Shown here: positions 1 to 64,000 of the stretch, one piece after another
How positions within the stretch are numbered: the first letter of the stretch is position 1
How the letters are laid out: each line of letters starts with the position of its first letter
Assembly: GCA_014058405.1 (NCBI GenBank)
Contig: CP047423.1
Span: 186,001-250,000 of the forward strand
Source: Candidatus Nitrospira kreftii
GTDB lineage: Bacteria > Nitrospirota > Nitrospiria > Nitrospirales > Nitrospiraceae
Length of the DNA stretch: 64,000 nt
Reading direction: 5' to 3'
Notes under the pieces: generated by a model
What the model saw: the letters and a program-made list of their open reading frames with translations, nothing else
Databases searched by the model: none
Told to the model about the DNA's origin: nothing
Program-made: the position numbers and the translations under genes

Positions 1-879
1 GACGGATAACACGTGCTGCCGGGGCACAGCGATGATGGCGAGATCCACTGATTCGGGAATCGTGTGTACTGAGGAATGGACAGGAACTCCGGCGATCTCT
101 GACCCATGTGGGTTGACCGGATAAATGGCACCTCGAAACTGATTGGTTCGGAGTGCATCGAGGAGTCGATAGCCGATGCTCTTTGGATCGCGCGATGCGC
201 CGACCACGGCTACGGATCGGGGGTGAAAAAACGGGCGGAGTGAAGCGGTGGTGGCAAGCCGTTCACGGACCTCGGCACGAGTGACGGTCGTTTCCGTGGG
301 GATCAGTGACAACTCCACTTCCATGGCCTCGCCTTCGTAGGCTTCATGGGTGGTAAACCCCGATTCTCGGAACACCTCGCGCATGGCCAGGTTATCGGCA
401 TGAGTGACAGCCCAAAGGTGAGTAAAGCTGTGTCGGATGGCGACTAAGGCCAGTCGTTCCAGCAGCAGCGTCCCTAGGCCTTTCCCATGAAACCCATCGT
501 CCACGGCCATGGCCACTTCCGCCGTCCGCCCGTTCCTCGCCCAGTAAGACCCAGCGGCGATAATACGCGGCATGCTTTCCGATACTCGCGTCACGATCAG
601 CGTGAACTGTGAACGTGGGTTAGCAGAACTACACAAGGCGGCGACACTGTCAGAAGACGGTGAGCTTTCCGAGAAAAATCGGTGGCGTCTCGATTCAAGG
701 GATAGCCGATCGACGAACTGTTGCATCATCGGTGCATCCGACGGTTCAGCCGGTCGGATTGCGGCGGTCGATCCATCACGCATGATGAGCGAGCCGGACT
801 CACTGTGATCGCTCTCCAGCGGCGGAATGTAGAGGGGGCGAACGGATCGCATCGTACGTGTATCTAAAGCGCCAGCCAT
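1..879 (-). CDS. GNAT acetyltransferase fused to acyl-CoA synthetase (NDP-forming) CoA-binding domain, partial
   Basis: The gene reads leftward from an ATG at 879 and runs off the window edge, so only about 293 N-terminal residues are visible. Residues about 30-180 form a GNAT acetyltransferase domain; the acetyl-CoA loop appears as GFHGKGLGTLLLERL. Residues about 200-293 begin a Rossmann CoA-binding domain (HPRSVAVVGASRDPKSIGY, then YPVNPHGSEIAGV) as in ADP-forming acetyl-CoA synthetases. By family, such fusions are Pat-type protein lysine acetyltransferases, often regulating acetyl-CoA synthetase. That fits an acs gene a few kilobases upstream on the same strand, but the link is inference. 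The start overlaps the stop of the preceding gene by 16 bases. The remaining domains lie outside the window. Confidence 0.8.
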   Translation of the reverse strand, partial: MAGALDTRTMRSVRPLYIPPLESDHSESGSLIMRDGSTAAIRPAEPSDAPMMQQFVDRLSLESRRHRFFSESSPSSDSVAALCSSANPRSQFTLIVTRVSESMPRIIAAGSYWARNGRTAEVAMAVDDGFHGKGLGTLLLERLALVAIRHSFTHLWAVTHADNLAMREVFRESGFTTHEAYEGEAMEVELSLIPTETTVTRAEVRERLATTASLRPFFHPRSVAVVGASRDPKSIGYRLLDALRTNQFRGAIYPVNPHGSEIAGVPVHSSVHTIPESVDLAIIAVPRQHVLSV

Positions 880-1990
880 TCGGGTTTCACTATGAACACC
901 AGACCCAAGCCGAACATCACCGCTCCACTGGTCAGTTTCAACCAGCGCCCGGCACGTTCCTGCAACTTTCTACGACTCAATGTGACCACGGCAATTGACA
1001 CCATGACACTATCATCAAGAATGTAGGCCAGGTTATACAACCCTAGATAACCATAGTATTTCCACGTCGGCAACTGCTGCATCGCGAGAATCTGTGTGTA
1101 AAGTGCCGGGAATCCGGCAGTACAGAGCAGTTCGATCATGTTGACGAGGCAGGCGAGTACGACAATTCCCACCATGGCTCCGGTGAGGTTCTCAGCTTGG
1201 AGTATCCCTCTCACCCTGGCGTAGAATCCGGGCTTGGCTGATTCAGGAATGCTCAATGAGATCCCGCGGTGAAGAGCAAAGAACTCTTTGACATTGACCG
1301 CCCCCACGAACAGGGCCAGGCCGCCATGAACGCAAAATAGATCAATCCGCTGAAGAGGACGAATGTTCCGGCGATGAAGGCCATCTTTCGCCGATCTTGA
1401 AGATTGACAAGCAACGACATCAGAAACAGCAATACCCACATCGCGCAGGGATTGAATCCGTCCAACAATCCGATGGTGACGGTGAACAGTGGAAGGCCGA
1501 GATCCCTCACTCGAAGCTCACCGAACCACGCGGTCTTGATGCGTTCCGCGGCGAGCGGCGCTTCTCCGGCTTGTGTGCGCTGGTCGAGCCTGGCGCGAAT
1601 CTCAGCTCCGGTTGTGTCGGAGGAGAGGAATCCCACGATTAGTTCTGTGCCTATGAGGAAGGTGGGAACGCCAATGCTGGTCATACCTCGGTCGGAAAAG
1701 AGAGCCGCGAGTCGCTGCCGCGCGGCTGAGTGATCCGCGATGTCGTAGACGAAGATCTGAAGCCCCGGTCGCTCACGCCGCAATTCGTCGAGAAAGACTT
1801 TCGCGGCTTCGCAGTGAGGGCAGCCTGCGTGCACGAAGACTTCGAGATCTGGGAACGGTTCGTCGGCTGCGGTTGGCGCCCCGCTCCCTAGTATGAGGGT
1901 GAGGAGGACAAGGCCGGTGCCGATTGCCCGGACGAACTCCCATCTGCTCTGACGATGTGGACGGAACACTACGTCTCGTTTTCTTACCAC
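864..1990 (-). pseudogene. Thioredoxin-like / DsbD-like membrane thiol-disulfide protein, frameshifted
   Basis: Two overlapping frames together make one protein. The first (from a GTG at 1990) has a signal peptide, a thioredoxin-like domain with CPHC (VHAGCPHCEAAKVFL), a cis-Pro segment (GVPTFLIG), and the first membrane helices with NPCAMWVLLF. It reaches FAFMAAW and then leaves frame. The second frame continues with LALFVGAVNVKEFF and three more helices carrying a conserved Cys (ELLCTAGFPALYTQIL), ending at 864. A net +1 or -2 base change near 1311-1320, in a GGCCTGGCCC stretch, would rejoin them. By family this is a periplasmic thiol oxidoreductase joined to a CcdA/DsbD-type electron-transfer membrane domain. 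It may be a true pseudogene, a sequencing error or, less likely, a recoded gene. The start is uncertain. Confidence 0.75.
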
Positions 1991-2139
1991 ATCAAACCCT
2001 GCCAAGCGTCTGAGGTGCGACGGCACATCCAATGTGCGTTGATCTGTCAAGGTGCCGCAGGATCTGTGACGAACAGGGCCTCGTTGGAAAGCGTGATGAG
2101 CAACTCCCATTCGGTCCAAACGAAGACCGTGAGGATCGT

Positions 2140-2412
2140 CTAATTGACGGGAGAGGGAGAGCCACTTGCTCGCTTGCCTGACAACTGCTCCACACAACCA
2201 TTGAGCGTGCCGTACTTCGGATAGTCGGTTTCCGGGATCTCTACACCGAAGGTTTTGTGGATCATGATCACGAAATTGAGGAAGTCCATCGAGTCAATAT
2301 CCAACTGATCACGGAAGCTGACGTCAGGGTTCAAGACTGTGACGTCTGCTTCCGGCGCGATCTCGCTAAGGAGGCGAAGGATCGTCTGGCTGATTTCATC
2401 CGGCGTGTTCAT
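2140..2412 (-). CDS. Acyl carrier protein
   Basis: This 90-residue protein has the acyl carrier protein fold pattern. The phosphopantetheine attachment serine sits in [11 protein letters not shown] (Ser near residue 41), and the helix after it is acidic and hydrophobic as expected. Length is normal for a free-standing ACP, with a short polar C-terminal tail. Its ATG overlaps the end of the E2 acyltransferase gene (ATGA-type overlap at 2409-2412), so it is probably translationally coupled to the 2-oxoacid dehydrogenase genes. An ACP in this position is unusual. It may receive or store an acyl group made by the complex, but no sequence evidence shows which substrate. Confidence 0.88.
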
Positions 2413-3575
2413 AGCTCCCCTGGCTCCTGTAGCAAACGATCGACGGTTGAAAGAAAGACCCCACCACGGTGGCCGTCAGTCACGCGATGATCCGCAGATA
2501 GGCTTGCCGTTACCACCGGCCTCGAGAGCACCTGTCCCTCGACGACCCAGGGGCGTTCTACAACTTTTCCAAACCCGACGAGGGCAACCTGCGGAGGATA
2601 GATGACCCCGAAGACGGTCTCTACCCCCTGCTCACCGAGGCTCGTGACGGTGATCGTGGGATCAGAGAATTCCGAACTGCGTAAGGTGCCCGCGCGGGCC
2701 CGCTTGACCACGTCTTGAAAACGCATCATCAACTCGCCAAGAGTCTGCTTGTCAGTATGGTGAATGGCCGGCGCGACGAGGCCGCCTTGGCGCAACGACA
2801 CTGCCACGCCGACGTGGATGTCCGGGCTTTGAACAGCGGCACTTTCTTTCCAAAGCGCGTTCAACTCCGGCACCTGCCGAAGCGCCAAGGCCACGGCCTT
2901 AATTAACAAGACACCATACAGGAGTCGATCCGTCACGGGGCGTTTGAGGTTTTCTTCCTTCAGCCAAGTCATGGCACGACCCATGTCGATAGTGGCGCTG
3001 AGGTAATAATGGGGAATCTCGCGCTTCGACCGTGCCATTGCGGCGGCGATGGTCTCCCGCATTCGCGCCTGGCGGTCTGCCGAAACGGTCGGTGGTTCCT
3101 TCGTCGGTGTCTCAGCCGCAGCACGGACATCCTCGAGAGCGATGGCGCCACCGGGGCCGGTGCCTTTCAGAGCTGAAGGATCGACGCGAAGTTCCGCTGC
3201 GAGCTGTTTGGCAGCGGGTGAAATGCGCAATCGACCTGGCTCGGGCGGTGGAGAGACGACCGGTTCTCTAACTGGGGAAGGGGACGATTCCTTTACCGGT
3301 GTAGCCTCAGTCCCTGCCTCACCCGGTCCAACCGGTTTTCCCTCTTCTTGGATGATGGCCATCACCGTGCCGACCGGGACCGTTTCACCGGGCTTCGTGA
3401 TCAGTTGGTGAATAACGCCGGTATAGAACGATTCAATCTCGATCGCGGACTTCTCGGTGTCCACTTCCGCGATGATCTCCCCTTTGGTCACCCGGTCGCC
3501 GGCCTTCTTCTTCCATTCGACCAACGTGCCTTGGGTCATGTCTGAGCCCAGCGTCGGCATCACAAATTCAGTCAT
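2409..3575 (-). CDS. pdhC: 2-oxoacid dehydrogenase E2, dihydrolipoyllysine acetyltransferase
   Basis: The 388-residue protein has the full E2 layout. An N-terminal lipoyl domain carries the lipoylated lysine in [13 protein letters not shown] (residues about 35-47). A Pro/Ala/Glu-rich linker follows, then a peripheral-subunit-binding domain ([19 protein letters not shown]). The C-terminal catalytic domain ends with the active-site pattern [10 protein letters not shown]. The open frame extends 75 codons further upstream, but the ATG at 3575 gives [13 protein letters not shown], the standard E2 start. It transfers the acetyl group from E1 through lipoamide to CoA in the cytoplasm. It lies in a compact operon after E1alpha and E1beta. 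No E3 gene is in the window. An acetoin dehydrogenase E2 is the main alternative. Confidence 0.92.
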
Positions 3576-3627
3576 GGCTGAGACTCTGTGGGGTGTGATG
3601 AGAGAGGAAAAGAGAACTGTACATATG

Positions 3628-4602
3628 TCATCCCATGAGATTGCGCACGGTGCTGATAATCTTCTCTGGCTGTGGGAGCGCGGCGTCTTCCAAATGTTTC
3701 GGATAGGGGATCGGCACTTCGGCGCTGCAAACACGAGCCACCGGGCCGTCGAGATCATAGAAAGCCCCTTCCATGATCTGTGCAATGACCTCTGCGGCAA
3801 AACTGCCGGTTCGCCACCCTTCGTCGATGACCACCGCTCGGTGAGTCTTCTTTACGGAAGCGAGTATCGTCGCCTGGTCAAGAGGGCGCAGCACGCGGAG
3901 ATCGACAACCTCTGCATGGATGCCTTCTTCGGCAAGCGCCTCGGCAGCCTGCAGCGCCTTCCACAGCGAGCCGCCGAACGTGATCAGGCTCACGTCCTTC
4001 CCTTGCCGGCGCACAGCCGCCCTCGTAATGTCGACAGGCAGCGCGCCTTCGTCGAACTCCCCTTCCATTGGATATAAATAGGCATGTTCAAAAATGAAGA
4101 CCGGGTCCGGGTCCTTCAGGGCCGCCGGCAACATGCCTTTCGCATCGGTCACGGTCGCAGGCGTGAGGACCGTGATGCCGGGGATGTGGGCATACCAGCC
4201 TTCCAGACTATGGGAATGCTGGGCGGCGACTTGGCGGCCAGCTCCGGTAGCCATGCGCACGACGAGCGGAATACTAAACTGTCCGCCGGACATGTGGCGA
4301 ATCGTCGCGGCGTTGTTCACGATCTGATCGAGGGCGAGCAGGCTGAAATTGACCGTCATCACTTCCACGATCGGCCTCATGCCGCCCAACGCGGCTCCGA
4401 TGCCGGCGCCAACGAAGGAGCTTTCGGACAGGGGTGTATCTCGGATGCGCTCCGGCCCGAATTCTTCGAGAAACCCCTTGCTACAGGCATAGGTCCCACC
4501 GTACTTGCCGACGTCTTCGCCCATCAGAAACACGCGTGGGTCCTTCTCCAACGCCTCATGGAGTCCGGCTCGAACGGCTTCTCTGTATGTCATTTTGGTC
4601 AT
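3628..4602 (-). CDS. pdhB: Pyruvate (2-oxoacid) dehydrogenase E1 component, beta subunit
   Basis: The 324-residue protein matches the E1-beta family over its whole usual length. It has the N-terminal transketolase-like pyrimidine-binding domain ([29 protein letters not shown], shown here only through GEDVG), the segment [22 protein letters not shown], and a C-terminal transketolase domain ([34 protein letters not shown]). With the alpha subunit it forms the TPP-dependent decarboxylating enzyme that loads the lipoyl arm of E2. It lies 23 bases after the alpha-subunit gene. Substrate is most likely pyruvate; acetoin or a branched-chain oxoacid cannot be excluded from sequence alone. Confidence 0.92.
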
Positions 4603-4624
4603 GGTGCCTCAATCAGCATAGCCA

Positions 4625-5644
4625 TCAGGCGTCAGCCGTGAGTTGACCACCGAAAGCTGACTGCTGGGGGCCAGTCGCCGGCGTATACACATCTCGAGTG
4701 AGATCCTCGATTGGTTCCCACTCTCCGGCCTCTGCAAACGCCACCGCGTCGGCAATTTCAGCAGCGATAGCAGTCTCTATCTTTTCAACATCGGCATCGC
4801 GAAGCAGCGCCAGTGCGCGTAGGTGTTGCTCGAATGAAGCAATCGGGTCCCGTTGTTTCCATTGAGCCACTTCCTCCTTCGTGCGATACAGTTCGGCGTC
4901 GTACATGGAGTGGGCTCGGAACCGGTAGGTGCGATACTCAATGAAGTAGGGTCCGCTGCCTTGCCGTATGAGATTCACGGCTTTCCTCGTGGCGGCTTCC
5001 ACCGCCAGGACATCCATCCCGTCCACGGCCTCGGCTGGAATGGCATAGGCGTCGGCCTTGCGGGCGATGTCCGTCTGCGATTGGTGTCTTCCGAGTGCGG
5101 TTCCCATCGCGTAAAGATTATTTTCACAGAGGAACAACACCGGAAGCTTCCAAAGCGCGGCGAGGTTGAGGGACTCATGAAACTCCCCTTCAGCCACGGC
5201 GCCGTCGCCGAAGAAGCAGGCAGTCACTCGACGGCGTTGCTGCATGTTGTCGGCCAGCGCGAGTCCCACTGCGACCGGTAGCCCTCCACCGACAATGGCC
5301 AGGCCACCATAGAAGCGACGTGTGGCGTCGAAGAAGTGCATGGAACCGCCCCGTCCTCGTGCGCAGCCGTTCACTTTCCCGTAGAGCTCCGCCATCAGTG
5401 GCCTCATCGGTGTCCCCCGTATCAGCGCATGGCCATGCTCGCGATAGGTGCCGACGATCGCCTCCTCCGGTGTGAAACAGGGCAAGGCACCGGCTGCGAC
5501 CGCCTCCTCGCCGATGTAGAGATGGAGGAAGCCTCGAATCTTGCCTAGGCTATAAAGTTCTGCGCACTTTTCCTCAAACCGTCGGATGCGGAGCATTTGA
5601 CGGAGCAATTCAAAGGCATGGTCACGATTGATCGGCGGTGTCAT
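4625..5644 (-). CDS. pdhA: Pyruvate (2-oxoacid) dehydrogenase E1 component, alpha subunit
   Basis: The 339-residue protein is a TPP-binding E1-alpha. The TPP/Mg motif is [20 protein letters not shown] followed by LFLCENN (residues about 160-190). Upstream sit the conserved [11 protein letters not shown] and [10 protein letters not shown] segments. The phosphorylation-loop region appears as [13 protein letters not shown]. It decarboxylates pyruvate and passes the hydroxyethyl unit to E2. Its ATG overlaps the acs stop by four bases (5641-5644), so acs and pdh are translationally coupled. A C-terminal extension after [10 protein letters not shown] is short and of unknown role. Confidence 0.92.
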
Positions 5645-7407
5645 GAGCCAGCCTCCAATGTCGACGTATCGCCTTCAGGTAACCCCAGCTCTCTGGCTTT
5701 CAGCAGCCTTCGCATGATCTTGCCGCTGCGCGTCTTCGGCAGTGTCGGCAAGAACGCAATTTCCTTTGGCGCCACGGCGGCGCCAAGTCGTGCGCGCGCA
5801 AAGCCGAGCAGTTCACGACGCAACTCATCGCTGGGCTCAAATCCATCCTTCAGCGACACGAAGGCTTTCACCACCTCCATGGCCACCGGGTCCGGCTTCC
5901 CGATGACGCCGGCTTCCGCCACGGCCTTGTGTTCGATCAGCACGCTTTCCACTTCGAAAGGCCCGATGAGGTGGCCGGAGGTCTTGATCACGTCGTCTGC
6001 TCTGCCGACGAACCAGAAATAACCGTCTTCATCCTTCTTGGCCAGGTCGCCAGTCAAGTACCAGCCGTCGGCGAAACATTTCTTGTATCGCTCCGGTTCA
6101 TTCCAATACCCGCGAAACATGGAGGGCCATCCCGGCCGCAGGGCCAGTTCGCCCTGGACATCGGGCTTTTCGACGATCTCGACCTGCCCATCTTCAGTCC
6201 TGTGCACAATCGCGGCCTCAATACCGGGCAGCGGGCGCCCCATTGAACCGGGTCGGATGTCCATGGCGGCATAATTGGCGATCATGATACCGCCCGTTTC
6301 GGTCTGCCACCAATTGTCGTGGAACGGTTGGCCAAACGCTTCTCGTCCCCAGACGACGGCCTCTGGATTGAGAGGCTCGCCCACGCTGGCGAGAAAACGA
6401 AGGGGACGAAGATCATATTTTTTGACGAGCTCCACACCACCTTTCATCATCATGCGAATGGCGGTTGGAGCTGTGTACCACACGCTCACATGCTCGTCTT
6501 GCAGGATGCGGTACCAGCGTTCAGCATCGAAGTCCGCCTCATCCACGATGCTGGTTATGCCGTTGGTGAGCGGGGCGATGATCCCATAGGAGGTTCCCGT
6601 GACCCAGCCGGGATCTGCCGTACACCAAAACACGTCATTCTTGTGAAAATCCAGCGCGTACTTGCCGGTCATATGGTGAGCAACGACGGCCTGATGAACA
6701 TGGATGGCACCTTTGGGTGTGCCGGTCGTGCCGCTCGTAAAGTGGAGTAGCGCCATGTCCTCCGGATCTGTGGGCTGAATAGCAAAGGACGGACTGGCCT
6801 GCTGCATGAGGACGCCCAAATCGTGTGTACTGCCGATGGCAGTAGGTTGGCGGTCTTCTCCGATGAGCAAGACATGTTCGAGGCTCGGTATGGCCGCACG
6901 GATTGCGGCAACCTTCCGTTGATAAAGTGTGTTCGTGGTCACGAGGACCTTCGCCTGGCCAATGCTGAGTCGTGCCCGGATCGGCTCAGGGCCAAAGGCA
7001 GAAAACAGAGGGCAGAAGACACTACGATTTTTGAAGGTTCCGAGCGCGGCAATATAGAGCTCTGGGAGACGTCCGGCCAGAACAAACACGCGATCGCCCC
7101 TGTCGACGCCAAGCCCCTGAAGCACGTTCGCGAATCGATTCGTCAGCTCGCTCAGCCGGCTGTAGGAGTAATTCTCGACCGTTCCGTTCTTCCCCAGCCA
7201 TCTTATCGCCAGATGAGACGCGTGCGCTCCATCGGTATGACGATCAACGGCTTCATAGGCGATGTTGAGGCCTTGGCTGTGTGGAAGCCCATCCAGCTCT
7301 TGTCCGGCCCGATCCCATGAAAAGCATGAGCGGATGCTCTCGTAGTTGTGGAGATGCGGAACCGTTTCCCAATCCCGACGCGATTTGATGATAGTAGTCC
7401 ACCACAC
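5641..7407 (-). CDS. acs: Acetyl-CoA synthetase (AMP-forming)
   Basis: A 588-residue adenylate-forming enzyme. The ATP-binding loop is [20 protein letters not shown], followed by WWQTETGG, the hinge region [20 protein letters not shown], and the acetylation-site loop [17 protein letters not shown] near the C-terminus, whose lysine is the usual target of Pat-type acetyltransferases. Length is close to the shorter AcsA type. A GTG at 7407 is chosen because AAGGGGG lies about seven bases upstream and homologous N-termini begin near [10 protein letters not shown]; an ATG at 7437 is the alternative. It makes acetyl-CoA from acetate and ATP. It heads an operon with pdhABC and an ACP, and a GNAT/CoA-binding protein lies downstream on the same strand. 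Confidence 0.92.
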
Positions 7408-7503
7408 GGAAGAGCCCCCTTCGCATGGGCTAGGCACGCTCTAGACCGATGTAAGCAGCCCGAAGAACCTTCACGATGTGTGCTGAAGGGCCACCGCCTC
7501 GTA

Positions 7504-7878
7504 CTAACTGCTGATGTCCGGTGGAGACATCGCTCTGATGTAGGACAGCACGTCCACCATTTGTTCATCCGTCAGCTTACCGCGAAAGCTATGCATCGGG
7601 CTGAACAAGACGCCATTCGAGATCGCGACGAGTAGTTCCCAATCGGTCTTCGAGCGACTGGTTTGAGATCGGAGATCGGCTGGCCTGACAATCAGATCTT
7701 GGCTGTCCGGTCCACTCCCGTCCAGGTTAGCTCCATGGCAACGGAGACACTGATGCTCATACACGTTCTGTCCGGCCTTCGAATCCCCTCGAATCGCTTG
7801 AGCCAAGACCACAGAGGTCGAGAGGGCGACGAACAAGAGTGCGAGAGTCGGCATCGTCTTCATCTTCGCTCCTTTCAC
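7504..7878 (-). CDS. Small c-type cytochrome
   Basis: The 124-residue protein has a cleavable signal peptide (LALLFVALSTSVVLAQA) and one haem-binding motif, CLRCHG, near residue 43. It also has a methionine-containing segment (FSPMHSFRGKLTDEQMVDVLSYIR) that can give the axial ligand. This is a class I monohaem cytochrome c, exported to the periplasm. It overlaps the end of the universal stress protein gene by four bases, so it is coupled to a stress operon. It probably acts as a small electron carrier, but its partner cannot be read from the sequence. A second protein of similar build is at 60309-60680. Confidence 0.88.
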   Translation of the reverse strand: MKGAKMKTMPTLALLFVALSTSVVLAQAIRGDSKAGQNVYEHQCLRCHGANLDGSGPDSQDLIVRPADLRSQTSRSKTDWELLVAISNGVLFSPMHSFRGKLTDEQMVDVLSYIRAMSPPDISS

Positions 7879-8732
7879 CGTAGAACAAGCACTGGACAGG
7901 TCACATGGTGAACGACGGCATGGGACACACTCCCTATGAGGAAGCGAGAAATGCCCCTGCGTCCATGTGACGTCACGACGACGAGGTCCATGGGCTTCGC
8001 CTCCTGTTCAATCACCGATGCGGCATGACCGGTGGTGACTTTCGTGCTGACTGTATATCGAGAGTTCAAGAGTTTGCCGGCGGTCGACTTGACTAGTTCC
8101 TCTGCATAGCGCTCGGCGCCCTCCCACCATGTTTTGGTCCCCAATGCGTCATAGGGGTCATCCACTCCGATCGGAACGACGACATGGAGGATGCAGAGGT
8201 CGGCGGGATCGGTGAAGGGATGCTGCATCAGCCATTTCACGATGTGGTCGGCGTCCTCTCGACACTCAATCGCGATGAGCACACGCTGCACCTTGCGCGC
8301 CGCGCCTCTGACGATCAAGGTCGGGCGGTAGCCGTGCAAGAGCACCCGATGGGACACGCTTCCGAGGACAACCTCCGAAAGACGGTTTCGTCCACGTACG
8401 CCGACGACGACAAGGTCGGCAGAGAGGGTCTTGGCGCTGTCGAGGATGAGCTGAGCGGGACTGCCGATTTCATTGACCTTCCTGATTGACTGGATCTCTG
8501 GTGGAACCATGGTGGCGGCGTGATCCAGAGCTTTGTTCCCTGCATCGACCATCGCCTTGTGGAAATCATCGTACCCTTGCAGGTTGCCGGCCTGGGCTAC
8601 GACCGGATGTTCCAAAATCCCTAACTCGACGCCGTGGACCAGCGTGACGTCGGTTGGACGATAAAGTTGAAATGTCTGGCTGACGGCAGCGAAAGACTGT
8701 TCCGACCAATCAACCCCGATGACGACTCTCAT
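7875..8732 (-). CDS. Universal stress protein, tandem UspA domains
   Basis: The protein has two UspA domains in tandem (about residues 1-145 and 150-285). Each carries the ATP-binding glycine pattern: GVRGRNRLSEVVLGSVSH in the first and HGRRGISRFLIGSVSH in the second. Each starts with a short beta strand ending in an acidic residue (VIGVDWSEQ; RVLIAIECRED). The ATG at 8732 gives MRVVIGVD, the normal start, and GGAAAGG precedes it. By family these are cytoplasmic nucleotide-binding stress proteins induced by starvation or respiratory stress. Neighbouring genes for a stress-type NTF2 protein, BCAM0308 protein, phosphoribosyltransferase and Hsp20 support a stress-survival operon. Confidence 0.93.
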   Translation of the reverse strand: MRVVIGVDWSEQSFAAVSQTFQLYRPTDVTLVHGVELGILEHPVVAQAGNLQGYDDFHKAMVDAGNKALDHAATMVPPEIQSIRKVNEIGSPAQLILDSAKTLSADLVVVGVRGRNRLSEVVLGSVSHRVLLHGYRPTLIVRGAARKVQRVLIAIECREDADHIVKWLMQHPFTDPADLCILHVVVPIGVDDPYDALGTKTWWEGAERYAEELVKSTAGKLLNSRYTVSTKVTTGHAASVIEQEAKPMDLVVVTSHGRRGISRFLIGSVSHAVVHHVTCPVLVLR

Positions 8733-8756
8733 GTCACAACCTTTCCCACCCACCTA

Positions 8757-9305
8757 TCAGAAGAGTGGATGTGGCGCGGTGCCAAACGGAAGCACGCGTG
8801 GTGATTCACCCACATTGCCACGAATACGCCATGTTCCGTCTTCAAGGACGAGATAATGTATTTCTTCATACCAGCTGTCGATGGGCACATACAGACCGCT
8901 GGTCTTCGATCTGGCCCAGAGATGGCCAGTACAGGTGACTTCCAGCACGGCGTCCTTCCCCGCTCCAACTTTGGTCATCTTCGTGAAAAGATGGGTACTG
9001 GCAATCTCCGAATACTCATCAAAAAGCTCTTTCCAGATCTTCCGAAGGTCATCTTTCTTGAGCCCATGGTAGTTGTATTGGGGAGAGTAGAGGGCCATGA
9101 CCTTTGCAAGGTCGTGGGTTTTGATGGCTTCTTCGGCCTGCTCAAAGGTCTCGACGACGGCTTTGAGCGTGGCCACGTCAACCTCGATCACCGAACCGGA
9201 TGGAGGAACGACGATTTTGGCCTCTGCTATCCCGATACCAGCAAGAAAGCTGATCAGGATGGTGAGATGAACGACTCTCAATAGGGATCTACCTTGTAAG
9301 CTCAA
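8757..9305 (-). CDS. Secreted SnoaL/NTF2-like protein
   Basis: The 182-residue protein has a clear signal peptide (TILISFLAGIGIAEA) and then a domain that looks like the SnoaL/DUF4440 NTF2-like fold. Signs are the long first helix (LKAVVETFEQAEEAIKTHD), the motif LAKVMALYSPQYNYHGLKKDD, and a final beta strand pair (YLVLEDGTWRIRGNVGES). By family such domains bind small ligands or act as accessory subunits; no catalytic residues can be assigned. It is probably periplasmic. It lies 24 bases upstream of the universal stress protein gene on the same strand, so it probably belongs to the same transcript. Confidence 0.65.
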   Translation of the reverse strand: MSLQGRSLLRVVHLTILISFLAGIGIAEAKIVVPPSGSVIEVDVATLKAVVETFEQAEEAIKTHDLAKVMALYSPQYNYHGLKKDDLRKIWKELFDEYSEIASTHLFTKMTKVGAGKDAVLEVTCTGHLWARSKTSGLYVPIDSWYEEIHYLVLEDGTWRIRGNVGESPRVLPFGTAPHPLF

Positions 9306-9355
9306 TCACCCCTCCTTCTGTTGCCGTCCTCGTGTCGGGACAGAATCAGGCGTCA

Positions 9356-9853
9356 TCATGTCCAGGTGATGCGCACGAAATCTTCATCTTGGTCGTAATG
9401 CAGCTCCAGTTCGCCGTGATAGGCATGCTTCAAACCTTCGCCGATACGTCTCGGTAAATGGCTATCGGTCGTGGCAATGACAAGACCCTCGGGCTTGGTC
9501 TCGATCGACATAATTCGAGAGAGAGGATGTTCCGTCTTTTCTATTTTTTCCGTATTCTTCACCAGACCGAGCACCTGTTCATGTTGCTCGTCTTTGAAAC
9601 TCCCTTTGAGTGTGACGAATCCCTTAGGGTATTTGTCGCGGATCCGCATGCAGGCGGGGCAGATGATCTCGTCGGCGTCGGCTGGCTTCGTGCCCCAGGT
9701 CCACCGTCCCTTGTGAAACGTTGCCCCGCATTCAGTGCAGACGGTCGGCTCTTTGAGCTTCCCGCGCAGTTTATAGGTGTCGTGCTGATACTCCTGGACG
9801 GTCCGATCGTGTCGAACCCCCAAGCCTGCTGGTGTCTTCATTTTTGCGGTCAT
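9356..9853 (-). CDS. BCAM0308-type zinc-ribbon protein
   Basis: The 165-residue protein has an N-terminal basic segment and then a zinc ribbon with CTECGATF and CPACMRIRDKYP (residues about 38-72). The rest alternates strands and helices with GFVTLKGSFKDEQHEQVLGLV and a C-terminal acidic end. It resembles the BCAM0308 family, which is recurrent beside stress genes and has a ribbon related to the NMD3 nuclear-export adaptor. The biochemical role is unknown; nucleic-acid or ribosome binding is inference from the ribbon. It sits between the NTF2-like gene and the phosphoribosyltransferase gene on the same strand, with short gaps. Confidence 0.72.
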   Translation of the reverse strand: MTAKMKTPAGLGVRHDRTVQEYQHDTYKLRGKLKEPTVCTECGATFHKGRWTWGTKPADADEIICPACMRIRDKYPKGFVTLKGSFKDEQHEQVLGLVKNTEKIEKTEHPLSRIMSIETKPEGLVIATTDSHLPRRIGEGLKHAYHGELELHYDQDEDFVRITWT

Positions 9854-9863
9854 GTGTGCTCCC

Positions 9864-10553
9864 TTATCGTGGCGGGGCTGTTGAAGAGCGTGACCGTTCC
9901 TTCCAGCCCAACAGCGACTCTTCCGCCAGGTTCAAATACGCCACCACATCGTGATCACTGACCTGGCCAAAGTCTATATAGTGATTTCCCACGGCCCAGA
10001 AGGGGTCCGGTGTGGCAAGGACGATCAGTTCGTCCACCTGCAGGCAAGCCTCTCGAATGGTCTCTACTGGGCCAACTGGAATAGCTCCGATCAGGCGGCG
10101 CGGTTTGAGGTGTTTGATGGACTGGACGGCTGCGAAGAACGTGGAGCCGGTGGCGATCCCATCATCCACGAGAATGACGGTGTGATCGGTAAGCCTGGGG
10201 AGCTGTCGACCTTGGCGGTACAGGTCCTGCCGTCGCGCAATCTCTCGCTGTTGTACCTGAACCACCCCTTCGACGTCCGAGCGAGAAAGACCGTACGCCC
10301 TCATAGCCTCAGGGTTCAGATACACTGTCCCTGTCTCACCCACTGCCCCCAAGGCGTATTCAGGATTATCCGGCGCTCCCAGCTTTCGGGTAATGAAGAG
10401 GTCGAGTGGAAGATGCAGGCCCAAGCTCAGCTGATAGCCGACGGCGACCCCACCGCGGGGGAGTGCCACAATGAGGGCTGTTGAGTCATCACGGTACTGA
10501 ATCAGTCGCTCAACGAGCCGCCGGCCAGCCTCTTCACGATTCTTGAACGTCAC
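9864..10553 (-). CDS. Phosphoribosyltransferase family protein
   Basis: A protein of about 229 residues with the type I phosphoribosyltransferase fold. The PRPP loop is VILVDDGIATGST, and the N-terminal PALPRGGVAVGY-like segment (IVALPRGGVAVGYQL) is typical of the stress-associated group often found beside universal stress proteins and Hsp20. A GTG at 10553 is preferred because GGAAGGGAAG lies just upstream; an ATG at 10577 would add eight residues. Family members act on purine or pyrimidine bases, but the stress-linked group has no settled substrate. The context here (Hsp20, Usp, BCAM0308) matches that group. Confidence 0.85.
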   Translation of the reverse strand: MTFKNREEAGRRLVERLIQYRDDSTALIVALPRGGVAVGYQLSLGLHLPLDLFITRKLGAPDNPEYALGAVGETGTVYLNPEAMRAYGLSRSDVEGVVQVQQREIARRQDLYRQGRQLPRLTDHTVILVDDGIATGSTFFAAVQSIKHLKPRRLIGAIPVGPVETIREACLQVDELIVLATPDPFWAVGNHYIDFGQVSDHDVVAYLNLAEESLLGWKERSRSSTAPPR

Positions 10554-10610
10554 GCTCTTCCCTTCCGTCCAGTACACTCACGTCAGACCGCTCGTCACGC
10601 CGACTCCGAG

Positions 10611-10730
10611 TTAGAACATGGCTACCAGAATCAGGAAGAGCGTGAGTAGGACATGGTGGTGCTTCCTGCGCTCTTTCTGATCCCAGTGCATCTCCCAGGG
10701 AATGCCGAGATAGCAAGGGTGGCGAAACAT
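10611..10730 (-). CDS. 39-residue putative membrane peptide
   Basis: A short open frame from ATG at 10730 to TAA at 10611. It begins MFRHPCYLGIPWEMHWDQKE, continues with a basic His-rich turn, and ends in a hydrophobic stretch (LLTLFLILVAMF) long enough for a short membrane anchor. GGGGGA precedes the ATG at good spacing. It sits between hsp20 and the phosphoribosyltransferase gene on the same strand with tight gaps, which favours it being real. No family was recognised. Chance cannot be excluded for a frame this small. Confidence 0.5.
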   Translation of the reverse strand: MFRHPCYLGIPWEMHWDQKERRKHHHVLLTLFLILVAMF

Positions 10731-10749
10731 GATGTCCCCCTCTCTCCGA

Positions 10750-11223
10750 TCAGGCAATTTTTACTTCGATCGCTTTGGGCTTGGCCTTCTCCGCCTTTGG
10801 CAGATGGACTTTCAGTACGCCGTCTTTGTACTCGGCGTTGACCTTGGAACCATCGGCATCTTCGGGAAGGGTAAAGCTTCGCATAAAGCTGCCATAGGCG
10901 CGTTCCACTCGATGGTACTTTTTATCTTTCTCTTCCTTTTCATATTTACGCTCACCAGTGATCATGAGGACATCGTCATGCACATTCAACTTGATGTCTT
11001 CTTTCTTCATCTCTGGAATCTCGGCTTTGATGACGTACTCCTTATCATCCTCCGAGATATCCACCAGCGGCGACCATTCAGCAACGGCGATGGCCTCCTT
11101 CTTATCTCCCCCGGAAGGAACCGATGTACGACCGAAGAGAGTTGATAATCGTTTCTCCATCTCTTCGAGCTCCTTGAATGGATTCCACCGCGTCGTCGGT
11201 TCCCATCGTGTTAATGCGCTCAT
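10750..11223 (-). CDS. Hsp20 small heat-shock protein
   Basis: A 157-residue alpha-crystallin-family chaperone. The alpha-crystallin domain runs from about residue 50 (EWSPLVDISEDDKEYVIKAE) to about 145, with GERKYEKEEKDKKYHRVER and the conserved A-x-x-x-n-G-v-L element as AEYKDGVLKVHLPK. The frame stays open upstream, but the ATG at 11223 gives MSALTRWEPTTRWNPFKELE, the common Hsp20 start. A perfect AAGGAGGT at 11231-11238 is correctly spaced for it. Family role: ATP-independent holding of unfolding proteins as oligomers in the cytoplasm. It leads the stress block that runs down to the cytochrome gene at 7504. Confidence 0.95.
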   Translation of the reverse strand: MSALTRWEPTTRWNPFKELEEMEKRLSTLFGRTSVPSGGDKKEAIAVAEWSPLVDISEDDKEYVIKAEIPEMKKEDIKLNVHDDVLMITGERKYEKEEKDKKYHRVERAYGSFMRSFTLPEDADGSKVNAEYKDGVLKVHLPKAEKAKPKAIEVKIA

Positions 11224-11562
11224 GACCATTACCTCCTTGTGTGATTGATGAGGGGCTGGATGCCCCGCCACTGAACCAGTGCATTGACGGTGCCAGAAGT
11301 TGAACCGATGAAAGCGAGGAAGCATTCCATGAGAAAAAGCGGTGGGTTAGATCGCTGTTGGATTTCAGTCATACAAAGATGGCAAAGCCATCTGTAGCAT
11401 TACGGGGCAGTGGGATTGATGGGGCTGTTGCCTCTTTCGACATTGGTTAGGGGCCGCAGGAGCCCTGACGAGCTGCCGATACATTTCAGTCGATGAATCC
11501 TTTTCTGCACCGTCGGCTCGTAATAGACACAGAGAAGGAAGGGCTTACAGGGAGGGACTTAT
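11224..11562. promoter_or_regulatory. Divergent intergenic region between hsp20 and a zinc-ribbon gene
   Basis: About 340 bases separate two genes pointing apart, so promoters for both must lie here. The hsp20 ribosome-binding site is AAGGAGGT at 11231-11238, and GGGAGG precedes the rightward gene near 11551. I see no CIRCE-type inverted repeat and no convincing sigma-32 boxes. No coding frame is convincing. Confidence 0.4.
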
Positions 11563-11802
11563 ATGACCAAGGTTATGGATGCGAAGGCGAGCATTCACGC
11601 GGCTCGCTGCCACCGCTGTGGTGGGCTCATGGTTCCGGAGCAGGTGTTCGAGATCAGATCGATCGATTGGCACTGTGTGAGCTGTGGCGAGCGGATCGAT
11701 CCTGTCATTCTCGCTCATCGTCAGGTCCATCGTCCGGAGGAACTTGTGCGCGAGGAGACCGAGAAACTCTCCGTCGATCATGGCAAGCGCCGACTGAACT
11801 AA
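11563..11802 (+). CDS. Small zinc-ribbon protein
   Basis: A 79-residue cytoplasmic protein with two CxxC knuckles, CHRCGGLMV near residue 16 and CVSCGERID near residue 38, typical of a four-cysteine zinc ribbon. The C-terminal third is charged and helical (RPEELVREETEKL). GGGAGGGACTT precedes the ATG. No function is known. It is transcribed away from hsp20 and may share stress control, but that is only positional. Confidence 0.65.
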   Translation: MTKVMDAKASIHAARCHRCGGLMVPEQVFEIRSIDWHCVSCGERIDPVILAHRQVHRPEELVREETEKLSVDHGKRRLN

Positions 11803-12119
11803 ACCTTCCTTCTTGGCATCGGGGGCGTTACAGCCCCCATCCAATTCAAACCGAACGCCCGGTCTCCATACGCAGTCAGCCTATCGACAGACTGTCCATT
11901 GTCCTGGAGGGATGGACCTGTCATACGGATCACGCTCTGTCATCCCTCGGACTGTCTCCACAGGATGCGGCGGCTCGACACCGAAGGATTGTATTCCGCG
12001 GCGGCAATGTAATTGGGAAGGGGGCATCTTGCCACCACCTGTCTGAGATGAGGCATGAGGCGACATTGATTTCTGAGAATCAGTGATTAATTGACGAATT
12101 GAGGGAGGTGCGTAGTCCT
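11803..12119. other. Gene-free stretch; possible promoter at 12091-12118
   Basis: No convincing gene. A TTGACG at 12091-12096 lies 16 bases before a weak TAGTCC at 12113-12118, which could be a sigma-70 promoter for the structured RNA candidate that follows. The -10 box is poor, so this is tentative. Confidence 0.3.
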
Positions 12120-12381
12120 AGAGAGGTCGGCAGCCTCAAGTTGGTGACTCGCTCTTGTGCAGCCAGCGTGCAGAGGGCACGGGCGCTGTTTCGGTAGCGG
12201 AGTCAGGGTGTTCAAGGGATGCGCCATCAATCGTCGGTGCCACTAGGCACGGTCGTTAATGCGAGCCCGAACGAAGGTAGAGGCGCGGGGTAATCAGTCT
12301 GAAGCGACTGAAGGATTGCCGAACGCGATTCCGGTCAGGTGACGGCTCCCGTGGTTCCACACAAGAGCGGGCCGTTTTTTT
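12120..12381 (+). ncRNA. Candidate structured non-coding RNA of about 230-260 nt
   Basis: This stretch has no credible protein but several signs of a folded transcript. Bases 12148-12159 pair with 12360-12371 over 12 pairs (CGCTCTTGTG with CACAAGAGCG at the core), closing a domain of about 224 bases. Inside are local hairpins: GTGCC-ACTA-GGCAC at 12237-12250 and CAGTC-TGAAGC-GACTG at 12295-12310. It ends in an intrinsic terminator with seven Ts (12375-12381). A long closing stem and terminal U-run are seen in 6S RNA and other stable RNAs. I do not see the conserved motifs of RNase P RNA, tmRNA or SRP RNA. The 5' end is guessed. Confidence 0.42.
12342..12381 (+). terminator. Intrinsic terminator
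   Basis: ACGG (12342-12345) pairs with CCGT (12372-12375) and CCCG (12348-12351) pairs with CGGG (12368-12371), giving an eight-pair GC-rich stem with a two-base bulge. Seven T residues run from 12375 to 12381. It faces right. Part of the same sequence can also pair with 12148-12159, so the two structures compete. Confidence 0.6.
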
Positions 12382-12785
12382 ATGTGTTCTTTCAAGTCCC
12401 TCCGACTATCCCCACAAATAGGTCGTAAAAAGACGACATCCATACCTTGTGGTTACATTTGCTCGGGGAAGTACAGTCGAAAAGAAAAAAGCGAGAGCGG
12501 AAGCGGGTCTAGAGAGCTCTTTCGCACTTGCGTGGAGGTCTTGGAGGGGTTTTAGGCTTCCCACCATCCGGTGGGCCTGCTCACCGCCCCAGCGCTCGAC
12601 CTCGATTCCCTTCAGTGTTCCTCTCACCGAGGCCTCCGCTCACTATTGAGATAAATAGGAAATGCCGGATGTCAAGCAAAGGGTCACGGTTGTAGCGGAT
12701 CGCCCCATATCCCACGTTGACCCACTTCTTCTCGACTGGGAATAGTCGAACCCGTTTCCTCTTCCACGAAGGCGCTTGCAATCAC
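12382..12785. other. Gene-free stretch
   Basis: About 400 bases between the terminator and the end of the convergent VOC-family gene. Short open frames exist on both strands but lack ribosome-binding sites or recognisable motifs. I see nothing I can name here. Confidence 0.4.
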
Positions 12786-13139
12786 TCAGGCATGACGCTT
12801 GTGGATCGTGATGTGATTCCCGTCCTGGTCTTCGATGACCGCCATCCGACAGATGGACGTGTCGAATGGTTCCGTGACGAACGGCACAGCCCGCTCCCTC
12901 ATTTTATGGACAAAGGCCTCGAGGTCCGACACCTCGAACGCCACTACCGCTCCCTTTGCCCCGGGGGTATGACCCATATCGGTCGTCGTGATGGCAAAGG
13001 TCGAGCCAGCGACATCGTATTCAACCCAGACATCGCGATAGTTGTAACTTGTGTGCAACCCGAGCACATGTTCGTAGAATGCTCGCGCCCGTTCCATATT
13101 TGAGACAGGGTACACGGTGAACGCGATCAAAGTAACCAT
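12786..13139 (-). CDS. VOC (glyoxalase/bleomycin-resistance) family protein
   Basis: A 117-residue protein with the paired beta-alpha-beta-beta-beta modules of the vicinal oxygen chelate superfamily. The first module begins VTLIAFTVYPVSNMERARAFYEHVLGL; the second begins AVVAFEVSDLEAFVHKMRE and ends FDTSICRMAVIEDQDGNHITIHKR, where the final Asp-His element is typical. A possible metal ligand set cannot be completed with certainty. The ATG at 13139 gives the usual MVTLIAF start; a further ATG nine codons upstream is possible. Substrate unknown. It is the first gene left of the dehydratase-activase pair on the same strand. Confidence 0.8.
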   Translation of the reverse strand: MVTLIAFTVYPVSNMERARAFYEHVLGLHTSYNYRDVWVEYDVAGSTFAITTTDMGHTPGAKGAVVAFEVSDLEAFVHKMRERAVPFVTEPFDTSICRMAVIEDQDGNHITIHKRHA

Positions 13140-13203
13140 TGAAAGGTCCCCTGGTTGGCGCTGCATCGCTGTCGTCCTGACACTGCCTGTGCGGACAAGC
13201 CCA

Positions 13204-15984
13204 TCACGCCTGTGTCACATGCATTCGGGCAGCATGTTCGAGTACCTGCTGGATGTGAACATCCACCTGTCGGAGCACTGAGGGCGAGACGGCGTACCCG
13301 TCGCTCTCATAGGTGAGTATGGGCAGGCCTTGTTCAGCGCTCAGTGGTTTGAGAATGGCTTCTGAAATCCGGTAGGGGAGGCAGTTGAACGGCCCGATGA
13401 CGAGCATGCCGTCGTACCCTTCTCGGGCAGCCTCAATTCCCTTGCCTACGGTCGGGAGAAGTTCACCATATATTGCGGGCGAGACGTGCTCTGCTCCCCT
13501 TTCAAAAATGGACGAGACTGCATTAGAGCCAGCCACCAGCAGGCCAGTCTTGCCAAAGAGCGCGCGGTAATGTGCTTCCTCACGCTTCAAGGTCTGGTAG
13601 CTCAACCACTGTTGGAGATACTCTTTTCCTTCAGGCTGAAACATCCTCGTGCAGGCCTTGGCCAGGGCCAGCCCGCCTGGTTTTATGCCCCAGGTACCGG
13701 CCGTTTCCGCCAGGGGATGATACGCGACATAGAGAAACAACTCGCTCAGGTCGACCGGCTTGAGGATGATGCCTCGTTCGGCATAGAGGTCGCGCACACC
13801 GTCCATGAAAAACGAACTGAAGCGGGTGAAGAAGTCACCGGCCATGACAACGCGCGGGCAGGTCCGTGGATCTTTCGTGCGGGACAGTTGGGCCAGACGC
13901 TCGACGAACGTCGGCAGTCTGACATGGAACTCGTCGAGTGATGGGGTTTCCTGAGCGAACCGTTCCCATTCAGTCTGTAGTTGATCAAGCGCGCCCTTTT
14001 CTCCGACGACGCGGAGTACATGGTCGAGCTCCACGAGAATGTCGGCAAGGATAATGACCGGCGACATATGTTGCGCCAGCACATGTTTATCGAAGCCTAG
14101 AAAGTCGTTCTCCGGCTGCGGGTTGAAGAGGAATAAATCGGTCAGCCGTTGCTCGGCGAGGAATCGTTCAAAATATCCCATGTAGGCGTCGCTGACGCAG
14201 GGTGCGCCACCCTGAAGCATATAGAAGCCCGCGATCTCTCCAGGCTGGCGTTGTTCGTGGATCTGAAGCAGCTGGCCGATGCAGATCGGCAGGGGAAGGC
14301 ATTCACGGCCCGAGGTATGTTGAAGCCCCTTGTCGAGTTGGGCGCGGTCCAACGGGATGACTTGGCCGGGGTGGAGCCCGAGCCAACCGGTTCCCATGGC
14401 AAAGGCTCTCGTGTGATAGGGAGAGAAGTTTGGAAAATAGACCTTCACCTGCGGGTCCGTCAGCGGCACAGACTCGCCGTTCGATCGGATGATGCGGCCA
14501 CCCAGGACGAGACGGCAGGGGGCAAAGGGTCTGGCAGCGGCGGTCTGCACGTCCCGATAATTGTGGATGATATCTAAAAAGGCCTCTAACCTTGTTTGGA
14601 CTCCGGCATCGGCGGTGTGCGCATCGATTTCGAGGACGAGGTAGGGTTTCGAACCCAACTCCGAGGCAAGCATAGAGTGGGTGAACGCGTCGATCGTACA
14701 GCTAAAATTGCTGACGCTCAGCAGGAACAAGTTGGGATGATGTTTTGCGATGCCGACGGCATTCAAGATTTGGTTGGCAAAGTGCCAGGAGGTAGGTCCT
14801 TCTCCACCCGGCATGAGACAGTCAGCTGGGATGACGGTGACACCCATGCTGGAGAGTTTCTTGCCAACCGATTGTGACGCCTCCGGGGTGAAGGCGTTGT
14901 AGCTGTGGCCGGCGAGTAGAATGGCAGGCTTGCCCGCGGCGATGGCTGCATCGAGCGCCCGTTTCCCAAGCTCACGGAGTGTGCGTTCGGCCTCCGTCTG
15001 AGCCTGCACGGCAGCTTCCCACGCATTGGCGGCCACCTCGCGCTGGACTCCCAGTTCCTCAACCGCCATATCGACCAGGGCGGAACAGGTTTCGTAGCCG
15101 TCGATGAACTCGAGCACGGGCGAGAGTAAACGGCGATCGGGAAATGCCTTGGCCAGAAAATAGGGCCCGGCCTGTGTGATCGGACAAAGATACGAATCTT
15201 TACACTGATTTGGATGGGGCATACGCACGACATGCGGGATGAAAATCAGACCGACACCTTTCTTCACCAGGTCCAAGACGGCGCCGTGCGCAATCTGCGC
15301 GGGAAAACAAAACCCAGAATGTGAACTCAGATCCCCCCGCGGGTCGACATCCGAGAGCACGACGTCCATACCGATACGAGAAAAGAACGTAGAGTACAGC
15401 GGAAACAAAGAGTGCGTCGTCAGGGCTCTGGGAATGCCGATGCGCGTGCCGCTCGCTATCGGGGGCGCGGTTGAACGACCCAGAGATTCGCGGACAAACG
15501 CTTTCGCGCTTTCGTAGGCTGGTCCCACGCCCCAAGAGGTGCGCTCGATCCGTTCGTGCTGTGGGGTGGCGGATGGTGGAGCGGGGGTGACTTGAAAGAG
15601 CACCTCGGCCCGCTTTTCAACTAGATCCTGAGCCGCCGTGGTCCGGGCCTTGCGCTTCCAGACATTCTCATAGAGGCTGCAACGGCCTCCGAACGGAAAC
15701 CGGCGTCCAGCGACCTCGAACCGGTCGATGCTACAGTACATCTTGCAGGCGCCGCAGGTGAACCGGCCGACTCGCTCCATCTCCGGTGCGCCGAGCGTAA
15801 GCAGATCGACGGTGTGGCTCAGCATCGCCTCGGACCGCTTCAAGGCCAGGAGTCCGACCCCCAGCGCGCCGAGCAATTCCGGGTTGGGCGGGATCACGAC
15901 CTGCCGACCAACGCTGTGGGCGAACGCATATCCGACGGCCCGGTTCAGCGCGACGCCTCCTTGCAGAAAGATTTTCTTTCCCAT
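13204..15984 (-). CDS. 2-hydroxyacyl-CoA dehydratase-type protein, C-terminal two thirds (split by stop codon)
   Basis: A 926-residue frame that begins MGKKIFLQGGVALNRAVGYA, which is the last element of a BadF/HgdC-type ASKHA activase domain, not a natural protein start. It continues with a DUF2229-type region (RIGIPRALTTHSLFPLYSTF near residue 190) and a long C-terminal dehydratase-like part. Cysteines cluster in TCGACKMYCSI and in later segments, as expected for Fe-S binding. It is in the same frame as the gene that ends at 16030, 15 codons upstream, so the two once formed a single protein of about 1,417 residues. By family the full protein couples ATP hydrolysis to electron delivery for radical dehydration of 2-hydroxyacyl-CoA; its real substrate is unknown. 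Confidence 0.75.
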   Translation of the reverse strand: MGKKIFLQGGVALNRAVGYAFAHSVGRQVVIPPNPELLGALGVGLLALKRSEAMLSHTVDLLTLGAPEMERVGRFTCGACKMYCSIDRFEVAGRRFPFGGRCSLYENVWKRKARTTAAQDLVEKRAEVLFQVTPAPPSATPQHERIERTSWGVGPAYESAKAFVRESLGRSTAPPIASGTRIGIPRALTTHSLFPLYSTFFSRIGMDVVLSDVDPRGDLSSHSGFCFPAQIAHGAVLDLVKKGVGLIFIPHVVRMPHPNQCKDSYLCPITQAGPYFLAKAFPDRRLLSPVLEFIDGYETCSALVDMAVEELGVQREVAANAWEAAVQAQTEAERTLRELGKRALDAAIAAGKPAILLAGHSYNAFTPEASQSVGKKLSSMGVTVIPADCLMPGGEGPTSWHFANQILNAVGIAKHHPNLFLLSVSNFSCTIDAFTHSMLASELGSKPYLVLEIDAHTADAGVQTRLEAFLDIIHNYRDVQTAAARPFAPCRLVLGGRIIRSNGESVPLTDPQVKVYFPNFSPYHTRAFAMGTGWLGLHPGQVIPLDRAQLDKGLQHTSGRECLPLPICIGQLLQIHEQRQPGEIAGFYMLQGGAPCVSDAYMGYFERFLAEQRLTDLFLFNPQPENDFLGFDKHVLAQHMSPVIILADILVELDHVLRVVGEKGALDQLQTEWERFAQETPSLDEFHVRLPTFVERLAQLSRTKDPRTCPRVVMAGDFFTRFSSFFMDGVRDLYAERGIILKPVDLSELFLYVAYHPLAETAGTWGIKPGGLALAKACTRMFQPEGKEYLQQWLSYQTLKREEAHYRALFGKTGLLVAGSNAVSSIFERGAEHVSPAIYGELLPTVGKGIEAAREGYDGMLVIGPFNCLPYRISEAILKPLSAEQGLPILTYESDGYAVSPSVLRQVDVHIQQVLEHAARMHVTQA

Positions 15985-16029
15985 GGAGCGCGGCCCTTTG
16001 ACACGATTCAGATAATTGCCGGCAATGGC

Positions 16030-17457
16030 TTACACCAGTCCGGCAATGATGTTGTCGCGCGGATGGCCCTGTTGCTGGGCGAGACGAATGTCGGAATTGA
16101 TGAAGGCCGCGCAGGTCGCCTTGAAGTGCACCGGTGACGGAGCGGCCAATGCCAGATCGCCGATGTCTGAGACCGTGATGCCGAGGTCACTGTGGGCGCT
16201 CTCTTCCAGAAAGGATCCCGTGCCTGCCGAACAGGCGTTGTTCATCGCATAGTCGATGGGCACGCCATTGCGCAAATAGATATATTTGGAGTCCTGTCCG
16301 CCGATCTCAAAAATCGTGTCCACGTCCGGATCGTAATGTGTTGCGCCTGCCGCATGGGCCGAGATCTCGTTATAGACATGTTCGGTGCCCAGGTAGGCGC
16401 CGGCGAGTTCACGCGCCGATCCGGTTGTGCCGATCAAGCCGATCCGACGATTGCCCACCTGACTGATCAGTGCCTGAAGACACTCTCGCGTTGCCGAGAC
16501 TGGATTCCCTTTCGTCCGTCCGTAATGCGACGCCACCACACCCTGCGTCGCGGGGTCGATCAAAATGGCCTTGGTCGTCGTCGACCCCGCATCCACCCCC
16601 AGAATCAACGGTCCTTCGGGAGGGACCTGTCGAGGTGGTTCTGCGATCACGCGCACCCGTTCGCCATAGTGATGGAGAGGCGGGAGACGGCCCAGGCCTG
16701 GCTGTGCGGCAATCTTCGGAGATGTCTCGCTGGGTGAGTCCTGCACAAGCAGGGCGGTCCCCCAGGCTTCGAACCAGGGGCTTTCGGGCAGCACCACGAA
16801 CTCTGTAGCGGGCAGCTTGGCGCGCAATGCCTGCAGCATCGCGTCGTTACGCGTGACACCGCCGATCAAGAGGACTCGCCTCAGCTCGCGCGCGCCTTTC
16901 TCCAGCAACGCAATCACTTTGTTGGACATGCTGTCGTGCAGCGTGTGGAGGATATCTTCGGGCGTGGCCTCGTTGCGGTTCAGTTTGTGGGTAATGTCCG
17001 ATTTGCAATGGACTGAACAGCGTGACGCCAGCGGTACGACCTTGCCGCTGAAGGATCGCGTGATCGCTTCGTCCAGACCCAGTCCCATCCGGCCGATCTG
17101 CTGTACAAAAAATTCGCCGCTTCCAGCGGCACACTTGTTGTGGGACACGACATTGCTCATCCTCCCGTCCATCAGGAGGTACACGAGGAATGATTCCCCG
17201 CCGAGCGATACCACCGCATCACATGTGCCGTCGATCTCTCGGAGTGCCCGCTGTACTGCGGCCACTTCGGAAATGTGACCGAGTTGACCGGACACGCCGA
17301 AATACTCCGCGTCCGCGAATTCCGGACGGGCCAGCACCTCGGTAAGGATCTCGAGCGGCCGGCCTTGATGTGCCAGGACGGTGGCACTCCGAGCATCCCC
17401 CCGAAGAGCGGCCACTTTTACCGTGAGGGCGCCGATGTTCACCCCGACGTACGACAT
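16030..17457 (-). CDS. BadF/BadG/BcrA/HgdC-type activase, N-terminal part (split by stop codon)
   Basis: A 475-residue protein holding two ASKHA ATPase domains. The first runs from MSYVGVNIGALTVKVAALRG to about residue 240 and has CAAGSGEFFVQQIGRMG, with CSVHCKSDITHK as a cysteine pair. The second starts at ILGVDAGSTTTKAILID (about residue 290) and has EIGGQDSKYIYLR and NACSAGTGSFLEESA. The last residues are NIIAGLV, followed by TAA where homologues would continue with a tyrosine-like position and AIAGNYLNRV. Reading on past the TAA restores the expected motif KGPRSMGKKIFLQGG in the same frame. The gene is therefore interrupted by one nonsense codon, or the TAA is a sequence error. Cytoplasmic, ATP-dependent reductive activator by family. 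Confidence 0.82.
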   Translation of the reverse strand: MSYVGVNIGALTVKVAALRGDARSATVLAHQGRPLEILTEVLARPEFADAEYFGVSGQLGHISEVAAVQRALREIDGTCDAVVSLGGESFLVYLLMDGRMSNVVSHNKCAAGSGEFFVQQIGRMGLGLDEAITRSFSGKVVPLASRCSVHCKSDITHKLNRNEATPEDILHTLHDSMSNKVIALLEKGARELRRVLLIGGVTRNDAMLQALRAKLPATEFVVLPESPWFEAWGTALLVQDSPSETSPKIAAQPGLGRLPPLHHYGERVRVIAEPPRQVPPEGPLILGVDAGSTTTKAILIDPATQGVVASHYGRTKGNPVSATRECLQALISQVGNRRIGLIGTTGSARELAGAYLGTEHVYNEISAHAAGATHYDPDVDTIFEIGGQDSKYIYLRNGVPIDYAMNNACSAGTGSFLEESAHSDLGITVSDIGDLALAAPSPVHFKATCAAFINSDIRLAQQQGHPRDNIIAGLV

Positions 17458-17517
17458 AGAGCTCCTCTAGAAACCAGGTAAGTCGCCTGACACTCGATAG
17501 AGTGTGCAAGATGCCCA

Positions 17518-17766
17518 TCAGACCGGAGGAATCTGACTAAGAATCTCACGCTCCGCGTCCAGCCAATCATCGAGCGCATTCCCATGCCGATAGCCGCGTT
17601 CGCTGTAAAGCTCATAGGCCCGCTTCGCGATCAAGATATGCGGATCATCACAGGATGATACCTGTGGACCCGTATATGTGGCAGTGTGGACCGTAACCTT
17701 GGCTGGTGTATTCACCGGCGCTCGGGACCTTGTCTTCTTGGTTCGGCGTGAAGGTTCGACGTTCAT
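17518..17766 (-). CDS. DUF2934 small protein
   Basis: An 82-residue protein with a disordered basic N-terminus and a C-terminal DUF2934 helix pair (IAKRAYELYSERGYRHGN, then ALDDWLDAEREIL). DUF2934 proteins are small cytoplasmic proteins of unknown function, often in several copies. A clear paralogue lies at 25633-25881 on the other strand, at the far side of the regulatory block. AAGGAGGA lies upstream of the ATG, at slightly long spacing. Confidence 0.82.
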   Translation of the reverse strand: MNVEPSRRTKKTRSRAPVNTPAKVTVHTATYTGPQVSSCDDPHILIAKRAYELYSERGYRHGNALDDWLDAEREILSQIPPV

Positions 17767-18426
17767 GGCTCAATAATCCTCCTTCTCTTCATGGACGATA
17801 CCGATCTGCATGAGAAAGAGCTGAGCAATGATCGTGCCTTATCATCCGCTCTCCAACAGCGTGCAAGCACCCTAGTCCTTGTGGCAATTCAGGGCAATGT
17901 GATTCGATGTGCTGCCGCCTTCTGCCACAACCTTCTGTGAGGTGGTCATGACATGCAGTCTTGACCCGCAGAGAGATCAAATCCTGATCCACGACAATCG
18001 AACCGGCCAAATGGAGTTGGAGGCTGTCGTCGTTGGGAAGGAGGGCGGGCGCTCAACGTCGTGGTGAGGATACAGTCCTCAATCTTGCGCAAGAAGGTGG
18101 TGCATTGGGCGACAGTATCACTGACGCTTCTTAAAAAGAGGTGCATTTCATCCACCAGCTGATGGCCGGTCCGTACCAACCTGGCCACTCTCGAAGATCG
18201 CATGGGACTATCTCCATTGTCCCGATTCTCGGCATCGGCGATAAAGTGAGCGGAGAGGTAGTATCACGATGGGGGACCACACGGCGGTGGCGACTGACAG
18301 GCGCAATGCGTGTACTTGTCTCTCACGTAGGAAAAGGCTTAGACTCTACTCCTACTTAGCATCTCGGCTGCGGGCGACGACAAGCCGGTACTGCCTCCGC
18401 TGATATCCCGAGGCGAGGACTCCGTG
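17767..18426. promoter_or_regulatory. Divergent intergenic region before the multi-PAS kinase
   Basis: About 650 bases between a leftward DUF2934 gene and the rightward kinase gene. Promoters for both must be here. Small frames on either strand have no recognisable content. I see no repeat or operator I can name. Confidence 0.35.
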
Positions 18427-21400
18427 ATGGCGACGCCACGAAAGTTTGAGAAGAGACGAGTTCGTACCAAGGTCGACGCCAAAAAAACCAAGAGTGTCAA
18501 GCGACGCCCTTTGAAAGCCACGCTGCCTCGGGCGCAATCGACTCCCTCGACAGACTTGCCTGCAGAACAGCCAGAGAGAATCACAATATTCACAGGACTA
18601 CACAGTCAGGCGGAGGAGCTGCTGCGGGTGACCAAGCAGGATGTCGCGGCCATGCCCATCAAGGATGTGCAACAGCTTGTGCACGAACTACGAGTGCATC
18701 AGATCGAGCTGGAGAAGCAAAACGACGAACTCCGTCGGACAGAGGGGGAGCACGGAGCCGCGCGTGACCGTTATATGGAGCTCTATGATTTTTCCCCGGC
18801 TGGCCATTTCACATTGGATATGGACTGCACAATCGTAGAGGCCAATCTGAGGGCCGGGACATTGCTCGGTATCAACCGGAAAGAACTGATCGGGCAACCA
18901 CTCACCCGTTTTTTTGCATCGGAGGATCAGGACCGCCTCCACCGGCATTACCGGGAGGTCTTGAAGACCGGCACGCGGCAAAGCTGCGAGGCGCGGCTCT
19001 GGAGCAAGGCCGTCGCCGCTTCCTGGGTCCAGCTTGAAAGCCTTGCTATTCACGAGGAGCCGGGGCACATCACCCATTGGCGGACGGCGCTTCTGGACAT
19101 CACCGAACGGAAGCGGGATGAGCAGGCGAAAAGTCTGCTGATCAGAGATCTGCGTCGATCCCAACAACACTTTCAGACTCTCTTCAACTGGACTCCCTCT
19201 GCTGTCGGGATCAGTACGGTCGCGGAGGGCCGGTTTATCGATGTAAATGAAGGGTTCAGCCAGTTGACCGGGTACAAGCGGGAAGAAGTGATCGGCCGTA
19301 CGACCGTCGAGTTGGGCTTGTGGGCAAATCATGCGGAACGCGCGGCTGTGCTCCGAGAAATTCAGGAACAGGGCCATCTGCATAATCGGGAAGGACTGCT
19401 CCGGACCAAGTCGGGAGAGATCCGCTCTCTCATGGTATCCGTCGATTCGATCCAATTTGAGGCCACTCCTTGCTTAATCTATCTGGCCCATGACATTACC
19501 GAGCGTAAACGGGCGGAGGAGACCTTGCGGCTGGCAAAATTCTCGGTAGAGCGGGCTGCTGACGCTGTGTACTGGGTCGATTCGCAGGCCAAGATCATGG
19601 ATGTGAACGAGGCGGCATGCCGCATGCTGAACTATTCGAAAGACGAGTTATGCGCCATGACTGTCCACGATCTGAATCCCGACTTTCAGGCGGACATGTG
19701 GCCAGGGTTTTGGTTAGAAACCCAGCGCCGCGGGACCATGGTCATTGAGACGGCCCATCGGGCAAAGGACGGCCGGCTGATACCCATCGAGGTGAGTGTC
19801 AATTTTTTGGTCCATGAAGGCAAGGAATATCACTGCGCGTTCGTGCGCGACATCACCGAGCGGAAGCGGGCAGAGGAGAAAGTCCATCAGTTAGCGGATC
19901 GATTAAAGCTAGCCACCAGCGCAGCACAGATCGGGGTCTGGGACTGGAACATCCTAAACGACGAATTGATCTGGGACGACCGGATGTTTGCTCTGTATGG
20001 AGTGAATAAGGAGAACTTTGGCGGCGCATACGACGCCTGGCTGTCTGGTGTGCATCCTGACGATCGGGCGCGATGCGATGAGGCGATTCAACAGGCCATA
20101 CGCAAGGAGAGGCCGTACGATATCGAATTTCGCATCTGCTGGCCCAACGGCACAGTTCGTGTCATCAAGGCCGTTGGGCAGGTGATATGTGATACGGATG
20201 GCACTGCGCTGCGCATGACGGGTGTAAACTATGACATCACTGAGCGTAAGCGGGCTGAGGAAGAACTACGGAGATCTGAGGCGTTCATCACGTCCGTGGT
20301 GGAGAACCTGCCCAACATGATTTTTGTGAAAGATGCAAAGAATCTGAAATTCGTCCGCTTTAACAAAGCCGGCGAAGACTTGCTGGGTTACCCCCGCGAC
20401 GTCTTGATCGGCAAGAGCGACTATGAAATGTTCCCGAAAGATGAAGCGGACTTCTTCACTTCAAAAGACCGTGAGGTCTTGGAACTCGGTGGTCTGCTCG
20501 ACATTCCCGAGGAATTGATCGACACGAAACATCACGGCCGGCGTATTCTCCATACCAGGAAGATCCCCATTTATGACGAGAAGGGGGAACCGCGGTACCT
20601 ATTGGGCATCTCCGAAGACGTCACGGATGTAAAACGGCTGGAAGCGGCGAGGAAAGAAAGCGAGGAGCGATATCGCAACATTTTCGAGAATGCCCTTGAA
20701 GGGATCTTTCAGGCTATGCCCGATGGGAAGTATGTCGCCGTGAATCCGGCGCTCGCCCGCATATATGGGTACGACTCGCCGGACGACATGGTCGCCACGG
20801 TCACAAACCTCGCCGGTCATCTGTATGTGGACCCTGGACGTCGTGATGAATTCATTCGCTTGATGCAGGAACAAGAGAGAGTGACCGGCTTCGAGGCGCT
20901 CGTGTACCGAAAGGACGGCAGCTGGATTTGGGTTTCCGAAGGCGCACGGGCGCTGCGCGATCCCGCCGGGACGCTTGTCGGGTACGAAGGGACGGTGGAA
21001 GACGTTACGGAGCGCAAACTTGGGGAATCACGATTGCGCGCTACATTGGAGGAGCTCCGCATGCTAAGCGGACGACTCGTCACGGTTCGGGAAGAAGAAC
21101 AAACCCGCATTGCCCGTGAGCTGCATGATGAACTTGGTGTTGGGTTGACGTGCTTGAAGGTCGACCTCTCCCGTCTGTATACGATCATGGATGAGCCGCG
21201 CGGGGCGAGGGCTCGCAAAAAAATGGAGGACAAGATCAGGTCCATGATGGAGCAAGTCGATGCCACGATTGCCTCTGTGCAACGAATCGTGACCGAGTTG
21301 CGGCCTAGAATACTGGATGATCTCGGCCTGGTCGCGGCGATTGAGTGGCAATGCCAAGACTTTCAGCAGCGCACCGGTATTCCTTGCACCTGTGTGAGCA

Positions 21401-21720
21401 GCGCGGACGATATCGCCATGGAACCGGAGCAGGCCACGTCGCTCTTCCGCATTTGCCAGGAAGCCCTCACGAACACGGCTAGACATGCCAAGGCCACGGC
21501 TATCCAGGTGCTGATCAAACAGTTGGACAACAATCTGCTGCTGGCCATTCAGGATGATGGAGTAGGGATCTCTTGTGAAAAACTCACCGAGTCGACCTCG
21601 TTGGGTCTGTTGGGGATGCGCGAACGGGCCGCAAGTCTTGGTGGACAGGTGTCGATTGCCGGCTCGCCCGGGAAAGGCACGACGGTGACGGTTCGAGTGC
21701 CTCTATCGAGTAGCATATAA
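18427..21720 (+). CDS. Soluble multi-PAS NarL-type sensor histidine kinase
   Basis: A 1,097-residue kinase without membrane segments. After a basic N-terminus and a coiled coil (about residues 60-110) there are six PAS domains in a row. Five of the six junctions carry the PAC end motif DITERK or a close variant (about residues 228, 360, 480, 610, 860); the fifth ends EDVTDVK. The dimerisation helix has RIARELHDELGVGLTCLK, a HisKA_3 phosphoacceptor His. The ATPase domain has NTARHAKAT, IQDDGVGI and GLLGMRERAASLGG. It should autophosphorylate and signal to the NarL-type regulator 62 bases downstream. GTG at 18424 is an alternative start; GAGGA supports the ATG at 18427. PAS ligands (haem, flavin, other) cannot be read from sequence. 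Confidence 0.92.
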   Translation: MATPRKFEKRRVRTKVDAKKTKSVKRRPLKATLPRAQSTPSTDLPAEQPERITIFTGLHSQAEELLRVTKQDVAAMPIKDVQQLVHELRVHQIELEKQNDELRRTEGEHGAARDRYMELYDFSPAGHFTLDMDCTIVEANLRAGTLLGINRKELIGQPLTRFFASEDQDRLHRHYREVLKTGTRQSCEARLWSKAVAASWVQLESLAIHEEPGHITHWRTALLDITERKRDEQAKSLLIRDLRRSQQHFQTLFNWTPSAVGISTVAEGRFIDVNEGFSQLTGYKREEVIGRTTVELGLWANHAERAAVLREIQEQGHLHNREGLLRTKSGEIRSLMVSVDSIQFEATPCLIYLAHDITERKRAEETLRLAKFSVERAADAVYWVDSQAKIMDVNEAACRMLNYSKDELCAMTVHDLNPDFQADMWPGFWLETQRRGTMVIETAHRAKDGRLIPIEVSVNFLVHEGKEYHCAFVRDITERKRAEEKVHQLADRLKLATSAAQIGVWDWNILNDELIWDDRMFALYGVNKENFGGAYDAWLSGVHPDDRARCDEAIQQAIRKERPYDIEFRICWPNGTVRVIKAVGQVICDTDGTALRMTGVNYDITERKRAEEELRRSEAFITSVVENLPNMIFVKDAKNLKFVRFNKAGEDLLGYPRDVLIGKSDYEMFPKDEADFFTSKDREVLELGGLLDIPEELIDTKHHGRRILHTRKIPIYDEKGEPRYLLGISEDVTDVKRLEAARKESEERYRNIFENALEGIFQAMPDGKYVAVNPALARIYGYDSPDDMVATVTNLAGHLYVDPGRRDEFIRLMQEQERVTGFEALVYRKDGSWIWVSEGARALRDPAGTLVGYEGTVEDVTERKLGESRLRATLEELRMLSGRLVTVREEEQTRIARELHDELGVGLTCLKVDLSRLYTIMDEPRGARARKKMEDKIRSMMEQVDATIASVQRIVTELRPRILDDLGLVAAIEWQCQDFQQRTGIPCTCVSSADDIAMEPEQATSLFRICQEALTNTARHAKATAIQVLIKQLDNNLLLAIQDDGVGISCEKLTESTSLGLLGMRERAASLGGQVSIAGSPGKGTTVTVRVPLSSSI

Positions 21721-21782
21721 TCGATTGCAAACAGCTCAAGGCGATTGGCTGCGCGCCATCAGTGCTCGCTCTTGGTACCCCG

Positions 21783-22415
21783 ATGCTGAACATTCTGATC
21801 GCCGAGGATTATCCGCTCTTTCGGCTTGGCGTCAAGGAGCTGCTGACGGACGGTCTGGAGGCCGTCAAGGTCGGGGAGTGCGACAACGCCCACGACCTCT
21901 TCGAGCTGGTCCGGCGCAAGAAATGGGATGCTCTCATTCTGGATATCACCATACCCGGCACCACCGGAACCGAAGCGCTCAAACACGTCAAGAAAGCCTG
22001 TCCAACACTGCCCGTCATCGTGCTGACGATGTACCCGGAGGATCAGTACGCTGTCCGCATGTTCAAGGCCGGGGCAGACGCCTATCTGACCAAGGCCAGC
22101 GCGCCGGAGGAGCTCGTCAAAGCCGTTAAGAAGGTGCTCGCCGGCGGACAATATGTGAGCCAGTCCTTTAGTGAGAAACTTGTGCGCCTGGTTTTCCAGC
22201 AAACCGACCGGCTGCCCCACGAGATTCTGTCGGATCGCGAGTACGAAGTGATGCGGCTCCTCGCGTCAGGTAAGACCGTCTCGGAAATCGCCGACAGCCT
22301 GCATTTAGGAACCACCACGATCAGTACCTACCGTGCCCGTATTCTTGAAAAACTGAATCTCAAAAACAACGCGGAACTCATGCGCTACGCGGTGCAACAG
22401 GGAGTTCTGGAATAA
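21783..22415 (+). CDS. NarL/FixJ-type response regulator
   Basis: A 210-residue two-domain regulator. The receiver has an acidic pocket (LIAEDYPLFRLGV), phosphoacceptor Asp in ALILDITIPG, Thr in VIVLTMYPE, and Lys in YLTKASAPEELVKAV. The output is a LuxR-type helix-turn-helix: LSDREYEVMRLLASGKTVSEIADSL and TTTISTYRARILEKLNLKNNAEL. The ATG at 21783 gives MLNILIAED; the frame is open 21 bases further upstream. It directly follows the multi-PAS kinase and is its most likely partner. Target genes are unknown; the neighbouring mini winged-helix genes are candidates by position. Confidence 0.93.
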   Translation: MLNILIAEDYPLFRLGVKELLTDGLEAVKVGECDNAHDLFELVRRKKWDALILDITIPGTTGTEALKHVKKACPTLPVIVLTMYPEDQYAVRMFKAGADAYLTKASAPEELVKAVKKVLAGGQYVSQSFSEKLVRLVFQQTDRLPHEILSDREYEVMRLLASGKTVSEIADSLHLGTTTISTYRARILEKLNLKNNAELMRYAVQQGVLE

Positions 22416-22705
22416 AAGTTCGGAGTGCTGAGTATTGAGTTGAAACGGCATTTGCGCATACAGTCCTGTCACCCCTTGGTCACTGACCTCTGCCCACTCC
22501 AGCTTCGGCGCTGAGCACTCGGCACTTTCATCTCAGCACTTCTTCTCGCCTCTGTCGTACAAACCACGACAGTGCTGTAGTTGTATATTCGACAAGAAAA
22601 TCACGTTTTTATCGATAGGGTGTCCAAGAGAATTCAGCTATACATCCTTGCCATACACGTTACTCACAGATCGTCTATTGTTCTCTCTCTCAAAAGGAGA
22701 ATGTT
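22416..22705. repeat. Intergenic region with inverted AGTGCTGAG motifs
   Basis: The motif AGTGCTGAG follows the regulator gene (about 22424-22432) and its reverse complement CTCAGCACT occurs at about 22532-22540, with a partial copy CTGAGCACT near 22511. These could form a long hairpin after the kinase-regulator operon. No gene is present. AAAAGGAGAA lies just before the next ATG. Confidence 0.4.
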
Positions 22706-22966
22706 ATGGCAGAAACAACCCCTGGTATTGATCTGGCCATTTACCGAAAACTTGCCGGCATTGGGCCTTGTACCTTCGATGAATTGGTTCGCCGGTTATC
22801 GACTTATTCCTGGGCGCAAGTCTTTTCGGCGGTGGATCGGCTCAGCCGGGAGGGAACCATCTCCGTCAGCCGCACGCGCGGTGTCGACTACGTGATATCG
22901 AATCGGGCGAGCTCCTCCCATTCCCAAGTCTTCGCACGACTGAGATGCCAAACGGCACTATTTTAG
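22706..22966 (+). CDS. Mini winged-helix-like protein, paralogue 1
   Basis: An 86-residue cytoplasmic protein. Its core reads CTFDELVRRLSTYSWAQVFSAV followed by DRLSREGTISVSR, the shape of a compact winged helix: two helices, a recognition helix and a beta wing. The same core occurs in the proteins at 24482-24727 and 25424-25651, which share the pattern W-x-Q-x-F-x-x-x-D-x-L-S-R-x-G. It lies between the NarL-type regulator and a degenerate receiver. AAAAGGAGAATGTT precedes the ATG. DNA binding is inferred from the predicted fold only. Confidence 0.65.
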   Translation: MAETTPGIDLAIYRKLAGIGPCTFDELVRRLSTYSWAQVFSAVDRLSREGTISVSRTRGVDYVISNRASSSHSQVFARLRCQTALF

Positions 22967-23138
22967 GTAATCCGATACGGCGCCGCCACGTGAAACGTGA
23001 AGTGGCATGAGCCTACTCAGAAGACAGCAACTTGAACAACAAATTGATGCAGAAATGCCTTATTTGATGGCGCTACGCACTGACAGGCGTTGTCTTAATT
23101 GCTGACCTCTGAGTAATAAAGAAATAAAAGGAGATCTG

Positions 23139-23546
23139 ATGATGACGAGCCGGCAGAACGGTGAGAGAACAAGGGTGATGATTGTGGAACAGGACTTGGA
23201 ATTCGGGTTGAAACTTGCCGATTGGCTCGCTGCTCACGGCTATCACCCGGCATTCATCAGTACAGACAATGCCGCGATCGATGCGTTGGTCGGTTTCAGG
23301 CCGCAGGCGGTCTTTGTCGGCCTCGGCTGTTCTGCGCGAGCAGCCCGGGTCGACATGGTTGAAATACTCCTTCTGATCGAGACCATTTGTCCATCCGTTC
23401 CGGTGATTATGATGGCGGATCAGACCAGCGAGGACCTGACGCACGTTGTGTTTCGCCAAGGAGTTCGCCGTTTTCTGGTCAAGCCGGTGGAATTCTCGCA
23501 CATCGGCGAGGTGCTTCAGTCGGAACTGACTGCGGCAACGGTATAA
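23139..23546 (+). CDS. Stand-alone receiver-like protein lacking the phosphoacceptor aspartate
   Basis: A 135-residue protein with a receiver-type fold: the first strand and acidic pair (RVMIVEQDLEFGLKLADWL), a switch strand (VPVIMMADQTSEDL) and the conserved Lys (RRFLVKPVEFSHI). At the third strand, where the phosphorylated Asp should be, it reads QAVFVGLGCSARA, so the Asp appears replaced by Gly. It would be a phosphorylation-independent pseudo-receiver. AAAAGGAGATCTG precedes the ATG. It lies in line with the kinase, the NarL-type regulator and a second degenerate regulator. Confidence 0.8.
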   Translation: MMTSRQNGERTRVMIVEQDLEFGLKLADWLAAHGYHPAFISTDNAAIDALVGFRPQAVFVGLGCSARAARVDMVEILLLIETICPSVPVIMMADQTSEDLTHVVFRQGVRRFLVKPVEFSHIGEVLQSELTAATV

Positions 23547-23622
23547 GGTGGGGACATCGTCGACCAACGGGTAGAGAAAGCGCACTATGAAGCGTTTGTT
23601 ATAGGCAGGAGGAGACCCGGTC

Positions 23623-24369
23623 ATGCCCAAGAAAACTCAGTCAGTCTCACGCTCCACACAACGTGACACAGGAGCCGAATCACGGAGCAACGGGAACGGC
23701 GCGATACCCACCCTCACGATCGCGATTCTGAGCAGTCAGTGTCTCGTGTGGTTGGGCTTACAGAAAATTCTCGAGAGCAGCGCGACCGTCCCGATGGTCG
23801 TGCACCTCTCCCCCCGGATGACATCTGACCTGCTCCGCGCCGAGAGCCGTCCCGACCTGTTTATTCTGGATCTGGAGACCGAGCGCGACGCTCTCGGGAT
23901 CATCACACAGATTCGGGAGGCTGCTCAGACCAATAAGATCGTGTTGTTGTGCGGCCTCGAGGACCAGGACCGCACACGCGAGGCGTTTGCCTGCGGCGTC
24001 GATGGCGTGATCCTCAAGGTTCAACCGCCTGCCGTCGTGCTCGCGGTGATTGAGGCGCTGTATGCCCCCGCGAAATCTCATGTCCACCTAGAACGGAATG
24101 GCGTGGGGAGAATGGGCCTCGGGACATCCTTCACGAAGGCGGTCGAAGCCACGCAGCCGCCGGCGTGGCCCGACGCCTTGACCGAGCGGGAACACGAGAT
24201 TATCCGGTTGGTCGGACAGGGCCTCTCGAACAAAGAGATCGCCTACCAGTTATCGATTAGTGACAGCACAGTCCGGCATCACATGACGAATATTTTCGAC
24301 AAGGTCGGCGTACCTAACCGGCAGAACCTCCTGATCCACACGCATTATGCCCGCTCCAGGCATGTCTAG
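23623..24369 (+). CDS. LuxR-type regulator with degenerate receiver
   Basis: A 248-residue protein. About 30 polar residues precede a receiver whose first strand reads TIAILSSQCLVWLGLQKIL; the acidic pair that binds Mg is missing (SSQ instead). The presumed phosphoacceptor Asp is still present in PDLFILDLETERD. The C-terminal LuxR-type helix-turn-helix is complete: LTEREHEIIRLVGQGLSNKEIAYQL, with STVRHHMTNIFDKVGVPNRQ as the recognition half (each segment under full motif length here). It should bind DNA, but phosphorylation control is doubtful. AGGAGGAGA lies before the ATG. The gene follows the pseudo-receiver by 76 bases. Confidence 0.88.
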   Translation: MPKKTQSVSRSTQRDTGAESRSNGNGAIPTLTIAILSSQCLVWLGLQKILESSATVPMVVHLSPRMTSDLLRAESRPDLFILDLETERDALGIITQIREAAQTNKIVLLCGLEDQDRTREAFACGVDGVILKVQPPAVVLAVIEALYAPAKSHVHLERNGVGRMGLGTSFTKAVEATQPPAWPDALTEREHEIIRLVGQGLSNKEIAYQLSISDSTVRHHMTNIFDKVGVPNRQNLLIHTHYARSRHV

Positions 24370-24481
24370 CCCGCATTAGGGAATAAATCATGGATTCACT
24401 AGACTGTACCCAGTATCTCTCAGCGACTCGTTCACCTACGATGCGCCGCATGGAATGTCGAATTGATCAAAGGGGTGTCCT

Positions 24482-24727
24482 ATGGGCCTCGCGGCGATCA
24501 TAGTGCGCGTGCACAGTGCGTTGGAACAGCTCGGGAGCGATTGTTCCATGGAAGAGTTGGTGGACCTCTGTCCGGAGCTCACGTGGAACCAGGCGTTCAT
24601 CGCGATCGATTACTTGAGTCGATCTGGGCAAGTCCGTGTGACGGTGGATGGCGACAGGACCTATCGGGTGCAGGCCCAGCATGCTGTCCCGGTCGCGGCT
24701 CCCTCGTCATCGCCGGCTCCTTTGTAA
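24482..24727 (+). CDS. Mini winged-helix-like protein, paralogue 2
   Basis: An 81-residue protein whose core is CSMEELVDLCPELTWNQAFI, then AIDYLSRSGQVRVTVDGDRTYRV. It shares the helix-plus-wing pattern and the tryptophan-glutamine and LSRxGQV elements with the proteins at 22706 and 25424. The C-terminus is Ala/Pro/Ser rich and probably disordered. AAGGGGTGT precedes the ATG. It lies downstream of the LuxR-type regulator on the same strand. Function unknown; small DNA-binding or anti-regulator roles are possible. Confidence 0.65.
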   Translation: MGLAAIIVRVHSALEQLGSDCSMEELVDLCPELTWNQAFIAIDYLSRSGQVRVTVDGDRTYRVQAQHAVPVAAPSSSPAPL

Positions 24728-24905
24728 ACTTTCTGTAACTATTCGCACTGGGCTAGGGAAACCCTAGATCCGTCAAAAGTTGGCATTGTGCTAGTAATCA
24801 GCCCTTACACAGTCCCACGAGATATGTGGCCGGAGCATCTCTACGGAAAACCCTCAACAAGTTTCGGGAGACGAACATTCGACGCTCGAAGCAGCGGAGG
24901 TGTCT

Positions 24906-25085
24906 ATGGAAACACAGTTGATTCAGGAAACGGGTCGAAACTCAAGCAAGACCACCTCGAATGCTTGCTGTAGTCACCAACGGCTCATTGACGACGTCAG
25001 GACCAGGGGCGGCAAGCCCACCGGTAAGGTTCGATGTCTCGAGTGTGGGACGATCTTCGATGATCCCTACCAGAGGTCGAACTGA
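24906..25085 (+). CDS. 59-residue Cys-rich peptide, possible zinc ribbon
   Basis: Starts METQLIQETGRNSSKTTSNA and contains a CC-S-H pair followed 25 residues later by VRCLECGTIFDDPY, a CxxC knuckle. The Cys/His arrangement could bind one zinc. GGAGG lies five bases before the ATG, strong for such a small frame. No family recognised. It lies within the regulatory block between the second and third mini winged-helix genes. Confidence 0.5.
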   Translation: METQLIQETGRNSSKTTSNACCSHQRLIDDVRTRGGKPTGKVRCLECGTIFDDPYQRSN

Positions 25086-25268
25086 CCTGAGCCGATGGGC
25101 GCAGGGAACTTGCCTCGCTTGCGTGGTGCTTCGCGCCAAAAAACTACGGTGACGTGAACGGCACGTAGTGGGCGGCTCGGCGCGTGCGGTATTCCGCTAC
25201 AGGATGTCCGACAGTACTGCCGCAAAATACCTCAGCTTCATCAGAGAAGCTTCTGCTTATCGGTTATT

Positions 25269-25321
25269 GCCTCGGGTGCCGCACCTTCATTAAAGCATCA
25301 GGTTCATTGATGCTTTGAGGC
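25269..25321 (+). other. Compact three-way-junction inverted repeat
   Basis: Three stems fit in 53 bases. GCCTC (25269-25273) pairs with GAGGC (25317-25321); GGTG (25275-25278) pairs with CACC (25282-25285); AAAGCATCA (25292-25300) pairs with TGATGCTTT (25308-25316) around a seven-base loop. All pairs are Watson-Crick. There is no T-run, so it is not a standard terminator. It lies about 100 bases upstream of the third mini winged-helix gene and could be a leader element, a small RNA or a DNA palindrome. Confidence 0.5.
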
Positions 25322-25423
25322 GTCGTTTCATTGGTGACCTTCAGTGGCATTCAAGATGCACAAGGAGTCTCTCTGTTCCCAGAAAACGAGAAGGACCTTA
25401 TCAATCAGGAGAGGGATCACCTC

Positions 25424-25651
25424 ATGGAGGTCATCATTCCTTCCCCCGGTAGTCAGCTCGAAGAAGTGGTCTTCGAATGTCTCGACTTGACCTGGAGCCA
25501 GGTGTTTTGTGAGCTGGATCGGCTGAGCCGAGCAGGACAAGTCCAACCGACGACGAAAGGCCCCGGCCTCTATGCGGTGTCGAGCCCAGCCGCAAGCAAC
25601 TCGTCTTTTATAACGGAAAGGAGAGTGGAATCATGCAATCACAGGCCGTGA
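25424..25651 (+). CDS. Mini winged-helix-like protein, paralogue 3
   Basis: A 75-residue protein from the ATG at 25424, preceded by AGGAGAGGG. The core LEEVVFECLDLTWSQVFCEL with DRLSRAGQVQPTTKGPGLYAV matches the paralogues at 22706 and 24482, with the same tryptophan, glutamine and LSRAGQV wing. The frame is open further upstream to 25331, but homology starts near the chosen ATG. Its end overlaps the start of the DUF2934 gene by 19 bases, so the two are probably coupled. Confidence 0.62.
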   Translation: MEVIIPSPGSQLEEVVFECLDLTWSQVFCELDRLSRAGQVQPTTKGPGLYAVSSPAASNSSFITERRVESCNHRP

Positions 25652-25881
25652 AAGAGCCGCGCAGGCGGAAGAGCTCTGAATCTCTTCAAAGCCGGGAGCC
25701 GGCAATGCCCCTGAAGGAACCGGTCCATAGCCAACCGGTGTCTTCGCAGGATGATGTCCAAGCCCGTATTACTAATCGCGCGTATGAACTCTATGTCGAG
25801 CGAGGTTACCGACAGGGTTGTGCACTCGACGATTGGTTGGAGGCACAGCGGGAAGTCCTCGGTCTCGAATGCAACGCGTAA
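25633..25881 (+). CDS. DUF2934 small protein
   Basis: An 82-residue paralogue of the protein at 17518-17766. The DUF2934 core is ITNRAYELYVERGYRQGCAL, then DDWLEAQREVLGLE. A disordered N-terminus rich in Pro, Ser and Arg precedes it. GGAAAGGAGAG lies before the ATG. Function unknown. It is the last gene of the rightward regulatory block. Confidence 0.82.
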   Translation: MQSQAVKEPRRRKSSESLQSREPAMPLKEPVHSQPVSSQDDVQARITNRAYELYVERGYRQGCALDDWLEAQREVLGLECNA

Positions 25882-25949
25882 CAACGTCTGCCAAGGTGAC
25901 AAGGACGAGAGAGCTGTGTGGCCGAATCAGTCATGACGGTTCGAGGCTG

Positions 25950-26345
25950 TACTGAACGGCCTCCAATGCGGCGCCCTCCGGCATTACTTGCGGCGGCACG
26001 GCGAACGCTATAACACATGGGGGGCGGCACTGCGAGGCATTGCTCAGCCATGTCGAGCGCAAGCATATGTTAACCGCTATCTCTATGCTGGCCTATTCGA
26101 TTGTGCCAGCCGCGTACCGCCTGAAACCGTTGCGCGTCCACGTCCGGACCATCACCCACGATAACGGCAAAGAATTTGCCGAATACAGACACCTCGCTCG
26201 CATCCTGTACATTCAGGTCTGCTTTGCCACGCCCTATCATACAGGGGAGCGCGGTGTGAATGAGAACGAACGGCCTCATTCTGGCCTTCTTCCCAATGGA
26301 GACCGCCTTCTCTACAAATCGTCCTGCGATCGTCGAAAAGGTTGA
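25950..26345 (+). pseudogene. IS30-family transposase relic
   Basis: Fragments of an IS30 transposase lie in two frames. The first (from about 25976) reads LRHYLRRHGERYNTWG, the region before the catalytic core. The second (26040-26345) reads HVERKHMLTAIS, then VRTITHDNGKEFAEYRHLAR and CFATPYHTGERGVNENERPH, which are the D-N-G-K-E-F and P-Y-H-S-W-x-R-G-x-N-E-N blocks with changes. The domain between them is deleted and the frame is shifted, and the last part is degraded. No terminal repeats were found. It marks an old insertion just upstream of the acyl-CoA synthetase gene. Confidence 0.78.
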
Positions 26346-26416
26346 ACGTCTCCCGAACTGCCGATCCGGACAATCGCTCGGCATTCGGCATGTCAAGAGC
26401 CACGCAAGGAAATACC

Positions 26417-28252
26417 ATGCAGCACGTTGCCGTTCACCCCTCGCCGGACAGCATGACCACCGACGACGTGACGACGCTGCCCGAATTGTTGCGATGTAGG
26501 TGCCATCGTTCGCCGGAGAGAGAGGCCTACCGGCAATGGGAAGCTGGGGTATGGCGCAGGTATTCCTGGAGAGACGTGGAAGGGCTTGTCGCGCGCTGGC
26601 AGGTGGCGCTGGCTGGAGAACATCTTGCGTCAGGAGACCGCGTCGCCGTGCTGCTCAAGAACAGCGTGGAATGGGTTTGCTTCGATTTGGCGGCACAATC
26701 GCTGGGACTGGTTGTCGTGCCTCTCTATACTGCCGACCATGAGGATAATACTACCTACATCCTCGCCGATTCAGGAGCACGACTCTTGCTAGTCGGCCAC
26801 ATCGATCAATGGATTGCATTGGCCGGGCATCGCGCACGATTTCCCAAACTGTCTCACGTGCTGTGCTTGGAGATGCCGCTGTCCCCCGCGCCAGACACCA
26901 GCATCCAGGTAAGCTCTGTCAGGCACTGGTTACCCTGCGATGCAGGCCCCCAGTTTAATCTGGCCAAGGACCCGCACGCGTTGGCCACTATCGTCTACAC
27001 ATCGGGCACAACGGGGCACCCGAAAGGTGTCATGCTGTCGCATGTCAATATTCTTTCAAATGCACAAGCAGTACTCAGGCACGTGCAGGCCTATCCGGAT
27101 GATTTGTTCCTTTCTTTTCTGCCGCTGTCCCACGCATTCGAACGGACCGTCGGCTGTTACCTCCCAATGATGGCGGGCAGTTGCGTGGCCTACACACGCG
27201 AGATCGCTAAGCTGGCGGAGGATATGATGACGGTACGCCCGACCATCCTTGTATCCGTACCACGCATCTATGAACGCATATACGCGCGTCTGCAACAGCA
27301 ACTGGCGGAACGGGGCGCCTTGATGCGTGCGATTGTTCGCTGGATGCAGGAGCTTGGTTGGAGGCATTTCCAGGCAAGCCATCATCATGGCCAGGTTCCA
27401 GGCCGGGGGTCCGGCTTGTTGGGGTCAGTGCTGCATGACCTGGTAGCCGACAAAGTTCTCGCTCCTTTCGGCGGACGGCTGCGGTTGGCGGTGTCGGGGG
27501 GTGCTCCCTTGTCTGTCACGCTCTCCCGGTTCTTTGTCGGCTTAGGTCTGCCTCTGTTGCAAGGCTACGGTCTGACCGAAGCGGCACCTGTCGTGACCAG
27601 CAACCGGCTGCAAGACAATCTGCCGGAATCGGTTGGCATCCCCCTCCCTGGGGTTGAGGTCAGGCTCGGAGAGAAGGACGAATTGCTGGTGCGTGGTCCC
27701 AACGTCCTGATGGGCTACTGGAATCGGCCTGAGGATACAGCCAGGGTGATCGATGCCGAGGGCTGGTTGCACACGGGGGACCAGGCACGCATCGAAAACG
27801 GATATGTGTTCATCGTCGGGCGTCTGAAGGAGATCGTTATCCTATCCACTGGGGAGAAAGTTACGCCCGAAGTTTTAGAGCTAGCCCTCATTCTGGACCC
27901 GCTTATCGACCAGGCGATGGTGGTCGGCGAGGGCAAGCCTTATCTGGCATCGCTCTTGGTGTTGAACGCTGAGGCTTGGCGTGCCATGGCCCAAAGATGG
28001 TCATTACCTTCAGATGATCCCGTCGCATTGACCGATGTGCGTCTCCAGCAGCATATCGAGAGCCTCTGCCGCCAATCACTGGCATGCTTCCCCGAGTATG
28101 CCCAGGTGCGCCGCTTTTGGTTGACGCTGGAGCCTTGGACCGTAGACAACGGATTGCTCACACCCACACTCAAACTCAAGCGTCCTGCGATCGAAAAACG
28201 TTTCACGAAATACATTCTCGATCTGTACACCGGGCATATGCCCCCAACTTGA
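26417..28252 (+). CDS. Long-chain acyl-CoA synthetase (AMP-forming)
   Basis: A 611-residue adenylate-forming enzyme. Motifs in order: the ATP loop TIVYTSGTTGHPKGVMLSH (about residue 195), YGLTEAAPVVTSN, and TGDQARIENGYVFIVGRLKE with IVILSTGEKVTPEVLE. The long insertion after SVPRIYERIYARLQQQL is typical of the long-chain FadD15-like group. The ATG at 26417 has AAGGAAA upstream; the frame is open to 26342. It activates fatty acids to acyl-CoA through acyl-AMP. The next gene, 34 bases on, is a fused acyl-AMP ligase-acyltransferase, so the pair probably feeds lipid synthesis. Confidence 0.9.
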   Translation: MQHVAVHPSPDSMTTDDVTTLPELLRCRCHRSPEREAYRQWEAGVWRRYSWRDVEGLVARWQVALAGEHLASGDRVAVLLKNSVEWVCFDLAAQSLGLVVVPLYTADHEDNTTYILADSGARLLLVGHIDQWIALAGHRARFPKLSHVLCLEMPLSPAPDTSIQVSSVRHWLPCDAGPQFNLAKDPHALATIVYTSGTTGHPKGVMLSHVNILSNAQAVLRHVQAYPDDLFLSFLPLSHAFERTVGCYLPMMAGSCVAYTREIAKLAEDMMTVRPTILVSVPRIYERIYARLQQQLAERGALMRAIVRWMQELGWRHFQASHHHGQVPGRGSGLLGSVLHDLVADKVLAPFGGRLRLAVSGGAPLSVTLSRFFVGLGLPLLQGYGLTEAAPVVTSNRLQDNLPESVGIPLPGVEVRLGEKDELLVRGPNVLMGYWNRPEDTARVIDAEGWLHTGDQARIENGYVFIVGRLKEIVILSTGEKVTPEVLELALILDPLIDQAMVVGEGKPYLASLLVLNAEAWRAMAQRWSLPSDDPVALTDVRLQQHIESLCRQSLACFPEYAQVRRFWLTLEPWTVDNGLLTPTLKLKRPAIEKRFTKYILDLYTGHMPPT

Positions 28253-28286
28253 AGCGCCGCAGACTCCATTCGTCGGGAGAGAGGTC

Positions 28287-31109
28287 TTGAAGACATCGCA
28301 CGGACAGACTGAAACAGAATCGGATCGAGACCCTGCGTCGGAGCTTCTCGAGATTGTTCGCACACTGTCCGCTGAACTTCACCGACAGATCGGGCATGAC
28401 AGGCACATCACTCTGGACAGCTCGCTGGATCGCGATCTCGGTCTCGATAGCTTGGCGAGGGTGGAACTGATGTTGCGTATCCATCGTGCATTCGGCATTG
28501 ATCTGCCGGAGGATACCCTGGTTCGCGCCGAAACTCCCGGCGACCTGCTCAGAGCCCTGCATAGGGGGACTCGCGGATCGGCAGGTCATGCGCCGATCCA
28601 GTCCATGCCGCCGTTGGAATCTTCGCAAGGCGAAGCTGTCGCTGCCACCACCTTACTCGAAGTGATCGACTGGCATGTGCGCCGACAGCCAGACCGTATC
28701 CAGGTCATCCATCTCAGCGAAAGTGGCAAACAGCCCATCACCTATCGCGATCTGATGGAGGCATCTGAACGGGTCGCCGCAGGTCTGCAACAGCGCGGGC
28801 TTGAAGCGGGACAATCAGTGGCCATCATGTTGCCGACCTGTCCGGAGTATTTCCCTGTCTATGTTGGCATTCTGCTGGCCGGTGGTATTCCCGTGCCCAT
28901 TTATCCACCTGCGCACTTGGCCCAAGTGGAAGAACACGTCCGCCGCCATGTCGGCATCTTGAGCAACGCGCAAGCCGTCCTGCTGGTCACGATACCGGAA
29001 GCGCGAGCCGTGGCATGGCTGCTGCGGGTTCATGTGCCTTCACTGGGTCAGGTGGTGAGCACGCAGGAATTGCTGCAGTCACGAGCGTCCCTGAGCCGGG
29101 TGCCGGTGGCGGCGCAGGATGTGGCTTTTATTCAGTACACCTCCGGCAGCACGGGCGATCCCAAGGGCGTGGTGCTCACCCATGCCAACTTGCTTGCCAA
29201 CATCCGTGCCATGGGACAGGCGATCGGCCTCCGCCATGATGATGTGTTCGTGAGCTGGCTGCCTCTTTATCACGATATGGGACTGATCGGGGCGTGGCTG
29301 GGTACGCTCTACTTCGGCATTCCACTGGTCGTCATGTCGCCGCTTGCCTTCCTCGCCAGGCCCGTCCGGTGGCTGCAGGCAGTTCATGCGTACCGCGGTA
29401 CACTCTCGGCGGCACCCAACTTTGCCTATGAACTGTGTGTCAAGAAGATCGGCGAGGAAGAGCTCGTCGGACTTGATCTTAGTTCGTGGAGACTGGCATT
29501 CAACGGCGCGGAAACGGTCTTGCCGGAGACGCTGACGCGTTTTGGAAGGCGTTTCGCGCAGTACGGCTTCCACTCCGTGGCGCTCACGCCGGTCTACGGG
29601 CTGGCTGAGTGTTCCGTGGGACTTGCATTTCCGCCGCCCGGCCGCGGTCCCCTCGTCGATCGTGTTCAGCGAGAATCCTTCACGCGTACCGGCAGCGCTG
29701 TGCCCGCTGCTCCCGACGATGCCTCTTCGCTGTGCTTTGTCTCCTGCGGGCGGCCGTTGCCAGGCCATGAATTGCGGATCGTGGATGCATCCGGCAATGA
29801 ATTGGGTGAGCGGCAAGAGGGTCGAGTGGAATTCAGGGGGGCGTCGACCACACGCGGCTATTTCAACAATTCCCAGGCCACGTCACAGCTGTTCCGGAGA
29901 GGCTGGCTTGACAGCGGTGATCGTGGTTACATCGCCGCCAGTGAAGTGTTTCTCACGGGGCGGGTCAAGGATATCGTCATTCGGGGTGGGCGCAACATCT
30001 ACCCCCACGAAGTGGAGGAGGTAGTTGGCGAGATACCGGGAGTGAGAAAGGGCTGCGTGGTCGTCTTCGGCAGTCCCGACTCGGCCTCGGGCACTGAGCG
30101 GCTGGTGATCCTCGCCGAAACCCGCGAGCGCGGCCAGCGTGAACGACAGCAGCTGCGTGAGGCGATCAACACCGCAGTCGTCGAGGTGTTGGGCGAACCT
30201 GCCGACCAAGTGATGCTTGCACCGCCCCGTACCGTCCTAAAGACCTCCAGCGGCAAGTTGCGCCGCGCTGCCACGCGAGCACTGTTCGAGTCGGGATTGG
30301 TCGGCGAGCACAGGCGAGCCGGGTGGTGGCAGGTAGCCAGTCTCGCCGCGGGTGCATTGATTCCCCAATTGAACCGTTGGACGACACGGGCGGCGAATGG
30401 CGGGTTCGCGGTGTGGGCCTGGTTGGTTTTTTGCCTCGTGGTGCCGGTTGTTTGGCTGATGACCCTCTTCACCCCGCGCCCTTCCTGGGCCTGGGCAGTC
30501 GGCCGGGTCGGTGCACGGCTATTACTGTGGCTGACTGGAACGCCACTCACGGTGAGCGGACTAGAGCAGGTGCCGCGCGGGAGGCCTTGTGTGCTGGTGG
30601 CCAATCACGCCAGCTATCTCGACGGTATGGTACTGGTGGCAGCGTTGCCAGAACCGCTTGGCTTCGTAGCCAAGCGCGAATTGCTCGAGCAATTCATTCC
30701 GCGCGTCTATCTCCAGCGCTTGGGCACGGAGTTCGTTGAACGCTTCGCAGCCCACGAGAGTGTGCAGGATGCTCGGAGGCTGGAGGTCGCGCTACGCGCC
30801 GGACGTGCGTTGGTGTTCTTCCCCGAAGGCACGTTTACCCGTTCGCCCGGGTTGATGCCATTCCGGATGGGGGCCTTTATTGTGGCAGCCAACACGGGCA
30901 TTCCGGTTGTGCCAGTGGCGATCTGCGGGACCCGTTCCATTCTGCGCGACGGCCGATGGTGGCCACGGCGCGGCGCGATCACAATCACGTTCGGCACTCC
31001 CTTGCTGCCTATTGCAGATGCGCGTGACGCCTTTGCAGCAGCGGTGGTACTGCGCGATGCCGCCCGCGCTCATATTTTGCGCCACTGTGGCGAACCGGAC
31101 AGCCAATGA
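28287..31109 (+). CDS. Fusion of ACP, fatty acyl-AMP ligase and PlsC acyltransferase
   Basis: A 940-residue three-part protein. Residues about 15-90 are an acyl carrier domain with DLGLDSLARVELM. Residues about 120-690 are an acyl-AMP ligase of the FAAL type: FIQYTSGSTGDPKGVVLTH, SWLPLYHDMGLIG, YGLAECSVGLAF, IVIRGGRNIYPHEVEE and LKTSSGKLRRAATRALF. A hydrophobic stretch (AVWAWLVFCLVVPVVWLMTLF region, about 720) leads to a PlsC domain with NHASYLDGMV (NHx4D) and FFPEGTFTRSPG. Activated acyl groups could pass to the built-in ACP and then to a glycerolipid acceptor at the membrane; this is inference. The start is TTG at 28287 with GAGAGAGG upstream; no later start keeps the ACP domain. Confidence 0.9.
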   Translation: MKTSHGQTETESDRDPASELLEIVRTLSAELHRQIGHDRHITLDSSLDRDLGLDSLARVELMLRIHRAFGIDLPEDTLVRAETPGDLLRALHRGTRGSAGHAPIQSMPPLESSQGEAVAATTLLEVIDWHVRRQPDRIQVIHLSESGKQPITYRDLMEASERVAAGLQQRGLEAGQSVAIMLPTCPEYFPVYVGILLAGGIPVPIYPPAHLAQVEEHVRRHVGILSNAQAVLLVTIPEARAVAWLLRVHVPSLGQVVSTQELLQSRASLSRVPVAAQDVAFIQYTSGSTGDPKGVVLTHANLLANIRAMGQAIGLRHDDVFVSWLPLYHDMGLIGAWLGTLYFGIPLVVMSPLAFLARPVRWLQAVHAYRGTLSAAPNFAYELCVKKIGEEELVGLDLSSWRLAFNGAETVLPETLTRFGRRFAQYGFHSVALTPVYGLAECSVGLAFPPPGRGPLVDRVQRESFTRTGSAVPAAPDDASSLCFVSCGRPLPGHELRIVDASGNELGERQEGRVEFRGASTTRGYFNNSQATSQLFRRGWLDSGDRGYIAASEVFLTGRVKDIVIRGGRNIYPHEVEEVVGEIPGVRKGCVVVFGSPDSASGTERLVILAETRERGQRERQQLREAINTAVVEVLGEPADQVMLAPPRTVLKTSSGKLRRAATRALFESGLVGEHRRAGWWQVASLAAGALIPQLNRWTTRAANGGFAVWAWLVFCLVVPVVWLMTLFTPRPSWAWAVGRVGARLLLWLTGTPLTVSGLEQVPRGRPCVLVANHASYLDGMVLVAALPEPLGFVAKRELLEQFIPRVYLQRLGTEFVERFAAHESVQDARRLEVALRAGRALVFFPEGTFTRSPGLMPFRMGAFIVAANTGIPVVPVAICGTRSILRDGRWWPRRGAITITFGTPLLPIADARDAFAAAVVLRDAARAHILRHCGEPDSQ

Positions 31110-31419
31110 GAATCGCTTCAGCAATTCCTCTCGGCGCTAGCGCATGGGTTGCGAAGGTCGTTGAGCAGCCGGAAGGTGTCGTCTCACCCACCAGGCGAGT
31201 GCTTGCCTTGCATAGCCGCCCCAGGTAGGAAGCTATTCGCGACCCTCTGCTACTGTCAAAATCTTACCCAGCGGGGATTGATACGAGTCGAAGTTCCTCG
31301 TAGACTTACGACCTAGTGGAGCGCCTAGGCTTCTATGCCACCATGTGCAGGTTGTCAGCCGCGAACATAAGAGTTCGGCCAATCGGAGGAGGGAATACCG
31401 TACGGCGTGCGGGGTGCGA
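31110..31419. other. Gene-free stretch
   Basis: About 310 bases between the fused acyltransferase gene and the BrnT-type toxin gene. No convincing frame, RNA or strong hairpin. The toxin-antitoxin promoter should lie in its right part, but I cannot place the boxes with confidence. Confidence 0.35.
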
Positions 31420-31701
31420 ATGGGTTACATCTTTGAATGGGACCCACTGAAAGGAGAAGCGAACGCCCGCAAACATGGCGTGACCTTTGACGAAACCACC
31501 ACCGTCTTTGGTGATCCGCTGAACCTTTTGATGGCAGATCCTGACCACTCACTTGATGAAGAACGGTTTGTGTTGCTCGGTATATCTAACCGACGGAAGC
31601 TCTTGGTGGTGGCGTTTGTCGAGCGTCCACCTCGGACCCGTCTCATTTCCGCGCGACCGGCCACTCGACAGGAGCGGAGGCGATATGAAGAAGAACGGTA
31701 G
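31420..31701 (+). CDS. BrnT-family toxin
   Basis: A 93-residue protein with the BrnT hallmarks: the start YIFEWDPLKGEANARKHGVT, then FDETTTVFGDPL, DPDHSLDEERFVLLG, and the C-terminal RLISARPATRQERRRYE. By family BrnT is a RelE-fold ribonuclease that blocks translation. The ATG at 31420 matches the family start; the frame is open upstream to 31345. It overlaps the antitoxin gene by 17 bases, the usual toxin-first arrangement of this family. Confidence 0.9.
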   Translation: MGYIFEWDPLKGEANARKHGVTFDETTTVFGDPLNLLMADPDHSLDEERFVLLGISNRRKLLVVAFVERPPRTRLISARPATRQERRRYEEER

Positions 31702-31933
31702 TCGAAAACGGCGGACGGGCGACCGTGACACGATGCGCCCTGAATACGACTTTTCTCGAGCTGTGCGTGGGGTGACGACTGCGCGGTATGCGCAGGGTGC
31801 GAACGTCGTCGTCATTGATCCGGACATTCTTGACGTGTTTCCAACCGGCGAGTCTGTGAACGAGGCGCTCCGGGCTCTCGCACCGGTTCTTCGACGGAAC
31901 CGTCGGGCCGCGGTACGACGGCGAAGCGCGTGA
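31685..31933 (+). CDS. Antitoxin of BrnT-type pair
   Basis: An 82-residue basic protein with EYDFSRAVRGVTTARYAQG and NVVVIDPDILDVFPTGESVNEALRAL, a pattern seen in ribbon-helix-helix-like antitoxins paired with BrnT proteins. It lacks the classic BrnA C-terminus, so BrnA-like is the safest name. GGAGGCGAT precedes the ATG. It overlaps and follows the toxin, consistent with a two-gene toxin-antitoxin operon that represses itself. Confidence 0.8.
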   Translation: MKKNGSRKRRTGDRDTMRPEYDFSRAVRGVTTARYAQGANVVVIDPDILDVFPTGESVNEALRALAPVLRRNRRAAVRRRSA

Positions 31934-32341
31934 CATTGCGCTGAACCCCAGGCTCCACCGCCCAAATTCCATCAGTGAAGGAAACTGGAGGCAGAAGGGG
32001 GCATTGTGTTCGCGGCGGTCCAATGACGCGAGCAGTTCTCTCGAAGGTGTACTCTCGCTTCGATCGCATTCTGCTCTCAGATGGGCGTCCACCACGCAGC
32101 CGAATGGCTGCGTGGAACGGCTATCAAATGTCATTATCCGGGAAGTTGGATAGTCTCCCATTGCCGAGTGTGGTGAGGTGAGAGAGCGCGTCAAGAATTC
32201 AAGACGGAGCGGATGAGCGATGAGGCGGGGCGATGCGGTGTAGGGAGTACAAGGTCAAGGACTGACCCCAGACCGCATTCGGGACATTCCCTGTAGTTCG
32301 CGGGCGGTTACCTTACCCCCATCTGTGATGTTCAAGAATGT
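31934..32341. other. Gene-free stretch with a perfect hairpin
   Basis: About 400 bases with no convincing gene. It holds a perfect 10-bp hairpin, CCACGCAGCC-GAAT-GGCTGCGTGG, at 32092-32115. There is no T-run after it on either strand, so it is a palindrome rather than a standard terminator. It lies between convergent transcripts (antitoxin from the left, lipoprotein from the right). Confidence 0.45.
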
Positions 32342-32366
32342 AGGGTAATACGATGATGATTACCCT
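32342..32366. repeat. 8-bp inverted repeat
   Basis: AGGGTAAT (32342-32349) and ATTACCCT (32359-32366) are perfect reverse complements around a nine-base spacer (ACGATGATG). It sits right at the stop of the tiny leftward frame at 32366-32437. No T-run follows, so a terminator role is uncertain; a protein-binding palindrome is also possible. Confidence 0.45.
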
Positions 32367-32437
32367 CAGCCGCCGGCGGAATAAGCCCCAATTGCAGCCG
32401 CAGCCGCAATTATAAAGAGCAAGGCCGCCAGCCCCAA
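32366..32437 (-). CDS. Candidate 23-residue hydrophobic peptide
   Basis: A TTG at 32437 lies seven bases after a perfect AGGAGG (32446-32451 as read on the minus strand). The frame encodes GLAALLFIIAAAAAIGAYSA followed by GG and a stop. That is one short membrane span with small residues. It starts 30 bases after the lipoprotein stop on the same strand, so it could be co-translated. The strong ribosome-binding site is the main support. A frame this short could be chance. Confidence 0.35.
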   Translation of the reverse strand: MGLAALLFIIAAAAAIGAYSAGG

Positions 32438-32466
32438 AACGATACCTCCTGTCAAGCCAGCAGTCT

Positions 32467-32730
32467 TCAGTACACATACTTCCTGCTTCTCCAATTTAGC
32501 AACATCACTGAAGCGGATGACTTCTTGATATCTCCGGTCACGTCTTCTGAAGTGACGGAGACAACCTTGAACTCTACATTTCGACCATCTTTTGTGACGA
32601 TTCTGACTCTTTCGCCTGCATGAATGTCACTTGTGATATTGTCAGAAATCTGCACCACCTTAGGAGATGTACAAGACGACACGAGTAAGCACATGATAAG
32701 GACTGCAGACGTCAGCGTTTGCCCACGCAT
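32467..32730 (-). CDS. Small lipoprotein
   Basis: An 87-residue lipoprotein. The signal peptide ends in the lipobox LLVSSC, with lipidation at Cys about 20. The mature part reads VQISDNITSDIHAGERVRIV, then TKDGRNVEFKVVSVTSEDVTG, which looks like a small SH3-like beta barrel. Similar single-domain lipoproteins are common and have no assigned role. The ATG at 32730 gives the better signal peptide; another ATG lies three codons upstream. It is followed by a possible tiny membrane peptide. Confidence 0.65.
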   Translation of the reverse strand: MRGQTLTSAVLIMCLLVSSCTSPKVVQISDNITSDIHAGERVRIVTKDGRNVEFKVVSVTSEDVTGDIKKSSASVMLLNWRSRKYVY

Positions 32731-32786
32731 GGTGATCATCGATGGGCATGATATGAATAGTCGGCAGGCTTTCTCGCCCGACGAGG

Positions 32787-34514
32787 TTACCTCGATCGGC
32801 GGATCTCTTCGTAGTGAGATGACACGACTTGATTGAGCGCCTGCCTGAGTTCCTCTCCCTGATACCGTCGGTTCGCCACCTTTCGGAGACGCGAGGCGAG
32901 TCCCCCGTCGCCGAGTGTCGACTCAGCCCACCTCACGAAATCTTCTCGGCGATCGTGATACTCCAAGCTTTCCAAGGGAAGCGTGGGGATGAGATGGGAG
33001 AGCTCGTACAAGCTGGCGGCTTCGATGCCGAGGTGCGCTTTTTCGGTACGGAAGACGAATCGCTTTCCAGGAGGGAGGGGACTATCCAGATATTTGTACA
33101 AATGACGGACATGGGGAACACGCCGAATCGCTGGGCGCATACGAACGACATCTCTGCCGCAGAGCAAGGCGCTCCCCATCGGAATCTGATTGAGATGCGC
33201 GTCCTTCAAACTGCAGGTGGTGCAGTGAGTCCGCAGATAATCTCCGATCATGTTGTCTGTGATCCGGGTGAGGAGCAGCTGGTTCAGAGAGGCGAGGACT
33301 GATTCACTGAGGCGGTCGGGACGATACGACACAAAGGCCCATCCTCCAGCCTCCAAGATGGGACGAAGCAGCGAGGTGATCTCTCCCCCTTCAAGCAGAA
33401 ATTCTTGGGCTTCATCCAGGACGATCCAATGGGGGCGGAATTTGCGCTCGCGGACAGGGCGCAAGGCACGCATCAGTTCAGCAACGTAATGACTTCGGAG
33501 CGTCACCGGATATTGGCTCAGATCCAAAACCAGAGAGACCCCTCCATCCTCGATGAGCGAGACGACTGCGGTGGGTGAGGGGAGGGTTGCTCGGTCACCG
33601 CTCATCGAGACGAAGCGCGGCAGCACGCGCAGACCACGAAAGTCTCCTTCGGGATCAATGAGAAGGACTTGATAGTCCTCGTGATGGAGTCCTTCCGCAA
33701 GCAATCCGACCATCCATGACTTACCAGTTGCCGAATTTCCGAAGACTCCCAAATTAAGGCCGGCGAGCTGTGCCGCAGGGATATGGACCGCTGTGCCGGA
33801 CTCTGTCTGCCCCAGCAGAATTGGGCGCTCCCGTTTGAGCGGGATATCAAGAAATTTGCCGCTCAATGGATACGCTTTGAGGATTTCAAGAACACCCTGA
33901 GGGCCTGGCGCCGTGGCGAGAACATCAGCTGTTTCGATGACGGCGGGAACCGCATCAGCCACCGCGACTGAAACTTCAGCTAACGTCAGCATCGAGAGGT
34001 CGTTTTCCGCATCGCCGAAGGCTGCGAGGTTTCTTGGAGACAGACCGCACAGAGCAAGCAGGCGTTCGAGCCCAGAACCTTTCGTCGCTCCGGGCGGCAG
34101 CGCCATGACCGCGCTCTTGTTGTATTCGAGCGAGGTACTGCTGCCGAGTGAGCTCAGAATATGCCACAGAGCCTGGTCATGGGGCGTCCAAGTTGCAGCG
34201 ATGGCTAGTCCACGTTCGAAGGGAATGCCTGCCTCTTCAATTGCCTTGAGCAGGCGGGGGTCAAGCTGGCCGAAAGGGAGATACGTCTCTCCGCTCGCGG
34301 TATGGCTCAGGACCGCACCGTTTTCCCATACGATCCCGCTGAACAGTTCCGCCAGATGGCCGAGCGAGACAGTTTCATACCGACGCCCCGTGACCAGAAA
34401 CAGAACATGACCGCTCGCCCGGCATTGTTCCAGCGCCGTTTCAACTTCGGGAGAGACAACTCCGTTTACGGCGAGCGTGCCGTCGAAATCGAACGCCAGA
34501 ACACGACGATACAT
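32787..34514 (-). CDS. HAD phosphatase fused to HerA/FtsK-like ATPase
   Basis: A 575-residue protein with two unrelated enzymatic parts. Residues about 1-215 are a Cof-type HAD hydrolase with all four motifs: FDFDGTLA, LVTGRR, the lysine in ATKGSGLERLL, and FGDAENDLSML. Residues about 235-470 are a P-loop ATPase of the HerA/VirD4-like class: Walker A GNSATGKSW and Walker B HWIVLDEAQEFL, with an arginine-rich segment (GRDVVRMRPAIRRV) later. The C-terminal 100 residues are charged and helical. AGAAGG lies five bases before the ATG at 34514. Each domain is well known, but I do not know a function for the fusion. A sugar- or nucleotide-phosphate switch controlling an ATPase is speculation. Cytoplasmic. 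Confidence 0.82.
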   Translation of the reverse strand: MYRRVLAFDFDGTLAVNGVVSPEVETALEQCRASGHVLFLVTGRRYETVSLGHLAELFSGIVWENGAVLSHTASGETYLPFGQLDPRLLKAIEEAGIPFERGLAIAATWTPHDQALWHILSSLGSSTSLEYNKSAVMALPPGATKGSGLERLLALCGLSPRNLAAFGDAENDLSMLTLAEVSVAVADAVPAVIETADVLATAPGPQGVLEILKAYPLSGKFLDIPLKRERPILLGQTESGTAVHIPAAQLAGLNLGVFGNSATGKSWMVGLLAEGLHHEDYQVLLIDPEGDFRGLRVLPRFVSMSGDRATLPSPTAVVSLIEDGGVSLVLDLSQYPVTLRSHYVAELMRALRPVRERKFRPHWIVLDEAQEFLLEGGEITSLLRPILEAGGWAFVSYRPDRLSESVLASLNQLLLTRITDNMIGDYLRTHCTTCSLKDAHLNQIPMGSALLCGRDVVRMRPAIRRVPHVRHLYKYLDSPLPPGKRFVFRTEKAHLGIEAASLYELSHLIPTLPLESLEYHDRREDFVRWAESTLGDGGLASRLRKVANRRYQGEELRQALNQVVSSHYEEIRRSR

Positions 34515-34626
34515 GAGCACCTTCTTACGGGAGGTTGATACAACGGATCATTGATTCACTGAAGGACGGGGCAGATAGTTCAACTCTGCTTCAGATGCTG
34601 TCCAGGGTTCAGTGGGAGTCGACTTT

Positions 34627-35250
34627 TCATGGAGTCTTGAGCCGGAGCATCCGATCGACGACTGTTGTGTCTTCCACCAACTTGCCGAAACTGTCGGTCA
34701 GGACTTCGTTGACGACCTTCTCCAGATCGTCCCGGTCAAACCAGAAGACCTCTTCAGATCCCGCGCCGTTCAACGTCATACGCACGATGCTGTCGTCCGA
34801 CAAGTTCTGTATCCGAATGGCCAGCTTCGTCTTTGTCGTCATCTCCGTGAAGCCGACTCGGCTTTTCGCGTGGACGAACAGCTTGCGCATCGTTCCGGTC
34901 ATGACGACATCGGCGCGCTCGGTGCTATCTGCCTTTAAGACGTTCCAGCCGTTGGCTGTGAGATAGTCGGTCAACAGGCGGGCGACAGTTTCGGCCGGCT
35001 TGTTTCCCGGGACGTCAAAATAGCTGACCCCTCCCCAGAGGTGGGTCCGTATCCCAAGACCTGTCTGAGACTTCCGTCCATCTACAAATTCACCGATGAC
35101 AACCTTCAGGGGTTCATTTGGCTTCACGATCTTCTGAGCGCCTGGAGGGACGACGTGGAGTTGCAACGGAATCACCTCACCGGTCCCTACACATCCAATG
35201 AGAGCGATGAGCCCCATTCCACCGATGAGCGGCATAAGTAGATGCTTCAC
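34627..35250 (-). CDS. YajG-like lipoprotein
   Basis: A 207-residue lipoprotein starting at a GTG with GGGAGG upstream. The lipobox is LIALIGC (Cys about residue 20). The mature protein has LKVVIGEFVDGRKSQTGLGI, a segment resembling YajG and related curli-assembly-like lipoproteins, then TVARLLTDYLTANGWNVLKA and ADVVMTGTMRKLFVHAKS. It should sit on the inner face of the outer membrane. It lies upstream of nothing obviously operonic except the HAD-ATPase gene 112 bases downstream. Function is unknown. Confidence 0.68.
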   Translation of the reverse strand: MKHLLMPLIGGMGLIALIGCVGTGEVIPLQLHVVPPGAQKIVKPNEPLKVVIGEFVDGRKSQTGLGIRTHLWGGVSYFDVPGNKPAETVARLLTDYLTANGWNVLKADSTERADVVMTGTMRKLFVHAKSRVGFTEMTTKTKLAIRIQNLSDDSIVRMTLNGAGSEEVFWFDRDDLEKVVNEVLTDSFGKLVEDTTVVDRMLRLKTP

Positions 35251-35331
35251 AAGAACCTCCCCTACTGATAGGTTGGTTGGAACGAGTTGCTTCTCGCCAC
35301 TGGAGCGGAAGATGTTGTTCCGTAATGCCGC

Positions 35332-35928
35332 TTACGGTTTCCTGAAATGCACACGCCGGTTCGATTGCCAGCATGCCTCGCTGTGCTCGGTACAGAAGGG
35401 ACGCTCTTTTCCATAACTGGTGACTCGGATTTGAGACGCGGTCATACCGTGATCCTCCAAATATTGTTTGGCCGCCTGAGCGCGCCGTTCTCCCAAGACG
35501 AGGTTGTAAGCACTGGTGCCGCGCTCGTCACAGTGACCTTCGATCACGAGTTCTGGAGTCAGTTCCGATGTAAGCAGGCCGGCAAGGCGCTTCAACGTCG
35601 ATCGCGCGTCCGCGCGGATCGCATACCGATCGAAATCAAAATAGATGTCCGAGAGCTCGGCCGGCAGTTCGACGGGTAGCGGAGAGGGCTGAACTGGGGT
35701 TACCGGTACAACGGGCTCTTCCTCCACGCGCATCTCCGGCTCTTCCGGCTTCGTTGGGGGTAGGACTTTCGTCTCTTCAGCGACAGGTGCAGGAGGAGGA
35801 CCGGCCTGGAACTCTTGATCCTCTGCTGAGGTCACGATGCTCCGTCCACTACAGCCCGACGCGATCATGACCACAGTCAGCCATAGCACAAGCGTGCGAA
35901 ACCGGCGACGAACCTGGGGGGACATCAT
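35332..35928 (-). CDS. pal: Peptidoglycan-associated lipoprotein (OmpA family)
   Basis: A 198-residue lipoprotein. The lipobox is MIASGC (Cys about 26). A Pro/Glu-rich linker runs to about residue 90. The OmpA-C domain begins IYFDFDRYAIRADARSTLKR and has the conserved VIEGHCDERGTSAYNLVLGE and RRAQAAKQYLEDHG segments, where Asp and Arg bind diaminopimelate in peptidoglycan. It ends SNRRVHFRKP. Length and order match Pal, though no tolB lies nearby, so a Pal-like paralogue is possible. AGGAGGAGGC precedes the ATG. Confidence 0.88.
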   Translation of the reverse strand: MMSPQVRRRFRTLVLWLTVVMIASGCSGRSIVTSAEDQEFQAGPPPAPVAEETKVLPPTKPEEPEMRVEEEPVVPVTPVQPSPLPVELPAELSDIYFDFDRYAIRADARSTLKRLAGLLTSELTPELVIEGHCDERGTSAYNLVLGERRAQAAKQYLEDHGMTASQIRVTSYGKERPFCTEHSEACWQSNRRVHFRKP

Positions 35929-35938
35929 GCCTCCTCCT

Positions 35939-36277
35939 TTATCGAACGTGAATGGATCGAGCGATTAAGCCGTCAGGTGTCTTCAGATACGTGATGTCCG
36001 CCTTCTCACCCACTTGGACATCGGCTAGCCGAGCGGCCTGTCTCCTCTTCATAATCTTCGTATCTGTGGCGACACGAGCTCCGACAATGAGTGCTTCCTG
36101 ATTAGGGAGCACGACTTCCACCACGATGATCTGTGGATCAACGTCGGCATTCGTGGCGACCACTGTCCCCTGGACCGTCCGCTGAATTGTCTCCGTTGAA
36201 GAATGAGCGACGGAAATTGTCGTACCCGCCAATCCACAGGCTAGAGCCACAGCGAGCAGCCACGTGTTCGTTCGCAT
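35939..36277 (-). CDS. Secreted hypothetical protein
   Basis: A 112-residue protein with a signal peptide (WLLAVALACGLAGTTISVAHS). The mature part is a beta-rich domain: VQGTVVATNADVDPQIIVVE, ALIVGARVATDTKI, and VGEKADITYLKTPDGLIARS, which resembles small OB/DUF5666-like periplasmic proteins. The ATG at 36277 gives the signal peptide; the frame is open to 36430. It ends 11 bases upstream of the Pal-like gene on the same strand, so the two are probably co-transcribed. Function unknown. Confidence 0.62.
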   Translation of the reverse strand: MRTNTWLLAVALACGLAGTTISVAHSSTETIQRTVQGTVVATNADVDPQIIVVEVVLPNQEALIVGARVATDTKIMKRRQAARLADVQVGEKADITYLKTPDGLIARSIHVR

Positions 36278-36813
36278 AGAAATCACCCTCGCTTTCGTAC
36301 CGACGAGTTGGTGCGGGATCTCGCCAATCGTACAGGGAACCTTGGCAAGAAGAGCGCCACGGAATGCGATGAGGAGGAAGCGTGCATAACTTGTTGAAAA
36401 CACCAACGGTCGGATGGAACTAGTGGGCATTGGACATACACCTCGCTGAGGAAATCTGCTACATCGCTTCGTTCACCGATGTTGCAAAAGGACACATGGA
36501 TTTTCACAACGGTGAGAGATCGACAATTCTCTCATCTAAGAATTCCATGTCTTGGTGGTTACCCGATGTCGGCGAGTTTGTTCAGCAAACAATCGCTCGG
36601 GCTCACTCAAAAGGTGATCACACGACGGTCGGCACCCCAATTGCTCCTGAACCAACCGGTGGCAAGGCATTTGTTCCAACCGAGCGAGTCATGGTTGGGG
36701 CGAGGTGCCACCGTCGCGATCGAGATTGTGCGGGATGGCTGTGTCAAGGGGTTCATTACAAAGTCGATGCATCGGCTCGTGAAAGTGACGTCACATAGGA
36801 GGAAGGAGGCAAC
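36278..36813. other. Gene-free stretch
   Basis: About 535 bases between divergent genes. Frames in the region have no recognisable motif. Promoters for the leftward envelope genes and the rightward small gene should be here. AGGAGGAAGGAGG lies just before the next ATG at 36814. Confidence 0.35.
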
Positions 36814-37053
36814 ATGACCGTATCCCGTCATGTAGAAGAAGCAGCAGGCAAGTTTCAGGAGGCCGCGCGGCAGATCGTGCTGGCGCGGGAAGGTCCCGAT
36901 AGCTGTGAGAATCAAAGAGTGTGGCTGGAGGCGCTCACGGCTTACTGCGAGGCCCTCGCCGACATCCATACCTATAATAATGAGTCCATCCACGAGAAAC
37001 TTCACGAATTGGCAGGACGCATGGGGATGAGAAAGTTTCCGTCTTCACCCTAA
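36814..37053 (+). CDS. Small hypothetical protein
   Basis: A 79-residue soluble, mostly helical protein (VEEAAGKFQEAARQIVLARE; LEALTAYCEALADIHTYNNE). A strong AGGAGG-AAGGAGG site lies before the ATG, which supports translation. No family recognised. It precedes a PH-domain membrane protein on the same strand. Confidence 0.55.
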   Translation: MTVSRHVEEAAGKFQEAARQIVLAREGPDSCENQRVWLEALTAYCEALADIHTYNNESIHEKLHELAGRMGMRKFPSSP

Positions 37054-37175
37054 AGGCCGAGGTCATGCTCGCGGCGGCCTGCGCGTTGCCGACCTTGACC
37101 CCTGCGACTCTACTCCCTTGCGGATCTTCCTCTCAGCGCCTTGTGAGGCGAACAGGCCGACAAGGCGGAGCGAGA

Positions 37176-37622
37176 ATGGTTCTAGTTATGGAAAAACGGG
37201 AGTCGGATCGATTGGTGGTCTGGGAGACATTTCCCTCCTGGGCACAGTTCAGTTGGCTCTACCTTATGAGTGCTCTCTCCGCCCTCCGTGCGGCGATGTT
37301 TCATAGGTTTGGCCTGGATGGGTGGGAGATGTGGATGATCGGGGCCGGGCTCTTGCTTGCCTGCGCCGCAGTCCTGCGGCACTGGGTGCACTATGAACTC
37401 ACGAGGGATCAGATCATGGCGCGCAACGGCTATACGGGACGCGCGATTCAATCGATTCTCCTGAGTGATATCCGCGAAGTGACGATACGGCAAGGCTTCG
37501 TCGGGCAGTTCTTTGGAATCGGCACGCTGGTCATTCATTCGCGGCTCTCGGACCGAGAACTCTCATTGCGGGGAGTGGACGATCCCGAAGACGTGAAAAT
37601 TCGTATCCAGGCCCTGGCTTAG
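37176..37622 (+). CDS. Membrane protein with bacterial PH (DUF304/YdbS-like) domain
   Basis: A 148-residue protein with two likely membrane helices (WAQFSWLYLMSALSALRAAM; MWMIGAGLLLACAAVLRHWV) followed by a bPH2-type beta domain: YELTRDQIMARNGYTGRAIQ, LLSDIREVTIRQGF, and FGIGTLVIHSRLSDRELSLRG. The order matches YdbS/DUF304 proteins, here with a single PH domain. Their role is unknown; membrane-associated stress or secretion functions have been proposed. The ATG at 37176 is preceded by GGAG at good spacing; the frame is open to 37065. Confidence 0.78.
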   Translation: MVLVMEKRESDRLVVWETFPSWAQFSWLYLMSALSALRAAMFHRFGLDGWEMWMIGAGLLLACAAVLRHWVHYELTRDQIMARNGYTGRAIQSILLSDIREVTIRQGFVGQFFGIGTLVIHSRLSDRELSLRGVDDPEDVKIRIQALA

Positions 37623-37849
37623 AAACATCATCGAACGGCAATGAATAGAGAGCCGGCGAGTGCATGATCGGGTGACGAATTCGATAGGCTGAGAGCAACC
37701 CAACAGGTAGTGGCCGCCTTGTGTTTCACCGGCTGATTCCAGCAGGGGACATATAATGAGCCGGCGGAATGGGAAGTGACAAAGACGAAACCGGCGAGGC
37801 GGCAAGCAAACCTTGTGATTGTCAGCGCACATCAGAGAGAGGACCGACC

Positions 37850-38296
37850 ATGCAGTCCCCTGATTCTACGGCTGAACCTGACAGGACGTGGGAACACTTT
37901 CCCCATGAAGCCGATATCGGCGTGCGGGGAATCGGTCCGACCAAGGAGGCAGCGTTCGAACAGGCCGCACTGGCACTAACCGCCGTGATCACAGACCTGG
38001 CCATGGTTGCTCCGGTGCAAACCGTGTCTCTTACTTGTGAAGCGCCTGACGAGGAGCTGTTGTTGGTTGATTGGCTCAATGCGCTGGTCTACGAAATGGC
38101 CACACGGAAGATGCTGTTCAGCCGGTTCACCGTTCGCTTCAACGGCCATTCATTGCACGCAACGGCCTGGGGAGAGCCCATCGACGTCGCGCGACATCAA
38201 CCCGCTGTCGAAGTGAAAGGCGCGACCTATACCGAGTTGTCTGTGAAGCAGGATGAGCAGGGTCATTGGATAGCGCAATGCGTGGTTGATGTATGA
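37850..38296 (+). CDS. Archease
   Basis: A 148-residue protein with the archease pattern: [20 protein letters not shown] at the start, [14 protein letters not shown] in the middle, and [20 protein letters not shown]-like late segment (here [19 protein letters not shown]). The conserved acidic residues that bind Ca and help RtcB turn over are in place (HEAD; late Asp). Archease activates RtcB guanylylation and multiple turnover in RNA ligation. The rtcB gene is 146 bases downstream on the same strand, with a palindromic element between. AGAGAGAGGA precedes the ATG. Confidence 0.9.
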
Positions 38297-38420
38297 CAGG
38301 CTGTTGAAAAAGCCAGCCAGCTGCGTTCTCGCGTCGCTCAAGGCCTCAACGTACCAACCGTGTACGCCTCCGGCCTTTCGCTTGCTGCGGCCTTGCTGGG
38401 CAGTCTTTTTGAACAGCCTG
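38297..38420. repeat. 124-bp long palindromic (REP/MITE-like) element
   Basis: The ends are near-perfect inverted repeats: CAGGCTGTTGAAAAAG at 38297-38312 and CTTTTTGAACAGCCTG at 38405-38420, with one mismatch. Inside, AAGGCC...CGTAC and GTACG...GGCCTT form a nested inner palindrome around 38339-38380. The whole element can fold into one long hairpin. From memory, similar elements recur between genes in Nitrospira genomes; only one copy was found in this window. It separates archease from rtcB and begins one base after the archease stop codon. Confidence 0.75.
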
Positions 38421-38442
38421 CGTATAAAATGATGAGGTGTTT

Positions 38443-39873
38443 ATGGATCTCAAATTATTGAAACGACGCGGGCGAGATGAATGGCACATTTCTCCTCGCG
38501 GCAAGATGTTGGTACCGGGGGTCATCTATGCCACCGAAGATTTGATTCACGACATGGACGAGAAAGTGTACGAGCAAGTGACCAACGTGGCGACGTTGCC
38601 TGGGATCGTTCAGGCCTCCTATGCGATGCCCGATGCCCATTGGGGCTATGGGTTTCCGATCGGCGGGGTCGCGGCATTCGATCCTGATCTCGGAGGGGTA
38701 GTGTCAGCCGGTGGGGTGGGTTTCGACATTTCCTGCGGCGTTCGCCTGCTCCGCACGGGTCTTGCGGGCGAGGACATTCAGCCGGTGAACGAGCTGCTGG
38801 CCGAGGCCTTGTTTCATCGCATTCCTGCTGGCGTGGGAAGCACAGGGACGGTGCACTTGGATCGGCAGGAGATGGACGCCATGCTCGCCGGAGGGGCCAA
38901 ATGGGCTGTGGGGAAGGGCTACGGGACGCATGAGGATTTGGAATTCATCGAGGAGCATGGCTGCATGGCCGGCGCCAAACCCGAGCATGTCTCGGATCAC
39001 GCCAAGAAGCGCCAACGAGATGAAATGGGAACGCTCGGCTCAGGGAACCACTATCTCGAAGTGCAACGCGTCGTGATGGTGTTTGATGAAGAGGCGGCGT
39101 CGGCCTTTGGAGTGCGAGAAGGCGACATCGTGGTGAGTATTCACTGCGGCTCGCGTGGACTCGGTCATCAGATCGGCACCGAATTTCTGAAGAGCATGGT
39201 TATCAGCGCGGCGCGCCACCATATTGAACTGCCCGATCGTGAGTTGGCCTGCGCCCCGATTAATTCCGAACTGGGAGAAGAATATCTCGGCGCAATGCGG
39301 GCGGGAATCAATTGCGCGCTCGCCAATCGTCAAATCGTCACGCATCTCGTCAGGGAAGTCTTTGCCGAGCTCCTGCCGCAGGCGACACTCTCACTCCTCT
39401 ACGACGTGTCCCATAATACCTGTAAGGTCGAGGAACACGACATCGACGGAACGCCGACTCGTCTGTTCGTCCATCGCAAGGGCGCGACGCGGGCGTTCGG
39501 TCCCGGACATCCCGATCTTCCTCCGCCCTTGCGGGCCGTGGGGCAGCCGGTCCTGATCGGAGGCACAATGGGCACGGCCTCGTATGTGCTTGTGGGCACG
39601 AAGGAGAGCATGTCGCTGGCCTATGGGTCCGCCTGTCATGGAGCCGGTCGGAGTATGAGCCGCCACCAAGCCCTTCGCCAGTGGCATGGCCGCGAGGTGG
39701 TAAAGGACTTGGCCGGGCGCGGGATTGTGATCCGCAGCCCATCCATGCGGGGCGTCGCCGAAGAAGCGCCGGGTGCCTATAAGGATGTCAGCCAGGTGGT
39801 GGACGCGGCGGATGACACCAAGCTGGCACGGAAGGTGGCCAGGCTGGAACCACTCATTTGTGTGAAGGGATAG
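38443..39873 (+). CDS. rtcB: RNA-splicing ligase RtcB
   Basis: A 476-residue protein covering the full RtcB family. The Mn-binding and active-site residues are visible: AMPDAHWGYGFPIGGVAAFD, GGVGFDISCGVRLLR, GTLGSGNHYLEVQ, VSIHCGSRGLGHQIG, YDVSHNTCKVEEH, and the guanylylated His in YGSACHGAGRSMSR. It joins 2',3'-cyclic phosphate and 5'-OH RNA ends with GTP. The ATG at 38443 has GAGG upstream; a GTG two codons earlier is possible. Archease upstream is its activator, and a possible rtcA stub occurs at 63.4 kb. Confidence 0.95.
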   Translation: MDLKLLKRRGRDEWHISPRGKMLVPGVIYATEDLIHDMDEKVYEQVTNVATLPGIVQASYAMPDAHWGYGFPIGGVAAFDPDLGGVVSAGGVGFDISCGVRLLRTGLAGEDIQPVNELLAEALFHRIPAGVGSTGTVHLDRQEMDAMLAGGAKWAVGKGYGTHEDLEFIEEHGCMAGAKPEHVSDHAKKRQRDEMGTLGSGNHYLEVQRVVMVFDEEAASAFGVREGDIVVSIHCGSRGLGHQIGTEFLKSMVISAARHHIELPDRELACAPINSELGEEYLGAMRAGINCALANRQIVTHLVREVFAELLPQATLSLLYDVSHNTCKVEEHDIDGTPTRLFVHRKGATRAFGPGHPDLPPPLRAVGQPVLIGGTMGTASYVLVGTKESMSLAYGSACHGAGRSMSRHQALRQWHGREVVKDLAGRGIVIRSPSMRGVAEEAPGAYKDVSQVVDAADDTKLARKVARLEPLICVKG

Positions 39874-39901
39874 AATCACCGGAGATACAACGGAGGCTAC
39901 G

Positions 39902-40066
39902 ATGGTGAAGTCGGAGCAAAGGGGACAGAATGCAGAAGAAAAACGAGAGGCGAAACTGCCGTGCGAAGAGCCCAGCTATTGTCTTTTCTGCGGCGTGGTG
40001 GGGCCGGCGCTGTTGTATGGCCACTGGTGCGGAGATGACGGCGGGAGGTTCATTGCGACGGTCTAG
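39902..40066 (+). CDS. 54-residue Cys-containing small protein
   Basis: A short frame with ACGGAGG before its ATG. The first half is charged and disordered; the second reads PSYCLFCGVVGPALLYGHWC, with a CxxC pair and a third Cys that could bind a metal. It lies 28 bases after rtcB on the same strand. No family recognised. The ribosome-binding site and cysteine pattern make it more likely real than chance. Confidence 0.5.
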   Translation: MVKSEQRGQNAEEKREAKLPCEEPSYCLFCGVVGPALLYGHWCGDDGGRFIATV

Positions 40067-40125
40067 ATCGTCATGGCATCAACGATCCCCGGCGTGATCG
40101 ATTGAGCAGCCGGAAATGAGGCGCT

Positions 40126-41061
40126 ATGGAATTCAAGGATTATTACAAAACTCTCGGTGTCGGACGGACGGCCACAGCCGAGGAGATCAAGCGGGCCTAT
40201 CGCACCCTGGCGCGCAAGTATCATCCGGACGTCAGCAAGGAGTCCGGAGCTGAGGCGCGCTTTAAAGAAATCGGTGAAGCGTATGAAGTCCTGCAGGATC
40301 CGGAGAAGCGCGCTGCCTACGACCAACTCGGGACTCGCTGGCAGGCAGGACAGGACTTTACGCCTCCGCCCGATTGGGGGGCCGGATTCGAATTCGCCCC
40401 CGGCAGATTCTCCACGGCGGAAGCCGCCGAGTTCAGCGACTTCTTTTCCAGTCTCTTTGGCAATTTTGCTCGTCACGGCGATGCGAACCGGGCTCGCGGC
40501 GAGGACCGTCATGCGAAGGTCGTCATTCCGCTCGAAGATGCATTTCATGGGGCAACCCGCACCATCACGCTGCGCGCGCCCCAGCTGGATGCGCAGGGCC
40601 GTGTGGTGCTGCGCGAACACACGCTCAACGTGCGGATTCTCAAAGGCATTCGCGATGGCCAACTGATCCGTCTGGCTGGTCAAGGCGCGCCGGGCGTGGG
40701 CGGCGCGCCCGGGGGCGATCTCTATCTGGAGGTCCACTTTGAGTCTCATGCCTTGTACCGTGTGGAGGGCCACGATCTTTCGTTGACTCTGCCGCTTACC
40801 CCGTGGGAGGCGGCGCTCGGCGCGACAGTCAAAGCGCCGACCCCGGTCGGTGTGGTCGAGGTGAAAATTCCTCCGGGTTCGCAAAGCGGGCGGAAGCTTC
40901 GGCTCAAGGGCCGGGGGATTCCCGGCGAACCAGGGGGTGGTGATCTCTATCTCGTCCTGGATGTGGTGCTGCCGCGGGCGGACACGGAGCGGGCGAAGGA
41001 GCTGTATCATGCGATGGCCCGAGACCTGGCCTTCAATCCGCGCCAGGCCCTCGGGGTATGA
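40126..41061 (+). CDS. cbpA: Curved-DNA-binding-type J-domain chaperone (CbpA)
   Basis: A 311-residue DnaJ-family protein. The J domain (residues about 1-68) has [20 protein letters not shown] and the HPD motif in YHPDVSKE. A Gly/Phe-poor linker follows, then the two-part C-terminal substrate domain ([40 protein letters not shown]-like). The zinc-finger repeats of DnaJ are missing, which is diagnostic of CbpA. It stimulates DnaK and binds DNA or the nucleoid. The next gene, 11 bases on, is its modulator CbpM. Confidence 0.92.
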
Positions 41062-41072
41062 GGAGGTGTTCT

Positions 41073-41402
41073 ATGGAGCCGGACATTCTAACAGGCAGCG
41101 TGATCGGCGATGAGGCGGTGCTGTCGCTGGAGGACTTCGCGAGGGCTTGCCCCGCCGAGGTTTCGTGGATTGCGGAATTGGTCGAGGTGAACGTGCTGAC
41201 GCCGCATGGGACGGAGCTGTCGAGCTGGCGATTCCGCGCGTCGGATCTCCTCTGTGCTCGCCGTGTTTCCCGCCTACAACGGGATTTCGGAGCGAGCACG
41301 GAGGCAGTCGCGGTGATGCTCGACCTGCTTGCCGAAATCGAGCGGCTACGCGCTTGCTTAAGGCGGGTGGGGCTTGATGTCGACGAGGGAACCCGTTCGT
41401 GA
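41073..41402 (+). CDS. cbpM: Chaperone modulator CbpM
   Basis: A 109-residue helical protein with the MerR-like CbpM pattern: SLEDFARACPAEVSWIAELV, then GTELSSWRFRASDLLCARRV and LQRDFGASTEAVAVMLDLLA. By family it binds the J domain of CbpA and inhibits it. The ATG at 41073 is preceded by GAGGAGG. Coupling to cbpA (11-base gap) is the standard arrangement. Confidence 0.85.
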   Translation: MEPDILTGSVIGDEAVLSLEDFARACPAEVSWIAELVEVNVLTPHGTELSSWRFRASDLLCARRVSRLQRDFGASTEAVAVMLDLLAEIERLRACLRRVGLDVDEGTRS

Positions 41403-41518
41403 GCCTGTTGCGCCGACTCAATAGAGAGCGATGACAGGGGACATGCTTCTCCCGCCTTGCACCAGCGTAGCAGAGTCCGTACGATGATCGTGAAAAGGAT
41501 TATCCTGCCTGTCGCAGA

Positions 41519-42685
41519 ATGAATTGGGTAGATGTCATGCCAATGGCCATTGAAATAAGCGGCATCCTACCAAGAGCTGGCCTCCAACGATTGCTCGATG
41601 CCCTCAGCGCAATGGGCTATCGCATTGTCGGGCCCATCGTGCGGGATGGGTCGGTCGTATGGGAGACCGTCCGGTCTGTGTCTGATCTGCCGATCGGTTG
41701 GCGTGATCAACAGGAACCGGGACGCTACCGGCTGGAACAGACCGGCTCACAGGAAATCTTCGGTGTCGTTCATGGACCGCAATCGCTGAAGCCGTTCGTC
41801 TTTGCGCCGCGTGAGCCGCTCTTACAGATCAAGCGGAGCAAGGATGGATTCACCACGAGCCCAACGCTACCTCAACCGGAAAAGGTGGCTGTCATCGGCG
41901 CCCGCGCCTGTGACCTCGCCGGACTGGTCATTCAAGACCGGATTTTCCTGAACGAGACGTATCGGGATCCCTACTACGCGACCCGCCGGGAAGGGATTTT
42001 CGTGATCGCCGTGAATTGCACCAGGGCGTTGGCGACCTGTTTTTGTGCCTCGATGGAGACCGGCCCTCGTGCTCAGCGCGGATACGATCTCGCTTTAACC
42101 GAAGTGGACGAGCAGTTCATGGTCGAAGCGGGCAGCGAAGCCGGCCGCGATATTCTCTCAACCATCCTTTTGCCTGCCGCGTCGGACGAACTGATTAGTG
42201 CAGCAGCAAGTTCGATCCATGCGTGTGCCCAGAGCCAGATCCGACGGTTGGATCACTCACGCTTGCCGCAAGCCCTCTATGAGGCTCACGAGCATCCTCG
42301 ATGGGACGACGTAGCAGGGCGTTGTCTTGCCTGCACGAATTGCACGATGGTCTGCCCGACCTGCTTTTGTCACACGGTCGAGGAAACACCGGACCTCTCG
42401 CATCAGGACAGCGCGCATGCCAGATTGTGGGATTCCTGTTTTACGCAGGAGCACGGCTATATCCACGGGAAGAACATTCGCCCGACGATCAAAGATCGAT
42501 ATCGGATGTGGTTGACGCACAAGCTCGCATCCTGGATCGATCAATTCGACACGTCCGGCTGCGTCGGTTGCGGTCGTTGCATCACATGGTGCCCGGTCGG
42601 GATCGACTTGACCGAAGAATTACAGGCTTTGCTGACGCCGGGTGTCCAGCCGCCCATCGCGCTCCAACATAAGGATGGTACGTAG
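41519..42685 (+). CDS. hydB: Group 3b [NiFe] hydrogenase (sulfhydrogenase) beta subunit, Fe-S protein
   Basis: A 388-residue iron-sulfur protein. The C-terminal third has two ferredoxin-type clusters: CLACTNCTMVCPTCFC and CVGCGRCITWCPVGID. The N-terminal two thirds match the HydB/anaerobic sulfite reductase A-like domain (KVAVIGARACDLAGLVIQD; NCTRALATCFCASMETGP). It carries electrons between the NAD(P)-binding gamma subunit and the small hydrogenase subunit. It is the first gene of the hydBGDA operon, with six bases to hydG. An internal ATG at residue 7 or 9 is also possible as start. Confidence 0.92.
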   Translation: MNWVDVMPMAIEISGILPRAGLQRLLDALSAMGYRIVGPIVRDGSVVWETVRSVSDLPIGWRDQQEPGRYRLEQTGSQEIFGVVHGPQSLKPFVFAPREPLLQIKRSKDGFTTSPTLPQPEKVAVIGARACDLAGLVIQDRIFLNETYRDPYYATRREGIFVIAVNCTRALATCFCASMETGPRAQRGYDLALTEVDEQFMVEAGSEAGRDILSTILLPAASDELISAAASSIHACAQSQIRRLDHSRLPQALYEAHEHPRWDDVAGRCLACTNCTMVCPTCFCHTVEETPDLSHQDSAHARLWDSCFTQEHGYIHGKNIRPTIKDRYRMWLTHKLASWIDQFDTSGCVGCGRCITWCPVGIDLTEELQALLTPGVQPPIALQHKDGT

Positions 42686-42691
42686 CAGCGT

Positions 42692-43543
42692 ATGTCGGAG
42701 GTTGAATCAATGGTCAATCCCTATGTCATCCATCCGGCGACGATGGTGGAGAAGATCCGAGAAGCCGAAGATATCAATACGTACCGTTTGCAGCTTGTCG
42801 ATGAAGAAGTCCGACGCCGATTTCGATTCAAGGCCGGCCAGTTCAATATGGTCTATCTGTTCGGAGTCGGCGAGGTGGCAATTTCCATCGTGTCCGACCC
42901 AGATGAACCGGAGCTGCTCGACCATACCATCCGTGCCGTGGGCCGAACCACGAAGGCGATTGCCGATCTCCAGCCTGGTGTGACCTTAGGCATCCGTGGT
43001 CCGTTTGGGAAAGGTTGGCCGCTGGACGAGGCGAAGGGACGGAATGTCGTGATCGTGACCGGTGGACTGGGATGCGCCCCGGTCGTCGGAGCTATTGAGT
43101 CCATCTTCAGACGGCGCAATCAATACGGAGCCGTTAAGATTCTCCACGGCGTCAAGACACCGCACGACTTCCTCTATCGCGAGCGGTTCGATGCCTGGCG
43201 ACGGCATCCCGATACCGAAGTCTTGTTGACGAGCGATCAGCCGGATAAGACCTGGAGTTATCACGTCGGTGTCGTGACGGAACTGTTTGAACAGGTGTCG
43301 ATCGATCCTGCGAAGAGTACGGTCCTGATGTGCGGGCCTGAGATCATGATGCGCCTGGGAGTGCCCATTCTGATGAGGCGCGGAATTCCGGTGACAGCCA
43401 TTTATGTGTCGCTCGAACGCCATATGGAGTGCGGCATTGGTCTCTGCGGTCATTGTCAAATGGGTCCGTACTTCTTGTGCAAAGACGGACCGGTTATGCG
43501 CTACGATCGAGTGGCACAGTGGTTGGGCCGAACAGGAGTCTGA
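42692..43543 (+). CDS. hydG: Group 3b hydrogenase gamma subunit, FAD/NAD(P)-binding
   Basis: A 283-residue ferredoxin-reductase-like protein. The FAD-binding barrel has FRFKAGQFNMVYLFG and AISIVSD; the nucleotide domain has GLGCAPVVGAIESIF and TVLMCGPEIMM. A C-terminal [2Fe-2S] site has CGIGLCGHCQMG with a later YFLCKDGPV, four Cys in all. It exchanges electrons with NAD(P)(H), making the complex a cytoplasmic NAD(P)-linked hydrogenase. It sits between hydB (6-base gap) and hydD (9-base gap). Confidence 0.93.
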   Translation: MSEVESMVNPYVIHPATMVEKIREAEDINTYRLQLVDEEVRRRFRFKAGQFNMVYLFGVGEVAISIVSDPDEPELLDHTIRAVGRTTKAIADLQPGVTLGIRGPFGKGWPLDEAKGRNVVIVTGGLGCAPVVGAIESIFRRRNQYGAVKILHGVKTPHDFLYRERFDAWRRHPDTEVLLTSDQPDKTWSYHVGVVTELFEQVSIDPAKSTVLMCGPEIMMRLGVPILMRRGIPVTAIYVSLERHMECGIGLCGHCQMGPYFLCKDGPVMRYDRVAQWLGRTGV

Positions 43544-43552
43544 AACGAAACC

Positions 43553-44377
43553 ATGTCCAATCCGGAGGCACAGCGAGAACGGCCAAGGCTGGCGGTCTTT
43601 AAGTTCGCCTCCTGCGACGGATGCCAGCTCAGCATCCTGAATCTTGAGGAAGATCTCCTTGCCGTGGGAGAGGCGCTGGATCTTGCCTATTTCCCCGAAG
43701 CCTCCAGCGAGATGAAGCCAGGGCCATACGACATCGCGCTGGTGGAAGGGTCGATCACCACCGCAGAAGATGCCCATCGTATCCTCGCGGTGCGGCAACA
43801 GGCGAAGGTGTTGATCACGATCGGGGCCTGCGCGACGGCCGGCGGGATTCAAGCCTTGCGTAACTGGGCCGATGTCGAGGCGTTCAAACAGGCCGTGTAT
43901 CCCAGCCCGGAATATATTCAGAGCCTCAGTACATCCACACCCATCTCCGAACATATTCATGTGGACTTCGAGCTGTGGGGCTGTCCGATCGATAAAAATC
44001 AGCTGCTTCGTGTCATCACGGATCTCGTGGTTGGGGTCCAGCCTCGTTTGCCGGGCGACAGTGTGTGCCTGGAATGCAAGCGGCGGGGACATGTCTGTGT
44101 GCTGGTGGCACAAGGGATACCCTGTCTCGGGCCAGTCACGCGCACTGGTTGTGGGGCCATCTGTCCCGGCATGGGTCGTGACTGTTACGGCTGCTTTGGG
44201 CCAAGCGAGGGAGAACGGGAAGGTCCAGGTCTTCCACCCAATACGGTTTCGCTCGCAACGCGCTTCCATCGCGAGCTGCAACTGATCCCCGTCGAAGTCG
44301 TGCGCCGTTTTCGCGGCATCAACGGGTCTGTGTCGCCCTTTCGCACGGAGAGCGAGGCTTGGGAGAAAAAGACGTGA
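43553..44377 (+). CDS. hydD: Group 3b hydrogenase delta (small) subunit
   Basis: A 274-residue small subunit. The proximal cluster ligands appear as FASCDGCQLSILNLEEDL, TIGACATAGGIQAL, and further Cys-rich segments CLECKRRGHVC, GIPCLGPVTRTGCGAICPG and RDCYGCFGPSEG. No Tat signal precedes it, in line with a cytoplasmic enzyme. It relays electrons from the NiFe site to the beta/gamma subunits. It sits between hydG and hydA in the same operon. Confidence 0.93.
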   Translation: MSNPEAQRERPRLAVFKFASCDGCQLSILNLEEDLLAVGEALDLAYFPEASSEMKPGPYDIALVEGSITTAEDAHRILAVRQQAKVLITIGACATAGGIQALRNWADVEAFKQAVYPSPEYIQSLSTSTPISEHIHVDFELWGCPIDKNQLLRVITDLVVGVQPRLPGDSVCLECKRRGHVCVLVAQGIPCLGPVTRTGCGAICPGMGRDCYGCFGPSEGEREGPGLPPNTVSLATRFHRELQLIPVEVVRRFRGINGSVSPFRTESEAWEKKT

Positions 44378-44413
44378 CCGGAGTAACGAAGCGGAACGTC
44401 CTTCGAGGGCTGA

Positions 44414-45724
44414 ATGTCTGAAAAGCACACGCACACGAGGACCATCGCCGTCGATCTGGTGGCCCGCGTGGAAGGGGAAGGCGCGCTCCGTGTCACGGTG
44501 AAGGGCGATGCAGTCCAGGACGTACAACTCAAGATTTTCGAGCCACCCAGGTTTTTTGAAGCCTTTTTGCAGGGTCGGCATTACGACGAAGTGCCTGACA
44601 TCGTCGCGCGGATCTGCGGGATCTGCCCGATTGCCTACCAGATGAGCGCGGTCCATGCACTCGAGCAGATTTTTGGCCTGCGCGTCGAGGGGGCGTTGCG
44701 AGACTTGCGGCGGCTCATTTATTGCGGCGAGTGGATCGAAAGTCATGCGCTGCATGTCCACCTGCTTCAGGCGCCGGATTTTCTCGGGTACGAGAGCGGC
44801 ATCGCGATGGCGAAAGACCATCCGGCCGTGGTGACTCGTGGTTTGCGGCTCAAAAAAGCAGGCAATGCGATCATGACGTTACTTGGCGGCCGGTCGGTGC
44901 ATCCGGTCTCCGTGAAGGTGGGAGGCTTCTCGCGGGTTCCATTGCGCCGTGAGCTGGAAGGGATGAAAGACGAACTCTTATGGGCGCGCGATGCGGCGGT
45001 GGAAACCGTGCGATGGGTCGCGGGGTTCGACTTTCCGGAATTTACTCCTGACTACAATGACGTCGCGCTCCGACACCTCGATGAGTATCCGCTCAATGAA
45101 GGACAGGTCGTCGCTTCCAGTGGATTGCAGATCTCGGTGAACGAGTTCGAGCGACATTTCACCGAGCACCAGGTCTCTTATTCCACCGCCCTCCACTGCA
45201 CCTTGCAAGGCTCGCCCTATCTGGTCGGCCCGCTGGCTCGTCTGAACTTGAATCTCGAGCATTTGACACCGTTGGCCAAGCAGGTCTTGGCCGACTGTGC
45301 GGTTGCATTGCCTATCCGTAATCCATTTCACGGGATCATCGCCCGCTCGGTCGAGATTCTCTATGCAGTGGAAGAATCGTTACGACTGATCGAGCGGTAC
45401 GAACCTCCACCCGTACCGGCAGCGCCTATTACGGTGCAGCCGGGCATCGGTATGGCCTGCACGGAAGCACCCAGAGGAATTCTTTATCATCGGTATGAGG
45501 TAGACGGCGACGGCATCGTCCGTGAGGCCAAGATCGTTCCACCGACCTCGCAGAACCAATGTCGCATTGAACAGGATCTGCGTTTGTTCCTGCCGCGCCT
45601 CCTTTCTCTTCCCGATAAGGAGGCGGCACTGGCCTGCGAGCGGGTCATTCGTTGCTACGACCCCTGCATTTCCTGTGCGACCCACTTTCTGAATCTGGAA
45701 ATCAGGAGAGAGAGCAGCGCGTGA
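44414..45724 (+). CDS. hydA: Group 3b hydrogenase alpha (large, catalytic) subunit
   Basis: A 436-residue large subunit. The two NiFe-binding motifs are [11 protein letters not shown] (about residue 70) and, at the C-terminus, [10 protein letters not shown]. The four Cys give the Ni and Fe ligands. After the His there is a tail of twelve residues ([12 protein letters not shown]), probably removed by the protease encoded next. The L1 pattern CGICPIAYQ is that of group 3b. The enzyme can oxidise H2 with NAD(P) reduction, or reduce protons or sulfur in some relatives. Its stop overlaps the GTG of the protease gene. Confidence 0.94.
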
Positions 45725-46203
45725 GAACAAACGGTCCTCGCTTCTCCTCGATTCGGATTATCGGCCTTGGCAACGACCTGCGAGGTGATGATGCCGTCGG
45801 TCTTCTGACTGTCCACCGACTTCGGCAAACAATCGGTGACCGTGCTGAAGTGATCGAAGCGGGGATGGCGGGCGTTGACCTCATCGAACTGATGAAGGGC
45901 GCGTCCGTTGTGATTCTGATCGATGCTGCACGCGGTGGGAAGGCTCCCGGCAGTATCTATCGACTCGATGCGTCGGTGAGCCGGATCGGTGGACAAGTCT
46001 TTCCTCGCTCCAGCCATGCCATCGGGGTATCGGAGGCGATCGAGCTGGCCAGGGCAATGGACGTCCTCCCAGCTACCGTCATCGTGTACGGAGTCGAGGT
46101 TGGAAATACTGAACTCGGCCAACCGTTGTCATCTCCTATGGGCGAGGCGTTGGATCACGTTGTGAAACGGATCATCCAGGAATGTGAAGCCTGTCATGCA
46201 TGA
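45721..46203 (+). CDS. Hydrogenase maturation endopeptidase
   Basis: A 160-residue HycI/HybD-type protease. It begins at a GTG that overlaps the hydA stop. Conserved elements are [16 protein letters not shown] near the start with the Ni-sensing acidic residues, [26 protein letters not shown], and [15 protein letters not shown] with the conserved His. It cleaves the C-terminal tail of the large subunit after nickel insertion. Position right after hydA is the normal arrangement. It overlaps hypA by eight bases. Confidence 0.9.
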
Positions 46204-46549
46204 GTTTCATCTGATGACACAAGTCGTGAAGGCTGTGGGGGAGAAGCTGAACGGAACTGGATCCACCAGACTGTCCGCAGTGCGACTCAAGGTCAGCGCG
46301 GTCTCGCATCTCCTCACTCACGATCACGCCACACTCCAAGCAACGTTCCAACTGGCTGCCCGAGGCACAAGGGCTGAAGGGGCGGAACTGGAGATCATTT
46401 CTGTCCCGGGCGAAGCCTGGTGCCCGACCTGTAGGCGTACCACTGCCATTACAGGATTCGGCGAGCCCTGTTCGGCCTGCGGAGGACCTGTCATTGCGGC
46501 ACCAGAACAACCAGAAGTGGTGCTCCACGAATTAGTGGTGCAGGGATGA
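46196..46549 (+). CDS. hypA: Hydrogenase nickel-insertion protein HypA
   Basis: A 117-residue protein starting MHEFHLM, where His-2 is the family nickel ligand. A zinc-binding domain has CPTC (about residue 75) and CSAC (about residue 92). It delivers Ni to the large subunit, usually with the GTPase HypB, but no hypB is found in this window. The ATG at 46196 is required to place His-2; the frame is open upstream to 46184. It overlaps the protease gene before it and hypF after it, so the genes are coupled. Confidence 0.92.
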   Translation: MHEFHLMTQVVKAVGEKLNGTGSTRLSAVRLKVSAVSHLLTHDHATLQATFQLAARGTRAEGAELEIISVPGEAWCPTCRRTTAITGFGEPCSACGGPVIAAPEQPEVVLHELVVQG

Positions 46550-48909
46550 GAAAGACCCTCGCTCAGCGTGTGCAGGTCAATGTGGAAGGAACGGTGCAAG
46601 GTGTGGGGTTTCGCCCGTTCGTCTATCGGTTGGCACATGAGTTGGGGCTGACGGGGTGGGTGCAGAACACAAGAAACGATGTGCTGATCGAAGTCGAAGG
46701 GAACGTAACGATCGTCGACGAGTTTCTCCAGCGGTTGCGCACCGATGTTCCGCCTTCAGCTTCCATTGAAACAGTGATCACAACGATTGTTCCGGTGCTC
46801 GATGACGCCGGTTTTTCAATCAACCAGAGTGCGGAATCCGGCCAACGAGTCCTCGTCATTCCTCCGGATCTCGCGACTTGCGCCGACTGTCAGCATGAGC
46901 TCGCCGACCCACACGACCGTCGTTTCCGGTATCCGTTCCTCACCTGCACCCAATGTGGACCACGCTATAGCCTGCTCACGGCGATTCCCTATGAGCGCTC
47001 CAATACGACTATGGCAGGCTTCGAGCTCTGCTCGGCCTGTGCCGTAGAGTATGGGGCTGAAACGAATCGACGCTTTCATGCCGAGCCGATCGCCTGTGCC
47101 ACTTGTGGTCCGCGCCTATGTTTGTGGAATGAGCAGGGTCACGAAATTGCAAATGAGGAGCGAGCCCTACAGCAGACAGTAGCACTGCTCGATGAAGGCC
47201 TCATTGTGGCGGTGAAAGGGCTCGGCGGGTTTCAGCTCTGGGCTGATGCAAGGTCAGAGGGTGCCATTCAGCGGTTGCGCGATCGGAAGCGGAGAGCGGA
47301 GAAACCCTTTGCTGTACTGTTCCCCTCTCTTGAAGCGGTCAAAGACTATTGCCTGTTGTCGGCAGATGAGGAGGCGTTGCTCTGCTCGGCGAAAGCGCCG
47401 ATCGTCCTGGCGCGAAAGCGGCGAGATGCAGCCCTTGCTGAAGCCGTGGCACCAGGCGATCGCTATCTCGGTGTGATGTTGCCGACAACTCCCCTCCATC
47501 ATCTCTTAATGGCCGCGCTCCGGCGTCCCATGGTCGCGACGAGCGGTAATCGATCAGAAGAACCGATCGTGATCGACGAGCAGGAGGTGCGGATTCGACT
47601 CAAAGGCATTGCCGATGCATTCCTCGTACATGATCGACCGATCACAAGGCCGGTCGATGATTCGGTGGTGTTGGTGGTTGAAGGTACGCCGGATCGCAAC
47701 GACCGAGGCGAGGTGGGCAAGCTCAGGTCTGAGGTGATGATCCTTCGCCGGGCGCGAGGCTATGTTCCTCAGGCTATTCGCTGGAGCGATGGCGTACCAG
47801 ATGGAATGCAGAGCCCGGTCCTTGCCGTGGGCGGACATCTCAAGAACACTGTCGCCCTTCTGACGGGCCATCGCGTGACGCTCAGCCAGCATCTCGGCGA
47901 TCTGTCAACCGTTGAAGCGGACAGGGCTTTTCGGCAGGCCGTCGAGGATCTCCAGCGACTACTACACGTGACCCCCCAGGCCATTGCGTGCGATTTGCAT
48001 CCGGACTATCGTTCGACCAGCTTCGCGCGAGAACTGGCCGCGACTCTGTCTGTTCCGTTGATTCCCGTGCAGCATCACCATGCGCATGTGGCTTCTTGCA
48101 TGGCTGAACACAAACTCGACGGTGACGTGTTGGGCATCGCTTGGGATGGGGCTGGATATGGAGGAGACGATCAGGTCTGGGGCGGAGAATTCTTCATTGC
48201 GAGCTATCAACAGTTCATGCGGTTTGCCTCCCTCAGACCCTTTCGGTTATTGGGCGGAGAAGCGGCCATGAAGCAGCCGGGCCGATCTGCAGCCGCGATC
48301 TTGTGGGAGCTCATGGGAGAGCAGATGCTGACGCAGGATCTTCCTGCTTGGGGAGTAACGCACAATCAGCGTGAGAAGTTCGCAGGCGTACTCAAGTCCG
48401 GCATCGCGTCGCCCTGGACGACGAGCATGGGGCGACTCTTCGACGCTGTTGCGTCACTCACTGGCCTGTGCCACCTACCTTCCTTCGAAGGGCAGGCAGC
48501 TATGGCAGTCCAGTTTGCCGCGGAGCAAGAAGTGGAATCAAGCGGAGTAACGGTAGAAGGCTATCCGATGGATTTAGTGTCCAGTCAGAGTCCCAATACC
48601 AAGTGGTTGATCGATTGGCGATCCATGATCAGCGCCATATTGTGTGATCTTCGCAGAGGGATTAGTCCTGATAAGATTGCCGCGCGGTTTCATCTCGGTC
48701 TTGCAGTGGCGACTGTGCGTGTCGCCCAAGCAGTTGGTCTACCTCGCGTCGTCCTGACTGGAGGCTGTTTTCAGAACCGACTGCTTTTGTCGCTCGTCCG
48801 GAGACGATTGGAAGAGGCAGGGTTCGAGGTCTATAGTCACAGCCTGGTTCCACCCAACGATGGAGGGCTGTCGCTGGGGCAAGCAGTCATCGCCGCGCGT
48901 ATTTTGTGA
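46546..48909 (+). CDS. hypF: Carbamoyltransferase HypF
   Basis: A 787-residue protein with all HypF parts in order. An acylphosphatase domain (VEGTVQGVGFRPFVYRLAHE) comes first, then two zinc fingers (CADCQHEL...CTQCGPRY and CSACAVEY...CATCGPRL), a YrdC-like domain (VAVKGLGGFQLWADA; ATSGNRSEEPIV), and a Kae1-like domain (CDLHPDYRSTSFA; VQHHHAHVASCMAEHKL; DGAGYGGDDQVWGGEF). It makes a thiocarbamate on HypE from carbamoyl phosphate, the source of the CN ligands. Its ATG overlaps hypA by four bases. Confidence 0.95.
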   Translation: MRKTLAQRVQVNVEGTVQGVGFRPFVYRLAHELGLTGWVQNTRNDVLIEVEGNVTIVDEFLQRLRTDVPPSASIETVITTIVPVLDDAGFSINQSAESGQRVLVIPPDLATCADCQHELADPHDRRFRYPFLTCTQCGPRYSLLTAIPYERSNTTMAGFELCSACAVEYGAETNRRFHAEPIACATCGPRLCLWNEQGHEIANEERALQQTVALLDEGLIVAVKGLGGFQLWADARSEGAIQRLRDRKRRAEKPFAVLFPSLEAVKDYCLLSADEEALLCSAKAPIVLARKRRDAALAEAVAPGDRYLGVMLPTTPLHHLLMAALRRPMVATSGNRSEEPIVIDEQEVRIRLKGIADAFLVHDRPITRPVDDSVVLVVEGTPDRNDRGEVGKLRSEVMILRRARGYVPQAIRWSDGVPDGMQSPVLAVGGHLKNTVALLTGHRVTLSQHLGDLSTVEADRAFRQAVEDLQRLLHVTPQAIACDLHPDYRSTSFARELAATLSVPLIPVQHHHAHVASCMAEHKLDGDVLGIAWDGAGYGGDDQVWGGEFFIASYQQFMRFASLRPFRLLGGEAAMKQPGRSAAAILWELMGEQMLTQDLPAWGVTHNQREKFAGVLKSGIASPWTTSMGRLFDAVASLTGLCHLPSFEGQAAMAVQFAAEQEVESSGVTVEGYPMDLVSSQSPNTKWLIDWRSMISAILCDLRRGISPDKIAARFHLGLAVATVRVAQAVGLPRVVLTGGCFQNRLLLSLVRRRLEEAGFEVYSHSLVPPNDGGLSLGQAVIAARIL

Positions 48910-49018
48910 AGCGTGAACCGTTTGGGAGTGAACGTTTCATGTTTCACGTTATGGAGATGGAGATCAGAAACCTGGGACATGGAACTCGCAACTTGAAACT
49001 TGAACGTTAGGAGCGAAG
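48906..49018 (+). repeat. Intergenic GTGAA/TTGAAAC motif region before hypC
   Basis: The gap between hypF and hypC is built of short related words: GTGAAGCGTGAACC (48906-48919), GAACGTTTCATGTTTCACGTT (split here as GAACGTTTCATG and TTTCACGTT, 48930-48950) and CAACTTGAAACTTGAACG (about 48989-49006). The words recur in the hypD-hypE gap at 58845-58995 and near 22985. Their role is unknown. Confidence 0.45.
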
Positions 49019-49267
49019 ATGTGTCTCGCCGTCCCAGGACAGGTTCTGAATATCAAGGACGATCAGCTTCGCACTGCAACGGTATCGTTCGGCGGAGTGA
49101 CGAAGTCCATCTCGTTGGCCTTGGTGCCGGAAGCAGGGGTAGGTGACTACGTCATCGTACACGTTGGGTTTGCTATCAGCAAACTAGACGAGGATGCAGC
49201 ACGACGCACATTGGAAACCTACGCAGATATGGCGGCGTTAGAATCGCCAAAGGGGCTCAAGGGCTGA
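49019..49267 (+). CDS. hypC: Hydrogenase assembly chaperone HypC
   Basis: An 82-residue protein starting MCLAVPGQVLNI, where Cys-2 is the conserved residue that contacts the iron and HypD. It has the usual OB-fold pattern (ATVSFGGVTKSISLALV; VGDYVIVHVGFAISKLDEDA). It brings the Fe(CN)2CO unit from HypD to the large subunit. TTAGGAGCGAAG precedes the ATG. In most genomes hypD follows directly; here it is 8.5 kb away. Confidence 0.93.
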   Translation: MCLAVPGQVLNIKDDQLRTATVSFGGVTKSISLALVPEAGVGDYVIVHVGFAISKLDEDAARRTLETYADMAALESPKGLKG

Positions 49268-49425
49268 ATGCTGCCGGCTGAACATGTGTAGCGTGTGAAG
49301 AAATTGATTGAACCATGCGACTGGCTTAGGCTTCAACCGAATTGCACTCTGCCCCAAATTGGGTACTCTGAAATAGCGTCAACCAACGACAGGGAAGCAC
49401 ACGCTCCATCAAAGAGGATTACCTG

Positions 49426-49815
49426 GTGAAGGCCTTTCTCAGAAGTCTTCTCGCGCTGCTTTTGCTCTTTACACTAGGGTGCGTCACACCCGTGACCCCA
49501 GAACAAATCGCCAGTGCTGACTATGGAACAGTTCCGGCGGCACCAACCTATCAGAAGGCCATTAAGCACCTTATGCAACCTATGCTGTTTGATCCGTTCA
49601 CGGCTCGCTTTCGATTCTTAGGAGAGCCACAGAAAGGCTATGCGTATCTCTCGGGTAGGAGACAACCTCCCATGTTTGGATACCTCGTGCACGTGGGGAT
49701 CAATGCCAAGAACTTGAGGGGCAACTATGTGGGCGAGGAACCGTATCGATTCTTTATCAAGAACCACATACTCTATCCCTTGAGCAAGTCGGATAAGGCT
49801 GAAGTTGTGCAATAG
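49426..49815 (+). CDS. Small lipoprotein
   Basis: A 129-residue lipoprotein that begins at a GTG with AGAGGA upstream. The lipobox is LLFTLGC (Cys about residue 19). The mature part has PTYQKAIKHLMQPMLFDPFT and MFGYLVHVGINAKNLRGNYV, a domain seen in small secreted proteins of unknown function. It is the first gene of the accessory insertion between hypC and hypD. Confidence 0.65.
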   Translation: MKAFLRSLLALLLLFTLGCVTPVTPEQIASADYGTVPAAPTYQKAIKHLMQPMLFDPFTARFRFLGEPQKGYAYLSGRRQPPMFGYLVHVGINAKNLRGNYVGEEPYRFFIKNHILYPLSKSDKAEVVQ

Positions 49816-49900
49816 GTGAGACTGGTTAGCGCCCTCTTGGGCTATACCAGAAGGCTCAGCGAGTACAGTAACCCAGTGCACCAAACAGGAGAGAAGCTCT

Positions 49901-50314
49901 GTGGGGAATGGGATGGAGAATGTCGGTGCAAGTCTCTCGGCATCTCGACGGGGATTTCTATTCGGGACCATTCTCGTTTTCATCATGAACTTTGCTGTGA
50001 TCGCGCTGGCGGGGGCCCGTGGGATTCCTGAGTGGACAGAATATCTCGCCCTTGTTGGAATTCTTGCCCAAGTCATTCTGATCCACCAACGAGAGCAGGC
50101 ACTCTATGCATCCAGGCGATGGCGGTTCTGGTATGCGTTGATCATTGCAGGGTTTGCCTGCGACCTCATGACTAGGCATCTCTGGATGCGGGGGCAGGAC
50201 ATTGTGGATCCTATACAAGTCCGCGGGCAGCTCTTGGTCGGAGGGTTTCTCTTGTTCTATATCATGGTATTCCCGGTTGTGCTCCGTCTCATCATTCGAA
50301 ACCAGAAATCATAA
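49901..50314 (+). CDS. Small integral membrane protein
   Basis: A 137-residue protein with four likely membrane spans: FLFGTILVFIMNFAVIALAG, EYLALVGILAQVILIHQ, FWYALIIAGFACDLMTRHLW and GQLLVGGFLLFYIMVFPVVL. GGAGAG lies before the GTG start at 49901; an internal ATG four codons later is an alternative. No family recognised. It lies just left of the 16-bp inverted repeat that bounds the toxin-antitoxin segment. Confidence 0.55.
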   Translation: MGNGMENVGASLSASRRGFLFGTILVFIMNFAVIALAGARGIPEWTEYLALVGILAQVILIHQREQALYASRRWRFWYALIIAGFACDLMTRHLWMRGQDIVDPIQVRGQLLVGGFLLFYIMVFPVVLRLIIRNQKS

Positions 50315-50324
50315 GAGGGGTCAT

Positions 50325-50340
50325 GAAATAGGGGTCAGAG
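50325..50340. repeat. 16-bp inverted repeat, left copy
   Basis: GAAATAGGGGTCAGAG at 50325-50340 is the exact reverse complement of CTCTGACCCCTATTTC at 54298-54313. The pair brackets about 4 kb of accessory genes. Similar GGGGTCAGAG words are common in intergenic DNA of many bacteria and near mobile elements, from memory. Confidence 0.7.
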
Positions 50341-50351
50341 AACAATTTGCT

Positions 50352-50605
50352 CAGTGGGCTGTGTGGATAAATGGAAACTGGCGTTTACCGTTCATGTTCA
50401 AGGACAGATACGCCTAGGTCTTGCATTATGAGGACTACCACTCATGGCTATGCACGATCCTCCCTATCCAGGCGAGTTCATGATCCAGGCCTATCTGGAG
50501 TCCAACAACTGACTCGACGCCCCCTCAGTTTAGACCGATTGCCTCCACGGCCGAAGGGTTCGCGCTGTGTAATAAGACTGTGCGGCGTCGGTGGCGTGTG
50601 ATCCG
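50352..50605 (+). pseudogene. Decayed HigB-HigA (and possible YoeB) remnants
   Basis: Bases 50352-50443 match the 3' end of the intact higB at 53.8 kb (WINGNWRLPFMFKD versus WINGNRRLTFTFKD) but stop early at TAG. From an ATG at 50444 the start of HigA is readable (MAMHDPPYPGEFMIQAYLES) and stops after 22 residues. Further on, CCGAAGGGTTCGCGCTGTGT near 50550 resembles the yoeB region at 52.5 kb read on the same strand (18 of 20 bases). The stretch is a graveyard of toxin-antitoxin copies related to the intact ones 3 kb downstream. Confidence 0.75.
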
Positions 50606-50794
50606 GACAGAAATCGCTAGGTTCGCCTAACGTCTTGCACCTTCAACAGTGGCCCTCCTACAATATGGCTCGCTCTTGTTTCAGGGCGATCAACCATGCC
50701 CTTTACTCTCGGCCGCCACTATCGTTTTCCGGTCTTCATCCCCGTTCGATGGGGGCGTGAGGGCGAACCTGTCGTCATTGGGGTGGCGCGCCTC

Positions 50795-51292
50795 ATGAAG
50801 CTACGAATTTCTCCCCTGGTTCTGCTCTTTCTCTTGAGCTCAGCCGAGGCATTCCCCTTCAGCGGCGAAGTAGTCGGAGTTCTTGAGGGGAGCGCCATCG
50901 AAGTCGTACGCCTCGGAAAGACGCAACGTATCCATTTGCACGGTCTCGATTGTCCGGAGAGGGGCCAACCCTACGGCGACGACGTGAAGCCAGCGATCTC
51001 GGCCCTCGTCTTCGCCATGCAAGTCATGGTCGAGCCTCATGGGAAGGACAAGCACGGGCGAATTATGGCCGATGTGCTGCTTGCGGATGGGACCAACGTG
51101 AATCACGCGTTGGTGAAAGACGGCCGATGCTGGTGGTCTCGAAAATTTGCACCGGGTGACGCTGAACTGGAACGGCTTGAGCTGGAAGCAAGAGAGGCGA
51201 AGAGGGGGCTGTGGGAAGATCCTGAACCGATCCCCCCATGGGAGTTCCGGAAAACCCTGCGGAAACCGTCCCGCGGTGCACCGAAGAACTGA
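50795..51292 (+). CDS. Secreted thermonuclease (SNase) family protein
   Basis: A 165-residue protein. The ATG at 50795 starts a signal peptide (ISPLVLLFLLSSAEAFPF). The SNase-fold domain has GEVVGVLEGSAIEVVR, then IHLHGLDCPERGQPYGDD and DKHGRIMADVLLADGTNVN, which carry the equivalent Arg, Asp and Glu residues of staphylococcal nuclease, and VKDGRCWWSRKFAPGD with the closing helix. It is probably periplasmic or exported and cuts nucleic acids. The frame is open upstream to 50696. It lies in the accessory block. Confidence 0.87.
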   Translation: MKLRISPLVLLFLLSSAEAFPFSGEVVGVLEGSAIEVVRLGKTQRIHLHGLDCPERGQPYGDDVKPAISALVFAMQVMVEPHGKDKHGRIMADVLLADGTNVNHALVKDGRCWWSRKFAPGDAELERLELEAREAKRGLWEDPEPIPPWEFRKTLRKPSRGAPKN

Positions 51293-51315
51293 GCACATTT
51301 CGTACTGAGATTGAA

Positions 51316-51684
51316 ATGCCGAAATCGACCACGACCTACTGGAACCCGTTGGCTCCCGACCAACGAACTCGCTGGACTCCCATCAAAGATCTGGAGGGGA
51401 TGGCCGAGGAAATCACATTGAGTCTCGATCCTGGGACGGGCGAATACACCAGACTGACCCGCTTCTTGCCTGGCGCCGATACATCGGCGTTCGGGGGAAA
51501 ATCCCATGCATACCCAGAGGAGATTTTTATTGTGAGCGGGCGGCTGTACGACCAGGCCTTCGATCGCTGGCTTGAAGCGGGAGAGTACGCAAGTCGCCCT
51601 CCGGGAGAACGGCATGGTCCGTTTAAAACCGATGTCGGGTGTGTGGTGCTGGAGGTGTCATTCCCCAACAGGGTAGCGGGCTGA
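51316..51684 (+). CDS. ChrR-like cupin protein
   Basis: A 122-residue protein with a cupin fold: DTSAFGGKSHAYPEEIFIVS, then GRLYDQAFDRWLEAGEYASR and PPGERHGPFKTDVGCVVLEV. The His and Glu residues of the first cupin motif and the His of the second could hold one metal. Family role: small-molecule binding or zinc-dependent sensing, as in ChrR. It lies 24 bases after the SNase gene on the same strand; no RNA polymerase sigma factor is nearby, so an anti-sigma role is unsupported. Confidence 0.72.
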   Translation: MPKSTTTYWNPLAPDQRTRWTPIKDLEGMAEEITLSLDPGTGEYTRLTRFLPGADTSAFGGKSHAYPEEIFIVSGRLYDQAFDRWLEAGEYASRPPGERHGPFKTDVGCVVLEVSFPNRVAG

Positions 51685-51795
51685 AAGGGCAGCTCATGTG
51701 GGAAACTCTGGGTGCGGAACGGCACCGAACTGAACTTGTCCTGAGCCCTATCTGTGCACAGTTGAAGCATCACAACATCACTTGAGAAGTCCTAC

Positions 51796-52209
51796 GTGAA
51801 CGCAAACGAAATTACCTTGCTGGCAAAGGCAACACAGGATGGATCAATGCCGTTTCCTGAAATTGTAGGGAAGCTCATCTCGAACGATGTCGAGTCGTAT
51901 CACGTGGACTATGTCACTCGCTCATTCACCTTCTACAGTGCGTCAGGGGCTGCCGTTCTAGCGCCCATCATCTTTGAGGGGCTTCCCTCGGTAGCCGAAG
52001 ACTTTGATGTGGCCGCACTCAAGGCGGCAATTCTCGACAGTCAACAACACGGACAAAAGTTCCGTGCCTTCTGCGAACGTGCCATGCAGGCCGGGGTGCA
52101 GGGGTACATCGCGTATCTTCGAGGGAAGCGAGTCACCTATTTCGGTCGTCAAGGGGATCAGCACACAGAGTGGTTTCCTGGCGCCAAATCGAATGACCTC
52201 TCCAAATAG
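51796..52209 (+). CDS. DUF1398 family protein
   Basis: A 137-residue soluble protein starting at a GTG. It reads GSMPFPEIVGKLISNDVESY, YHVDYVTRSFTFYSASGA, and AGVQGYIAYLRGKRVTYFGR, the pattern of DUF1398/YbcV-like proteins. Function unknown in all relatives. It is one of the orphan genes of the accessory block, oriented like its neighbours. Confidence 0.75.
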   Translation: MNANEITLLAKATQDGSMPFPEIVGKLISNDVESYHVDYVTRSFTFYSASGAAVLAPIIFEGLPSVAEDFDVAALKAAILDSQQHGQKFRAFCERAMQAGVQGYIAYLRGKRVTYFGRQGDQHTEWFPGAKSNDLSK

Positions 52210-52330
52210 TATGCGTGGCGCAGCTTGCTGCTTCCGATAGAGCTTGATGCAAAACACAGATCGCCTGTTCTGACAAGGCGTCGTTAGAATTACCGGGTGA
52301 TGCCGAGATTTGAGTGTGTATGTGGCTCTT

Positions 52331-52354
52331 ATGCGAATCGCCCTAAACAGTGAT
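52331..52354 (+). repeat. 24-bp direct repeat, left copy (flanks yoeB-yefM)
   Basis: The 24 bases at 52331-52354 (ATGCGAATCGCC then CTAAACAGTGAT) match 53171-53194 (ATGCGGATCGGC then CCATACAGTGAT) at 20 of 24 positions. The two copies bracket the yoeB-yefM locus. A weaker relative (TTGGCCTAAACATTGTG) lies near 54843. They may mark cassette or recombination junctions. Confidence 0.45.
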
Positions 52355-52366
52355 AGGCGTCTTGAA

Positions 52367-52626
52367 TCAGTAGTGGAATCGAAGCTGCGCAATTTCTAAC
52401 GCATCATTGACCACGCGATACACCATGCGATGTTCATCGGTAATCCGCCGCGACCACAACCCTGAGAGCGCATGCTTCAATGGTTCCGGTTTGCCGACGC
52501 CACCGAAGGGTTTGCGTTGTGTGTCGCGGATGAGCTTGTTGATCCGTTCCACCATGCGTTTGTCATGCTTCTGCCACTACAGGTAGTCTTCCCTTCCCTT
52601 GCCTTGTCTACGAACACCAGCGTCAC
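52367..52626 (-). pseudogene. yoeB: YoeB toxin gene inactivated by frameshift and nonsense codon
   Basis: The start of a Txe/YoeB toxin is readable from a GTG that overlaps the antitoxin stop (VTLVFVDKARE). There a 5-base tandem duplication (GGGAA twice) shifts the frame. The downstream frame gives EDYL, then a TAG where YoeB proteins have tyrosine, then WQKHDKRMVERINKLIRD and GKPEPLKHALSGLWSRRITD. The end has the conserved EHRMVYRV and a final FHY with the catalytic His and Tyr. The toxin therefore cannot be made in full from this sequence. The antitoxin yefM upstream is intact. A sequencing error would have to explain two lesions, so decay is more likely. Confidence 0.85.
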
Positions 52627-52871
52627 TTGGCCGGCTTCAGCTCACCTTTGCCTGTATTCAGTTGCCCCACGGCTGAGAGCAGTCTCTTGGCGTTGGCGGG
52701 CGTTCGTAGAAGGTGGGCAGTTTCTTCCAGCGCCTTGTAGTCCTCGAGCGACAGCATCACGACAGACTGTTCGCCGTTACGGGTAATGATCAAGGCTTCG
52801 TGGTCATCGCACACCCGGTCCATTGCGCGAGCGAGATTGGCACGAACGGCGGTGTAGGTCAGCGTATCCAT
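52623..52871 (-). CDS. yefM: YefM antitoxin
   Basis: An 82-residue Phd/YefM-type antitoxin. It starts MDTLTYTAVRANLARAMDRV, a DNA-binding N-terminus, and continues DDHEALIITRNGEQSVVMLS, LEDYKALEETAHLLRTPAN, a toxin-binding helix and tail. It is read leftward and its stop overlaps the yoeB start by four bases, the standard order. The partner toxin is broken, so this may now act only as a repressor or as protection against related toxins. Confidence 0.9.
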   Translation of the reverse strand: MDTLTYTAVRANLARAMDRVCDDHEALIITRNGEQSVVMLSLEDYKALEETAHLLRTPANAKRLLSAVGQLNTGKGELKPAK

Positions 52872-53239
52872 GGCAGCCTCCTGAACGTATGCTGTACAGC
52901 CGAATGCGGGAAATGTTTAGTATTGCACAACACCTAACCCCGTATCCCACCATATGCTACGTGATAAGGCCGTGCGATGCCGGTGAATTCACACGTTTGG
53001 TCGGTGGAGGACTACAAGGAAATGTGAGCAGCCTGGCCTCGGTGTGTTTCATGAACACGCATGACAAGTGGTCTCGCAGCCGCATCTCGTTGAAACGCCA
53101 ACGTTATGGAGGTATGCTCGAAACATTCGATAGTCTGCCAGTCGAGCGGAACAAGGCATAGTCGGTTCCTATGCGGATCGGCCCATACAGTGATTCCTGT
53201 CAACGGTAAGACGCTCTTCCCCATCAAAGGACTTGATCA
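52872..53239. other. Gene-poor stretch with a 24-bp repeat copy
   Basis: About 370 bases between divergent genes (yefM left, DUF2442 right). No convincing gene. The second copy of the 24-bp repeat is at 53171-53194. A CACCTAAC word near 52932 is similar to integron-type core words, but no partner sequence was found. Confidence 0.4.
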
Positions 53240-53449
53240 ATGAGAATTGTGGAACTCGAGGCACAACCAAACTGCGTACTCTCCATGGTGGGGGATGATG
53301 GCCGGGTTGGCCGGTTTGATGTCAGTCCCTATCTACAGTATGAGGCGTTCGAGGTGCTTCGAGACGAGACCGAATTTAGGAAGGTCGTCAATGGCGGGTA
53401 TTTTGTCCAATGGGATTGTGGGGCCGACTTGTCAGCGGACACGATCTAG
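53240..53449 (+). CDS. DUF2442-like protein, probably truncated
   Basis: A 69-residue protein that reads LSMVGDDGRVGRFDVSPYLQ, EAFEVLRDETEFRKVVNGGY, and WDCGADLSADTI, the pattern of DUF2442 proteins. The frame stops at TAG after ADTI; reading on gives ARWQVVGKVARQ in the same frame, which looks like the missing tail. One substitution (GAG to TAG) would explain it. DUF2442 proteins often sit in toxin-antitoxin-like pairs, but the usual DUF4160 partner was not found here. Confidence 0.7.
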   Translation: MRIVELEAQPNCVLSMVGDDGRVGRFDVSPYLQYEAFEVLRDETEFRKVVNGGYFVQWDCGADLSADTI

Positions 53450-53641
53450 GCGCGGTGGCAGGTGGTTGGAAAAGTAGCCCGGCAAACAACCGCCTAGCAA
53501 ATCGCTCCAGCGGACAGCTGACACTCCTCCACTAAGCTCCACTATTAGGCTGTAGCGCCCGACGGGTAGCTCCGCGCTTGATGGCGAACTGTGGGGCCGT
53601 AAGAACTTGTTGCGTGGTGCGCAACATGTTATATTTGGCGC

Positions 53642-53920
53642 GTGATCCAATCATTCCGACACAAGGGGCTGAGGAAGTTCTTTGAGTCGGGGAGCGTGGC
53701 GGGTATCCAACCGCACCACTCTAAACGCCTGCGCATGCTGTTAGCAGCCTTGGACACGGCTCTGTCCATTGAGGACATGGATGTTCCAGGATTCCGACTG
53801 CATTCCTTGAAGGGATCGGACCGTGGTCGGTGGTCCATGTGGATAAATGGAAACCGGCGTTTAACGTTTACTTTCAAAGACGGACACGCCTACGTCTTGG
53901 ATTATGAGGACTACCACTAA
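53642..53920 (+). CDS. higB: HigB-type toxin
   Basis: A 92-residue RelE-fold ribonuclease. It starts at GTG with IQSFRHKGLRKFFESGS, and has LHSLKGSDRGRWSMWINGNR and RLTFTFKDGHAYVLDYEDYH, the Arg and C-terminal acidic/His residues of the HigB/HigB2 group. It cuts ribosome-bound mRNA when free. Its last base overlaps the HigA start, toxin first as is usual for hig loci. A decayed copy of its 3' end lies at 50.4 kb. Confidence 0.92.
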   Translation: MIQSFRHKGLRKFFESGSVAGIQPHHSKRLRMLLAALDTALSIEDMDVPGFRLHSLKGSDRGRWSMWINGNRRLTFTFKDGHAYVLDYEDYH

Positions 53921-54213
53921 TGGCTATGCACAATCCGCCCCATCCCGGCGAGTTCATTATCCAGGTCTATCTAGAGCCCAACAATCTGAGCGGACGCGAA
54001 CTGGCCGGGAAGCTTGGTGTGGCTCCTTCAACGTTGAATCGCATTCTTACGGGTACTAGCCGTATCAGCCCTGAAATGGCGCTACGCCTTTCCAAGGCGC
54101 TTGGCCGTTCTCCAGAGAGTTGGTTGGCTATGCAGTACAATCACGATCTCTGGCACGCCAAGCAGCATGTGAAGCTCGGCAAGGTTGGGAAAGTTCGACT
54201 AACAGCGGCCTAG
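53920..54213 (+). CDS. higA: HigA-type antitoxin
   Basis: A 97-residue XRE-family antitoxin. It opens MAMHNPPHPGEFIIQVYLEP, the HigA signature HPGE, followed by a helix-turn-helix (LSGRELAGKLGVAPSTLNRI, LTGTSRISPEMALRLSKALG). It should bind HigB and repress the operon. It overlaps higB by one base. A 22-residue copy of its N-terminus lies at 50444-50512. Confidence 0.93.
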   Translation: MAMHNPPHPGEFIIQVYLEPNNLSGRELAGKLGVAPSTLNRILTGTSRISPEMALRLSKALGRSPESWLAMQYNHDLWHAKQHVKLGKVGKVRLTAA

Positions 54214-54297
54214 AAGAAATTGTCAGCCAAGTCGGTAGGCGCCTGAAGGGGAAACGCGGGGTTTCCAAAATACGGTGGACGCCGAGTAGAAATAGAA

Positions 54298-54313
54298 CTC
54301 TGACCCCTATTTC
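54298..54313. repeat. 16-bp inverted repeat, right copy
   Basis: CTCTGACCCCTATTTC at 54298-54313 is the exact reverse complement of the copy at 50325-50340. A partial tandem echo (CCCTATTTC) follows at once. It lies between higA and the next single gene. Confidence 0.7.
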
Positions 54314-54337
54314 CCTATTTCTGAACGTGTTAGCTAC

Positions 54338-54733
54338 ATGATCAAATACATCGTTCTATCCGCTCTGTTCACTATGCTACTCAGTGGTGGTGTGCATGCC
54401 GGACAGGAAGGCTACGTCTGTCGCATCGATGCCTTCAGTCGCCTTCAGAATGACGGGACCATGAATTCAGACACCAAAGATCCAATCGTGAGCAAAGAGT
54501 TCACTGTGGATCGTCGCTCTGGAAAGATTCTTGGCCGCTACTTATCCAGCAACGGATTTGACACTGAGGTTCTGGATGCGGGTTCCAAACAGCAATCCTT
54601 CAAAGTCATCGCAAAGAATTCATTCGGCTTTCTCCATATCTTGTATCTGGAGATCATGGAGTTCTCTGATCAACTCCCCAAGCCTTTCTTGCTGATCGCT
54701 GGTTCCGCCGTTTATTCGGGGCGATGCACATGA
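54338..54733 (+). CDS. Secreted hypothetical protein
   Basis: A 131-residue protein with a signal peptide (YIVLSALFTMLLSGGVHAG). The mature part has one Cys near each end (YVCRIDAF; YSGRCT) that could form a disulfide, and a beta-rich middle (VDRRSGKILGRYLSSNGFDT). No family recognised. It lies in the accessory block just after the right inverted repeat. Confidence 0.6.
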   Translation: MIKYIVLSALFTMLLSGGVHAGQEGYVCRIDAFSRLQNDGTMNSDTKDPIVSKEFTVDRRSGKILGRYLSSNGFDTEVLDAGSKQQSFKVIAKNSFGFLHILYLEIMEFSDQLPKPFLLIAGSAVYSGRCT

Positions 54734-54883
54734 GTGGCAGGCTCCCTTCAGTTGTCCTGCAAGTGGCATACTACTGAACGGGGCGTTAGCTGGCTCAGGG
54801 TGGAGCGGGAGGAAACTTACTCCCAGATCTTGCACTTGCGCAGATTGGCCTAAACATTGTGCGGAAGCTAAGGCGTTGAACTG

Positions 54884-54990
54884 GTGATAAGTCCCCCCTT
54901 ACGTAGGAAGCTTCAGGAGATCACGTGCGAGGCCGTGCCACTCAAGGACCATGCGAGCCTCATTCAGGCGCTTGCCACCGAGATACAACA
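54884..54990 (+). pseudogene. 5' fragment of a gene split by the IS3-family element
   Basis: From a GTG at 54884 the frame reads VISPPLRRKLQEITCEAVPL, then KDHASLIQALATEIQ up to the left end of the insertion sequence. Joining it to base 56244 (dropping one copy of the ACA duplication) continues in frame as HSIELAPRPPHFPIARYNCF and on to 56700. The restored gene would encode about 187 residues. AAGGCG lies upstream of the GTG. Confidence 0.7.
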
Positions 54991-55035
54991 TGACCTTCCC
55001 CCGATTTCACAGACACCTGTATAAGGAGGAGTTTG

Positions 55036-55350
55036 ATGAAATTGGAGGGCAGCATGAGCACCAAGACCAGACGGCAGTATACGGAAGAGTTTAAGACAGA
55101 AGCAGTGCGGTTGGTCCGAGACTCGGCACGACCGGTTGCACACGTAGCCAGAGATCTGGGCATTGCCGACCATCTGCTCTACCGCTGGCGGGCGGAGCAG
55201 CAGCAGGCAGAGGAGCGTGGAAGGACGCGGCAGGACCTCCGAGCTGAGGAGGCCGAACTGGCCCGACTGCGGCGTGAAAATGCCGTCCTGAAGCAGGAGC
55301 GGGATTTTTTAAAACGTGCGGCGGCGTTCTTCGCGAGGGAGTCCCAATGA
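55036..55350 (+). CDS. IS3-family transposase OrfA
   Basis: A 104-residue helix-turn-helix protein (KTRRQYTEEFKTEAVRLVRD; VAHVARDLGIADHLLYRW) followed by a leucine-zipper-like coil (AELARLRRENAVLKQERDFL) that pairs OrfA and OrfAB. AAGGAGGAG precedes the ATG at 55036; an ATG at 55054 with GGAGGG is also possible. The stop overlaps the orfB start by four bases, so OrfAB may be made by frameshifting. Confidence 0.93.
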   Translation: MKLEGSMSTKTRRQYTEEFKTEAVRLVRDSARPVAHVARDLGIADHLLYRWRAEQQQAEERGRTRQDLRAEEAELARLRRENAVLKQERDFLKRAAAFFARESQ

Positions 55351-56210
55351 GATACCGCGCGATCCAGGAGCACGACCGTCGCTATCCGATCCGCCTCATG
55401 TGCCGAGCACTGGCGGTCTCCCCTGCGGGGTATTATGCGTGGCGCGGACGTCCTGAGAGTCGGCAGGCGGTCGCCAATCGGACGCTCCTGGTCACAATCC
55501 GCGTGCTCCATCAGGACAGTCGCCAGACCTACGGCAGTCCGAGTATTTGGCGGGCGCTCCGCAAACAGGGTCACCGGGTGGGAGAGCATCGCGTGGCGCG
55601 GCTAATGCGTCACAATGGCCTCCGGGCCAAGACCGTGAAGAAGTGGCGGGCTACCACATACTCGTCGCACGGCTTGCCCGTGGCGGCTAACACGCTTGAC
55701 CGCCAGTTCAGGGTGCCCCAGCCCAACCAGGTCTGGGCAGGCGATATCACCTACGTCTGGACAATGGAGGGCTGGCTGTATCTGGCCGTGCTGCTGGATC
55801 TGTACTCGCGTGCCGTCATCGGCTGGGCGATGGGCCCGCGCTTGACCGGAGATTTAACCGAACAGGCCCTCCGCATGGCGCTCGCCACGCGGCAGCCCAC
55901 AGCAGGACTCCTGCATCACTCCGATCGCGGGAGTCAATATGCGGCAGAGGCCTACCAGCAGTTGCTCACCACGCATGGCATCACAGCCAGTATGAGCCGC
56001 ACCGGCAATTGCTGGGACAACGCCTGTGTCGAGAGCTTCTTCGGAACATTGAAGCAGGAACTCGTGTACCATCGGCACTATGCCACACGAGCGGAAGCGA
56101 AACAGGACATTTTCGAATACATCGAGGTGTTCTACAATCGGACGCGTCGGCACTCGACCCTCGGCTATGACTCCCCGGCCGAGTACGAAGCAAGGGCCGC
56201 AGTCGCGTAG
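55347..56210 (+). CDS. IS3-family transposase OrfB (DDE integrase core)
   Basis: A 287-residue DDE transposase. It has the HTH_21-type start (RLMCRALAVSPAGYYAWRGR) and the rve core: first Asp in WAGDITYVWT, second Asp in LLDLYSRAVIGW, and the catalytic Glu in NACVESFFGTLKQEL, plus SDRGSQYAAEAYQQ and FYNRTRRHSTLGY. All three acidic residues are present, so it should be active together with OrfA. Confidence 0.95.
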   Translation: MRYRAIQEHDRRYPIRLMCRALAVSPAGYYAWRGRPESRQAVANRTLLVTIRVLHQDSRQTYGSPSIWRALRKQGHRVGEHRVARLMRHNGLRAKTVKKWRATTYSSHGLPVAANTLDRQFRVPQPNQVWAGDITYVWTMEGWLYLAVLLDLYSRAVIGWAMGPRLTGDLTEQALRMALATRQPTAGLLHHSDRGSQYAAEAYQQLLTTHGITASMSRTGNCWDNACVESFFGTLKQELVYHRHYATRAEAKQDIFEYIEVFYNRTRRHSTLGYDSPAEYEARAAVA

Positions 56211-56240
56211 CCTGGTGTCCATGAAACTGGGGGAAGGTCA

Positions 56241-56700
56241 ACACTCTATTGAACTCGCCCCGCGGCCTCCTCACTTCCCGATAGCCCGATACAACTGCTT
56301 CGAGTTTGCTTTCGGCCTAGCAGGGCAGAGGGAGGTGCAGCTCATCGCTGGGCAATTCTCGTCCACGTTCTGTAATAGTGAATTTGCACAGTACCTCGTC
56401 GACTCAGTCTTGGCTCAGGTCACCTCGCCCTCGGTCGGTGATTTGGTCTTGTACCATGACAATAAACAGATCACACACGCAGGCCTTATAGAGGCAACCA
56501 ACGGTGTCTGCTCAAAGTGGGGTACAGGTCACCTGTGGCTCCATGGTCTTCTTGAAGTGCCTGCTAGGTATGGTGATGTGACATCGTTCTACCACAGGCC
56601 AGTACCGATGGAGACGCTCACGAGGTTCATCGAGTTTGCACGCGAGCGCGAAGGACGAGACCTAGTCGACCATATCTTGTACCTTGAGACGGAAGCATGA
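56241..56700 (+). pseudogene. 3' fragment of the IS-split gene; NlpC/CHAP-like domain
   Basis: The fragment reads RYNCFEFAFGLAGQREVQLI, NSEFAQYLVDSVLAQVTSPS, GDLVLYHDNKQITHAGLIEA and GTGHLWLHGLLEVPARYGDV. A Cys near the start of the domain, the GDLVLYHD strand and a His in THAGLI resemble NlpC/P60 or CHAP cysteine hydrolases, so a peptidoglycan or amide hydrolase fold is possible but not certain. The first 36 residues are left of the IS element. The frame that runs out of orfB DNA into this fragment is an accident of the insertion. Confidence 0.65.
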
Positions 56701-56776
56701 CTTGGGATCACCGAACCAACGGCATCAGCGGTTCTGCTCCAGCATCCGCTGAGCCTTCAAGTTCGGCACCATCGCT

Positions 56777-57472
56777 ATGACGACCTTTACAACTTCAGCA
56801 TCTGTTTTAGTCAAATCAGAGCTACTCAAGAAGCCAGCTTCGATCTTCGAGTATACCCATGCCTCTGCAACATCGCTCGTAAAGGCGTTTGACGATGCGA
56901 AGGCCAAACGAGGAAACGTCCGTGGCGTGCTCACTGATCAAGAACAGGACATATTACGTGCGGGATTGGTTATGTGCTGTGCGGGGGTGGACGCCGCCCT
57001 CAAGCAGGCCATACGGGATTGCTTTGAATACTTGCTCGAAGCCAATAAACAAGTGCGCGAGGGATTTGAGAGATTCATACGAAAGAGAATTGGTGGGGAA
57101 GGAGATGTTCTAGAGCTTGCTTCCGGCGCTAAATTTTTAGCGCAAGTTCTCGCTGAAAAGAATCCGCGAGTTAAGCTCATCGAAGAGTACGTTCGGGAGC
57201 TAACCGGCGAATCATTGCAGTCCGCTGACGAAATTCTCCGAGCAACCGCTGCTCTAGGCCTTGAAAACAAGACTCTTGGCCTCGACATTTTGCGGCTAAA
57301 GGAGATATTTCAGATCCGGAATAAGATCATTCATGAACTTGACTTAGATCTCAATGCGCCAAAGAGAAAGCGAAAGGTACGCAGTCAGGCTGACCTTCTG
57401 GACAACGCCGACTTCATGCTTGCCACTATCAAGAAGTTACTTGAGGAACTCGACAAGTCATTATGCGTCTAA
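56777..57472 (+). CDS. HEPN-domain-like protein
   Basis: A 231-residue helical protein. Near residue 185 it has IFQIRNKIIHELDLDL, where R-N-K-I-I-H fits the RX4-6H motif of HEPN ribonucleases. Earlier helices include CCAGVDAALKQAIRDCFEYL and FERFIRKRIGGEGDVLELAS, as in RiboL-PSP-HEPN-type proteins. By family such proteins cut RNA in defence or toxin-antitoxin systems. No antitoxin nucleotidyltransferase lies next to it. It is the last gene of the accessory block before hypD. Confidence 0.7.
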   Translation: MTTFTTSASVLVKSELLKKPASIFEYTHASATSLVKAFDDAKAKRGNVRGVLTDQEQDILRAGLVMCCAGVDAALKQAIRDCFEYLLEANKQVREGFERFIRKRIGGEGDVLELASGAKFLAQVLAEKNPRVKLIEEYVRELTGESLQSADEILRATAALGLENKTLGLDILRLKEIFQIRNKIIHELDLDLNAPKRKRKVRSQADLLDNADFMLATIKKLLEELDKSLCV

Positions 57473-57533
57473 CCTAGCATTCCATAGGACCTGTTGCGGC
57501 AAGCTGAGCTAAGCGGACGAATGCGAGGTTATA
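57467..57533. repeat. Imperfect inverted repeat after the HEPN gene, weakly attC-like
   Basis: AACCTAGCATTC (57471-57482) and GAATGCGAGGTT (57519-57530) are reverse complements with one mismatch. The outer words are GTCTAAC (57467-57473), which fits the integron RYYYAAC core, and GTTATAAC, which only partly fits GTTRRRY. It starts inside the HEPN stop codon, where attC sites often sit. No integron integrase is in the window, so this is only a resemblance. Confidence 0.35.
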
Positions 57534-57752
57534 ACGCTAAAGAAATGACAGACCTAAGCGCTCGGTACTTAACGCTATCAACAATGGCATTCGGCGCGGT
57601 ATCCAAGTTGTGATTGAACGGATATTTCGGCTCACATAAGGAGCACCGATGCTTCGCCATCCCTTCAAGATTGTCTCTCTCCTAATGAACCAATTGAACT
57701 AGGATGATCGCAGGAATGATGTCGAGCCACAAGGTAGCAGGGGATCACAGTC

Positions 57753-58862
57753 ATGAAGTACGTGGATGAATTTCGCGATCGTGCCGTGGCGGCGGCGCTG
57801 GCGGAGCGGGTCAAGCAGACGGTCACCACGCCTTGGACGATTATGGAGGTCTGCGGAGGGCAGACCCATGCAATTGTGCGATTCGGGCTCGATAGTCTGT
57901 TGCCAAAGAACATTGAACTCGTTCATGGGCCAGGCTGTCCGGTTTGTGTCACGTCGGTGTCGCTGATCGATCAGGCTGTCTGCCTCGCATCATTGCCAAA
58001 TGTCATCTTCTGCTCATTCGGTGACATGCTGCGTGTGCCTGGTTCCCATGGCGACTTGTTTGGGGTCAAAGCGGCAGGCGGGGATATCCGGATCATCTAT
58101 TCGCCGTTGGATGCGCTGGAGCTGGCTCGCAAAAATCCAGATCGCGAAGTCGTCTGTTTTGCCGTAGGATTTGAAACCACCGCCCCCGCATGGGCCATGG
58201 CGGTCGCGCAGGCAAAGCAGGCGGGGATTACGAACTTAACTCTGCTGATCGCCCATGTGTTGGTGCCACCCGCGATGGAAGCGATCCTGTCGTCACCTCA
58301 GAACCGAATTCAAGGGTTTCTCGCCGCCGGGCATGTCTGTACCGTGATGGGCTATGAGGAGTACGAGGCCATCGCTCAACGGTATCGAGTCCCGATCGTT
58401 GTCACTGGGTTTGAACCGCTCGATGTGCTCGAGGGCGTTGCGATGCTGGTCAGTCAGTTAGAAGAAGGACGGGTCGAGGTCGAGAATCAGTATGTGCGAT
58501 CGGTGAGTAGGGAAGGGAATCGACCAGCGAGGAGTATCGTCGAGGAAGTTTTTGAACCGGTGTCGCGGGCTTGGCGCGGCATCGGCGAAATTCCAGCAAG
58601 CGGTCTGCGCCTTAAATCTCCGTACCGTGCCTACGATGCCGAGGTGAGGTTTCAACGTGAACTGGAGCAGCTCACCGAAGGCACGGAAGATCCAGAATGC
58701 CAAAGCGGGTTAGTCCTCCAAGGGTTGCTCAAACCGCCGGACTGTCCGGCCTTCGGCAGCCGTTGCACGCCGGAGCGACCCTTAGGCGCGCCGATGGTGT
58801 CGAGCGAAGGGGCTTGTGCGGCGTATTATCGGTACCGGGGGAACGTGAAGGGTGAAGCGTGA
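57753..58862 (+). CDS. hypD: Hydrogenase iron-sulfur assembly protein HypD
   Basis: A 369-residue protein with the HypD hallmarks: [31 protein letters not shown] (the redox Cys pair), [15 protein letters not shown], and [18 protein letters not shown]. The C-terminus holds four Cys of a [4Fe-4S] cluster ([17 protein letters not shown] and [13 protein letters not shown]). With HypC it carries the Fe(CN)2CO unit. It resumes the hyp operon after the accessory insertion. Confidence 0.95.
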
Positions 58863-59005
58863 AGCGTATTTCGTTGGGTGGAGGAGGGGTTGCGGGTTTC
58901 TGATTCCGAGTTGCGTGACGGAAGCCTTGTCGAACTTGAAACTCGAAACTATCAAAATAGGATCGAAATACGAGATACGAACGACGCTTCACGAACGACG
59001 AGAGA
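58845..59005 (+). repeat. Intergenic GTGAAG/TTGAAAC motif region between hypD and hypE
   Basis: The gap has short related words: GTGAAGGGTGAAGCGTGAAG (58845-58864), CGAACTTGAAACTCGAAACT (58931-58950) and CGCTTCACGAACG (about 58985-58997), the last complementary to the GTGAAGCG words. The same style of DNA fills the hypF-hypC gap. A long hairpin between GTGAAGCG and CGCTTCAC is possible. Confidence 0.45.
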
Positions 59006-60067
59006 ATGATCATGACCAGCAATAAAGCCTTCGAGCCGACTTGCCCACTGCCGCACTCAACGAAGAACATTATCCAGCTTGCACATGGCGGCGGTGGTCG
59101 GCTGATGCAGGAGTTGATCCAAGACGTCTTCGTGCGGGCCTTTCACAATCCCATGCTGGCGCCTTTGCACGACGGCGCAACTTGGCCCGTGGAGAAAGGC
59201 ACCCTTGCCTTCACCACCGATTCCTACGTCGTGCGTCCGTTGTTTTTCCCAGGCGGAGATATTGGGAGTTTGGCGGTAAACGGCACGATCAACGATCTGG
59301 CTATGTGCGGTGCCAAGCCTCTCTATCTCAGCGCGGGATTCATCCTGGAAGAGGGGCTCAGCATGGAGGTGCTCCAGCGAGTCGTGCACTCGATGGCCGA
59401 GGCCGCGAGGGTGGCAGGTGTGCCGATCGTGACGGGCGATACGAAGGTTGTGGATCGCGGTAAGGGCGACGAGATTTTCATCAATACGTCCGGGGTGGGC
59501 CTGGTGCCAGCCGGTGTTCGTGTCCTGCCGACGTTGATCCAGCCGGGTGATGCGATTCTCGTGAGCGGCGATCTTGGATCTCATGGTGTGGCGGTCCTCA
59601 GTGTACGAGAAGGGCTGACGTTCGACGGCCATGTCGAAAGCGATTCGGCCCCGTTGCATCGTATCGTGAGTGATCTAATTGAAAGCGGCATCGAGATTCA
59701 TTGCCTACGCGATCTCACACGTGGTGGGCTGGCCAGCGTACTGAACGAACTGGCCGTTGCGGCGAAGGCGGGGATCACGGTTGAGGAGTCTGCCGTTCCG
59801 GTGAGCGAGCCGGTGCGTGGAGCATGTGAGCTATTAGGGCTGGATCCACTCTATGTGGCGAACGAGGGACGCTTCGTGGCGATGGTGCCTGCTCGACAAG
59901 CCGAGGCCGCACTCGCCGTGATGCGCCGCCACGAAGCAGCGAGCCGGGCTTCTCACATCGGTCTGGTCACAGATCGGGATGCTTCGAGAGTTATCCTGCG
60001 GACTGTGGTTGGTACCCATCGTGTACTCGATCTGCTATCGGGCGAGCAGTTGCCACGAATCTGTTAG
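59006..60067 (+). CDS. hypE: Hydrogenase maturation protein HypE
   Basis: A 353-residue PurM-like protein. It starts the core with IIQLAHGGGGRLMQELIQDV, then FTTDSYVVRPLFFPGGDIGS, NGTINDLAMCGAKPLYLSAG and HCLRDLTRGGLASVLNELAV. The C-terminus is PRIC, the Cys that accepts the carbamoyl group from HypF and is dehydrated to thiocyanate with ATP. It ends the hyp gene set. The ATG at 59006 gives a start longer than most; a second ATG lies two codons later. Confidence 0.95.
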   Translation: MIMTSNKAFEPTCPLPHSTKNIIQLAHGGGGRLMQELIQDVFVRAFHNPMLAPLHDGATWPVEKGTLAFTTDSYVVRPLFFPGGDIGSLAVNGTINDLAMCGAKPLYLSAGFILEEGLSMEVLQRVVHSMAEAARVAGVPIVTGDTKVVDRGKGDEIFINTSGVGLVPAGVRVLPTLIQPGDAILVSGDLGSHGVAVLSVREGLTFDGHVESDSAPLHRIVSDLIESGIEIHCLRDLTRGGLASVLNELAVAAKAGITVEESAVPVSEPVRGACELLGLDPLYVANEGRFVAMVPARQAEAALAVMRRHEAASRASHIGLVTDRDASRVILRTVVGTHRVLDLLSGEQLPRIC

Positions 60068-60308
60068 CACCATCTAACATGTCCTGCCTTTGTTGAATCG
60101 TACGGAGTGAAATGTAGCATTCCGCGACAGTAATCAGCGCGCCCTCCGTGGAGTTTTTCCCGAATCTTGAGTCTAGGCCGAATTCTAGGCTTAGCAAAGG
60201 CTAGGACATTCAATAGCTTCACAGTTGAATGCAACCCAACTGCGGTCCATTGCGGTGGCACAATGATTGCCCTTTGTTTTTCTAGGGAGATTCGATGGGG
60301 GAGGGGTT

Positions 60309-60680
60309 ATGCCGTCACGATCTAGGGTGTTGGCTCTGTTGCTGGTTCTATCATGCATGACTGGTTCGCAGACTGTCGCTGAGCAGTGGCAGAGTAGTGA
60401 GAAGGCGTTACGAGACTACTACGACCTCCAGGAAGGTCAGCGGCTGTATGAACAGTATTGTCGCTTTTGCCATGGAGCACAGGGAAAAGGAAAAGCTTTT
60501 GACGTGACGCCGCCACCCGCCGATCTCACCGCCCTCTCAGTCCAAAAGAAGTCAGACTACGAGCTGACACAGACCATTCATGAAGGTGAGCGTGGCACTG
60601 CGATGGGGTCCTGGAAATGGGCGCTATCGGAGAAAGAGAAGCAGCATATTCTACTATACATCCGGTGGTTGGCTCGATAA
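60309..60680 (+). CDS. Small c-type cytochrome
   Basis: A 123-residue protein with a signal peptide (RVLALLLVLSCMTGSQTVAE) and one haem motif CRFCHG (about residue 53). A Met in GTAMGSWKWALSEKEKQHIL may be the sixth ligand. GGGGGAGGGG precedes the ATG at 60309. It has the same size and layout as the cytochrome at 7504-7878, with low identity. It is probably a periplasmic electron carrier. It is separated from hypE by 240 bases and need not be part of the hydrogenase operon. Confidence 0.87.
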   Translation: MPSRSRVLALLLVLSCMTGSQTVAEQWQSSEKALRDYYDLQEGQRLYEQYCRFCHGAQGKGKAFDVTPPPADLTALSVQKKSDYELTQTIHEGERGTAMGSWKWALSEKEKQHILLYIRWLAR

Positions 60681-60919
60681 GGACCAGGGGAGATCTGAAG
60701 ACCGTGCAGTGTGAGGTCGTCGTGCACGAGAAGGAGGGTCATGACGCAATTCGTGTTGCGAACATGGGCTTTGCCTGCCGACTTGTTGGGAATATTCCAA
60801 CAATCCTCACACGTACTCAGGTCATGCAGGTTGTCATGAAAGGTCTGATACGAATGATCGCCCTGTTTTTCCGTCGATGGGAAAAGAGAACCAGTCATGG
60901 TGATCAGACGCGTGCCTCG

Positions 60920-61255
60920 ATGGGCCGAAGCCTCCTCCTGCTTGTCATTATGCTGGGGATGTCCAGTTGCGCGACTCCTGAATTGATCGATCTCAATTCC
61001 TATGATCCCTCGCATGATCAAATAGCTATAGCCGGCTATTATAAGAATCAGGCCGATGCGATGCGCGAGAAGGCTCACGCGCAAGTGATCGCCGCAGCAC
61101 GTTACGAAGCCTTATTTGGTCCGGAGGCGGATGTGGTTTTCGGTGCCCGGTTGTTGGGAAATTACTACGAACAGACAGCAAAAGAATTCGAAGGGATAGC
61201 CGAGGCTCATGCCTCCGTGGCCCGCAAGGCACAACACCACCCGGCGGCTCCGTAA
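60920..61255 (+). CDS. Small lipoprotein
   Basis: A 111-residue lipoprotein with lipobox MLGMSSC (Cys about 17). The mature part is a helical hairpin (YYKNQADAMREKAHAQVIAA; NYYEQTAKEFEGIAEAHASV). The ATG at 60920 gives the best signal peptide, but its ribosome-binding site is weak and the frame is open upstream to 60617. It lies 41 bases before the SPFH lipoprotein gene. Function unknown. Confidence 0.65.
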   Translation: MGRSLLLLVIMLGMSSCATPELIDLNSYDPSHDQIAIAGYYKNQADAMREKAHAQVIAAARYEALFGPEADVVFGARLLGNYYEQTAKEFEGIAEAHASVARKAQHHPAAP

Positions 61256-61296
61256 GTCTTGAAGACTTCTTGCACGACAAGAAAGAGGAGGACGAT

Positions 61297-62154
61297 ATGA
61301 AACTATCAGTGACAGGTCGTCTGTTACTTTTGCTGATCCCGGTACTGATGGTCCTCCAGGGCTGCATGAGTACGGTTCCTCCGGGCAGTCGAGGGCTGCG
61401 TTGGTACCCTCTTACGACCGGAATGACAAAAGAACCGCTCAAGGAAGGACTGTTCTGGCGGGCGCCCTGGAACGATGTCTTCGTGTATGACACAAGATAT
61501 AAAAGCTTCAAGGAGAAGGTGGATGCACTGACCGCGGACGATCTGCCGGTCACCGTCTATGCCGCGATCACGATGCGTCCAATCCCGGATGAGGTCTATT
61601 TCCTCGCCCAGGAAGTGGGACCAGACTGGTACAAGCAGTTGGTGCACCCACAGCTCTTGTCGGCGGTGCGCGGCGTGGTCGCGAACTACACGATGGTGAC
61701 GCTTCCGGAGCGCAGCAGCGAAATTGGGAATAAGATCGAAGCCGTGGTGGTCGAAGCGTTGAAGGGGCGTCATCTAGACATCTACAACGTAGCGCTCTCG
61801 GAAATGGAATTTTCCCAGATGGTCTTGCGCGCCATCGAACAAAAGCAGGCCAAGGAACAGGAGAAAGAGCAGAAGGACTTCGAGGTCGTCATTGCGCAGC
61901 GCAATGCCGACATTGCCCGGATTCAAGCTAAGGGCGAGGGAGATTCCTTGAAAATTCGGGCGGAGGGCGAAGCCGACAGCATGAGGATCCGGGCCGTGGG
62001 GCAGTCGCAGGCGCAAGAGATCATCACCAAAACGCTGACGCCGGACTATTTGCGGTTCAAGTTATATGAGAGCCCTAATTCCAAGACCATCATCGTGCCA
62101 GAAAAGCTGAATGTTCCGATGATCATTAGCCCTGGTGCTGATCAATCGCGATAG
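61297..62154 (+). CDS. SPFH/prohibitin-family lipoprotein
   Basis: A 285-residue protein. The signal peptide ends in lipobox MVLQGC (Cys about 23). The SPFH domain follows (PPGSRGLRWYPLTTGMTKEP; TYDTRYKSF-like segment VYDTRYKSFKEKVDALTADD; VTVYAAITMRPIPDEV), then a long coiled coil (EQKQAKEQEKEQKDFEVVIA; IRAEGEADSMRIRAVGQSQA) typical of prohibitins. Proteins of this kind form ring-like membrane scaffolds. A lipid anchor instead of a membrane helix is less common. AAGAGGAGGA precedes the ATG at 61297. Confidence 0.88.
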   Translation: MKLSVTGRLLLLLIPVLMVLQGCMSTVPPGSRGLRWYPLTTGMTKEPLKEGLFWRAPWNDVFVYDTRYKSFKEKVDALTADDLPVTVYAAITMRPIPDEVYFLAQEVGPDWYKQLVHPQLLSAVRGVVANYTMVTLPERSSEIGNKIEAVVVEALKGRHLDIYNVALSEMEFSQMVLRAIEQKQAKEQEKEQKDFEVVIAQRNADIARIQAKGEGDSLKIRAEGEADSMRIRAVGQSQAQEIITKTLTPDYLRFKLYESPNSKTIIVPEKLNVPMIISPGADQSR

Positions 62155-62263
62155 AGGTCGTTATCGGACTGATCACGAACGGAGTGGGGATGGGTAGAGA
62201 AATGGCAGGAGGAGAACAAATGGGCAGAGGCAAGCACGTGGCAGCATTGGCGTGGAGGCAGAG

Positions 62264-62878
62264 ATGAATCGTCATCTCCTGTTGTGCCTGGTCGCCATCG
62301 CCTTACTTGCTACGGTCGGTTGTCCTCCCCGTCACCCGCCGCACACGCCCCAGCCATTTGGTGCCCACAAACTCACCCTCCCACCCCTTGACACGGGAAC
62401 GTGCTCTTTGCGCTATTCATCAATCCAACACAAACGTCACTTTCAGATCCACGCGATACATGGCGACCTTCCCGTTTTCGACCACGACATGTTGCTCCTT
62501 TACCCAGGCCGATTTGATGCCGTGGACGGACTTGGATGCTTTGGTTATTCCTTGGACGATGGCATCTTCGAAATTATTGGGCGATTCGGAGCTGATCTCG
62601 ATGATCTTGGCAACGGACATCGGACTTCTCCCTTCCTGTCATGCGCCTATGCGCTCGTGATGGTTCCTCAACCGATATTTGAATGGACATTCAGCAATGT
62701 CGAGGCCAGAGCTCGTGCAGTCGGAAGATTGACATTTGAGCCATATGTCGGAGGGTTATCGAAAAGGATGGAAATGAAAACTTGGGAGGCTGGGGAACTC
62801 TGCTACAAGAAGCGATTAAGGTCTGTAGCAAGAGGGTACATGTCGTGGACTGGGCATGTTCATCAAGAACGCCCCTGA
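62264..62878 (+). CDS. Doubtful small lipoprotein frame, overlapping dodecin antisense
   Basis: From an ATG at 62264 with GGAGGCAGAG upstream, the frame starts with a good lipoprotein signal (LLLCLVAIALLATVGC). After about 55 residues it runs antisense through the dodecin gene to 62878, which makes the long C-terminus improbable as a real protein. Possibly a true small lipoprotein gene whose 3' end was lost or shifted. Confidence 0.25.
   Translation: MNRHLLLCLVAIALLATVGCPPRHPPHTPQPFGAHKLTLPPLDTGTCSLRYSSIQHKRHFQIHAIHGDLPVFDHDMLLLYPGRFDAVDGLGCFGYSLDDGIFEIIGRFGADLDDLGNGHRTSPFLSCAYALVMVPQPIFEWTFSNVEARARAVGRLTFEPYVGGLSKRMEMKTWEAGELCYKKRLRSVARGYMSWTGHVHQERP
62420..62620 (-). CDS. Dodecin
   Basis: A 66-residue protein with the dodecin pattern throughout: MSVAKIIEISSESPNNFEDA, IVQGITKASKSVHGIKSAWV and KMAMYRVDLKVTFVLD-like end (VAMYRVDLKVTFVLD). 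The tryptophan in SAWVKEQHV stacks on flavin in family members. Dodecins form 12-mers that store or buffer flavins in the cytoplasm. AGGAAGGGAG precedes the ATG. Confidence 0.92.
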   Translation of the reverse strand: MSVAKIIEISSESPNNFEDAIVQGITKASKSVHGIKSAWVKEQHVVVENGKVAMYRVDLKVTFVLD

Positions 62879-62898
62879 AGAAAAGTCGATCCCTTCCC

Positions 62899-63384
62899 CT
62901 ATTTTTTCCCACAGGCTACCTTCCACAGCGCCTCGTTGATACTGCCTGGTTCAACGCGAAGTCCGAAGCCTTGGGCAACCACCACCGCATGTTGGACACC
63001 AGTGCCCATGTGCTGAGAGTGCTCAGAGGACGTCAACAACCGAACACGTTTGTTGACGCAGTCAAATTCCTTGTGCGATTTCGTCGAGAAAAACCGGTGG
63101 GGACTCATCAGAAACTGCCCAAACGGCGCGTTTCCTTGCATCGATTTATAGTCGGTTACCTGCCACAGCGTGGCAAGGCCTCCGTCTCGGCGAATCGTCG
63201 TTGGATCGAAGTACACCATGTGACGTGACGGAGCTTGGTAGGCACTGTCAATCGCTACCCAGGTTTCACCAGGAGGCATCATTCCATAGCCCAAGGGTTG
63301 ACGGACTTGGTAACTGGAGTCTCCACACGACGCCAGCATGAGCAGAACACTGAGAAGAAAGCCTAGAGCGAGAACCTGAGGCAT
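62899..63384 (-). CDS. Surface-adhesin-E-like lipoprotein
   Basis: A 161-residue lipoprotein with lipobox LMLASC (Cys about 20). The mature domain reads YFDPTTIRRDGGLATLWQVT, FFSTKSHKEFDCVNKRVRLL and VEPGSINEALWKVACGKK, which matches the surface-adhesin protein E family, with two Cys that may pair. These are envelope proteins of unclear role; adhesion is known only for pathogens. The rtcA-like stub lies just upstream on the same strand. Confidence 0.7.
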   Translation of the reverse strand: MPQVLALGFLLSVLLMLASCGDSSYQVRQPLGYGMMPPGETWVAIDSAYQAPSRHMVYFDPTTIRRDGGLATLWQVTDYKSMQGNAPFGQFLMSPHRFFSTKSHKEFDCVNKRVRLLTSSEHSQHMGTGVQHAVVVAQGFGLRVEPGSINEALWKVACGKK

Positions 63385-63406
63385 ACACCCTCGCGGATAC
63401 GATATT

Positions 63407-63517
63407 CTAAATCAGGCGCACGGAGAACACGAGGGTCAACTGCACGATGGTGCCGCTGCCGGAGTAGCGGGAGCCGTCGATCGTCAGGATTGAGTGGTCG
63501 GCTTGTCGCTGTTGCAT
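63407..63517 (-). pseudogene. Possible N-terminal stub of RNA 3'-phosphate cyclase (RtcA-like)
   Basis: A 36-residue frame that reads ILTIDGSRYSGSGTIVQLTL before a stop. IDGS-x-x-x-G-x-G is the first conserved block of RNA 3'-terminal phosphate cyclases, and the SGSGTIV form occurs in a subgroup. The rest of the gene is absent: the next gene begins 22 bases after the stop. GGGGCAAG precedes the ATG at 63517. The match is short, so the call is tentative. Confidence 0.35.
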
Positions 63518-63717
63518 CTTGCCCCATCGAACCTCACTGCTCTGTAGACGACTACCCCAACCGATTGTCTGATCCAAGAGGTCCGTGCTTCGTATCTCCA
63601 TAAGCCAAACATGGGGATTTGTGAAAGATCTGTCTCTAAACGCTGTGGCATTGAGATTGCTCAGTATAGATGGGGGGCAGGAACTCTATTCCATTGTTGT
63701 AGAGGAGGAGTATCGTC

Positions 63718-64000
63718 ATGAAAGTCACCCTCAGCATCATCAAAGCCGATATCGGTTCTATCGGTGGCCATATCTGCCCCTCGCAGCAAGTCCTGGCAAC
63801 CGTGCGGAGCCATATTGCCAAGCATGGCTCCTCGCTGTTGATCGACCATTACATCAGCAGTACCGGTGACGATATTGCGATCTTGATGAGCCATCGGCAT
63901 GGCGCAGGGCATGAAGCCGTCCATAAACTGGCTTGGGATGCCTTCCTCGCCGGGACGGAGGTGGCGAAACAGCAGGGGTTGTACGGTGCTGGTCAGGATT
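63718..64000 (+). CDS. Fructose-1,6-bisphosphatase (aldolase/phosphatase) class V, partial
   Basis: The first 94 residues of an archaeal-type bifunctional FBP aldolase/phosphatase; the gene runs off the window. The start MKVTLSIIKADIGSIGGHIC and DHYISSTGDDIAILMSHRHG carry the metal-binding Asp and His pattern of the family. AGAGGAGGAG precedes the ATG. It makes fructose 6-phosphate for gluconeogenesis. Class V enzymes are typical of archaea and of deep-branching or autotrophic bacteria. Confidence 0.9.
   Translation, partial: MKVTLSIIKADIGSIGGHICPSQQVLATVRSHIAKHGSSLLIDHYISSTGDDIAILMSHRHGAGHEAVHKLAWDAFLAGTEVAKQQGLYGAGQD

Follow-up and report, generated by a model that had tools for sequence, protein, structure and literature searches.

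What might a bacterium do with a single protein that joins a HAD phosphatase to a HerA/VirD4-class ATPase? This question is raised by one gene in the window, by which we mean the whole stretch of 64,000 nucleotides of Candidatus Nitrospira kreftii that was analysed (contig CP047423.1, positions 186,001 to 250,000). A preliminary description of this DNA had proposed that both enzymes, with their motifs intact, lie in one 575-residue chain, and profile searches, fold and conservation in 63 family members bear this out. While this domain call was right for the HAD and ATPase parts, it missed a third domain, OrfY/DUF5752-like, at residues ~480-572. We consider the resulting three-domain architecture near certain. 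The gene and its translation signal are placed as follows:

32787-34514, minus strand: gene of the 575-aa HAD-IIB/HerA-core/OrfY-like fusion protein (ATG at 34514, stop at 32787-32789)
34520-34526, minus strand: Shine-Dalgarno-like AAGAAGG, 5 bases 5' of the ATG, recognised from the sequence

The open reading frame encodes a single intact chain without internal stops, preceded by what appears to be a good ribosome-binding site before the ATG; because the AAGAAGG overlaps an alternative GTG start, the ATG is the likelier start. Full-length orthologues without inner stops were found in the genomes of 10 relatives, nine of them at 83-87% identity and one at 65%, and the identity reaches 89% in named Nitrospira MAGs. 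In the comparisons with six orthologues, every domain gave dN/dS values of ~0.03-0.11 wherever an estimate of dS was possible (one HAD-domain comparison was saturated), and all three domains are thus under strong purifying selection. Together, the uninterrupted orthologues and the low dN/dS values indicate that this is not a chance open reading frame. The AlphaFold2 model of the whole chain has a mean pLDDT of 92.3 and a pTM of 0.83.

The N-terminal domain is a phosphatase of the HAD-IIB subclass, matched by Pfam Hydrolase_3 (89.5 bits, cut-off 20.9) and by the subclass profile TIGR01484 (63.8 bits, cut-off 41.8), and it falls under the cut-off of every one of the substrate-specific NCBIfam models listed. 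In a fold search with the AlphaFold2 model, residues 1-224 matched the HAD-IIB protein 1wr8 (PH1421; Z 26.4, 2.3 Å, 218 residues aligned), which is the closest solved fold and is named phosphoglycolate phosphatase in the PDB. The C2B-type cap and all of HAD motifs I to IV (DxD, T/S, K and DxxxD) are present, with the residue conservation given here and below counted over 63 family members from many phyla:

33855-34514, minus strand: HAD-IIB phosphatase domain, residues 1-220, with a short C2B-type cap as in PH1421 (profile and fold)
34482-34490, minus strand: HAD motif I, D9-x-D11, each aspartate kept in 61/63 members (of the two exceptions, one is cut short by the end of its contig)
34389-34391, minus strand: HAD motif II, T42, kept in 63/63
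34080-34082, minus strand: HAD motif III, K145, kept in 63/63
33999-34013, minus strand: HAD motif IV, D168-AEN-D172, both aspartates kept in 63/63

The four motifs and the fold over residues 1-220 are shared with HAD-IIB phosphatases such as PH1421 and TA0175, with their small C2B cap, and those of the Cof/YidA/SupH type. Unlike these enzymes, the window protein continues beyond its HAD domain with a P-loop ATPase and an OrfY-like domain.

The second domain is an ATPase core of the HerA/FtsK superfamily, with a match to Pfam DUF87/HerA of 30.4 bits (cut-off 23.2). In the AlphaFold2 model, residues 231-473 superpose on HerA 4d2i with a Z of 27.3 at 2.1 Å, with 231 residues aligned of ~350 spanned in 4d2i, and the HerA subunits of Sir2-HerA and DUF4297-HerA are also among the best structural matches. 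ABCB1, which appeared among the PDB matches, was rejected as a relative: it shares the P-loop ATPase motifs, and HerA ranks first in the fold search. The core and its conserved elements are the following:

33090-33833, minus strand: HerA/FtsK-superfamily ATPase core, residues 228-475, lacking both the HAS barrel and the helical insertion (profile and fold)
33717-33740, minus strand: Walker A, GNSATGKS, residues 259-266, with K265 kept in 63/63
33411-33416, minus strand: Walker B, D367-E368, with E368 in 63/63 and D367 in 58/63 (E in the other 5)
33264-33266, minus strand: R417, at the arginine-finger position, aligned with the HerA arginine of '..IIMRIVNP' (pairwise alignment)
33090-33107, minus strand: R470-H471-xx-K474-Y475, hinge to the C-terminal domain, with R, H and Y in 63/63 and K in 60/63

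The ATPase core, the Walker A and B motifs and, in this clade, the arginine-finger position resemble HerA of S. solfataricus (4d2i) and T. kodakarensis (9x1m). On the other hand, the window protein differs from HerA and from HerA-effector systems in that it has neither the HAS barrel, nor the helical insertion, nor a NurA, Sir2 or DUF4297 partner, and in that its C-terminus is an OrfY-like domain. No HAS barrel was found in the window protein, where the HAD domain occupies the N-terminus instead and the HerA match begins at residue 227-232, as against residues ~110-157 of HerA itself. The helical insertion was not found either, the aligned blocks lying 16 residues apart compared with ~120 in T. 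kodakarensis HerA, a distance taken from a weak pairwise alignment. The conserved HerA arginine of '..IIMRIVNP', which we take to be the arginine finger, has a counterpart in 20 of 23 members of the window's clade and in 7 of the 40 remaining family members, most of which may therefore not use the HerA arginine finger.

The C-terminal domain was recognised by Pfam only barely above the cut-off (PF19027, DUF5752; 24.2 vs 23), and the same profile matches 22/63 family members. Folded separately, it reached a pLDDT of 95.6, and OrfY of Thermoproteus tenax (4CSO) was its sole confident PDB match in Foldseek (probability 1.00, 2.2 Å). A sequence profile of the domain also recovers both halves of OrfY with an E value of 3.4e-17.

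32799-33077, minus strand: OrfY/DUF5752-like domain, residues 480-572, in single copy (profile and fold)

It is thus the same module as in OrfY and Pfam DUF5752. While OrfY and the stand-alone DUF5752 protein of the same genome carry two copies, the window protein holds one, within an enzyme. The archaeal OrfY was deposited as a transcription factor, a name that comes from the deposit only, and no paper on DUF5752, OrfY or 4CSO was found in open-access full text.

The fusion is widespread. A scan of ~85,000 genomes yielded at least 391 confirmed relatives, the best 79 of which belong to Nitrospirota, Chloroflexota, Acidobacteriota, Actinomycetota, Pseudomonadota, Cyanobacteriota/Melainabacteria, Planctomycetota, Myxococcota, Gemmatimonadota and Rokubacteria. 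The distribution is patchy, with the family present in 20/59 relatives, and in one genome pieces of a window-type pseudogene (G012:C3:469315-470206) lie ~6 kb from the TreY gene. The genome of Ca. N. kreftii itself, a single 4.13-Mb contig, also carries a full-length paralogue that is 30% identical, and the OrfY/DUF5752 module is found in both the window-type and the paralogue-type subfamilies. The HAD tree and the ATPase tree each recover the window's clade, made up of Nitrospira, some Chloroflexota and one Sedimenticola, as one side of a branch, which is consistent with the two domains having evolved or travelled together. Besides, a HAD relative without fusion partners occurs on a Nostoc plasmid and is 54% identical to the HAD domain of the paralogue.

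The preliminary description knew of no characterised protein with this pairing, and this was fair, as no paper on the HAD-HerA fusion was found in open-access full text. The three-part fusion is nevertheless common across phyla, and databases give it generic hydrolase names only; in RefSeq, its members are called 'HAD-IIB family hydrolase', 'HAD hydrolase family protein' or 'HAD family hydrolase'. Among them are proteins of ~570-600 aa from S. meliloti pSymB and a plasmid of Synechococcus PCC 7502, named 'HAD-IIB family hydrolase', which are homologous over their full length and have the same three-part layout; they are ~30% identical to the window protein and group with the paralogue subfamily.

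The strongest functional clue is a receiver domain fused to the protein in three Chloroflexota, where the chain is extended to 739-764 aa by an N-terminal PF00072 domain (E 1e-18 to 1e-20):

L051:5464-7755, receiver-fused member (PF00072 profile)
L056:5524-7758, receiver-fused member (PF00072 profile)
L057:5554-7770, receiver-fused member (PF00072 profile)

Each of these genes lies directly 3' of a gene for a PAS/GAF or GAF histidine kinase, so that in these loci a two-component system seems to have the fusion protein as its output. This gives independent support to the signalling link that had been suggested for the window protein. Both active sites are conserved across the 63 members, and the HAD nucleophile has been lost in the receiver-fused copy of L056, indicating that not every member depends on phosphatase activity. 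A second copy without receiver domain lies close by in L056, at 1654-3411. In the Chloroflexota class of L057, the family was present in 3/120 evenly sampled genomes, including the seed genome; it is therefore patchy in this class, and its receiver-fused form is rare.

The gene neighbourhoods point to scattered themes. Among the loci compared, no neighbour or operon partner was conserved across the whole family, and the envelope role that had been put forward finds no conserved partner in its support. The recurrent themes are stress-type genes (CBS, USP, PRC-barrel, BON, Hsp20 and catalase) and, in some genomes, carbohydrate genes, although no carbohydrate family recurred among 154 near neighbours. 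Six relatives of the window gene in Nitrospirota have a predicted CBS-domain-like gene ~20-105 bp upstream on the same strand; synteny among the Nitrospira loci may reflect kinship only. In the paralogue subfamily, the gene adjoins genes for trehalose-6-phosphate synthase, a debranching enzyme and GT4 in Aminobacter, has two GT4 genes directly upstream in Caballeronia and adjoins USP/CBS genes in Agrobacterium. A Paraburkholderia locus has GT4, PQQ dehydrogenase and Mn-catalase genes nearby.

The stand-alone DUF5752 gene of Ca. N. kreftii lies inside a trehalose cluster, together with genes for TreY, a maltokinase-type protein, a trehalase-type GH15, TreS and TreT. This trehalose/glucan cluster (L154, G000:C1:2902000-2921000) also contains GlgE-like GH13 (no NCBIfam match), GT2-like and MscS-like genes. 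The paralogue subfamily co-occurs with TreY (8/8, Fisher p 0.005, with kinship ignored), whereas the window-type subfamily showed no co-occurrence with TreY or with stand-alone DUF5752 in its genus (6/13; p 0.48 and 1.0). A trehalose link is thus seen only for the paralogue subfamily.

The window itself holds several other genes on the plus strand. At 31420-31930, the gene of a BrnT RNase toxin (PF04365, E 4e-23) is succeeded by a small, overlapping open reading frame (31685-31933) that is BrnA-type antitoxin-like and has no Pfam match. At 37769-41061, genes for Archease, the RNA ligase RtcB and a DnaJ-type chaperone follow each other in an RNA-repair cluster. At 28287-31106, a 940-aa protein combines an acyl-carrier site, an AMP-binding enzyme and an acyltransferase, and an open reading frame 5' of its gene (26342-28252) is acyl-CoA synthetase-like by the appearance of its sequence.

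Based on the domains and their distribution, we propose that the window protein is a phosphatase that is controlled by ATP, linked to stress and directed at a small substrate of the sugar-phosphate type. This is our best explanation, to which we assign a probability of roughly 0.4. The HAD domain of this enzyme, most likely cytosolic, would remove phosphate from a small phosphorylated metabolite of the sugar-phosphate or phosphoglycolate class, a substrate class that we infer from the HAD-IIB assignment and the nearest folds. The ATPase core, probably self-assembling via a HerA-type interface, would act on the phosphatase as a switch or scaffold that depends on ATP, with control presumably running from ATPase to phosphatase, and not as a processive DNA motor. 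That HerA parts are missing and that most other subfamilies have no arginine finger suggests this preference, and the distribution of the arginine (20/23 in the window's clade, 7/40 elsewhere) favours a switch over a motor for the family as a whole. The OrfY-like domain might bind a ligand or partner that reports the carbon or osmotic state, and the fusion protein would work under stress or in carbohydrate reserve metabolism. In some Chloroflexota, the added receiver domain would put it directly under a histidine kinase.

Several other explanations have to be weighed against this phosphatase. The protein could be a DNA-associated machine, with a HerA core that travels on DNA or clamps it and a HAD domain that clears away ends bearing phosphate, or else phosphoglycolate, a compound that arises in DNA repair and is released by it. 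The HerA core fold, the arginine finger of the window's clade, the phosphoglycolate-phosphatase-like protein as the closest HAD fold and a predicted DNA-ligase-D-type protein near the gene in a few loci would fit such a role, and the window protein itself keeps R417, so that a motor function is conceivable for this particular member. However, the DNA-translocating ATPase of the preliminary description is weakened by the loss of the HAS barrel and the helical insertion and by the fact that members outside the clade mostly have no arginine finger, which make DNA translocation doubtful; HAD-IIB enzymes typically act on small molecules, and no NurA- or nuclease-type partner recurs among the neighbours. 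We therefore regard this explanation as quite unlikely. A role in defence had also been suggested, and the protein might be an anti-phage system akin to Sir2-HerA or DUF4297-HerA with its effector fused in cis, given that the HerA cores of these systems are among the best structural matches and that the protein itself gives weak PADLOC matches to mad8 and HerA. Neither a HAS barrel nor an adjacent effector gene was found, there were no phage matches, and no defence family recurred convincingly among the neighbours; the strong purifying selection and metabolic-type phosphatase also argue against defence, which is highly improbable.

The balance between the domains could also be different from the one that we propose. 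The protein may be a regulatory ATPase whose HAD domain serves chiefly for sensing or interaction, with the real output exerted by the OrfY-like domain on transcription or on a protein partner, as would agree with the deposition of OrfY as a transcription factor, with the receiver fusions behind histidine kinases and with the lost nucleophile in one of them. HAD catalytic residues that are intact in 61-63 of 63 members, the lack of a match to any recognised DNA-binding family and the fact that OrfY's own function is known from the name of a deposit make this rather unlikely. The RefSeq naming, the stand-alone HAD relative on the Nostoc plasmid and the patchy occurrence of a dispensable gene, of which G012 holds pseudogene remnants, could instead indicate that this is simply a HAD-IIB housekeeping phosphatase, for which the ATPase and the C-terminal part provide no more than stability or localisation. 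This appears decidedly doubtful in view of the nearly invariant Walker residues and of a selection on the ATPase that is about as strong as that on the HAD domain.

More speculatively, the ATP-controlled phosphatase could represent a signalling enzyme of a new class, in which an oligomeric HerA-core ATPase gates a fused sugar-phosphate phosphatase, which carries in addition an OrfY-type module for a metabolite or partner, and which in Chloroflexota would become a direct histidine kinase output (receiver-HAD-HerA-OrfY); this extension is possible, but we hold it to be improbable. We see in the family a good experimental target, whose signalling variant is open to test, rather than a unique find. 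HerA-type ATPases have been studied as DNA motors and as phage-defence platforms, and here the same core occurs without the partner-binding parts of HerA, in one chain with a phosphatase and with a module that is common to a trehalose cluster, in about ten phyla. The receiver-domain fusions offer a direct experimental handle, with a switchable signal input and a measurable phosphatase output. If our proposal is true, a P-loop motor fold would have been reused for the control of a metabolite phosphatase.
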